Assembly: GCF_024713975.1 (NCBI RefSeq)
Contig: NC_091110.1
Coordinates: 18,071,501 to 18,135,500 of the forward strand
Direction: 5' to 3'
Length of the DNA stretch: 64,000 bases
Source of the DNA: Paralichthys olivaceus
Taxonomy: Eukaryota; Chordata; Actinopteri; Pleuronectiformes; Paralichthyidae
Shown: piece by piece, positions 1-64,000 of the stretch
Numbering within the stretch: the stretch's first letter is position 1
Layout of the letters: the number at the start of each line of letters is the position of its first letter
Made by a program: the position numbers and the translations under genes
The notes under the pieces: model-generated
What the model was told of the DNA's origin: nothing
Database searches by the model: none
Seen by the model: the letters and a program-made list of their open reading frames with translations, nothing else

Positions 1-2325
1 GCTAATATGAGCAACGTCCATGCTGGTATAGCTTTATTTATACTACTCTGGAGTGATACTACCACTGTTGCATTGATAAAACATATACTACGGATAAAAT
101 ATTTACTATATAAAATATGCAATACTTTATAAAATTCTGTGTCTACAGTATATTTTATTTGGCTCAGGGCCAGATTGTGGCTTCATGTATTGAAGTGGAA
201 AAAGAAAGCGTGTCTAGCTGACACCTCAGTATCACCCCCGTCTTACGTGCTGCATAAGTAATGTGACTCTGGAGGAGTTATAGGTTAATATGATACCAGA
301 CTACAATGTGAATATATATTATTCAGAGATAGAAGAAGGAGCTGCAGAGAAGGAGGTTCACGAAGCCTCTCTGTCACTACGTGCACTTGATTCTTCCATT
401 TAATACAATTCTAAATGTGAGCACGTCATTGATTTTCTCAAGCTCTTCTCATGGATCGTCGTTTTTTTATTGGCTTCTCCTTCTTCCTGGAGCAGCAAAG
501 GAACGGTTCATTCTCAGGGTTTTACATTTTGTATTGTATATGTATTTTGATACTTCAGGGATACACATATTTATTTAATGGTATTATTATTCCTTACTCT
601 GTTTTTTTTACATGCTCTTTCGTTGTGAAACAATTCACTCTGAGGTGTGTTTTGAAGAAAATATTAGAATATAGCAGAGATCATAGTTTACACCTGAAGA
701 CGAGGAAGCGCATCTGTTGCAATTTTTAAAAAACGCAAAACTTTCTCCGGTCAAACCTCCCGGGAGGAAGTGGGACAAAAAAGAGACAGATACACTGACA
801 CACACACACTGACACACACATAGCAACATATACTTTCAGTGTTTCTGTTGTCATTAATGGTGACATCATCCGGAGCAGGTTTAGATTTGTGACATGGACT
901 TGACAGACAGACAGACAGACAGTTCATACTGACTGACTGTTACGGAAGGAATGCGAACAGTCTTACTCATGCGCCTCATTATGTGTCCTCGCCTCATGGA
1001 GGTCATACCAGTCCGTCAACCGATGCCAGAGATGACAGTGAATATTCTACAGCTGCACTATGAACATGTAAAAGACTGATTCACTACTTTTTGGGTCACT
1101 TTAACATATTGTTTATTAACTATAATTTGATTTGCACCCACACTAAACTAATATAAGACAATTATACATTGGGGACGTGCAGTCAGTCAAGAATTAACCT
1201 GCGTCTGGAACCAGCACTGGGCAGCGTCTGATTCCTTCTAGCAGGCTTTACATTATGTAACATTCATTGTGATGCGCCGGCGTGTTTATGTTAAACCTCA
1301 GCGCTGCAGCATCGCGTCGACTCCCAAACTGATGTCAGCCTCAATGTGTTTGCAGCAGTTTCATGGTGTAACAGCCCAGAAACCCAGAAACATACATTTT
1401 CCATTAATTACTCCTCTCTGACAAAATATCAGTTAAAACATATTAAAAAAATATACAACGCTGTAATTTGCTCATAGGTGGCGTTGATCTTCTCGTGTTG
1501 CTCTTGGCAAGAAAGCGAGAAAGTGTATTTGAGACACATTCAAGGCAACGCTAAGCTAAATGCTAAATGTATAAGGGTACAGAATTCTGTCAATGAACAC
1601 ACACGAAGAAATTGCTCTTTTGCAATTAAAGAGATTATATGGAATTGTGTCACCACCAAAGTACATGACTTTTTACAAATATATCTTTTGTTGGATTAAA
1701 TATAGATATTCTGGTTCTAATTATTAACCGTCTTTAAATTTCAATATGCTGTTTTAACTTCACCATGGAAAGCCGTTCTCTCTCCCTCCGTCACATCAAA
1801 GCTTAACGTTGGGCGACTTCTTAAGCAATTGCAATTTTCTCTTGAGGTCCATCTGTCCTAATCTCTAAATGAGAGCTCTGTGCCTGGCAGCCTGATTTAC
1901 AATTTAAATTGTAGAATAGGACGGAGAGAAGACGAACTTCACCATTAAAAGAATGGACAAAATTGAAAATTCTGACGGTTGGATTTAGAGTTTAATTTGA
2001 TTTTGTGCCTGCAGCCTCCTTTAAACCGGTGCTGTGTAAGAGAGAAGCCTGTCATGTGATGATTCTTCTTTTTTGTTTAATGTTTAATTCATTCTTTACT
2101 CCTGGGTGCTGTCATGAATTATACTTGTTGTGACTCTGATTGGCCGTTTATAAAAAATAAAAAAAAAGGTAAATGTTGCTGCGCAGATCCATGAAAGTAA
2201 AACTTTGAGGCCCGGCTTCACAGGCAGTTTCTTTAGTGGGCAGGGCAAAGGAGGCTTCACCTCATTGGTTAAACGAGCCTCATGTTAAAGTTGTGACACA
2301 GAAGATTCAGCCTCATTCCCAAACT
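1..2325. other. Intergenic DNA upstream of the ppp1r3c-like gene
   Basis: No exon with recognisable protein similarity was found on either strand. The short open frames here are AT-rich and resemble no family. The stretch holds a GACA microsatellite near 0.9 kb, and its last few hundred bases should contain the proximal promoter of the + strand gene that follows. Confidence 0.5.
902..922. repeat. (GACA)n microsatellite
   Basis: About five uninterrupted GACA units, read directly from the sequence. Confidence 0.85.
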
Positions 2326-2553
2326 CCACGCTCCACAGAGCTCAGACAGAGACACAGCAATGCTTTCCTTTCCTCTGCTCTAATGAAACACCCACTGTAA
2401 GTACATCTTTCTTTAAAACAGCAAACTGTTGTTGTTTGATTCACTGAGAAGTTTTATTTATTCATCGCCTCTGTTTTCTGCTCATAGACTATTCTGAGTT
2501 TTGTGGCAGCTCCAGCAAAGACGGCAGATTCCAGTGAGACGTCGACTGTGAAA
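2262..2553 (+). promoter_or_regulatory. Proximal promoter and 5' UTR of the ppp1r3c-like gene
   Basis: An inverted CCAAT box (ATTGG) lies at about 2264-2268. A likely non-coding first exon ends at 2396 before a strong donor (GTAAGTAC at 2397), and an acceptor (CTCATAG) ends at 2487, so the exon carrying the start codon would begin at 2488. The non-coding exon holds a short upstream frame starting near 2360 (seven codons and a stop). The transcription start is inferred, not seen. Confidence 0.4.
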
Positions 2554-3661
2554 ATGAATTATACAAGGTGGGTTCATTTGATTGTTTCCTTTCTGGCAGA
2601 AGTTGAAATATGTGCAATGACTCTGTGTGGGTGTGACTGTAGATCTTATTTTAACCCTGTCATGCTTCGTCTTCAGAGTTCTCCATGCCTTTGGAGGTCA
2701 CCCCCAGACCGCTGTGATGCCCATTGACCTCGCTAGGTGCCTGAGCCTCAGTCGGCGCCAGCCTCTTCATCCCCTGCCGTCCATGCCTCCTCTGAAACCT
2801 GCACAGCGTTATTGTCAGTCGACCGGCCCTGCGCCCAAGAACAGCCTTCACTCCCCACATTACTCTTCCTCTTCGTCTTCATCCTCATCACAGCCCTCCT
2901 CCACTGCGCCCTCTGAGCCTCGGAGCTGTTTCCGCAGGGACAGCGGCAGTCTGAACAAAAAGCGTGTGGTGTTTGCAGATGCGAAGGGGCTGGCGCTCAC
3001 TGCTGTGCGTCTCTTCATCCCTGAGCCCTCAGCTGCCTCCCCTGCTCTGGTGATGAAACCCTCGCTGGCCAAACTGCAAGGCCAAGAGTTTCGTCTGGGT
3101 TTCCCACAGCCGACGCAGGACCTTAAATCCTTCCTTGCACGTCTGAGAGACTTGCATGTGCAGCTGAGAAGCTGCAACATTTCAGAACACTCCCTGAGAG
3201 GCAAAGTATGCGTCTCACATGAGAGTATTGAGAAGGCCGTGCAGATAAAGTTGACCTTTGACTCTTGGCGGAGCCATCACAACATTCCCTGCACATACCT
3301 GCAGCAGCAGCGCTGTGGCGGCTCCGATGTGAGTGTTTTTACTTTTGACTTGAGTTTACCCCAGAACATTGATCCAAAGGAGAGAATTGAGTTTTGCGTG
3401 TCCTTCAGGCCAGGAGCTGGAACGAAGGCACACTGGGATGACAACAGAGGGCAGAATTATAGGCTGTGCGTGGAAAAAGACGCACCGAACTCAAACCAAG
3501 GCGACGTTAACCGGTTTTACCCGACACTGTCCAAACATCAGCCACCGACTTGGCCGTCACGTGTGTCTCACAGTGTGCAGACCTCTGCTGACCTGCAGTA
3601 TCTTCACAGGAGTTTATCGAGCAGAGTCAGAGAAGAGTGGAAAAACTTTGTGTTCAGCTGA
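2554..3661 (+). CDS. ppp1r3c: Protein phosphatase 1 glycogen-targeting subunit 3C-like (PTG family)
   Basis: The product tethers PP1 catalytic subunit to glycogen, favouring dephosphorylation of glycogen synthase and phosphorylase (known family role; cytosolic glycogen particle). The CDS joins 2554-2567 and 2677-3661, 332 aa. The first piece encodes Met-Asn-Tyr-Thr and two bases of Arg before donor GTGGGT; acceptor CTTCAG precedes 2677, giving the family-typical TR-VLH start. Visible parts: a Val-Met-Pro-Ile-Asp-Leu-Ala block like the vertebrate PPP1R3C N-terminus, a nine-serine run near residues 68-76, the PP1-binding RVxF motif (KKRVVFADAKG, RVVF at 101-104), and a CBM21 carbohydrate-binding domain at about 163-271 ending in WDDNRGQNYRL. 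The KKRVVFADAKGL core fits 3C better than 3B, 3D or 3G; the teleost paralogue (ca/cb or other) is unresolved. Length is close to human PPP1R3C. No ideal poly(A) signal is obvious; ATTAAA at 3843-3848 is a candidate. Confidence 0.88.
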
Positions 3662-5033
3662 GAAGACCACATGTTCTCAGCAAAAAATATAATTTATTCA
3701 AAAAGTATATGTAAAAGGGAAAAGAAGTGTATGAACTTTCTCAAATGTCAGTGTTAGATGGTGTAAAGTCTGCTGTTGGAGAAAAGAGCTCACCCAACCT
3801 GAGCTGAACCCCCTGTTTAAATGTGAATATGTTCGAGTTCTTATTAAAATTCTTAAAAGATAAAAACTTTCTGTTTCTCTCCTCTGTAGAAGTTCCCACA
3901 CATGCCACACATTCATAACTGCTGATTAAAAAATGCATCGTGTATTAATACACATTTGCGAAGAGACGCAACGCATGAAACATGAGCCCTGCTGACGAGA
4001 CGGAAACATGTCGGTAAACAAAGCCATTTCTTTTTTTAGGAGCTTTTGTACCTGCTGCTGCTAAACCCTTTTACTCCCGGGACATTTGAATAGTTAACAA
4101 TGTCCCTGACGTACTTTCACACAGACATTAAATCTCTTGGCCCGGGCTCAGATGTCTTTTCATGTGATAGCAACAATGTCATGCATACCAGAGGGAGGAA
4201 GTCAACAAGCTGAGAGATCCTCTGGGCAGACCACAACACTCCCCCACCTGCCGTGGGAAGTAGACTAACACGCTGGAAACCGAAACTTCTTGTACCAAAC
4301 CTGATGGGTTTGGCCAAATAGCAGGTAACCATGGCAGCATCGAGCTGGCGTTGAACTCTGGGTATTGCACGGGCTTGTGTTCACATGCAAGGGTGGAGTC
4401 ATTTTGAGACATTCAAGCTGCAGCAACAGTGAGAAAAATCTCTCTTGGCTCCTCTTGTTCCACTCCTTCTTACTCACCTCTCTGTTCGACCAGTTTCTTT
4501 GTCCCTGTCCTCTTCTCTCATGTCGGTATCCTCCCAGATGAATCAATGCTTTTTTAAACTGTCAGTTTGGATTGTTGCACACGTGCGGTTTTACTCGTGT
4601 GGCAGTTTTTCCAGACGTCGCAACCTAAAGCACTTATTTATTCATCAGGCTCAACAGTTGTGGTTTGTTGTCAGATGTCACATCCCCCCTCCCTCCAAGC
4701 ATTCCAGTGAATAATAAGCCAAACAGAACTGTTAGAACAGGACACGCTGTCAAAACAAGAACATTTGTTTCTATTGTTATACACACAGATCATTAGTGTC
4801 ACCCTCCATAGATCAATTTACGACTCGTCTTGGAATTTTTTAATTAACCTCAGAAACTCTGTATCAAGCTCAACATCGCCTCATCAGCATATTCATCATA
4901 TGCAAGTTTGCATACAGTATTTGCATATTTGTCAAACAAGATTGTACTTGTATATTGTATTAACTTGAGTGTTCTGATGTTTTGTTTGTAAGGTGTTTGG
5001 TTCACCCTTAGAAAAGGTGACTATGGGAGAAAG
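3662..5033. other. 3' flank of the ppp1r3c-like gene and intergenic DNA
   Basis: Contains the probable 3' UTR of the + strand gene, then AT-rich DNA with no recognisable exon. Open frames at 4.1-4.7 kb on both strands resemble no family and lack coherent splice context. Confidence 0.5.
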
Positions 5034-5112
5034 AAGGTAAAAGTGCCTTTACAAAGAAAACTCTTTAAATTCCTACACACAAAAAACTGCATTGTCGTTT
5101 TTTTTTATCTTC

Positions 5113-5118
5113 TTTATT
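5113..5118 (-). terminator. Poly(A) signal AATAAA of pla2g1b copy A
   Basis: AATAAA on the - strand about 290 bases past the stop codon. The equivalent hexamer is conserved in copy B at 7702-7707. Confidence 0.6.
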
Positions 5119-5408
5119 GAGGACTGCAAGCATTGGTATTATTCAATAAAGAGCAAATATTAAAGTCTGTGTATTACTTCCTGCAAGCAAGGAAAGAAAA
5201 AGCTGGATGAGAGCGCCCTCTATTGGACACCACAGCTAACAATAGATTCTGCAGATGGAGGGAACCTGGGATTTTTACACCCAGAAAAAAATTACAGAAG
5301 CAGAAAAGAAATCATGATACTGTGAATGTGGCAGAGTCACATTCCTCCTGAGAGCTCAACGATGGGTGTGTAGGAATGAATCCTGCGTTCGATATACTGC
5401 GGAGGTCT

Positions 5409-6132
5409 TTACTGACAACGGTCGCTGGGCAAGTGCTCGTGCTCAGGGATCCAAGGCGACCTGGCGAAACACTCGGCGGCCTTCCTGTCACACTCGCAGA
5501 TGAACATCTCACATTTGTCGTTGTCATCTGAGGAAGAGAGAGAGCACGAGGCGTTTAGGAGCTTATTTCTTCGTCTTTAATAACCTCAAACTCTTGTTGT
5601 CTTGGTGCACTCACTGCCACAGGTGACCGTCCTGCTTGCTTCGTCACAGCTGTAGGAGTAGAACTCGGTGTAGGGGTTGTCGAGGATGGGCCAGCATTCG
5701 TCGTGCTGCATGGCGTCACTATAACACTTGTCGTGCACTTGGCAGCACCTGCAGGTTTGACAACACAAGTGTTCAGAGAGGCCGAAAAGACGTTTGTATG
5801 TCATCATAGCACTGAGCTGAGAGAGTGAATGAATCACGACCTATCCAGTTCGTCCACAGGCGTGCCAGAGCCGCCCTTTCCACAATAGCAGCCGTAGTCA
5901 GCGTAGTCCATAACTGGCCAGCTGTCGGGCATCGTGCACAGCATCATTTGCCTGAACTGGTTGAGCGCCTTGTCGTTGGTAGACACGGCTGAAGCACAAC
6001 AAAGTAGAACGATGAATCAGAGTCAGTTGTCATATTTATCCACAAGGTAAATGGGGAGAAGCTTTTTGTCAAGTCGTACTCACCCACAGAGAGGCCGGCA
6101 GCCAAGAGAACCAGAGAGTGGAGGGTGTTCAT
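5409..6132 (-). CDS. pla2g1b: Pancreatic-type secreted phospholipase A2 (group IB), copy A
   Basis: A secreted calcium-dependent enzyme hydrolysing the sn-2 ester of phospholipids; group IB is a digestive zymogen. Exons on the - strand: 6132-6084, 5988-5841, 5748-5615, 5527-5409, giving 149 aa. Internal introns are GT-AG and phases agree at every junction. Residues 1-17 form a hydrophobic signal peptide. A short propeptide ends in Lys23 before ALNQF, a plausible tryptic activation site as in group IB. The calcium loop is [11 protein letters not shown] (48-58), the active site CCQVHDKCY (67-75) has catalytic His71 and calcium-binding Asp72, and Asp124 in CDRKAA corresponds to Asp99 of the mature enzyme. 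A DNPYT pancreatic-loop segment (89-93) is present. No residue known to be essential is missing. A TATA box lies at 6183-6190. This is the downstream member of a tandem pair with copy B. Confidence 0.92.
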
Positions 6133-6182
6133 CCTGAGAGTCAGAGCTTCAGCCACAGCTCCAGCTCAAAGTTCAGGCCCTC

Positions 6183-6190
6183 TTTATATA
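6183..6190 (-). promoter_or_regulatory. TATA box of pla2g1b copy A
   Basis: TATATAAA on the - strand, about 50 bases upstream of the start codon and conserved in copy B at 8915-8922. Confidence 0.75.
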
Positions 6191-6285
6191 TTGAGCATCG
6201 GGCCGTGTGGCCCCACAGCCGTGTCAGCTGTTAATACTACATAGGGTCGCACGCCTCGCAGCTCCGAGATTCAAATAAGAACCAA

Positions 6286-6313
6286 CATGTGCAAAAAGCA
6301 AGAAAATTTCCCA
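6286..6313 (-). promoter_or_regulatory. Candidate bipartite PTF1-like site of copy A
   Basis: An E-box CATGTG (6286-6291) and a TC-box TTTCCCA (6307-6313), read on the + strand, are 21 bp apart start to start. PTF1, the acinar-pancreas factor, is known to bind an E-box and a TC-box one or two helical turns apart. The site is about 100-120 bp upstream of the TATA box. Function is inferred. Confidence 0.4.
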
Positions 6314-7012
6314 CGCACTTCTTTGTGAAGTCATAGCTCAGAAGCTCAAACAGACGCTGTGAACAAGGGATAGAGAGGATTGATAATGTCGGCCTTTGAC
6401 TTTATTTGTAAAATTTTGATTTCTTAAAGTAGCTAATTCTCTGAAAAAGAACTTAACATCTCTAGAATAGCCCGTTTATTGTGCTGTGTTATAACTAAAG
6501 AAAAATAAATAAATAAAAAAAGGAACATATATGAATAATAAGTGGGGTTCTTTATCTTAAAGTTATATTTTTTTCTTCCTTCCTCCGTCTCCCTTCCTGA
6601 TTTTTTCCAAAAACAATATTAATTTTGTTCCCTCTTCCGTCTCACATCAAATGTTTTAGCTACAACTTCTTTATCTCCATTTAATAAATGTCATTATTTG
6701 CTTTCTTCCATTCGCTCTGCTGCATTTAGAAACCTGAGAGGAAAAAGGTCACTTTTCTTAATATTCTGAACAGATACTTTTCATTTTATTGAGAGAGGCC
6801 GCAACAATATACAGAGAAATAATTACTCCTCAGAGGTTTCCAACTGATTTACGACGTCTTTTACGTTATTTATTCCAGTACTGCTGCAAAACAGGACGGG
6901 GAAAATTATACAGGAGTGTGGTTAGCTGTTCTCATCCAAGTTTCATTGGAGATATGACAAAAAGTAATGCATTATAATTCGTATGTATTCTACACAATCA
7001 TGGGTCAGGAGG

Positions 7013-7590
7013 CTGGGGACCTATGAGAGAGACAGATGACTCCAGCCTCCAATGTTTGCATTACTCTGCATATTCATGTCGTAACATCATGTGCAAAAAG
7101 AGAGATAACAAACTTTACATTGGAACTTTCCAGCATAAGTATGGAGACGTGGAAAATCCCGAACGACAAACTTACATCTTGGATGATATGAAGAGGACGA
7201 TAACAGTGGAGGGCAATATTTGCTTTTAAAGTGTGTAAAACTTAATTAACGTCATCAAAGTCTTTTCTTTCTTCTTCCTATTCAGGTAGTTGTTTGAATA
7301 TTCAAAATCAGATAAAAGTAAATTAAAACAATATATTTTTATATTTTCTTATATAATCATAAAGCAAAGACATAAATCACTTGTTTGGGCTGCTACACCT
7401 CCATCAGTCACTCCATTCTCTCTGTTTTCATCAACTAATTACAGAAGTCTTCTCCACAGTCTTTGTCGGTGTCTTTGGTTCTGAGTGAAGTTCATTTCCC
7501 CACTTTTCTTCCAACTGTTTCTTGTAGTCTGAGGCTGTGTGTACATTTTAAGTTTCAAACATTTCAGAAGCCACTGTCTGAGTTTATTAC

Positions 7591-7618
<28 letters not shown>
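7013..7618. other. Unique spacer between the duplication units
   Basis: About 600 bp between units A and B with no coding similarity. It ends in an AT dinucleotide array that abuts the start of unit B. Confidence 0.6.
7590..7617. repeat. (AT)n microsatellite at the duplication junction
   Basis: Fourteen or so AT units immediately precede the first base of homology between the two duplication units. Confidence 0.85.
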
Positions 7619-7621
<3 letters not shown>

Positions 7622-7701
7622 GTAAAAGTGCCTTTACAAAGACTGTACAAACTCTATATATTCATACACAGAAAAAACTGCATTCTCATTTTTTTATCTT
7701 C

Positions 7702-7707
7702 TTTATT
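7702..7707 (-). terminator. Poly(A) signal AATAAA of pla2g1b copy B
   Basis: AATAAA on the - strand about 385 bases past the stop codon, in the same sequence context as the copy A signal. Confidence 0.6.
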
Positions 7708-8091
7708 GACTGGAAGTATTTGTATTATTGGATAAAGAGCAAATGTTAAAGTCGACAGTCTGTATATTACTTCCTGCAAGCAAGGAAAGAAAAAGCTAGA
7801 TGAGAGCGCCCTCTATTGGAACCTTGAGTTAGGATAAACCTGTGAATAACTGGCCTTCACTTAATGAGGGAAGCAGATCCACAGCTAACAAAAGATTCAG
7901 CACATGGAGGGAACAACAGACGTTTATGCACAGGAAAAAATGACAGAAGCAGAAAATAAATCACGATACCGTGAATGTGACAGAGTCGACGTGAATATTT
8001 CAATGAGCTGTCAAAAACAATCTGCCACTCCTGAGAGCTCAACGATGGGTGTGTAGGAATGAATCCTGCGTTCGATATACTGCGGAGGTCT

Positions 8092-8864
8092 TTACTGACA
8101 ATGGTCGCTGGGCATGTGCTCGTGCTCAGGGATCCAAGGCGACCTGGCGAAACACTCGGCGGCCTTCCTGTCACACTCGCAGATGAACATCTCACAATTG
8201 TTGTTATCCTCTGAGGAAAAGAGAGAGAGAGCACGAGGCGTTTAGGAGCTTATTTCTTCGTCTTTAATAACCTCAAACTGTTGTTGTCTTGGTGCACTCA
8301 CTGCCACAGGTGACCGTCTTGTTTGCTTCCTCACAGCTGTAGGAGTAGACCTTGGTGTAAGGGTTGTCGAGGATGGACCAGCATTCGTCGAGCTGCATGG
8401 CGTCACCGTAACAATTGTCGTGCACTTGGCAGCACCTGCAGGTTTGACAACACAAGTGTTCAGAGAGGCCGAAAAGACGTTTGTACGTCATCATAGCACT
8501 GAGCTGAGAGAGTGAATGAATCACGACCTATCCAGATCGTCCACAGCCGTGCCATTGCCGCCATATCCACAATAGCAGCCGTAGTCAGCGTAGTTCAAAA
8601 TCGGCTTGCTGCCGGGCATCGTGCACTGGATCATTTTCCTGAACTGGTGTAGCGCCCTGTCGTAGCTAGACACGACTGAAGCACAACAAGGTAAAACGAT
8701 GAGAATTCTGTTCATGCAGGACAAGAAGGTGCATCAACCGCCGAACATGCAGATGAATCAGAGTCAGAAATACTTCATGTATCCACGAGGCAAATAGGGG
8801 GGAAGCTTTTTGTCAAGTTGTACTCACCCACAGCCACGAGAACCAGAGAGTGGAGGGTGTTCAT
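8092..8864 (-). CDS. pla2g1b: Pancreatic-type secreted phospholipase A2 (group IB), copy B
   Basis: Same enzyme family and layout as the adjacent copy A. Exons on the - strand: 8864-8828, 8675-8528, 8435-8302, 8210-8092, giving 145 aa. The four-residue shortening lies in exon 1, leaving a 12-13 residue hydrophobic signal core, short for a signal peptide but still hydrophobic. The propeptide ends in Arg (YDR before ALHQF), again tryptic. The calcium loop [11 protein letters not shown], the CCQVHDNCY active site (His67, Asp68) and the later CDRKAA aspartate are all intact, so it should be active. Differences from copy A cluster in the interfacial N-terminal region (SKPILNY against SWPVMDY) and in the exon 3 loop, consistent with divergence of substrate or surface preference (inference). 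A TATA box lies at 8915-8922. Confidence 0.92.
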
Positions 8865-8914
8865 CCTGAGAGTCAGAGCTTCAGCCACAGCTCCAGCTCA
8901 AAGTTCAGGCCCTC

Positions 8915-8922
8915 TTTATATA
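8915..8922 (-). promoter_or_regulatory. TATA box of pla2g1b copy B
   Basis: TATATAAA on the - strand about 50 bases upstream of the start codon. The upstream TTTCCCA box is kept at 9038-9044, but the E-box seen in copy A reads CATGCA here at 9026-9031. Confidence 0.7.
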
Positions 8923-10150
8923 TCGAGCATCGGGCCGTGTGGCCCCACAGCCCTGTCAGTTGTTAATGCTGTATATGGTCGCACGCCTCACAGCGCACGG
9001 GCTCCGTGATTCAAACACAAACAAACATGCAAGAACATTTCCCACGCACTTTTTTGTGAAGTCACAGTTCAGCAGCTCAATGACCAAACAGACTCTATGA
9101 ACAGGGGTTAGAGAGAGGCTGCAACATCATACAGAGAAATAATTACTCCTAAGAGGTCTGCACTGGATAACATCTATTTTATTTATTCCAACACTGCCGC
9201 AAAACAGGACGGGAAGATTATACACCAGTGTGGCTAGCTGTTCTCATCCAGGTTTCAGAGGAAATATGACAGAGAGTAATGCACTAGAATTCCTATGTAT
9301 TCTACGTAATCATGGATCAGGAGGTTTTTTTTTAAAATATGAGATATCAGGAGCCACTGTGTGGGTCATCACAAAAACTGCCAGGCCCCGAAATGAGTCG
9401 AAACAACTCATCGCCTTCTACAAATTAACTGTTTGAGAGAAGCTGACAACACACAAATGACTCAAGCTCCACATGGATTTGTGCTGTAACAGGGTCTTTA
9501 TTACATATATCTCTCAAAATGGAAAGTGTTCATGCAACCAGCACGATTCAAAGGCTCAACAACACTTTTAATTTAATGACACTGCAATTTATCTGAATGT
9601 CGAGCATCAATATTCTGAGACAACAGCAGAGACAAAAAACAAAAAAAACAAAGAGACCTTTACTGAGAAGATCCTCAGCCTCTATCCTGGCCCGCAATAC
9701 ACGCAGTCGTCTTTTTGTTCACGGCTGTTAAACCCACATATCATCATGTGACAAATATATACATTGATGTTTCAAGTCATAATCTTAGCTTCAAACTCTG
9801 TCCTTCAGAAGTCATGACACAAACACAGATCATTAACAACACAAACACGTTGACGACAACACAAACTCCTCAGTAACGCGGCTCTCACACGTGCCAGACC
9901 TCAACCTTTGTTTCACTTCGCTCTGAGCTGCGTGTCGTAGAAGTTGAGATAAGTTCAACTTTTTTTTAACCCCAGCCAATCAAGAGCAGGCGCTAGCCAA
10001 TCACATTAATGCAGAAACATTTTCATTCCTGACGTCAAACATCAAAATGATAGTTGAGAGAGGAGGCGGAGGCAGCAGCTGAAACTGGTGACGGTTCTTC
10101 TGCTTGTGAAATCGATTTCCTGTGACTTCCCTTTAGCATTGCATGGACAG

Positions 10151-10190
10151 CTAGCATCACATGTTAAAGGCTAGCATCACATGTTAAAGG
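10151..10190. repeat. Perfect 20-bp tandem duplication
   Basis: Two exact, adjacent copies of a 20-bp word beginning CTAGCATCAC. Confidence 0.9.
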
Positions 10191-10544
10191 CAAGCCACTT
10201 TTGTTCCCCCCGAGAAATAAATAAATAAAGAGAACCACTCACAAGTGTTGAAGCAACACGTGTGTGAGTGCTCACTGCTCAGTGACAGTTCCAGTCTGTT
10301 ACATGATCCTCTTGCGGTTCCCTTTGTCAGTTTTGTGGTTCTTCAAGCCAACGTCCATCACTTGGTCACTGTCAACTATCTTTAAAGATTTGTTTCCATC
10401 TATGGCATCTTCTCCATTAACCTTAATTCTTCATCTCAAGCCTCGCTTTGTAGAAACTGGTGTTGCAACTAAATAATGGCAAAAACAAATGACGCCATAT
10501 TAACTGGTGTGACGATGGACTGTAAATAAAGATGGACGGCATGA

Positions 10545-10625
10545 CACTTCTCCCTAAGTGGCACCAAACTGTCTGGATTACCCCCTGGTGGCTGGCTGCA
10601 GTATAGGTCATAAACCGCACCCAGA
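10545..10625. repeat. Fragment of a dispersed teleost repeat
   Basis: The segment around GGTGGCTGGCTGCAGTATAG also occurs at 40407-40445 with similar flanks (a CTGTCT-like word upstream and an ACAAAC/ATAAAC word downstream). Confidence 0.6.
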
Positions 10626-11705
10626 CGATCGAAATGTATGTGTGTACGAATTATTATTATACATTAGAGAAATGTATGAATTATTCATCCGATACATTGT
10701 CGTGCCGTTAGTGTACACCAATCTGAACGCTGTACCTGATCAGGGTACATACACTACATTCTACACAAAAATAAATGTTTACTATCGTAGTGCAGTTATA
10801 TTAAAGTTTAGACCAAGATAAATCAAGATAACACAATAATTAGATCTGGGTTTGGTCTCAACTACGTCGTCTTTGTCCAAACTAGCAATGTGCTCGGACG
10901 CTTGACTGAAATGGCAATGGACCACAACACAGCAGCTATATTAAAATAACACCATCAACCGAGGTAAAAAAAAAAATATATATATATACAACTGAATACT
11001 TCACAAATAATACAAAAATATCTACTGTGTGCTCTGTGATCATACTAATTCAAACTATTTCAAGATAAACAGGCATAAAGGAAACAGTGGAGAACTACTG
11101 CAGTGCATCTTTTAACGTTATAACATTCACATTCTTGATTGTTCCACTATCATAGAGGAAAGACAGCGGCAGCCTCATGAGTCTGAGGTATTTCCATCGC
11201 GTCACCCATTCTCCTCGTTATATTTCTGTCTGCTTTTAACATAGACATGTCTTAGCGTGCTACCTCATTGTTAATGCCTCTCTAGGTCTACAGAGCACAG
11301 TGACTACAGAGGGCAGTCAGTCAACAAGTAAAGGCAGAGGAAATAATTAACTGAGTGCCATTGATCATCTTCGACATGTGTGTACAACAGCTGGGTATAC
11401 AGTGAGTGTACAATATATAATCTCCGAGCTGTGTTTAAGATTCAGACGGGATAAAGTATTGTCATCATTAAACTTAACGCTGTGTCTTTAATAAAAATTT
11501 GATTTGAAAAATGTTGCTATAGTCCACTTTTAGTTTTTCTCTCTTCTTCAAACCAGAACAAAGATCTACCAGGTGAAACTCAGGACGGACTGATAGGAGC
11601 CTGGATTCATGTGTTCTCTCTGTTCCATGGAGCAGGTGGAGCTGATATTTTGCACACTCAGTGTACAGTTAACACACTCGGATAGCAAAGTAAAAACATC
11701 TACAA

Positions 11706-14700
11706 TCAGATGGGCTTATATAGTAAGGTGGTGACGTACTTCTTCTTGTAGCGATGTGTCGCACTGAGCACCATCACCCCATCCTGTGAGACGAAAACAA
11801 TGAAAGAAGAAAACAATGAAATTCATGCTGGCAGTTTAAATGCACAGTGGCACAATGATATCGGGTTTACCATGTGCAGCATAGCGATACATACTGTAAT
11901 GGACATTTTTAAACTGTTTTACCTGAATATGCTCAGTGAGTTTAGTTAAAGTCTTCTAATTTAGTATTATGCTCTACTCGGAATGTTTGCTTACGAGTTC
12001 TACAGAGGGAATGTTTGTGTAGTGTGAACTGTTTGATCAAATGTGTTTGCACGCTTAGGACAGAGAGATCAACGTCCACCTCTTTCACCATGCAGCATGT
12101 TGCAGGACAGACGACGTGGCAGAGGACAGCTGTGCGTTTCAAACCTTCTCGTCATAAGAGATATACTTTAGATTCTGGAGCCTGTGGTGGCTTTAAGAAC
12201 TCTGTCCCTATTTGGCCGAATAGTAACTCTCTAACCTTGTACGTGTTTAACATTGTCTGCGTAATTTTGCTTCTCGATCAGTATTAACTGCCTTGAAACT
12301 CGGTTGAGCGTTGATTTGATCATTCAGCGTTCCAGGGGATTAAAAGCAAATTCCCACCACAGAGATTAGTGGGAGTGCCGCCCACTAACTCAACGACCTG
12401 CTCTGCTCACTAATCTCCATCAACAGTCAGGAAATGAGATGTCTGCCACCACTGTGTTACTGTTCTGACGTTCATAGTAAGAGACTTGATTGTTTTTGCT
12501 GTGGTGTCACACTATCACCTCCCTGCAGCTCGTCACTGAAACAGGCAGGGAAACACAAAGTGGAAATTTTATTATGAAACGCAATTTGGTGACTTTGGAA
12601 GCCAGTTGCTTTAGTTTGAACCGAGACAACCACAGCAGCAGATGAACCTATTATGGGATTCCCCCCTGCTGTCTATATTTATTTATAACTTAGTTTGTTT
12701 ATCCTGTGTCAAATTGTTGGAATCATCTGTCCTTGAGCTCCCCTGACAGGAGTTTGTTATTATCACACGTTACTCTATTGAAATGATAATAAATAAAAAG
12801 TTTTCCAACATTTCAGCAGCTGAATCATTGTTCTTGTGTGATTCGGTCACATTGGGCTCTTACCTTAATGGACAGAGCATAGAGGTGGTTGAGCATGACA
12901 TGGTTGGGCTCTGGGAGTAAAGCAGGATCACACTGAAAAGGAAATGTGAAAAGAAAAACGTAAAAAAATACATAATTCCAAAACAGACATGATTTATCCT
13001 TAAATTTTTTATTTTCTTCTCTGTCTCATTTTAACTTTTTATCAGGCACTTGCAGTTTAATTTCACTTTAAAAAACAAAACAAAAACCTAACTGCATCAC
13101 AGCCACTTACAGAAATCCCAGTGTCTTTGTTGAGGATGACCTGTAGTAGGTGTGGAGGGAGAATGGGCGGAGACTTGAACTTCTCTTCCTGTTTCGGAAT
13201 ATAGGCGTCCTGATGATATGGCCCGGGAGGGGAGCTGGAGAGGTCTGATTGAGGAATGGAAGGAGAGTAAAGAAAGGGCGATATGGTTTAACTGAAACAG
13301 GAAACGAATTGTTTTACAACATCCACACAGAAACTGACATCTCTGCGTTAGTTCACACAATAAAACTAATTTCAAAGTTTGGATTTCTGACTGGATTTAT
13401 ATTTTATGATGTTTACTTGCAGCCCAAATATAAGAATACACAGAGCCGGTTTTGTACAGTTTTCCACACCCATTTCATCAACCTGTACTCTGCATCAGTG
13501 GGTCTAGCCGCTGTCAGCACTCACCTGACATGTCAGAACATTTCTGCGAGTCCACCATCAGAGCGTCAAACACCTCAAAGTCGGTTTTCTTCACCTGGAT
13601 GATGTTGTTGACTGTGCCGAGCTGGCTGGTTACAACCGGCTGTGAGGAAACAACAGATTCACAAATGAAGCTCAAAAGCATCCAGAAGACAAAAAAACAA
13701 TTCAATGTGCAAGATATCAAATTGTCCACAAACGTGCCAAGTTTACATGATGTGTGGCATTTTTTACATTTGATTTGAAAGTATTTCCTTGCAGCAAAGA
13801 GATTCTCATTGTCTTTATCAAAACTGGATCATAGGCCTCACTCAGATCATTGGTTGCAGTCAAAATTAAAAACCCATAATCTCCAAAATGCAACTTTCAA
13901 CCAAGCAAACACTACTTTAACACATTTATTTACACATGTTGATGGTAAAAGTTAAAGGACGTTAAAGACGGAATGTCCAGCTCACATAAAGAAAGCGTCT
14001 ATGTGAAATGTAGCGGGGAAATCCCAGCTGCAACATGGTCTCTAGTTGGATATTGACAGATAGAAGCTTGTTTTTAAAAACCAGTGTATGATAATGAGTA
14101 TAATCACTGACCTCAGTTGGGTCGTGGGTCCACTGACCATCTACATAAAACTTGTACTGATGCTCCCCCTCAGGCAGATCGACAATGGCCACAAAGGTGT
14201 TTTGACTTTGATAGAAGACAGGGGAGAACATTTGGTAAAGAGGTGAGTGGACAGAGTGACTTCTCTTTGAATCTTCATCCTCATGAATAAAATGTTTTCC
14301 CTCTGATTAAGTAAATTGAATTTTAATAATAATAATGGAACGTTCTAACAATGGTATTCATAAAACATCAGCTGTTCAATGGATGACACTCAAAGCAATG
14401 CTCTTTGATTGTTTGCTAGCTTCAATGAGAAATGGTAAACCATATCGTTTCAAACATCTATAAATGAGGGTTACAAGAGTTCGAGTTATACCCTCACCTT
14501 CTAATAAGTGGTATCTTGTTGGCCCAGTTGTTAAAGGACCCAGAGAGAAAGACCTCTTTGCCATCTCCAGTCCAGCGAAAGACTGTTGGTCTGTCTAAAG
14601 TTGGACCTTTGTCTTCTGCTTCTAAGTCTTGCTGCCACGCAAGAAACTCCTCTTTCTCTAAAGGAGCCTGAAATATCAATCACAAAACCACCATTAAGGC

Positions 14701-15233
14701 CGGTTTATACTTTCGCCATCAGTGCAGATCCTACACCGCAGCCTACGCAAGTTGTGTACACCTTTGTGAGCTGCTCAGCAATCACAAAATCAAAATGCTG
14801 GTCACTGGTGTTGATTTCAAACAACCGAAACAGAAAGTGAATGGATCGTGTTCGAGTTGAAGCAGCTTGAACTACTTGAGCTACTTTTTTCTTCTTCTTG
14901 TGTGGCCACTGATGCACAGACAAGTGGACGTGCCAACCAATAGCAATTGTTATGGTGAAGCACGAACTGGCCTTTCGCCATTTGTTCATTTACAATACGT
15001 AAACATAGGTTTGAGATTCCTCAAGCACCAAACGATCATGTCAGCAGCAGAAAATGTGTGTCTGATACACCAGCATGACCTACCTTCATATCTTCACCAT
15101 GAAAAATATCTGCATCTTCAGGGCTGTCCATCAGGATTTTGGGCCTCTCGCCCTCCTTCGCACCTCTGCTGTCCCTCCGCTGAGCCTTCTCTCCCTGGCC
15201 CATCGCCGCCCTCTCACTGCTCGTATTACCCAT
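11706..15233 (-). CDS. prkab1: AMP-activated protein kinase beta-1 regulatory subunit
   Basis: A scaffold of the AMPK heterotrimer that binds glycogen and joins catalytic alpha to nucleotide-sensing gamma. Coding exons on the - strand: 15233-15084, 14667-14498, 14205-14112, 13639-13525, 13244-13111, 12932-12864, 11783-11706. They total 810 nt and 269 aa (human 270), all GT-AG with agreeing phases. The start MGNTSSERAA is the known myristoylation context. The CBM48 glycogen-binding domain spans about 75-155, with key tryptophans W98 (GSFNNW) and W132 (DGQWTHDP). Ser107, equivalent to human Ser108, is encoded across an exon junction. The C-terminal alpha/gamma-binding part (LLQVILNKDTG ... YKKKYVTTLLYKPI) is complete. 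Identity to vertebrate beta-1 is high throughout; beta-2 is less likely given the SSERAA and DSPEDAD words. A non-coding exon lies upstream at about 16.7 kb. Confidence 0.96.
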
Positions 15234-16329
15234 GGCTTTGTCTTCTTGTAGGCCGATGCAAGGTCACTGCGAATAGGAGTTTTAAAAGCCGACAAACTCA
15301 GATTGGGGAAGATGTGAGATTTTTATTTTTTTTTAAATAACGTCATTAATCATTGACTGTCAGCGTTGGAACGCCTGCAACGTGAGTGGCTTTTAAAGAC
15401 ATCACTCAAACGAGAAAGAACACTTTTAGACCTTAGGCAATAAAGTAGTTTATAATGAGCGCAGGAGAACAATGAGCTAGCTCGCATGTGTTGCCTTAAA
15501 GACTACAAGCAGCAATGTGTCAGAATCCTTTGGAGATGTTTGATAGACATGTACTCACTTCATGGGGAAATACTAACTGTAATACAATGCTGTATTTATC
15601 TGATAGAAAGATATCTGCAGTGTTTAATCATATTGATTAGTTATGCTGAAATAATCTATTTACAATTACAATTTATCTCTTTAAAAGGTTTGGTGGGGGT
15701 CCATGCACCCTATAATAAATAATTTATTTGCTGAAACTAGAAACCTTCCTAACATAGGAAATGTATTATAATCAACGGATATATCGGATTTCATTCATTG
15801 ACTTGTCTGCAATGCTGCTGCTGCAGAATACCAATGACCTTAGCATTTCTAACAATGGATTATCTATTGCAAGGAGGTTTCTCAATGCAAATGCAGTTGC
15901 ATACCAGTGTGAAATGAACTGAAACCAATAGGCAGCCATACTCTGACTGCTACTCGAGGTGGCATTGAAAACTTCAACCAAAGAAGTCTGGCTTCCTTGT
16001 CACGTTGCATCCTGCTGATTGTTATTTCTCTTATATTCACTTTCCTGTCAAAGCACTTTGTAAACTCTGTTTTTAAAAAGTTCTATATAAACAAAGTTTA
16101 TTATCATCATCTTATCTGTCATTCTCCTGTAAACGTGTGATCTTTAATTCCACATCCTACTTTAAATCATATGTGTAATTTAACATTATTTGTCATTTAC
16201 CAGGGTTGTGCTTCTACTACATTAACACCACAGCTGTTAAATAACAAGGTTAAGAAGTCGTGATGTACTATTACCTGAAATGAGAGTGGTTGTTATAAAA
16301 CAAATACAATGCAGCATGTTTGGAAGTTA

Positions 16330-16600
16330 TCCTGCGGTGCTAATGTGGTGTCAGCTGATGTTAGCCACATGCAGGATGCTAGCCTGCTAGAAAGCTAACG
16401 GACATTAGCTCTGCTGAAAACCTGACGAATGAGAAATGAACTCAAAGTGAAACCACAGCTGGATTCGTCTGAACGACAACAACTGCATCACATGAAGTTC
16501 AGCTTCAGCGGCAACGTTAGCTGCAAGGGACGCTAACGTTAGCTAGCAGCTAGCAATCGGCCCTCCGGGCTAACACAGAGCTAGCCCAGCTAGCTGCTGA
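16330..16600. promoter_or_regulatory. Cluster of GCTAAC/GTTAGC and GCTAGC words in prkab1 intron 1
   Basis: Within about 270 bp just 3' of the non-coding exon (on the gene strand) there are about a dozen TTAGC, GCTAAC and GCTAGC words, including the palindromic GCTAACGTTAGC near 16533. The density is far above the surroundings. Whether it is a regulatory cluster or repeat debris is not decided. Confidence 0.4.
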
Positions 16601-16677
16601 GGGACAGCCATTAAAGAATAAAAGACAGAGACTTTAAAATCAGACAGAGGTCCGGTGAGGTTTTGTTTTGTTCTTAC

Positions 16678-16740
16678 CTGAGCAGAGATTAGCCTGGTAG
16701 CTTTCTGTGTTAGCTCCTCGACGCCATTTTCACCGGAATA
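16678..16740 (-). other. prkab1: Non-coding first exon of prkab1
   Basis: A strong donor (CTCAG, then GTAAGAAC) on the - strand fixes the 3' end at 16678; the 5' end is approximate. The exon contains a minimal upstream frame, ATG GCG TCG AGG AGC TAA, at 16727-16710, which could damp translation of the main frame. Confidence 0.6.
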
Positions 16741-16796
16741 CAAAAACAAAACATTTGGTTCCGTCACACAAAAACAAACCGGGCCCCTCCTCCTGA

Positions 16797-16808
16797 TGCG
16801 CATGCGCA
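16797..16808. promoter_or_regulatory. NRF1 palindrome at the prkab1 promoter
   Basis: TGCGCATGCGCA is a perfect palindrome matching the known NRF1 consensus (YGCGCAYGCGCR). It lies about 60-70 bp upstream of the presumed first exon, typical of a TATA-less housekeeping promoter. Confidence 0.7.
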
Positions 16809-17504
16809 GTCGATTAAAAAAAAATAATAATAATAATAATAAGAGCCAGGCCTCAAAAACAGCTGGATATAAAAATACTGCAGTAATCCTGCAGTATTTA
16901 ATGAGTACAGACCCACTGAGTATCACACAGACGTTTAGTTCACTGCAGTATTTGTCTGATCTCAGTCATATTTTTAAATCTGCAGCACGTAACGGATGTA
17001 ATTGTAAGTAGTCAACACTAGATGGAAGCCTGGGTCAAGTGCTATGACAATGTGCAGACGGAAAATCAAGCAGGTGAATCGTAGTTTCCAATGTATGTTT
17101 ATTCCCAGTGTGACATTCTTACGTGCATGTACGATAAACTTACTACAGCACCTTTCGAAAAACACTTACAAAGTCGCTTCGCAAATTAGAAACAAGAGCT
17201 ATAAGAGGTAGAGACCTTAAAATTCAACAGTTCCCACGATGAGCGAGCACTTTGGCGACTGTGGAGAGAAAAAGCTCACCCTCATTAACTGGAAGAAACC
17301 TCGAGCAGAACCAGACTGAGTGTGGGCGGCCATCTGCCTCGGAGAATGAGAGAGAGAGACCGGTAACAGTACCTGCACTTTGAACAAGCTGCAAACAAAT
17401 TATTAAGTTTTGACTAAGACATGCACGAACGTGCACGATGAAACAAGATGAATCATTGTAAACTGATTCTAGAAAACATTCGGTAAGAGCCTACACACAA
17501 AAAT

Positions 17505-17640
17505 ATGTCTTTTCAGTCCACCATCTCCTCAGGGAGTTTGCTCCGCAGAGTGAGAGCCCTGACAGAAAAGGCCTGATCAGCCTCCGTGTGAGATCATGCA
17601 ACAATTCAACCCGATAGTCCGACGGCTCCGCGCTCCATCA
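17505..17640. repeat. Possible decayed teleost interspersed repeat
   Basis: The stretch around CTCAGGGAGTTTGCTCCGCA and the following GAGAGCCCTGACAGAAAAGG resembles, from memory, a word pattern common in fish interspersed repeats. No second copy is present in the window, so this is weak. Confidence 0.3.
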
Positions 17641-20600
17641 CCTGTGGTCTCAGTTGCCCTGAGCAGTGCTGCTGTGCCCCCTGTCAATACGTGCAGCTGT
17701 TGTTTTTTAATGTGGACCAGCTGGCAAAGAGCAGGTGTAATAAACAACTTGAACGGTGGCTCGGTTCCCATTCGGCTTCATCAATTAGACACACGAATGC
17801 TGTACATCAAAATGCACAATGTTAGGGCTCTGCAATCAAGCCTCTGTATTGCAGATATCATCCATTTTTAAATACAATTTAAAATGTCTCTTAATGTTAT
17901 TTTGTTATTGCTCTGATTTGTTTAAAGCCATTTCTTTCATCTGAACATTTAAACCCATTCTCTTTGCCATCATCATCGCCTTAATTAGCTGCTCTGACAA
18001 TAGCGAGAAGGAGCTAATTTTAGTAGTTCTGTAGTCTTTAGTCTCTTACCTCATGCGGTGTAGTACAGCTTTGTAATGAGCTGCATCAAAACTTTTAAGG
18101 GTTAGAGTTGTTTTCATCTGGTTGTCGTCCCCTCACCACTGTCCCCTAACTACGGCAGCTCTCGCTTCCTCAACCCTCGACAGAGATTTAAGATAAATAA
18201 TGACGTTCACCCACAAACAACACTCAAACATCCTCCAGACACAGGGAGCAGAACATGCTCAGGGCTTCGGCACATAATGAGGAGCCAAGTAAAAAAAAAA
18301 AAGGGATCCAGCAGTGATGTTTTCAGTCCACGGTATTTAGGCTTTTCATTGTTGATGAATAATAAGACTTATATGAAAGCACGATGATATTTCAACAAAT
18401 GAGCTAAAACACAACACGTTAGAGGACTTTCTTGGAACCAGACTGTCGTAATTGGCTCATGTCGGCCGAGGAGACTGAGTGGGCTCCAAGGAAAACGTTG
18501 GCCTGGCTGGTGGAGGTGGGATGTGATGTGTTGTTTCTTCTTTCATGTGGAGGTGGATCTAAAAATGGATTGGATGGGGAGGGAGTTCAGATGGTATGGC
18601 ACGTTGTTAGTTTTGATGTGTGGAAAATCAAATGGCAGTGAGTGAGGACCCAGACGGTGGTGGGTAAACCTGGATGTTGGAACATTTAACGACTTCTCAA
18701 ATCCTTTTTGTACATTAGCATAATTATACATTTTATTTAAAGACCACTTTGCACAATCCAGACCGCAAATTGCTTCTCAGGACAGTGAATGAAATGAACC
18801 ATGACCCATATCGCATCCTTCCACCAGCTTTCGAGACATGTCGTCCAGTTTTGCATAATCCAACAAACAAACAAAAAATTGCAGACGAAAAAATATAATC
18901 TCCTTTGCAGAGGTAATAAAAGAAAGTTCAAATAAAAGCAGCCTCTCTGATGAAAGTACATCCCAAGAGGGTAAAATGCAAAGTCATCTGACCTGAATTC
19001 CTCAGGCAGATCATTTCATTCACTGTGATTGGACCTCCAACCTCCCTTCATATAAATCTTACGTGACTGAAGCAAATGCTTATAGAGAATTAAAACTCAC
19101 TGAACTGAAGACATTGACTTTTTCTCTTCATAAGATTTACAACTTGAAAGCCAGCTTTGATAGAAAATCTATCTAAAGTCAAAAGGCCTAAATCTTAAAA
19201 TCTCAAACTGGGATCTCTCTCTGTCTCTCTGTCTCTCTGTCTCTCTCTCTCTCTCTCATTAGAAATCCTGTGTTGGCTCACAAACCTGCTGATGAACTCT
19301 GCGATGTGACTGATGTGCTGACATTTTACCGTGGCAGTGTTCTGGCACCGCTTCCCCAGAGCCATGACCCCTCTGCCGCTCTTATTTACCGTTACTCCTC
19401 CCTGCTGAGTGAAGCCGTCGCACCTCAGCCAGCCGCTGGGCCCTGATACGCTCTCTGCAGGAGCAGCCGCATAACCTTTATACTCAACTGCTCTGGGTGA
19501 CGCACGGGGAGGTGATGGTGACTCACAAACTCTTGCCTGGTACTTTTCAGGTATTAAATTGGACTTGGATTAATTTGTAAAATATCTAAGATCGGACGTT
19601 AGGGGGTCTCTCAATGAAAACAATAACAGAAGACTTAGCTGCTCATGTTTCACTGGGATCCACACTTGTGACCAGAAGAAGGAAAACAAACAGCTAACTG
19701 GCTAACGTTTTTTTCTTTGTCCTACATAGTAGAAATAATAATAATACATTTGTGGTTTTAGTAATTTTAATAGGAATTGTTGCGTATCCTATTCTTATGG
19801 GATAAGTTGAAAACAATAATGCATCAATGAATCCAAAAATAATTCTGTGTATATGTCTAGAAAGTCAAACAAACAGACCAGCCATCATTTGACACTGTCT
19901 GTCCACACTGGCAGATTTGTCCCTTTGTTTAAGAGGAGAAGAAAAGATAATATCTCCTGGTGCAAAGACATTTTTTTTTTGCTGCATGTGCTCAATATTT
20001 GTTCAGTCAACCAGAACATGTAGGAACATTGTATATTTATCCATTACAATGCTCTGTCACGGCAGAGGAAGCCGGGAACACAGAGGCTTACAGGTGTAGG
20101 TGATGGATAACCACAGGATGGAAGGCAGCAGGCCTGGGGTGAAGAGCGGAGGAAGGCTGGTATAGAATGTGACACGCACTTTCTAATTTATTTATAGACT
20201 TCTTCTGCTTTTATGACCCATCGCAGCGTAAATTTGTACAAAAAGGAGTTATAAAAAGAAAGAGATGAAGGAAAACTGAGACATTTTTATGCCATTCACT
20301 GCTTTCACCGTTTTCATAAAAGCCAGAGACGTCTTTAATCACATTGGCAAGCCTGTTGTTTTTTGAGTGTTTCAACCCTGTAACGTGTACTAAGCCTTAG
20401 TTTGAGTGGGAGAAAAGAATCACAGGGCTTAAAACAATCTCTCTAATTAGCCCTAATCGTCTGTGAGGCTGTTTGGGAGGGAGTGACAACCTTTCGATTC
20501 CATTCAGCGCTCAAGTTTCACATTTGACTCTGCGCTTAATGTGGTAATTAGCCTGGTCAAGAACATCATCATCGAATCTGTTGCGAAACAATTATATAAA

Positions 20601-21620
20601 ATCCTCAGATAAAGAATTTCTCTCCCACACACTCTCGTTCTTTGTGTACTTTGATATTCTCTTTCTTTTCAGGCAGATAAAAATGCAAAACAAAGGGTTT
20701 TACTCGTCTATTTTCCGTCTCTTTCTTCCCGTTTCATATTTTAAAGTTTCAGCTTGGAGGCAAAGAACCATTGGTACCGGACTTTCTGCCCAACCCCTTG
20801 GTGAGAAGGTGACCTCTTGATAATATAGGAGACTGTCAGGTGAGAGATCTAGTGTCCACGAGGCTTCGAGAACCCAGGTTGCGTCCTCTTGATAAGACAC
20901 TCGGCTCCTATCTGCTCCATAATTACCACTTTGCACGCTCCCTGTGCTGCGACCCTCTTGACATTCATAACGTGTATTAGAGACTGCGTGGGTGAGGTTG
21001 TCAAGGAGAGCTCTTTGCACTGTGTGGAATCTATTTATGCCACGCGATGTTTTGGAAGCTATTGTAAAGGGTAATCAAGTTGAGGGAGCAGGCTGAAGTT
21101 AAACAGATGTATAAAGCCCTGTAGTCTTTATATGCGTGTCACAATGATGTCAAATGAGGCTGATTTATCTCTTGCATAGTTAAAAAGCTAATTTCCAGCC
21201 GGTGAGAGTTTATTTCGTCCGTTCACTTGCAAAATAGAGCAAATGATCAAGTTGTTGAAAAAGCTGTCCTCAACTGACTTTATAAAATTCACTGAACACA
21301 AAAAAGTCTTAAATATATGGGCACACATGCTAAGCTAAAAGACTGAAGCTAAAACTATACTGTATGCCTCCATATAGTATGGTTTAATTAACATTAACAA
21401 AGGATATTTAGCTCTGAGTGATTTTTCATTCATCCATTATCGATTTCATCTTGTCCAAATATAATTCTCTACAAATCACTGGATTGAATATAATCTAGAT
21501 TATTTTATATAGCGTGCATCAACTGTGCTTTTAATTATTATTATCACCTATTAAAATGTTTGATCGTGAAGAAAAACAAGGACAAAAAGACACAAACCCA
21601 AGTTTGAAGAAGGAGAGTAA
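17641..21620. other. Intergenic DNA between prkab1 and phf24
   Basis: No exon with recognisable similarity was found. Contents seen are a CT-repeat tract near 19.2 kb and a moderately GC-rich patch at 19.26-19.55 kb with a long stop-free frame on the - strand but no start, no splice context and no family match. Confidence 0.45.
19214..19257. repeat. (CT)n-rich microsatellite with GT interruptions
   Basis: A tract of CT dinucleotides broken by three CTGT units, read directly. Confidence 0.8.
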
Positions 21621-21630
21621 ATGCCATGCA

Positions 21631-21636
21631 TTTATT
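21631..21636 (-). terminator. phf24: Candidate poly(A) signal of phf24
   Basis: AATAAA on the - strand about 1.3 kb past the stop codon at 22948. It is a plausible end of the 3' UTR, but unproven. Confidence 0.35.
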
Positions 21637-22947
21637 TCAGCACTGTGACAAATCCCTCAGACCATCAACACTCATGTCACCACCGTTTTGTATTCACTGT
21701 AAAAGGACCTGGCATCAAACCTCCTTTAAAGGCATAAACACAACATGAGCTCTATTCAATATATTTCTAGTGATTCTAGGGGCAGTTTCATGTGCATTTA
21801 AATGGTCGTATATCTTGCAACATTATAGATTTCCCACCACGCCTTAAATACGAAGTTTAAATACTGCGTCTGCATATTAACAAAAGACAAACGTTTGCAC
21901 CGGATCTCCCCGTTTTCTTTCCGCCTTTCAATACGTGATCGTGTCAAACACTAGTCCGACTGCATCTCATTCCCAACTGTGCAAATAACGACACCATAGA
22001 ACAGGATAGCGGATGTTCCCACTTTGCCAAAGTTCAGCTCGGAGAGAGCAACAGGACAGAAAGTACTATAAGTATGACAGTATATATATATACACATGTT
22101 GTTTACTCGTCTTGTTCCCATTCTTTTTCACATGTCAGGAGAACACAGACTCTTGGATGAAAATGGGGGGAAAACAGAGGATACACCAGAGGATACAGGA
22201 ATAAATATGTCATTTTAATGGATAATAATAATTTATAGCAGTTCTGATATATGTATGCGGGTAGCTATCATTCCTGGTTGGTACACGTGCTGATAATCGC
22301 AGCCGCAGGTTAAATCTACTCCCAGAAGTGAATCCATTTGTCAAACAGTGCCAGTAATGAATTTGCATGTGCCTGTGTTGCGTGATTAACAGTTGTGATG
22401 GTGAATAACTCGATCCCATCACAGTAGCATGGAGTTATTATTAGGCCCTGATGAGGCCCACAGGATTGGATACTTGAGAGAGGAACAGCCTGTCAAATTA
22501 ATGTACCTGCATGGAGAGCTTTGTTATCAGCGTGATGGCCGTGGAGTGCTGCAGTAATTATCGTTTTAAAAGAAGAGTGTGAGCAGCCTGAGAGCTCGTC
22601 TGATTGTGTGTGGAGCTTCAGAAATATCGCTGACTAACTGACGGACTAGTCGTGAGTGTCTCTCTCTCTCTCTCGTGTGTGTTGTTTTTTTTGGGAAGCC
22701 GTCAGGTTTTAGAATTGGAAACCCGTGACAGCTGTCACTCGTGTCGTCGGTGTGTGTAGTCAGTGTTTGTGGATTGAGGTGACGCTGAAGAGGAGAGGTT
22801 CTGTCAACGACTGGATGTGCTGTCTCTCTCCAGTTGCCTTCCTCATGTCATCGTCTTCCTCCGCTCATCTGTAGACTGCAGGGTACAGCCTCGATCTCTC
22901 ACCCCCTCCCTCTCGCTCTCTGCTCGGGTGTCGTGGAGCGTCCTGGA

Positions 22948-34841
<11,894 letters not shown>

Positions 34842-34990
34842 GGCTGCAGACGGACAGAGACAAGAAAGAGCCGTTACACTAGTATATTGATTTACATCGT
34901 ACAGATTGCTCGAACCAAGAACCTTCTTCTACACGTCAGCAGTTAGAGAACTCATAATAAGCAAACAAGTGAAGCAAGTAGCTTTGTGAA

Positions 34991-35026
34991 AGGGTCGCAA
35001 GGTGGAATCGAACCCACGGCTGCTAC
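34991..35026 (-). repeat. tRNA-derived SINE fragment
   Basis: On the - strand the segment reads through GGTTCGATTCC (35014-35004), a match to the Pol III B-box, followed by a CACCTTGCGACCC word that I recall from teleost tRNA-derived SINEs. There is no complete cloverleaf and no A-box in place, so it is a SINE remnant rather than a tRNA gene. Confidence 0.5.
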
Positions 35027-38000
35027 AGATGCCCTGTTATTATCGGTGCAGTCAAGTAGATTACACGTTGGTTTGAAGTCAGCAGAGCTCAGTCAAAATA
35101 AGAAAAAAACAATGAGGAAGTAAAACCATGTTTGAAAAAGACAACGGAACAATGTCCTGAGGTGGAAACTTGAAACTCTGAGTCAAGGGAATTGAATATG
35201 AGCTGACAGAGGAACAACATCAATCATGATTTTATGAGAGTACAACAAGGAAACTGTGAGAACTTTCCCGCAGTCAAACACACTGACGAGATCATCACCC
35301 TATGAAAATATTTACTCTCCTCGCGCATCAGATCTCTCTGTTCGTGAGCGTCCTTATGTTTGCCGAGCTCCGTCTGTCCAAATCTCCCACATCTCAGCAG
35401 CAACGTCCCTGAACTCGACTCCTTATCACAGTAAACTCTGCCCATCTGCTGCCACATTTCTCTGACTCACTTCTTGTTGTGCAATCTTTCCCCCGAATGG
35501 ATGTTTTCCGGTGCAAATTCAGAAAGAAGGTCCGACCAGTCGTTTGTATTTTTATTTAAATTGACGATACATCTACAGACGCCCAAAAGGTCAAATTACT
35601 GCACACTCGCAAAAGCCTGTAATTAATATCCTACAGGGCAGTAATCCAATAATTCAGAACAAAATTAAAGGGCTTGTTCACACAAAACACGTTGACTTAC
35701 TCATCCTGATGGTTTATAACCATTCAGATGTTACGAGGTTTATGTACAGATTTTGAAAAATCATGTCTATCCATCATCACCACTCATCCTAAACCCTAAT
35801 CTGCCTCACCCTGCTGACACGGGGAGAACATGCAAACATTTACAGACGCAGCAAAACGCGAAACCCCGGGCACGGCCGCTGTTTATGATTCAGCGTCATG
35901 CACCGTGTCATGTGTCACACACACAAATGCTTCTGGGAATTTAGATTTTAATGCTGTGTGAAGGTCGCGCTCTTCGACCTGCGGGCCGGCAGGAAACATC
36001 ATGTGTTTTCTGTTCGCTAAATTAACGTCCATTATTATTTCAGCAGGTCAGATGCTCGGAGCACAAGTGAGACGTGTGATATTTATTTTAATGGCCCCAC
36101 ATTGGAATTCGTACACAGCATCAATCAGCACAGCTTGCTAAATCTGAGATTGTGCCTCGTTCGTTCAGCAAATGAAATGACTGAGGATCATGTAAGATCA
36201 ACTTTACCAGAGGAGAAAATCCACTCATAATCAGTTTTTGACAACATCAATGTAATTCCATCTCATTATATTATTGTTTGTGATTGATTATTGTAATAAA
36301 CATGATAAATATAAACCAAACATGATCATAATGAGACATGATGACGGCAAAATCGTAACTTTTAATGGTTCAAAAGATGACTTTTCTTTGCTAACTAACA
36401 AAAGTGCTAACTCCTGCATTTTTAAAGGATTGCAATTACATAACTCCTAAACACCTGAAGTGAAACATACCTTAATGTACTACATTTCTGCAAAAAGGCA
36501 TAAACAGACTTAGTTCCCATTTCCACTTCAGTGAGATACAACAGTGAACTCCATTATTGGGGGGGGGGGTGGAGGCGCCGGCGTGGATTCAAGTTGATTA
36601 CGTGGTACTTATGGGACATGTGTCTTTGCTCTGAAATGCAATCCCATCCATCCACGCCCGGCGTAAGTGCCTGCGTGAAATTCAATCAGTTTATTTCACG
36701 TGAAATGGGAGTCATTCGCTCGCTCTTCCTCCCGGGCTCTCTCTAATAACCCACCAGGCCTTCTGTTCCCAGGCTGCTGGTGGACTCATGCTTCATGGAC
36801 TGCAGATGATACAACATTCATTTGCATCATGCGCGATTCAACCCGGGCCGTGCACCGTCTGGTTTCATGCATTTAAACCATCCAAGGATGAAAAAATACT
36901 ACACGTCCCCTAAGTTCACACAAAACCACATTTTCTTTATCCCTCTGTTCCAGTTTTAGGAGCAAAGGAGGAAGAGAACAGTGATACTTCATTGATTACG
37001 GCATTGAATATCTATTTTAAACTGAGAGGTTGAAAGGTCAAATCGGATGAAGCATGGGACTCCTGCATTTCATGTGAAGTGTTCCATCTCGATGTGTGTT
37101 TTTGATGCATTGTTTTGTTAAACAGGACAAAAAAGGGAATGGAACTGGTGCTCGGGTCGGACAAAAACTACAATATGGTGTAATGATGGAGAGGAAATGG
37201 AATCAGTTAATGGTCTGGGAGATAAAACCTTGACATACTTATCACAATCTAATTTTCTCAAAGAGCAATCCAACAAAAGTTCAGTTATGTTTTTATCCAT
37301 ATAATGATGATGAATGTTGCATCTTCAAGTTCAGATTTCTGAAATGTTCAGAAGCAAAAGTCTCAAAGAAATATTTTGGCATTCATCACGTTAACTATCA
37401 GTATATACAGATATAACATGAATGGCCCTAATCCCTCAGCCTTATTAGAAAACAAGACATGAACTTGAAAAGTCATTAAACCCTGTGACCAAGCTTTGCT
37501 CTGTGGAATAGACCGAGCGTCTTCTTCAAGGGGAAAGACTTCATTTGTGAAGGTCACTCTTTCAAGGAGCAACGCCCTCCTGCAGCCTGATGAATGACAG
37601 CAACACGCTGAGAATGTACAACGACTGTGATGCTCAAATGTACGCTCATCCAAGACTGTGGTGGACTGTTATCCGAACTGCTGGAATGACAATCAGCTCA
37701 GTGGGTTTTCTTTTAGCGCAAATGAGCTCAGGCTGAGGTTTTGTGTGCCGTTAGTTTGATGCAGGAATAACTGATGGTGTTGTTCTGCGTCTCAAACCTT
37801 CTTCTACCTCTACAAACATATTCCAAGCACAGGTCATTTTAATATGTGTATTATAAATGTCTGAACATGTCGTTCGGCAGGTTTCAACCAAACGTAGCAC
37901 ATGATTCCAGGACTTGGTTCATCAGGATAAACAGGTGGTGGCGCTAATCCTTCAATCTGCTGCAGAAGGAGAGGATGCGACAAGAGTTTAACGAGTGCTA

Positions 38001-40374
38001 GTCAAACCTCAAACTGTGGAAACGAACAATTTAACGAAATATACAGCTGCGTTAATGTCGGTCTGGTGTTTTTATCTGAGGAAGGTTACGTCTCCTTCGC
38101 TGCTTCTCTCCGTCTGCTGCTGTTTCTCATCTCTTCAGTGGATCTCTTCGCCTTGTGTATTCAACGGACATCATGAGTTATATGTCCAGAATGCAGGTTG
38201 TTGCTCAGAATCTGCAAAGTATCGTAAAGAGGAAGTTAATGCGCAGTGTAATTATTGCCTATGGGGAGTGTTCTTGCAGAGTTCATGCGCTGTGGTGTCC
38301 TTTTTTTAACTTGACAGTTTCATGGCGGATGCTTTGACGAGGCTGTAACGCTTGTCTGAGGACAGAAGGACAAACAGGTGATGAGCAGGGCCAGTTTGGT
38401 CTTTTAAGATGCAGGATGCAGGGCGTCCTCTGAGCCGTGATGGCGACTCGCTGCAATGCCTCATGTCAGCTAAAATAAAAACCCTCAACTCTCAACCTAA
38501 TGAGAGCTGCCCCCGACCCTCCTCCTGTCCTCATCCTCTTCAGAGCACATCCTGTCCTTTAAAAACCTAAATCACTGGCTCTTAAACTCCGAGCCCCCCG
38601 GTGGGCTGCAAGAAAACTCTGAACATGTTTAACAAGATAAGCAGGAACAGGAAAAAGTGACTCTGGGAAAGGAGATATCTTTATATCTCCTGACGTATGA
38701 AACATTTGAAGGTACCCACACTCGTCATTGATGAGGAATATGCACTGACTGGCTGTATAAAGCTGAAAAGCTGGGAGCTAAACTAGTGAGGGAAGACGAG
38801 GGCCTTAATACAGCCTGCACACCTGATGTGTGGAAAGTTAATGTTAGCCTAACTGTCCGCATGCATCTGCAAACTAGCTTGCTTGTTCAGCAAGTATTTA
38901 AAATTAAGCTTCCTTTAAATTTACGGGGAGAGATGGTCTCGTCTCCAGACTTTGCGTTCTGCACACTCTGCAGTTTGAGGTTATGTATTTGGAAAGACTG
39001 TGATTAAAAGTGATATTGTGGAGCCATACATTCAGATATATCGCCTGGATGGAAATAAACTGGAAGTGCTCATGTTGGCTCACACACGTAACAGGAGCTT
39101 GGATACGATTCAAACCTCTTGAATATGTAAAAAATCTTCTTAGCAGAATCCTCGCAAACGGCTCATACACGGACAGTTAAGTGGCGACGGCGTAATCACA
39201 ATATACAGGCTGGTACTCTGATTATTATGGGGACTTAATTATCAGCTGAAGTGACCTTCCCACTCTGGCGAGGAGCAGCGCTGTGGCTCAAACAGCGACA
39301 GCCCGGAGATGCCAGAAATGCCTGCGAGGATCGGTTTCCCTGCTCGAGCCCAAGGCCGAAAAGAAATGCACGCTTAAAGGCAGATTTTCACACCATGGTT
39401 TGCTGACATGTTGGTGAAATGCCGCCACCACAGCCGGATCCTCAATTACCGAGCGGTGCAGATAATGGGCCGTGCCATTTCAAATGAGGTTGTCCACGAT
39501 AAAGAAATTGTTATTTAATGGCCACCAAAGTGCGAAGGCTTCATAAGCAGTATATAGCAATAAACTAAGTGATATTACAAGCCCCAAGGTCTGTGTGCAC
39601 TCTGTGAAATCAGTGCCAGCGGTAAATAGCATGCAAAGAATTTCAATATCCTTTGAAAGTCAAACACTAAAACAAAATATATAGAGGGCAAGAAAAATAA
39701 ACGATTCGCCGTTTACCTTCATTATTAATAAATTCCATGCCCCGACTCATTCCTCACATTAATTCAGCTGCTGGTATAATGGAAATCCACACCCGTGTGT
39801 GTAACTGTACATCGTGTGATACCGGAGGGGAAATGAAGACAGGACGCTGCAAGTGCACGCACCTCTTCCAAACAGAGCCGGGAACGAAGCCACAGCTGAT
39901 AGGAGAAAAAATATCCGAGCGCACCGAAGACCTTGTCATTTCCAGGTTAACTTATGAATTTTCAATGAGGGCTGTTTCTTTCCCTCCCTACCTCTCTCCC
40001 TCTCTCTCGCTCTCTCTCTCGCCCCGTGTACAAGTCAGTTCTGACACAAATGGGTCAGCGTGCGGCTCTGATACCTTTATTAGATAGATAGATAAATGCC
40101 GCCCCGCCAGTCTGAGATCCTACCGCTTCGTTCCCCCCCGTTCTGACTGACGGCAACTTTTAAGAGCAGCTCCCCGCCCGCGTGCACGTCAGGCCCACAG
40201 GAGAGTCGGGAGATGTTTGCATCCCTGACGGATAAGAGAAAGAAATGAGTGGTTTCTGAAGAGGACGCATAAAAACGTGTCAATCACACCGTTTCCTACA
40301 ACTTGGCTCTTGCGAGCTTTCGCAGCTGCAGAGATTATTTCTATCTGTTTGTTGTGCTCGGCCGGTTAATTGCT

Positions 40375-40640
40375 GTGTTTGAGGAGAACAGTGATGATCC
40401 AAATTGTCTCAGTCGCCCTCTAGTGGCTGGCTGCAGTATAGTACAAACACCCCACCTCCTCCATGTTAGTAGATCGGACATGGGACATTTTTCATCAAGT
40501 TTTTTTTTTTACAGGTCTGGTTGTAACCGGTTATTTGATGCTATAAAAAAGTGAAACATCGGGTCCAAATGATGTCACCAATGCAAGATGGCAGCATTCG
40601 TATCCAAGATATTTTGGCCTCATTTGTGTTTGTCTGAATT
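40375..40640. repeat. Most complete copy of a dispersed teleost repeat
   Basis: The left part (around 40407-40445) matches 10560-10610. The right part (around 40555-40620, GTCCAAATGATGTCACC ... GCAAGATGGCAGC) matches 63900-63955. One element therefore joins the two words found separately elsewhere in the window. Family name unknown. Confidence 0.6.
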
Positions 40641-42583
40641 CTGTGTCGTGCATCATTTTATAGAGTCTCTGGTGCAAAGTTTGGGAATTTGGGACTCTGC
40701 AGCTAATGCTAGAGACATTTTGGTTTCTCGAAGTAGCTGCAGAGTGAGCGCTCTTTGCTTTCATGCTGCTCTCTGGGGTAAAATCATTCTACGCCGTCTC
40801 GTTAAAGAAGAAAATCTCGTTCCAGAATCTGGATTTTGAATAAACTAAAAAAATTCTTTGAGCGTTTTAGATAATGTACCTGAAACATTGGCTTTTTTAC
40901 AACCTCTTGGATCGAGATCATGTTTAAGTTATTCTGCTTCTTCTCTGCTGAGCACAGAGCCATCACGCCCAACGGCCAAATCTATCACAAATCAAACACC
41001 AGTTATGATAAATGGCAAATCTTCTCTCGAGTGCCGGCCGTGGCGCCGCTCAGGCTCAGCAGTCACCCGAATTCACCCTTCTTATTACGTTTGAGGCCGA
41101 TGCAGGCAGAGGAGGGCGGGATGAAGCTCCCTCAGGCTCCACATTCACTGGACTCCTGCAAGGGCATCTGGCTCCGCTGCTCTCTCTCTCTCTCTCTCCC
41201 CGATCCTCCTGAATGATTTAAATGCCCCTGGATAAAAAAAGATCTCGACGCAGGGAGAGAAAACAGGGCAGACCTGGGGAAATGTTATGATGTCAATCTG
41301 CACAGCAGTGGAACAGTTTCAGGATGGCAGGATAAATCAGATATCCACTCAACTGTACTGTATGTCTTATGAGACGGGGTCTCGGCTTAGTCTTTATTCA
41401 TCCGTATTCCAGAGAGACAACAGCTGTCTTTTGGAGGAGAATTGAATCAGTCAGTTTGTAAAGTATCAGAGAACCAGGGGAAACAAACTTTTTTCAAAAA
41501 AAAGCTAAGAGAAAGATTTGAGGAAGAAAATTCATTCAGGCTCTCGATTCATTTCAGGAGTTGAGTGCGACAAGCTTTTGAATGACGATGCTCTCAGGGG
41601 CATCTGGGTTTATTTATTTATACTGAGGATTTCAGGGGGAGGTGGCGCCGGGCCGCTCTTCGAAATCCTCGTCCATTGAACCAGACCATGTCAGGGCAAA
41701 ACTTCAGCTCACAACAACAAGCAAAGCAGCGGACTGGCGATCCATCCTCTTCTCTTATGAAACGCTTGATTGCACATGACGTGTTTCTTTGCAGGACGTC
41801 GTGCATCAAATGCAGACAGTTGAAGAAAAAGATGAAAGCACACTTGAATCTGTTCTTGCAACATCGACCCGGAGACAAGGAGCCGAGCACATAAATCTTT
41901 GCTTCGTCCGCAGGCTGCAGTGTATTAGAGGCCATCAGGGACACCTTAAGGTCTGTATTAGTATTCAGTCCTCCGCTGCTTAAGTGTCGCTGCAAGGAAG
42001 TTATTGAGATCTACCGAAGCTCGTATAACAGCAATTTATCAGCCTAATAAAAAAATCTCCACCACTACGAGGGAATATCTGAGGTAATGCTCAACTACAG
42101 TCAGTTCAACTGTTGAAATGGTTTATTATTTACTTTAGAAATGTCTGTTCAGGTGCCGCTGAGGATGTTACATGAAGGTCACAGCCAATACAGGGCAGAG
42201 CTGTACACTAAATATATATATATATTATATTTATTAGCAAATTGATAAAAAAAGATATCTGCAGTTATGGGTTTAACACGGCTCATGGTATTTCAAAACA
42301 TCTTGGACCTTGCGGGGCCAACGATTTAAACCGGTTGGGTCGTCTGTACGTCATGACGCTCATTTTGGTCGAGCCCCGCCTCCCAGCACTGCGTTCTAAA
42401 AGGCATTTCACTAATTTCCAGGGAGGCCAAAAGTTAGGGGCAGAGTAACACTTGAATTCAATGTGTAATCCACATTCTTAAACGATGTTGCCAGCAAACA
42501 CAATCCAGATTCCCATTTAAAAGGCCAGACCGGCTTTTCTCAATGGATTTCTAATCATCTTTAGTCACGCCACACTTGCACTT

Positions 42584-42625
42584 CAGTGGTTCGCAGTTTT
42601 TTGGCTTGTGACCCCTTAAAAATTT
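42584..42625. repeat. Possible hAT-type transposon terminus
   Basis: CAGTGGTTCGCAGTTTTTTGG followed by a GTGACCCC word resembles the terminal sequence CAGTGGTTCTCAAACTTTTT of many vertebrate non-autonomous hAT elements. The other end and a target duplication were not located. Confidence 0.4.
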
Positions 42626-44376
42626 ATCAATTTCCCGGACATTAGTCACAGGTTACAGCCTCAGCGTGGATGTGCACCATTAGCAGATCAACCAAAGACT
42701 GATCCTTACCATTCAACTCAGGTTGTTTCATTTCAGCAGCTCGGAAACGTATTCACAGCCAAAAAATACGATTGGAGATGTTGAAATAAAAGTGTTAACT
42801 TCTTTCAAACATCACGTGACACCTAAAATTAATCTCAGGTCACATTTTTAAGAACCCGATCCCCAGTTTTTGGAAAAGCATCACCAACAAATTCAATCAA
42901 ACCCTTTGCATCTTAAGTTTTGGCTTCTTCTCTTGTAATCGACAAATCAGACCATTTTCAAACTGCACTCGTTCAACACTGATGTAACATAAAAGCACAA
43001 ATATCCTACGAGCTGCTGCTTTGCTCTCGTGTCATGTCGGACTGTACGATTCTCCTCCCGGAGCTGTTGGGTGTCACTGGTATGTGCTGATTAGAATCCC
43101 AACCAGCCCGTCTTTTCATTCCTTGTTCCAGTGGAGGGAATGGGACGGGACAAGGGGGGAGTGTTTGAATGGAGGCACCACAAAGCATGTCTTTTCATGA
43201 GAGCGAACCCCACCAACACCACCACCACCACCACCACCCCCCACCCCCAGTTTAGCCAAAGATCTCACCCACGGACCAGGGAAGCAGGGACCTGGAACTA
43301 ATTACACTAACGAGTTCACCCAGATCCCTGTGAGTGAGTGGAATGATTATCAACCAGTTAAAGCACGCAGATGTACGTGCACCCGGACACACAGGGCTAA
43401 ATAAATCGAATCACAGAGATTAAGGAGGGTTCTCTTGCTGCCCATTGCCCGACACTGAACAGATTTCTCGTGGCCTCTGCAAGAAGCAGAAGAAACACAG
43501 CTCTCACTCTGGTATTTCACTGCCTCGTCTCCCATCCTTGTGCTTAAGTATCCGAGCAAAGCATTCTGCACAAACAGCACAATGATGGGGTTTGAAATTC
43601 AACTTGTGAATGGAACAAGCTGGGGGGGGGGGGGGCGGCGGACAAAAGCACCTGAATGGAGGAGGAATTGAAATGTAGACTGGAGACATCACGTTGGCAT
43701 TCGGTGCCAGACAAGCGCTCTCTCTCTCTTTCTCTCTTGGAGAGACTGACAACGAGGCGAAGCAGCTCAGGGGTTCTGTCACAGAACAAGAGGCAGGACT
43801 CAATCCAAGGTTATCACCCAAAACTGGCTCCGGTTTTATGGACCTGGAGGACGACAGCAGCGGGGTTGTAAACACAGACTGATGGAGAGCTTAGCAGCAC
43901 TCCCCTGTGGGTCACTGCTGGGAAGAAGTGGGCAGCTGGAGACAGAGCAAAACTACAGCGTGTCTGCAGAGAGCAGCATCAACTCACAATCACGCAGCCG
44001 TGCCTGGAATCCCTCACTGATACAACTCACAGAGAGCAAACAGCAGCCTGGTGCTTTAACAGCTCAGTGACGCACATGTGCATGTACAGCCCCAGAACTC
44101 CCCGAATTGGGTTTTCGCTGCACATCTCCTGGCACCGTTGTGAAACAGAGCGAGCAGAGAGTTTGATATGAAGCATCCACACCCATGTGCACGCTGTGAC
44201 CTAAATATGCTCCTCCACACAAGCTGCTGCAAATGAGGCGAATCCACCTACACACGAGTCCCATCACTGTCCCAGGTTTCCAACATTCAAATCCTGTCAG
44301 TGGATGAGCATCATCTCAGTTTGTTATGTAACACCCAGAGGAGCCACATATGTAGATGTACACATAAAGGACCTAC

Positions 44377-44900
44377 CGTAAAAAAAAGGTACAGGCTGTT
44401 CACCGCGACTTATTGGGGACTTTGTCCTTCCTGTCTCAAGCCCGGCTGTGCAGCATGGCACGGCTCGGAATGAAGAGTGTGCGCCCCGCAGAGGGATGAA
44501 TGGCACCGCAGTTTTTTTTTTATTCCTTCCCCTCCGCACGGTCCCGCGGAGATCACGCACAGGAGCCGCGGACAGCTCCGGTGCTGAAGTCTTGTTTCTT
44601 CTCTTCCCTTCCCCGAGCTACTCCCTCAGCAGGAGGAGAAACAGAAGGAGGAGGAGGAGGAGGAAGAGGAGGAGATGATGTCGGTGCGACCGCTGAAGTT
44701 AAATGAGGGATTTATGACCAACATATCTGCGTCCACTAACACTCCCCCCCCTCCCTCCTCCACGAGAGCCCCCGTGCGTGACAGGACGTCGTGGTCGTGC
44801 GGGTTAATTTAACTTGTGCGCTCCCGCAGCCTCTGGACCTGGTGCGTGAGTCTGCGATTGGTCCCGCACCGCCAAGGACCCCGCAGGACCCCAAATAATG
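44377..44900 (-). promoter_or_regulatory. phf24: GC-rich promoter and non-coding exon candidate for phf24
   Basis: The region is locally GC- and CpG-rich (for example GGTCCCGCGGAG, GCCGCGGACAG) in otherwise AT-rich DNA. On the - strand it has a CCAAT box near 44858 and a good donor (ACG, then GTAGGT) ending an exon at 44377. phf24 needs an upstream non-coding exon because its first coding exon starts at an acceptor. Linking the two is inference. Confidence 0.35.
44641..44673. repeat. Purine (GGA)n tract
   Basis: Imperfect GGA/GAA triplets inside the GC-rich promoter candidate. Confidence 0.8.
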
Positions 44901-45499
44901 ACGTTAGATGAGAGCAGCCAATTATTGCGCATGGAAATTTGGATGCGTAATAAAGGGGCTCATTGGGAGAATGGGGTGGGGGGGGGTTACTGAAGAGCTG
45001 CGGCTGCACACTCCTGATTGAATGTGCTGCTGTGTTGTTGAGACTAGTCCTTGACTAATGTGAAAATCTCTTATGAAAGCCCTCAGTGCAATAAGCAAAT
45101 CAATTGGCTGCATGAGTTTTAATAACAGCTTATGTTGTCGAGTGTTTCCACTTTAATTTGGAAAGTGGAAAAAATCTCCAAGCATCCTGCTGATTAAGAA
45201 TGATGAGGAGTCCAGGCCGAGCAATCAATAGCCTACTTCTGCTAATTGCAGCTATTTTATACATCATGAAGGTGCCAGCGTCGACACTCACCACCGGTAA
45301 ACACATTTAATATTATTCTGATATGTTTGTTGGAATCCATAGAGAACTCGTGGTGAAATATCAAAATTTCCCATCTTCAATAAATACTAATAATTAGTCA
45401 TCGTCAACATATCGAGGCTTTCCTGACCAAGTCTGTGGTGGGTGTGATCCACCTGCTGGAGAAACAAATAAAAGTGCGAAAACGTGTAATGTCCCGTAG

Positions 45500-45513
45500 C
45501 CAGTAGGTGGCGC
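45500..45513 (+). promoter_or_regulatory. CTCF-consensus match 1
   Basis: CCAGTAGGTGGCGC satisfies every position of the core CCASYAGRKGGCRS. Binding is not shown by sequence alone. Confidence 0.45.
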
Positions 45514-45676
45514 TATAACTTAAACTGAATATGGGCACGTTGGTGTTTTCATCTCTCATCAAATATTCAACGTTTGGGGAAGATTGGACAATTTGTACCC
45601 AAGTTACAATAACGTCTGAGACACGTGCTGCCACGGACACGCTATTAGATTTTCACAACCGCAACAATGCCTACTG

Positions 45677-45690
45677 CCAGTAGGTGGCGC
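45677..45690 (+). promoter_or_regulatory. CTCF-consensus match 2
   Basis: An identical 14-base match in the same orientation as the first, 177 bp downstream. Confidence 0.45.
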
Positions 45691-46419
45691 TATGTCTGCA
45701 AGAGCCTTTGAGTTCCACGTCGAAATGTGGCCGATGACTTTACGATGACCACATTTATTCCTCAACCACGCTGCCGCCATGTTTTTCTCACTGTGTGTTT
45801 CTGAAACATTATTTACAAGTGCTTCCCCCCATTTGTGACCAAGACGTGATTAGCGAGGTGATTAATAGCTCCGCTGCCGAAGCCGCTGACTGAGAGTTCA
45901 TTTCTCTAATTGCGGGGGAAATTCCTTTTCGCCACAGAAACAGAGCGAGCGGCAGAATGAGGTGGAGAAGTGTACAATTACCGCTGACTTGAACCGACCA
46001 AGCAGGTGCCATCACTTTCATTGTTCTGATTCCACGGGAGAAGTCGTTCAGGGCTGAGGAGGCCGTGATTGCCGCTCTGGAAGTCCAACGTTAAATGTTC
46101 CGTCAATAGTGACAGATCGCTCCACCGAGGCCATCACTGCTGTGGACACACAGATATTTGCTTTCCCAGATTAATCCTCATTTTGTTTCAACGCTCTGAA
46201 CTTGGCATCTTTCTCCGTTGCATTTCTTCATCGAGAGGTCGATTCTAGAGAGTTTGTATAATGAGCTTTCACACCATTTAACCCTCCCGTAGAAACACTT
46301 TGATTCAAGTTGACCTCAAAGTTTTTATCGTGCATGCAGAGAGAAATTCAGAGCAGATGTGTGAAAAACCAGGAAAGTGTTTAATTAAAATAGTTCATGT
46401 ATTTCTCAAGGTTACATCC

Positions 46420-46438
46420 TTTTTTTTTTTTTTTTTTC
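46420..46438. repeat. Poly-T tract
   Basis: A run of about 19 T, read directly. Confidence 0.8.
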
Positions 46439-49077
46439 CTGTTGAAGCCCTTATTGAGCGAGAAGTCTCCAGTGATGTAATTAAGCTTGAATAAAAACTA
46501 AAAAAATCTATATGCTATTTGTTTGTGTCACAGGCAGGTACAGGTCGGGGAGTCAGGTTTCCTCCCTGACATGCTGTAGATGAACATTTCTGCCCCCCCG
46601 CTGAGAAAAGAGGTCAAGCACCTCAAGAACCACGGGGTCAGTGTGCACTTAGGTCCGCATCAATAATGCATGGCGCTCCATTTGTTCATACATTAACCAT
46701 GCACCCTGCTGTGGACGGACCCTGCAGAAGCCTCCTGAACGTCACATGTGCAGTATCCGTGCATTAGTGGTCTCACACTTTTGGACCGACTTGAAACTGT
46801 ATTTTATCTACACGTGCTGTATATGACTGTACTTGTAAATATTATATTCTACGTCGTCTACTTTACGGATGAGTGTTTCTATTTTTCAGACATGACTGTA
46901 TTCAAACTTGCTGACGGCAGGATTTCAGGGTTTTTATTCTTCTTCTTCTTCTTCTGCAGGATTGAAACACGTCACTAAATCAGTTTCGTGCGAGGCGGAT
47001 GTCATGGGTCTACCCCGTCTCTCGTCCAATGTCAGCTGTTTTTTCTCAAGGATTTATTTTCATATCTTGATAAAAGTGTGTGCAGCTTGATTGAATGATG
47101 CCACTGTAGATATTTTGTATTTTCATCTAGCCGATGAAAACCAGAGCATAGAAATTATACATTGCATTTTTAATGTAAAACACCGTCTCAACACCGTGGC
47201 AACAAATCTCAACGGCAACGTGACATTTATCAGCGAACCAGAAAAGTATATTAGGAAGGAATTAAAAATAGCATCAAACATCAAGCTCAGAGTCGGCACT
47301 CATGACGAAACCAGGCTTTTTGAGTGTTGCAGGATTGTAAACGTATTCTGTCCCTGTTGGAGAAGTCGCCTGAGTCCCATCCAATCCTTCTGACACAACT
47401 ACAGGCCTGCAGACAGATTACCGCAGGAGGCCGTGCAGAATACAGAGCCCCGCCTGGAGATCCTGACTCTATCTCCTCGATACCTGGAAAGTGGAAGCTA
47501 CAGAGGTCAGACACGCTGTGAAGGCGAAATATGATCGAGGTGAAGTTGCTCTGCTTCTGAAACTGAGGAGAAATGTTTTACAATCACATCATCTCAACAT
47601 TAATTAATTCAACATTATAAGTAGGAAGCTGAAGCTGGAGGAGTTTGGGATCAGTGATGACGTTCAGCTCGATTGATGCATCGTCAGATTAGCTCAGATC
47701 ACTCAGACCGGCATCTCAACACAACGAGGATTAGGAAGGAAAAAAATAAATTCACCATCGATGGGAAACAAGTTCATTATTGAGCCTCATTTAATTTCTA
47801 CTGTGAATTTTGACCGATATTACAACTTTCATTGTTAAATGTTTTATAACCTTCCTTTTTCATTGTAAACTCTCCGAGCACAGCTTGAAAGGCTGTAGGC
47901 TGGAGAACAAAACAAAAAAACCTGTTGATGCCAATACTAGCTCGGTTGCCAAGCAACTGATCAGTCTCATGGTGGATTTAGAGTCGTTCAGATTCAGCCA
48001 GTTGTCTGTTCCAAAGTTTTTTTAGAAGATTTTTTAGAAACTCCACATTCAGGACTTTCTGATACAGCTTCAGGTGGGAAAAGAAAAACGGAGCTGCAGT
48101 CGCGGACATATCGGTTTGTGCTGATCCGACCTCCCTCATGTGTTTACCATCCTGCCAGTCTCAAACTTGTGCTTTCATTGAATTTGAAATCTAAATCTGT
48201 TTGGGAGGTTCAGCATCACTTTGCATAACATTTGCAAGCAGAAATAATCTGTGAGAAATCTAAATTTGGTTTCCTGATCTCTGTTTCCATGGTAAGAGTC
48301 CACATGTAGGAGCCATTTTATTGGAAGAGAAGATATTTGTTACCACATGATGAATCAGACCAATGACCAATATACAACTCTCTACCAACACAATGGAGAT
48401 TAGTAGAACTGTGGAGGAGACTAAAACCGAGCGAAAAGAAAGCGAATGTGACGTTTGTCATTTGAGTAAAAACCAGAAACATTAAATAAAACATCAGATG
48501 AGTTACTCAAACCCTTCTGTCATTTTCGTTTCACTCGGAAATATTCCACATCGATCATTTGACGTTGAGCAGTCAACCACAATGAAAAGAGGAGTGTACA
48601 GACAATATTTATTTAGATTCAAATGTGAGAGAGTGCTTCATGACTCCTCCTGATGTCTCTGCTCTGGAGGAGCTTACCCCCCACTCCCACACCCACGGCT
48701 TGATAGAATGAAGCGGTAATTGGATTTCCATCCTCGCGCTGAAATCCGATAGACTGCTGCCAAACGTTAATCTCTTATCTACCTGTCCATCACCGCGGAA
48801 CTGTACGACAAAGTGGAGATGAAGAACACCGACTAATCTGGGGGCTGTGGCTGCTTCTGGAGCTCAGCTGTTCTTTGTCACCTCCTGACTAAGCACAGTC
48901 GGTGTGATTTTATCCAGATGCTACCTGACAACTGACGCTGCTGGAGTGAGGCCCGAATAAAACCTCTTCCTCAAAACGCTGTCGTTCAGAGTCCAGAAGC
49001 TTTTTCCCCCCCGACGGACCGAGCTCTGTTTATCTTTGGTTCTGCAAATAACCCGTCACGTGTCACACAAGCTTTGT

Positions 49078-49106
49078 CATTTTCTAATTTTGCGAATTAG
49101 AAAATG
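49078..49106. repeat. Perfect 12-bp inverted repeat with 5-nt loop
   Basis: CATTTTCTAATT at 49078-49089 and its exact reverse complement at 49095-49106 flank TTGCG. Each arm contains a TAAT-type homeodomain core. Confidence 0.7.
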
Positions 49107-52019
49107 CGCACGGCCATTACCTCAATCCTCTTGTCGGCTGATTAATGACTCGAGAGATTTGTGCTTTCGCTGCGGACGATTTGACATCTTCATCCGTGCC
49201 ACGCAGGTTTATTACCAGATCTGCCGGAGCCCCATTATTCAGCATCACTCCCCAGAAGTGACACCAGGGGATCTGACGCTGAGGCATTACGGACCACAAG
49301 CATCCATTAGAGCCAAAAAGCAGGGAGAGCCAAACAATGCCCGTCAGCTCGAGCTTTTGGATTTAATTAAATGTGTCACAGGTTTCTGCCTATTTATGGC
49401 CTGGATGGAGTAATGGGGACAGGCTGCAACTCCTGTGAATACAGAAAACGCACCTCATTTGTCTCCCACTGTGAACAGAAAGCTACGTCTCGGAGCTGGA
49501 GCTCTTACAAGATAATAAAATAAATAAATAAATGGTTCAGGACAAGACAAGATATATTTTTGGCAGGATGAGTTTTGCCTCTCAGCTCCTAATAACAATA
49601 CTGAATGGAAAAAGATATATTCAACTTAATTTGAGAATTTAAATGAGAAACATGGAGCTGATATTTGTGAGTAAAGAAAACTGCAATGCGTCGTGCCAGG
49701 TCACATATTTATAATGTCTTAAAAAATGGTGCCAGGGAGCTGCTCAGACAATCATAAATCAGACGGAGACTTTATATGGATCCATATTAGATTTGTCTGG
49801 GCATTTGCAATGAAATGAACTTCATTGTCTGGCAGCAATAATCAATCTCTGCTGGAAAAAAAAAAAAGTTCATATTATGCGAGCAGATTTTTTGCTTCAG
49901 CTACAAAATTGATCCCAAAAAAAAACAAAAAAAAAAAACACAAGGCACACAGGCTGAATGAAATCTTTCAGGACTGATAATCAATCATGTCTTGTCTTTT
50001 TTAGATTACACAACAGTCGAAGTGGTGAATTGTGTTTTTCTTCATCTATTTTGGTCTCAGCAAAGAGACAGAAGTAGATAAAAAGTTTCCCTCAGGGCCA
50101 CGAAGTGTCAGAAACAATTACAGTCACATATAAATAGCCATGAATAAATTAAAGAGACTGAATATAGACCAGGTTATAACCAGCTCAGACTTAAAAATCT
50201 TATAAACTAGTGTCTGGGAGAATAAGGAATAGTTGACTCTGACGTCTGTGGGCCAGAATTAATGTGAAATCCGTTTTCCATCAGAAATCTTTTGGCCTAT
50301 TTTTGAGTTCTACTAAATGTGCAAGAATCGTCTTCTTGTATTTCACTGTTTTATCATTTTACTCTTAAAAAAAGACAACAACAAAAAAGTGTGGCACAAA
50401 TTAAGAATACACCCACTGCTCCGTTTTTTCAACTTAGTTCTGTCGCCCCACAGGCTCTGTAGATAACCACTTGTGCTGAGTCATCGTTTCATGTCCTCGA
50501 TCCAGCTGGATTTGTATTGACGGCCCAAATTCAGCAGCTACTTGTCAACTTCCATTTGCTTGAAGTGGCTGATGCAGTGAAGATCAGATTGATATGCACA
50601 GTGTGTGGAGGGATTTTCTTATTTATTAAGATGCGCACTCATCGCAGCATTGAAATCTGTCCTGTACATAAAGCTGCTTTATGTTGATGTCCAGTAAATT
50701 AGAGCAGCTGTCTCTGCCTCTCACGATAAAATCCTCAATAAACCTGAGATCCTCTCTCTTCTGCCTCCAACACTTTCCCGTTCACTCCAGCAAATATAGA
50801 GATGTGGTGTTATCTCCGGCTACCGTGGTAACCCGCTCCCGCTGCTGAGGGCTCTGACAGGACCTGACAGGGTTAATTAATTAGACATGAAGTGACAGCA
50901 ACAACATTTGAGACCACCACCGCAGACAATGGGCAGAGTCGGGTTCGGCCTCCGTATGTCATCAGTTCAACATGAAATAAAAAAGAGCTTCTCGAAAGTT
51001 GTCAGGGTGGTTTTCTTTAGACCTAACAACCAGAATCACTTGCACACATGACAACCTCATCTTTTAATAAATGAGGCTTGTTTCTGTGCACTCCAAGGAA
51101 GGCAGTAATGAAGGGAAAAGCCATTAGCTGTGCACATAAGAACCTCCTCCCCGCCTCTTTCTGCAAGCAGACAATCATCCAGAAATCAGAGTTGGAGACC
51201 GAATGACAGTCCATATTTCCATGGCAGCAGCCCAGCAGAGCGTTTTAGCACAATTTAATATTTGATAGGACCCTTTCCAGCAATGGAAAACATCGTGTTT
51301 CTCGTGCAGCTGATTGGAGAAAACTGCAAAGAGACAGGATGTGGTCAGCGGTCAGGGTGTGAGCGTCCAAAACAAAACATTTAGTCCGCGCACATTGTTT
51401 GGAGCGTGCGAAGAAGAAGCACAAATCCGAAATAAAAATGTCACAACATGAAATCATCACTTTAATTTAAAGGCGTTTGTATTTGCTCAAGTCAACAGCT
51501 CCCGGCAGGAACACGCGTGGATCCCATAGGCTCATCCGAAGCATTCTAAACAGACATCAGTCAACGGCCGGTGAATTATTTGTTTGCACAAATAAAAACA
51601 TAATTGGACGTCTGAACGGAAGACGACGGAGCCATATGACAAACCCGTTTAGAGAAAAGGATGAAAAACAGACAGCTGTGAGCGAAACCCAGTGTTGCAA
51701 TGATCCAATTACTTTCTTCCGCGCATCCTTCACAATTACAGAGCAGCTGCCCCCATGATAATAAGAAAAATATCTAATGCTATCACTCCATTACAACACA
51801 AACAAACAGAAGTTGCTGACTAATTTGCGGCTACACGTGAAGTCCTCAGGTGTTAATTACAGCTTGTGTCAGGTTTTTTTAGTTTTTCATGTTGCCGCTC
51901 TGGAGATGTCAAACCTGTAGAAAACGACAATTCAAGGCACACTGCGAATTTAAAGTACAAACAATGACACACTGTTGTATCCTCCAGCATCTGTGTCGAC
52001 TTAATTAACGTTTTTGTGG

Positions 52020-52600
52020 CTGAGCGGGCGCCAATCCCTGCAGCCAGATCCCCAGATCTGGAGGAAACCCTTGCCAGAGAAGTGTTGTTGGACTATTTTG
52101 ATGCACATGGTTTTGGAAAGAGAATAACTTGGAGCATGTTTTCCCGGTCTCCTTCTCTTGTCTGGGCGTGGCCATCTGGTTCGTTCTTCCCGCCGATCCA
52201 CTTCAAGCTGCTGCTGCATTTAAACCCTGGCTCGTCCCACCCGTCGCCCACACGGTGCCATCGCTTGTTTGCTCGCTCGTGTTCTTCTGTGATCCTGACT
52301 CCTCACTCTGTTTACCTGGGTCTCAACGGTTCATTGCTCTTGCCTGCTCTGGTTACTCGCCACCTCCAGCTTTGTGCTCATTAGTGGCTTTCCGTTGGAG
52401 ATCTCCGTTTCACCGCCCGGCCTCTCACAGCCTCGAGGCCCATTGCTCAACTTACCCGCTCCACCAGTCCCGATCTCCTCCATCGGCCAAGCTCCAGCTG
52501 GAGAATCTGGTTCCATCAGCAAAGCATTCAATGAAATAAAATTGTTTTCTTGACGTTCTGTCTCCAGGTTTGTGGTCAGCGTTTTGGATCTGCTAAATTG
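52020..52600 (+). repeat. Possible decayed LTR or other retroelement remnant
   Basis: A pyrimidine-rich stretch with a TTTAAA word at about 52220, an AATAAAAT word near 52534 and a downstream GTTTTGGATC word. It looks unlike its AT-rich surroundings and like an LTR in layout. No partner LTR or target duplication was found. Confidence 0.2.
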
Positions 52601-54162
52601 AAACGTGAAATAAGAGATAACTTCTTTTTGTTTTTCTTATTTTTGCATCCACACCCATTCGCTTGCAGTGAATCCTCCTGCCATCTTACCAGGAGGTTGG
52701 CTGCAGAAATTATCAGCAGTTCAGTGCACGTCTGGAAGCAGTTTTAATGGCTTTCTAGTTTTCACATTGAGCGCCCATGAGAAAAAAAAGGTCCTAATGG
52801 CTTTAACCATCATTAAAGTCTCTTGAAAATCCCAGTGTGGCAGTGATGAAAGCCTTTTTTTAAGGATGCATCATGACTAAAATCTATTTCAGGATTATGG
52901 AGACTTTTGCAGGTTGAGGCAAAGCGACATCTGGGCTCAAAGTTTCAACTGATCAAACTTCAAAACGTCATGATGACACCTGTAGGAGTTAACGGTCTGG
53001 TCACAAAGCGTGAAGACGTCATTATTCACAAACACCTTTTGTGCCGCACGATGTCAGCGGTGATGCTCTCATGTGCTTGAGTAAGAAAGGCGTGCTTGGC
53101 TTGCATGCATAATTGATTGAGCCGCTGAGGTAGATAAAAGACAGAGACGCTGTTGAGCACAATGAGAGGCAGGGGAAAAAAAACATGTTTCCCATTGGCC
53201 GGGCCCTAATGTGAGAGGAAATGGACTGCCACTTATCACAGATGCACTGTTATGGATGTTCTGTTTCTCTGGTGAAGCCGCTGCGGCTTTTTTTCAAAAG
53301 GGAACCGTGCTGGTCAAAAGGTTAAGAGAGAGGAGCGCATATGCAGAACACTGGAGGATTTATTTGATTAAGAGAAGTGCTCCCATGAGCCGAGGCCACA
53401 GGTCCTTGTTCCTGCAACATCTTGAATTTGTTTGCATATTATTCTGATCCAGTCTCAGGCAACATAGATTTTAAGAGTTCGGCATACGGCCATTTCTGCA
53501 AAACCTCCACCTGCAAAGCTTCACATCGGGCTGGACCCGTTACCCACAATTATCTCCAAGTCAACTACATATCGGTTCATATATCGATCACCCGTGATAG
53601 AAGAAGCATGCTACATACGGTCCCTCACATCTACTTATCGCCTCCTCGTCCTCACGTTGTCGTGACCAAGTTGTCCTCTTGAAAAAGTAGGTTTACCTGA
53701 ATCGTCAGCTCCCGCAGCTTTTTACCACTGAATTCAAATGAATTCACCACTTGAACGTTTTTGTCTTGATCTGATCCATTTTAATGAACCAGCTAGTTAG
53801 CTGCTGGTGTGACGAAGGTGGTGAAGAGGTGGTGTCACAGGCTTCGGAGAAACTGGAGTCATTTAAATATCTGATTCAAAAGCTGCCCACCTTCGTTCAG
53901 TTAATTTTACCGGTATCTGAGCTGGTGCAGTTTCTTTTTTGATTGCTTGGTGCGTACCCATGTTTTATTTGATGCCTTTTAAAAAATACACATCATTTAT
54001 TTACCGTCACATTTTAGATATATAGCCGTCATCCGACCACGTATCAGAATAAAAGCTGACAGCTCTTCTCCAGGAACAAAATCATCATCATTTATATTGA
54101 TGAATGTTGTTATTTGTGTTTTATGCTCCAATGCAGGTGCTGACTGCTTTACACTGCCAGCT

Positions 54163-54164
<2 letters not shown>

Positions 54165-54205
<41 letters not shown>
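54165..54205. repeat. (CA)n microsatellite
   Basis: About 20 uninterrupted CA units. Confidence 0.95.
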
Positions 54206-54207
<2 letters not shown>

Positions 54208-54884
54208 CCACCTATAGCAGTTTTCTGAGTTAAGGTCATGAAGCGGTTCTAGAACTCTTCACCTCGCTGCGTTTTATCCTGAAAGTTTCATTAGATTTTT
54301 TTTTCCCTCTTCATTGAAGCGGCTTCATAGCTACTTTATGTAACCTGTCATCTCTTGTTCCCACCCGCTCTGTGTGATGCTGCAAAATGGATTGCGGAGG
54401 CAAGTTAGACAGACAGCTACTTGGAAAAAGACTCATGATGAAAAAAAAACTCATGATATCAAAAAGTTGGGACGTCTGCAGTTTTTAGAATCTTTTCTTG
54501 TAACGCTTTTTATTTCCTTCCTGAGACGGTTGTGTTTCACGTTGACAGAGAAACAAAGTAGAAAACGACAAACAAAGCTTCTGTTGTGTTGTTTTTATAT
54601 CATCCATTGGTTAACGTTGAAATGTAAAATTGTCAATTGTCATCCATCCAACGTAGATCCTCAAATAAGTTTAAATAAAAAGAAACGACTGACGCTGAAA
54701 ATCTCATTGAGACTTTCATCTACTGCAGCGATGTTTCCATCTGTTGCACAATAGATGCACAATGATATTCCGTGATAACAGTGTTTGTGTACTCGGAGTA
54801 AAAGTACGAGCATGTATTGATCATGTGCAGAGTGAGGTGAGGAGCCTAATGTGGACACGGTGAGGAATTTATTAAAACAAGATG

Positions 54885-54889
54885 GCAAC
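54885..54889. repeat. Target-site duplication, left
   Basis: GCAAC directly abuts the left LTR. The same five bases abut the right LTR at 59125-59129. Confidence 0.85.
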
Positions 54890-55482
54890 TGTCAGGGTTC
54901 GAATGGGGGGTGACGTGAGAAGGGGAGGACCAAAACGCAGAAACTAAATAAGGTTTAACAAAAAGTGTATTTTATTTAACAGGGGTAAACTTAACAAAAG
55001 AAATCTCCAAGAAACAAAAGTCGCACTCATGAAACAGGAGTGGAACACAGGAAGGACAGGAAACAAACTTACGGGGAAACGTGACGAGAGCTGACAGGAT
55101 ACATGAACAGACAGAACCAGAATTGAGCTGATGGACAGGACTGACCCGAAATGACGATGACGAACCAACAACCACATGGGGGAAACACAAAGACTTATAT
55201 ACAGACTGGAACTAATGAGTAACTGGGGACAGGTGGCACAAGACAAACAGGTGAACCTGATGAGGGCAGGAAGTAAACAGGTGAAAACACACAGGGAGCA
55301 AGGACTATAAAATAAAACAGGAAGCACTGAACAAACTTATCAACGAGAACAAAATACAATAACCAAGACAGGGATGAACACAGGAGAGGGACACAGAGCA
55401 ACACAGGAGAATCACCGGGTGGAACATAGCGAGGGACGAGGGGAACACAGGAGAGGGACAATGAAAATACAAAACTGTGACA
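54890..55482 (-). repeat. 3' LTR (element sense)
   Basis: 593 bp, nearly identical to 58531-59124. By eye the only differences are one base in a G run and one T/C substitution (ACTATAAAAT against ACTACAAAAT). AATAAA on the - strand is at 54976-54971. The long ORF runs 71 bases into this LTR before its stop codon at 55414-55412. Confidence 0.93.
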
Positions 55483-58400
55483 GAACCTCCCCCTTAAGGA
55501 CCGGATTCCAGACGGTCCAAAACTGAATTAAAACAAGGACTAAACCTGAAACTGAGAGGGGTGGGAGGAGGGTGGGAATCTGGAACAGAGCACGGGGCTC
55601 GACCCGGAGGCCAGTCAAAGTCAGAGCACGGGGCTCGGGCGGGCGACCCGGAGGCCGGTCAGAAACTGACCCCGGGGGCTCGGGCGGGCGGCCCGGAGGC
55701 CGGTCAGAAACTGAGCCCGGGGGCTCAGGCGGGCGGCCCGGAGGCCGGTCAGAAACAGAGCCCGGGGGCTCGGGCGGGCGGCCCGGAGGCCGATCAGAAA
55801 CAGAGCCCAGGGGCTCAGGGAAAATCAGCTGCTTCTGCAGTCCAGTCAAAGGAAGTTCTGGGGAAGATAGCAGCTGGGGCTGCTGCTGTGACACAGAAGG
55901 CTCTGGAGAAGATAGCAGCTGAGGCTGCTGCTGTGACACAGGAGGCACTGGAGAAGATAGCAGCTGAGGCTGCTGCTGTGACACAGGAGGCTCTGGAGAA
56001 GATAGCAGCTGAGGCTGCTGCTGTGACACAGGAGGTTCTGGAGAAGATAGCAGCTGAGGCTGCTGCTGTGACACAGGAGGCTCGGGAGAAGATAGCAGCT
56101 GAGGCTGCTGCTGTGACACAGGAGGCTCGGGAGAAGATAGCAGCTGAGGCTGCTGCTGTGACACAGGAGGCTCGGGAGAAGATAGCAGCTGACGCTGAGG
56201 TCGACACTCAGGAGGAGATGACCGATGACGCTGCTGTCGCTGTCCCGGAGAAGACGACAGCTGCCGTCGCTGCACCGGAGGAGACGACAGCGACCGCCGC
56301 CCCAGCTGTGCCGGCGCCAGCCTAACCCTCGACCGTGGGACAGGAACAGGAACTGAAACGGAGCCCGGCGAGACCCGCAACCGTGGAACAGGAACAGGAA
56401 CTGAAGCGGAGCCAGGCGAGACCCGCATCCGTGGGACAGGAACAGGAACAGGAACTGAAGCGGAGCCAGGCGAGACCCGCAACCGTGGAACAGGAACAGG
56501 AACTGAAGCGGAGCCAGGCGAGACCCGCATCCGTGGGACAGGAACAGGAACAGGAACTGAAGCGGAGCCAGGCGAGACCCGCATCCGTGGGACCGGAACC
56601 GGAACTGAAGCGGAGCCAGGCGAGACCCGCATCCGTGGAACAGGAACAGGAACTGAAGCGGAGCCCGGCGAGACCCGCAACCGTGGAACAGGAACAGGAA
56701 CTGAAGCGGAGCCCGGCGAGACCCGCATCCGTGGGACAGGAACAGGAACTGAAACGGAGCCCGGCGAGACCCGCAACCGTGGAACAGGAACAGGAACTGA
56801 AGCGGAGCCAGGCGAGACCCGCATCCGTGGGACAGGAACAGGAACAGGAACTGAAGCGGAGCCAGGCGAGACCCGCATCCGTGGGACAGGAACAGGAGAG
56901 CTGCTCGCCGTAACCCTCAGCCGAGGGACAGGAACTGGCGAGACGACTGCTTGAACCCCCGACCGTGGGGCAGGAACTGGAGAGCCGCTCGCCGTAACCC
57001 TCAGCCGAGGGACAGGAACAGGAACTGGAGAGCTGCTCGCCGCAACCCTCAGCCGAGGGACAGGAACTGGCGAGACGACTGCTTGAACCCCCAAACGTGG
57101 GGCAGGAACAGGAACTGGAGAGCCGCTCGCCGTAACCCTCAGCCGAGGGACAGGAACTGGCGAGACGACTGCTTGAACCCCCGACCGTGGGGCAGGAACA
57201 GGAACTGGAGAGCCGCTCGCCGTAACCCTCAGCCGAGGGGCAGGAACTGGCGAGACGACTGCTTGAACCCCCGACCGTGGGGCAGGAACAGGAACTGGAC
57301 AGCCGCTCGCCGTAACCCTCAGCCGAGGGACAGGAACTGGCGAGACGACTGCTTGAACCCCCGACCGTGGGGCAGGAACAGGAACTGAAGCGGAGCCAGG
57401 CGAGACCCGCAACCGTGGAACAGGAACAGGAACTGAAGCGGAGCCCGGCGAGACCCGCAACCGTGGAACAGGAACAGGAGAGCTGCTCGCCGTAACCTTC
57501 AGCCGAGGGACAGGAACTGGCGAGACGACTGCTTGAACCCCCCACCGTGGGGCAGGAACAGGAACTGGAGAGCCGCTCGCCGTAACCCTCAGCCGAGGGA
57601 CAGGAACTGGCGAGACGACTGCTTGAACCCCCGACCGTGGGGCAGGAACAGGAACGGCGACCTCCGAAACCGGAACGTGGGTAGCATCTGCCGGGATCCC
57701 CGACGCCGGAACATGAGTGACGTCAGCCGGGACCCCCGACGCTGGAACGTGGGTAGCATCTGCCGGGATCCCCGACGCCGGAACATGAGTGACGTCAGCC
57801 GGGACCCCCGACGCTGGAACGTGGGTAGCATCTGCCGGGATCCCCGACGCCGGAACATGAGTGACGTCAGCCGGGACCCCCGACGCTGGAACGTGGGTAG
57901 CATCTGCCGGGATCCCCGACGCCGGAACATGAGTGACGTCAGCCGGGACCCCCGACGCTGGAACGTGGGTAGCATCTGCCGGGATCCCCGACGCCGGAAC
58001 ATGAGTGACGTCAGCCGGGACCCCCGACGCTGGAACGTGGGTAGCATCTGCCGGGATCCCCGACGCCGGAACATGAGTGACGTCAGCCGGGACCCCCGAC
58101 GCTGGAACGTGGGTTGCTTCTGCCAGAATCCACGATATTCCGAATTGAGGTTGCTGCCTGTTAACTGGTGGAGATGGATGGAAACTGAGTGAGGGGGCTC
58201 CCCTCCGGCGCCCGCCCCGCGCCGTAGCGTTTCTACGCAGACTACGGGGGCCACCAAAAGCCAGGCGGGTGCCGAGGTAGGGATCTGCAGGGGGAGTTGG
58301 GGATGAGAGGATGTCCTGTAGTCTCCTCTCTACGGTCACCAGGTGCGGGACAAAGTGGCTGACCCAGGGTCTGTCCTTAAGCCAATCCCGCACCGATGCC

Positions 58401-58513
58401 ATTTTCTCCAGGAGCTCTTCACGCTCCTTGGTGCCTGCGGTGCTCAGCTCCTCCACCAGTGAGTCAAAATAAAAAACCTTCCTATAAAAAACATAAAGCT
58501 CTGCTTGGTCCAT
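55412..58513 (-). CDS. LTR-element ORF: hyper-repetitive Pro/Ser/Val-rich protein, function unknown
   Basis: 1033 aa, starting 17 nt inside the 5' LTR boundary with MDQAELYVFYRK. Residues 1-85 are unique and helical-looking (a charged EELLEKM segment, then HLVTVERRLQDIL), followed by an Arg/Gly-rich basic patch at about 93-106. The rest is tandem repeats, in order: six units of a 24-residue ATHVPASG/VPAD or IPAD repeat; about 30-residue units alternating VPVPAPRSGVQAVVSP with VPRLRVTASGSP; 14-18-residue units of VPVPRMRVSPGSAS; about seven 15-residue units of PPVSQQQPQLLSSPE; and four of PPGSVSDRPPGRPPE. I recognise no catalytic, zinc-knuckle or membrane motif. By position it is where gag would be. 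It could be a derived gag-like structural protein, a captured host exon, or translationally inert. The uninterrupted frame may partly reflect repeat units of 3n length. Confidence 0.6.
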   Translation of the reverse strand: MDQAELYVFYRKVFYFDSLVEELSTAGTKEREELLEKMASVRDWLKDRPWVSHFVPHLVTVERRLQDILSSPTPPADPYLGTRLAFGGPRSLRRNATARGGRRRGAPSLSFHPSPPVNRQQPQFGISWILAEATHVPASGVPADVTHVPASGIPADATHVPASGVPADVTHVPASGIPADATHVPASGVPADVTHVPASGIPADATHVPASGVPADVTHVPASGIPADATHVPASGVPADVTHVPASGIPADATHVPASGVPADVTHVPASGIPADATHVPVSEVAVPVPAPRSGVQAVVSPVPVPRLRVTASGSPVPVPAPRWGVQAVVSPVPVPRLKVTASSSPVPVPRLRVSPGSASVPVPVPRLRVSPGSASVPVPAPRSGVQAVVSPVPVPRLRVTASGCPVPVPAPRSGVQAVVSPVPAPRLRVTASGSPVPVPAPRSGVQAVVSPVPVPRLRVTASGSPVPVPAPRLGVQAVVSPVPVPRLRVAASSSPVPVPVPRLRVTASGSPVPAPRSGVQAVVSPVPVPRLRVTASSSPVPVPRMRVSPGSASVPVPVPVPRMRVSPGSASVPVPVPRLRVSPGSVSVPVPVPRMRVSPGSASVPVPVPRLRVSPGSASVPVPVPRMRVSPGSASVPVPVPRMRVSPGSASVPVPVPVPRMRVSPGSASVPVPVPRLRVSPGSASVPVPVPVPRMRVSPGSASVPVPVPRLRVSPGSVSVPVPVPRSRVRLAPAQLGRRSLSSPPVQRRQLSSSPGQRQQRHRSSPPECRPQRQLLSSPEPPVSQQQPQLLSSPEPPVSQQQPQLLSSPEPPVSQQQPQLLSSPEPPVSQQQPQLLSSPEPPVSQQQPQLLSSPVPPVSQQQPQLLSSPEPSVSQQQPQLLSSPELPLTGLQKQLIFPEPLGSVSDRPPGRPPEPPGSVSDRPPGRPPEPPGSVSDRPPGRPPEPPGSVSDRPPGRPPEPRALTLTGLRVEPRALFQIPTLLPPLSVSGLVLVLIQFWTVWNPVLKGEVLSQFCIFIVPLLCSPRPSLCSTR
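55627..55820 (-). repeat. 45-bp minisatellite, about four units
   Basis: GC-rich units encoding PPGSVSDRPPGRPPE on the - strand, with a few base differences between units. Confidence 0.85.
55855..56205 (-). repeat. 45-bp minisatellite, about seven units
   Basis: Units encoding PPVSQQQPQLLSSPE on the - strand. Several central units are identical or differ by one or two bases. Confidence 0.88.
56325..56905 (-). repeat. 42-54-bp variable minisatellite
   Basis: Units share AGGCGAGACCCGCA and GGAACAGGAACTGAAGC. Length varies by whole GGAACA hexamers, adding Val-Pro pairs without breaking frame. Confidence 0.85.
56905..57640 (-). repeat. About 90-bp minisatellite
   Basis: Units share CTCGCCGTAACCCTCAGCCG and CGAGACGACTGCTTGAACCC. 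A patch of the neighbouring 42-54-bp repeat is embedded at about 57390-57480, suggesting unequal exchange. Confidence 0.85.
57670..58110 (-). repeat. 72-bp minisatellite, six near-identical units
   Basis: Six head-to-tail units appear identical by eye except at the edges. Each encodes a 24-residue VPADVTHVPASG/IPADATHVPASG pair and contains one TGACGTCA octamer (57718, 57790, 57862, 57934, 58006 and 58078). Confidence 0.92.
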
Positions 58514-58530
58514 TACTGGTTGGTTCGTAC

Positions 58531-59124
58531 TGTCAGGGTTCGAATGGGGGGGTGACGTGAGAAGGGGAGGACCAAAACGCAGAAACTAAATAAGGTTTAA
58601 CAAAAAGTGTATTTTATTTAACAGGGGTAAACTTAACAAAAGAAATCTCCAAGAAACAAAAGTCGCACTCATGAAACAGGAGTGGAACACAGGAAGGACA
58701 GGAAACAAACTTACGGGGAAACGTGACGAGAGCTGACAGGATACATGAACAGACAGAACCAGAATTGAGCTGATGGACAGGACTGACCCGAAATGACGAT
58801 GACGAACCAACAACCACATGGGGGAAACACAAAGACTTATATACAGACTGGAACTAATGAGTAACTGGGGACAGGTGGCACAAGACAAACAGGTGAACCT
58901 GATGAGGGCAGGAAGTAAACAGGTGAAAACACACAGGGAGCAAGGACTACAAAATAAAACAGGAAGCACTGAACAAACTTATCAACGAGAACAAAATACA
59001 ATAACCAAGACAGGGATGAACACAGGAGAGGGACACAGAGCAACACAGGAGAATCACCGGGTGGAACATAGCGAGGGACGAGGGGAACACAGGAGAGGGA
59101 CAATGAAAATACAAAACTGTGACA
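58531..59124 (-). repeat. 5' LTR (element sense)
   Basis: 594 bp, the partner of 54890-55482. On the - strand it has TATATAAG (58843-58836) about 220 bases before AATAAA (58618-58613), the order expected for U3-R-U5 transcription and polyadenylation. Confidence 0.93.
58836..58843 (-). promoter_or_regulatory. LTR TATA box
   Basis: TATATAAG on the - strand in the 5' LTR, duplicated in the 3' LTR at 55194-55201. Transcription would be expected to begin about 30 bases downstream. Confidence 0.65.
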
Positions 59125-59129
59125 GCAAC
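59125..59129. repeat. Target-site duplication, right
   Basis: GCAAC, identical to 54885-54889. Confidence 0.85.
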
Positions 59130-60330
59130 AGCAAACGTAATGTCCGACACACAAAAACATACAAACCAGTGAGAGCTCAAGGAAATACGAATAAAACCAG
59201 AAGCTTGATGTCGTCAGGAACTGAAGCATGAGGAAGTAAACGATGTATGAAGGAGGCAGGATAATAAAACTCAGAATCCAAACAAACATTTACGGACATG
59301 TTGAAGATAAAATCTTTGAGGAATGTTGTAATATTACCAGAATAAAGTTATTATGTGAGAGAAAAGTCTTAATTAACTGTGTAGAACTGCAACCTAAAAA
59401 TTACAACTTCATTCTCATGAAATTATGATTTTATTATTACAATCTGAGACTTTTATTTTAGGCTGAGAGCGCAGAGACAGTTTGATCATTCAGGTTTAAT
59501 ACTTAATTTCCTGCCTCAAGTTTGAAAAGTGTAAATTAAAAACATTTTTACGCAGCCAGTTCCAGCCATCGATGAACCTGAGTATTCTCGCCGCGCTGCC
59601 AGAGGTCGTCAGGGAACGACAACACATTTGTCAATATGAGCGTGCAACGAAGACGGCTTCCAAATAAGCAGATAGGAAAATGTCTCTGAGGGAATCTAAC
59701 ATCTTTTCTTGCCTAATTTCCGTGCCAGGATTTTCAAAACATGGAGAAACTGGAGCATTTAGTGAGTTGGGATTTAGAATCAATTCCTCTGAGTCCAATC
59801 AAACAAATTTCCCAGCATTGGTCTGTGATTTGAAACGTTTGCAGCTGTGCTTGGGATGATGTGACCTGTGGTGATTGACTTCATGTGAGTTTCATCAAGC
59901 TCCTCAGGGCTCACCAGGTGCACCTGTGAGAGGAGCCTTCAAGTACGTGACGAACCAATCGATGCAGAACTCATTCTGCACCGAGACTGAAACATGTGCA
60001 CGCCTTGCACATCTTTTCTCCCCTGTCTGTACAGCCCTGTTACATATTTAGACATTTGTGATCCAGAGGACAGTGTGAATCTTTTTTTTTTTAAGTTCCC
60101 TGTGTGAGTGTTTCTCTGCTTCGTCTCTGACAATGCAGCTCCACACGCCTCCCAATAATTATATTCTTTTAATATCTGTATCACTGGAGCAGATGGCCCC
60201 ATAAGTGCTTCATGCAGTCATTTGAAAGACAAACTACCACAAGGATTTATTTTAAGAACCCAACCCTCTAAAGTGCATGATACAAATGTGTTTAGCGCAT
60301 GTTCAAATCCACTTTAGTTAGTTTAATAGT

Positions 60331-60360
<30 letters not shown>
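60331..60360. repeat. 30-base poly-G run
   Basis: Thirty consecutive G. It may form quadruplex DNA, but its length is also prone to sequencing or assembly error. Confidence 0.8.
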
Positions 60361-60361
<1 letters not shown>

Positions 60362-63300
60362 AGGTTGCAGCCCCAGGAGCAGAGTTAAGAAAGGTTGTAA
60401 TCAGTTTCTAAATGAATCATCGATGCATATTTGACCAATCAAGAGTTCCGTTGCCCCCATAGCCTTTAATTGCCTGGTGCTCGTTCACCTCGGCTGATGG
60501 CTGCTGCCAAAATGTTTGCTCACCCTCCACAAGCCAGGGCCCTGAGAACACGCAGCTCCACAGAGAGCTGCCTCTCTCCTGTCTTCACTCTAATACTGTA
60601 GCATCACCTCCTCTGCACTGGGGCCAGATTCTGCTTCCATCCAGTGAGTTTACTTCGGCCAAAAAATGGGTTTATGGGACAGATTCTATTGAGGATATAC
60701 AGTTAGAGTAATAGTACAAAGCATCATGGGTATTTGTTTGCAGGCACACATCTCAATGAACCTTACTCCTGATCTTTTAATGCTTTAATTCTTTAGGTAT
60801 ACGTTAAAAAAATAATCCCATTTTGTCCAATGCTGAACACTTAAAGTGTTCACAAACCATTAGTGAGGGATCAAGTGTCATGGCGTTCTGTGTTCACGCA
60901 TATTATCTCGTGTTAACACGAAGCCTAGTCGCCTTTATAATAAGCACTTAACCAAAAGGTCGACATGCACTCAAGACACGTTCAGAATAGAGACCAGTCG
61001 AATCTGCCTCCGGATGTGGTCGGACACGTATTCCATCATGTCACCGCTGGAATTTAAAAGGTGCTGCTTCTCAGGCCTCAGGTTGTTTACAAGGATGTTC
61101 TCTGATCACGAGGATTATAATGACGAAGAATCACACAAAACTTTAACTTGTTATTAAATTTCACGTTTATGTCTTCAGCTGTTTTGTGTTTACTGCAACT
61201 TACGGCCAACACACGTATCATCGAAGCCCCTCTGCGGCTCCTCAGTCTCTCCTGAGTGAACTCAATTGTCTTTTTGTGAGATTTACAGCTCCATTATAAA
61301 ACATCAATAATGAAAATACTGCAGTCGACGTAATAATTGTCAACGCAGGGTGAAATAATAAAGAAGTGGGGGTTTCACTGCGTCAGAGTATTGGGATGGA
61401 TTTTGTTGAAATAGGACTAAACTCCGTCCTGCACTCTGTTTCTTCTCCGCCTTGTAAATCTCACTAACTGTATTGATCGTCTCCTCCGTGATGTTTTGCT
61501 TTCACCTCTCTCTCTGTGTCTTTTGGCCGCCAGCAGCTGCAGTGATGTTAAGAATGTGACGGACCCCTCCGGGCCACGTTGGCCCTGTTCGTCTAATGCA
61601 TGATTCTCGTCCCCAGGGGGCATGTGAGACTCAGACCAGCTCTGCCCATGCCTGTGTCACAACCTCCCCTGAGCAGCAGAGGAAAGTCTGCTGAAATGGG
61701 AAACTAAGAACCCATTTTCCTCTCAATCCAAAGCTGTTATTTACTGACCGGCAATAAGAAATAATTTCCTATTGTCCACGGCCTCATTACCTTTGACTCT
61801 GAAGTGTAAGGCACTCAGTGGTTCTTAGAGCATCACTCTAAAAGCCAACAGGCCTCAGAGCTAACGACAGCTGGACGAGGAAAGTGCACTCAGGAGAGCG
61901 CAGAGTCTCCATCCCTGAATCTGTCTGAACTCCAAACCAGCGTTTTTCTGGGGATTCTGCCTGATGATGTCTTTGTTAATTATGTTTATCAATCCATGCA
62001 TCCTGTCGTCAGTGAGAAGCTGATGTGTGTTATCATCCATTCCGAATCCTATTTCGGCGGATAGCTATCTTTTCTTCTGAACACGGTCGCAGCAGAATCA
62101 TTTTCTCTAATCAGAAGGTCTCTTCTTGCCATTTCTGTAAAGCACATTGTGTTGTTTTGCGGGAAATACTTTACATGAGAGTAAAACACAAATGTAACTG
62201 GATTTAGTTTTCGGGATAGATGTGATATTTCTCAGTCCAGATGTCTGAAAAGGTCTCTGATTATTCTGCGGATACTTTTTTTGCACAGCCACAAGGTGGA
62301 TAACATCAGAGCCCCTTTTAGCTATTCAACTGAAAAGGATTCTGAATGGAGCACATTCAGCCTCTGCAAGGATCCGGGGGAAAATATTATAGAGGAGCGT
62401 GAGTCTTTCTTTCTTTTCTCTCACATACATTCTTTGTTATCTGATAATAACATTATCGTGCCTGGATACTGACATTTGAGAATGTCCTTCGTCTAAAGCT
62501 CCAGTGCACAGCTGATATTAACCTTTTCTCAGACTGAGGCTCCTTCAGGAGAGTAGTGTGTAGTTCCTAAACGCATCCATAAAAAGAACCCCTCATAAAC
62601 ATACATCTTAGGAAGGACAGCAATTGTACAACACGCCTTGGATGGATCATGCATTAGTGCACCGAGGTTGGAGTTTGGAGGCTGTGGGGGTTGAATAGCA
62701 GTCCGTTGGCTTCCTCCATTAGCTTAATGTGCACTTTTCCACTCAATAGCCAATCCCCTGTATCCCTCTATGACTACTTTGTCATGCACGCTTCTCTTTT
62801 CACCTCTCCGTTGGGTTTGGGTGGGGGGGGGGGGAGAAAATATTGCACAGTGATTTTGAATTATGTCTCTTCAACTGTGGGGTTGTTCCTTCGCTTTTTC
62901 AATGCCTCAAGGTGCTCGTAACATTCAAGATTCCACAGCAGAAAAGCTTCTTATATTTATATATTTATATATGGAACATTTGATTCTTGAAAATAAATTC
63001 AATGATAGTTATTAGATATTTAATCAAATGGCAAAAAGCCTCACAGTGCAATTCAAGATGAAGACACTTCTCCACAGGAGTAAATGAGCACAGTGGTGGA
63101 GGAATCCAAAATGAGAAAAATACAACCGCAAGCAGCGATTCTGGAGCCAAGCACTTTTGGTCAACAGAGGGAAGCTACGAAATGAAATGAAAGCAGCGGT
63201 GAGTGAGTTTCAGGCTTCTCGGCTTTAGTTTATTTCTGTTTTTAAGAAGTTGTAAAACCAATCACACCAACACAAAGCCTGCAGCGCTTCTATAATCGCA

Positions 63301-63774
63301 CGTCCAAAGTTCTGCCATTCGTCTGCACTTCATCTGATTTGACTGCTCAGGAGATGGTGCAGGACGTCTCCAGGGAGTTTAATCAGGATTTCTCAAAGGC
63401 ATCTGGAGCTCAGATTTAAACCATAGCGCCACCATGAGACCAACGGTGATGTTGGCACATGAAGTATCAGCACATCATCACCAGTTATGTCACCAAGCTC
63501 GTTGTAAATCGACGCAAGGCATAAGATTGTAGATAATCACGGTGATTCAAATCCTGTGTTTACGGGACAGTCGCAGCATCTTTGCCGTGCACCGTCATCC
63601 AACGGACACGTCAGTGTATTCACCGACATCTGCAGCAGCCACAGCAGCATCTGCCTCACAGCTGTCGCTGCAGCTGAAAGGTCCAGAGCCCGGCGTCCTG
63701 CTCCAGGTCGTAAATATGCAAACATGCAGATCAGTCTTCACGGTGACAACATCACACGGACTAGATTACTATTA

Positions 63775-63990
63775 TGTTTTTTTAATGCTATAAAAACATG
63801 GTGTCACGTGTGTTTACTGGCGGTAAAATTCAATTTAAGAATAATTTTTTATTTCAATTTAAGAAGTTAAAAGCTGTTGCATTTGCAGGGAATCAATCCG
63901 AGAGTCCAAATGACATCAGAGCAAGATGGTAGCGCCCGTTTTTCAGGATATTTTCGAAGGAAGAAGTGCGGACTACTTAGAAGATGAAAA
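63775..63990. repeat. Dispersed teleost repeat, truncated at the window edge
   Basis: Shares an AATGCTATAAAAA-like word and a GTCCAAATGACATCA ... GCAAGATGG block with the copy at 40530-40620. It may continue beyond the window. Confidence 0.5.
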
Positions 63991-64000
63991 GTTAAGGAGC

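Follow-up and report, generated by a model that had tools for sequence, protein, structure and literature searches.

A probably self-primed and helper-dependent LTR retrotransposon family of Tf1/sushi type carries its own repeat-protein reading frame in Paralichthys olivaceus

TRIM, LARD, and TR-GAG are LTR elements that lack pol and depend on helpers. TRIM and LARD are described as being without long coding frames, while TR-GAG retains gag. Polymerase-less elements, gag-only families apart, are usually regarded as relying solely on non-coding signals. Among fishes, the zebrafish Bhikhari families (Bik-1 and Bik-2/crestin) are described as non-autonomous, recently active LTR families with one ORF and no pol; the ORF begins in a coiled coil, and solo LTRs account for 337 of the 393 Bik-2 insertions (PMC10996621). 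A self-primer and primer-site arrangement is known for Tf1, Tj1, and vertebrate sushi elements (PMC4600332, PMC6317226). Our literature search, covering titles and the starts of abstracts from mostly open-access work, returned no description of a family like the one presented here.

The element occupies positions 54890-59124 of the window, by which we mean the whole 64,000-nucleotide stretch of Paralichthys olivaceus DNA that was analyzed. Its coding strand is minus, because the primer site adjoins the LTR at 58531-59124 and the purine tract adjoins the LTR at 54890-55482; plus-strand orientation is ruled out by where these two signals sit. The features are as follows.

54885-54889, no strand: target-site duplication GCAAC, left copy, exact 5 bp
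54890-55482, minus strand: 3' LTR in element sense, 593 bp
55412-58513, minus strand: single long ORF of 1033 codons with ATG start, starting ATGGACCAAGCAGAG, stop within the 3' LTR
55483-55495, minus strand: polypurine tract AAGGGGGAGGTTC, adjoining the 3' LTR
55603-55816, minus strand: array E, 45-nt unit GSVSDRPPGRPPEPP
55850-56197, minus strand: array D, 45-nt unit EPPVSQQQPQLLSSP
56324-57660, minus strand: arrays B and C, 42/48/54/90-nt units PVPAPRxGVQAVV, PRLRVTAS, and PRMRVSPGSASV
57672-58135, minus strand: array A, 36/72-nt unit THVPASGxPAD
58298-58513, minus strand: N-terminal domain, about residues 1-72, with predicted helices at 3-25, 28-46, and 49-70
58519-58528, minus strand: primer-binding site ACGAACCAAC, 2 nt past the 5' LTR, fully complementary to the self-primer
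58531-59124, minus strand: 5' LTR in element sense, 594 bp, TGTCACAG...CCCTGACA
58613-58618, minus strand: AATAAA polyadenylation signal, LTR position 507
58802-58811, minus strand: self-primer GTTGGTTCGT, LTR positions 314-323, 32 nt after the TATA box, at the predicted RNA 5' end
58837-58843, minus strand: TATA box TATATAA, LTR position 282
59125-59129, no strand: target-site duplication GCAAC, right copy, exact 5 bp

With two LTRs, TG..CA ends, and a short target duplication, the window copy has the defining structure of an LTR retrotransposon. The initial annotation had taken it for a complete, young, non-autonomous element, and the near-identical LTR pair and the lack of a polymerase bear this out. 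The LTRs, 593 and 594 bp long, differ at just two points, a T/C substitution and the length of a G homopolymer (by one base), matching the earlier estimate of about one substitution and one indel over 593 bp, and GCAAC stands at both flanks as the exact 5-bp duplication then reported. The sole long ORF, 1033 codons at the gag position (55412-58513, minus), was likewise read correctly, and the RNA start expected near 58.81 kb agrees with our predicted start at 58811.

Judged on its non-coding signals and its gag start, the element is predicted to work like, and to derive from, the Tf1/sushi group. As in those elements, a self-primer in the LTR is complementary to a site adjoining the LTR (PMC4600332, PMC6317226); this feature is present by sequence, with the RNA 5' end predicted. 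A complement of this kind, 10 nt or longer, arose in 0 of 1000 shuffles within the zone after the TATA box and in 15 of 1000 anywhere in the LTR, and in the predicted RNA fold the RNA 5' end pairs with the primer site. A tRNA primer was rejected on the LTR-end bases, which are GTACGAACC instead of TGG, and on the fit of the self-complement.

Fifteen family loci were examined for this pairing, and nine have the exact 10-nt primer/site pair. A changed primer is accompanied by a matching site in L081 (10/10 pairs, including one wobble) and in L078 (8/8 pairs). The pair is mismatched in L023 and in the 5' LTR of L018, no pair was found in L077, and L080 was unscorable. Upstream regions of sushi gag genes in the host genome have their own 9-12-nt primer pair in 15 of the 19 fetched, although none was found in L066, of the nearest sushi family. 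When nine primers were tabulated against nine sites, the own site was the best partner for eight; the exception is the primer of L078, for which the L081 and window sites are better matches than its own. The predicted self-primer and primer site co-vary both within the family, in two diverged copies, and between sushi families of the host genome.

Other signals point to the same group. The LTR tips, TGTCACA and CCTGACA, are of the integrase type seen in Tf1/sushi elements, fitting the Sushi integrase motif TGTYANR/CNTNACA and not the rGmr1 motif (PMC3601003). The element also shares its gag start codons, and an ATG soon after the primer site, with sushi elements of the same genome: 14 of 15 bases are identical between the ORF start, ATGGACCAAGCAGAG, and the gag start of L052-L054, ATGGACCCAGCAGAG. 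Among 2302 ATG contexts in the window, the ORF start is the sole one with more than 12 matches. Support for the Tf1/sushi-type class and its signals is good. The initial annotation overlooked both the self-priming signals and the sushi-like start of gag. These supply a class, and therefore the earlier suggestion of an undescribed kind of system is not upheld.

Unlike Tf1/sushi elements, this one has no gag past the start, protease, reverse transcriptase, integrase, or chromodomain, and encodes instead a repeat protein without a recognized relative. Past the first codons, a predicted helical domain and arrays of Pro/Ser/Val repeats stand in place of gag-pol. The whole ORF matched no Pfam family at E ≤ 10, and residues 1-128 gave one match, to a DGC-associated coil (E 0.31, below its cut-off). 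A sushi-type gag domain (DUF4939 or Retrotrans_gag) is missing, with just the first 15 bases matching, and the element contains no pol by Pfam, hence no reverse transcriptase that would place it in the Tf1/sushi clade. Single-sequence AlphaFold2, applied to the N-terminus, gave block-mean pLDDT values of 68-90 across residues 1-70 and predicted no structure for residues 71-132. The arrays are rich in Pro, Ser, and Val, and the long tail of the protein is probably Pro/Ser-rich and disordered.

Deletion derivatives of autonomous elements are common, and the sushi-like gag start and leader would suit an element that recently lost its gag-pol and retains only debris. We consider this very improbable. 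Pfam shows no gag, protease, or pol remnant in the ORF. Moreover, copies of this N-terminus occur at many loci, with identity as low as 66%; the structure is therefore old and has been propagated in this form.

The helical head might instead be a diverged sushi Gag N-terminus, in a protein that still assembles with helper capsids. The first codons match sushi gag, three helices are predicted, and in Bhikhari, a non-autonomous fish family, the single ORF opens in a coiled coil (PMC10996621). Yet the ORF has no Pfam match to a capsid, DUF4939, or zinc-knuckle domain, and neither Pfam nor the N-terminal fold search revealed the capsid domain that marks gag-only elements such as Bhikhari and TR-GAG. 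In a comparison with seven sushi Gag N-termini, residues 7-75 scored no better than shuffled sequences. The best match of the N-terminus to PDB sequences had an E of 1.2, Foldseek searches of PDB and viral libraries gave nothing significant (best E 0.6 and 0.32), and a scan of a viral contig collection produced 25 pattern stretches, none of them confirmed. We regard a disguised Gag as unlikely. The resemblance to Bhikhari extends to recent activity, a single ORF opening in a helical region, and the lack of pol; Bhikhari differs in comprising lokiretroviruses that encode a Gag with a capsid domain, and the portions of the report drawn on here mention no repeat arrays (PMC10996621).

We searched the host genome (588 Mb, 25 contigs) for further copies. 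The LTR search gave 457 first-look candidates, 40 of which were scored. The 20 LTR regions fetched comprise eight complete elements with the ORF, one broken element (L023), and 11 solo LTRs, each with at least five matching flank bases; L013 and L014 share flanks. Counting the window copy, there are nine complete copies, all with an exact 5-bp duplication. The downstream LTR of L027 begins CG. LTR substitutions and frame lengths are 1/593 and 1033 codons in the window, 1/593 and 1057 in L009, 0/594 and 1092 in L011, 0/577 and 1175 in L015, 0/576 and 1165 in L017, 18/770 and 900 in L018, 1/789 and 628 in L026, 15/696 and 435 in L027, and 4/790 and 718 in L028. L015 has AGG where ATG is expected. 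L026 and L028 have common flanks and so represent one insertion, segmentally duplicated. Six of the nine copies have 0-1 LTR substitutions, and the occurrence of several young copies without pol marks a non-autonomous family. The window LTR differs from those of L010, L011, L015, L016, and L017 by 2-8 indels per 14-25 substitutions.

A genome-wide search with the N-terminus, in which all 76 candidates were scored, yielded 67 matches. Residues 1-128 are covered in 29 loci (2-128 in one of them), none with a stop; these are not 29 independent insertions, since several C5 loci and L026/L028 look duplicated. Frames exceed 400 codons in 23 of the 29, and the remaining six span 239-269 codons. The other matches are truncated or split, and stops occur in six of the 67, none full-length. 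An older subfamily on C24, C12, and C16 has a shift around codons 90-100. The expectation of many copies with the same N-terminus is therefore confirmed by the 29 full loci, which also rule out a one-off locus or an assembly chimera. The frame is open across the family, in contrast to what is described for TRIM and LARD, and what is retained here, compared with TRIM, LARD, and TR-GAG alike, is a non-gag frame.

Full-length autonomous relatives sharing the LTR had also been anticipated. None emerged in the searched set, which showed weak LTR likeness to one sushi family. With exact patterns, and with 40 of the 457 LTR candidates scored, we recognized no autonomous element that shares the LTR end together with the primer site and ATG. 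Three of the 36 sites from the first pattern search lacked an N-terminal match: L049 is a family copy without the N-terminus, L050 is family LTR sequence on the opposite strand, and L051 has only a 37-base match. A second pattern search returned 35 sites, namely the N-terminal loci and the L050 site, and a third returned 36, adding one C18 site outside the inspected set. The 16-nt junction of purine tract and LTR occurs at 22 genome sites, of which 17 adjoin N-terminal matches, four are family copies by sequence, and one (L074) is unrelated; 21 of 22 are thus assigned to the family, the first 17 solely on their position.

Sushi-type gag (PF16297) gave 140 matches with 150 of 160 candidates scored, seven of them in 1454-codon frames. 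We aligned the LTR with 14 of the 19 fetched sushi upstream regions, using 60 shuffled LTRs as a control. Three regions (L057, L066, and L064) scored above all 60 shuffles, a weak LTR similarity, and the remaining 11 did not. The L057/L066 family has the closest LTR found (alignment z 4.5 and 5.1). The L057 primer site is ACGAACTGG, compared with ACGAACCAAC in the element, and the family start is ATGGACTCAGC. Pieces of this family match reverse transcriptase, RNase H, integrase, and chromodomain models. It differs from the element in having gag and pol, with frames broken in both copies inspected, and its own primer.

The initial annotation had weighed a frame that is used against one kept by repeat arithmetic, in which unit lengths divisible by three leave the frame open by accident and the protein has no meaning. 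Same-strand array frames of 466 codons in the window and 516 in L015 have no gene behind them; thus, open length alone means little. The N-terminus, however, is not repetitive, and in the window the ORF frame alone crosses all five arrays. We calculated dN/dS from 25 of the 29 full N-termini, leaving out four C5 copies. The pooled value is 0.55 in the ORF frame and 0.63-1.31 in the five other frames, with no stops and no indels in the 25, in loci whose selection by protein similarity biases toward intact frames; the LTR comparisons given above, by contrast, do show indels. Neutral simulation on the tree (150 runs at each of three settings) gave a mean dN/dS of 0.84-0.91, so that the observed value has P 0.013-0.027. 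On average, 14-15 of the 25 simulated copies acquired a stop, and 0 of 450 runs ended with zero stops.

Other comparisons are less uniform. Values above 1 occur in some young pairs, up to 1.45 and up to 2.76 over the first 80 codons, on few changes, as repeat arithmetic would allow. In the window-L028 pair, the ORF frame has a dN/dS of 0.76 and two antisense frames are lower, at 0.67 and 0.68. The array units of the window show 44 distinct changes, of which 22 are synonymous where about 14 would be expected (P 0.006-0.014), in a test that kept all units and in which left edges are misaligned; the antisense frame that has its wobble positions in common with the ORF frame also passes (17/33 synonymous). 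A first array test, with units picked by protein motif (ratio 0.19), was discarded as biased toward conservation. On the pooled dN/dS and the lack of stops, the ORF frame looks to be under selection of moderate strength. The family data (stops in 0/29, dN/dS 0.55, indels in 0/25) favor a used frame, and repeat arithmetic alone is improbable. A frame disrupted in most copies with dN/dS near 1, named beforehand as the outcome that would overturn the proposal, was not seen; dN/dS is just moderately low.

Selection could, nonetheless, act on openness and not on the product. Translation would run through nearly the whole RNA and end at or in the 3' LTR, and the intronless RNA would thereby escape the decay that a long untranslated tail at its 3' end provokes; stops and frameshifts would be purged while residues drift. 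The absence of stops and indels alongside an only moderately reduced dN/dS of 0.55 is consistent with this. So are the ends of the nine frames inspected, six of which lie within the 3' LTR and the other three at the purine tract, and the variation between subfamilies in tail residues and even tail frame. Against it stand the lower pooled dN/dS than in five other frames, the synonymous excess in the array units, and 52 invariant columns among the first 100 residues over 29 rows. We view selection for openness as possible, if somewhat doubtful.

We conclude that the element is probably a non-autonomous, Tf1/sushi-type LTR retrotransposon, self-primed and copied by the enzymes of gag-pol elements elsewhere in the genome. 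The RNA would start at 58811, and its first ten bases would pair with the LTR-adjacent primer site, where a helper reverse transcriptase would take them as primer. Plus-strand synthesis would begin at the purine tract, and a helper integrase would insert the new copy. The element is best read as sushi-type, self-primed, and probably mobilized in trans, with a non-Gag frame of its own. The ORF product, a helical head with a long tail, would most likely serve the element, for instance through binding to its own RNA or to the helper particle. More specifically, and tentatively, the element may be a coding parasite that kept the sushi self-priming and start signals and discarded gag-pol, its new protein of helical head and expanding Pro/Ser/Val arrays being selected for its product and actively serving spread. 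Such a protein could, for example, capture helper particles or shield the element RNA. A product that helps the element ranks as likeliest, selection for an open frame is the main rival, and a disguised Gag comes next.

Here, a family without recognizable gag or pol keeps its own frame across subfamilies while spreading. A non-autonomous element may therefore code for something on which it depends. The finding, within a single genome, of primer variants with correspondingly altered primer sites adds comparative evidence that self-priming occurs in animals. Should the product prove functional, the family would offer a route to learn what a trans-mobilized RNA gains from a non-Gag protein.

Three host coding stretches in the window were recognised by their domain matches:

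2621-3661, CBM21 match, presumably a protein phosphatase 1 regulatory subunit
13962-14306, AMPK glycogen-binding domain match
26848-27201, EF-hand match, which is weak and under its cut-off

Elsewhere in the host genome, open frames at 6086-7606 of locus L010 adjoin a solo LTR and resemble a hAT-type transposase, which they may encode.

The LTRs of a second subfamily are ~700-790 bp long (loci L012-L014, L018 and L026-L028), and part of their first 107 bases is repeated within them. One of its complete copies, L018 (C1:2302500-2312400), has LTRs that differ in the self-priming 10-mer. Its 5' LTR carries the form GTTGGTACGT, which is also found in the diverged family copy L078; the form in its 3' LTR, GTTGGTTCGT, is the one that fits the primer site. 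This pattern is as if the LTRs had recombined.

Loci matching the N-terminus of the element's ORF are clustered in the host genome (G000) at 3.04-3.46 Mb on contig C24, which holds an older subfamily, and at 25.76-27.36 Mb on C5, which holds near-identical short-frame copies. These look like local amplification, not separate insertions. The complete copies L026 and L028 represent one insertion: they lie on different chromosomes, C5 and C22, and share their flanks, a segmental duplication having carried the element along.
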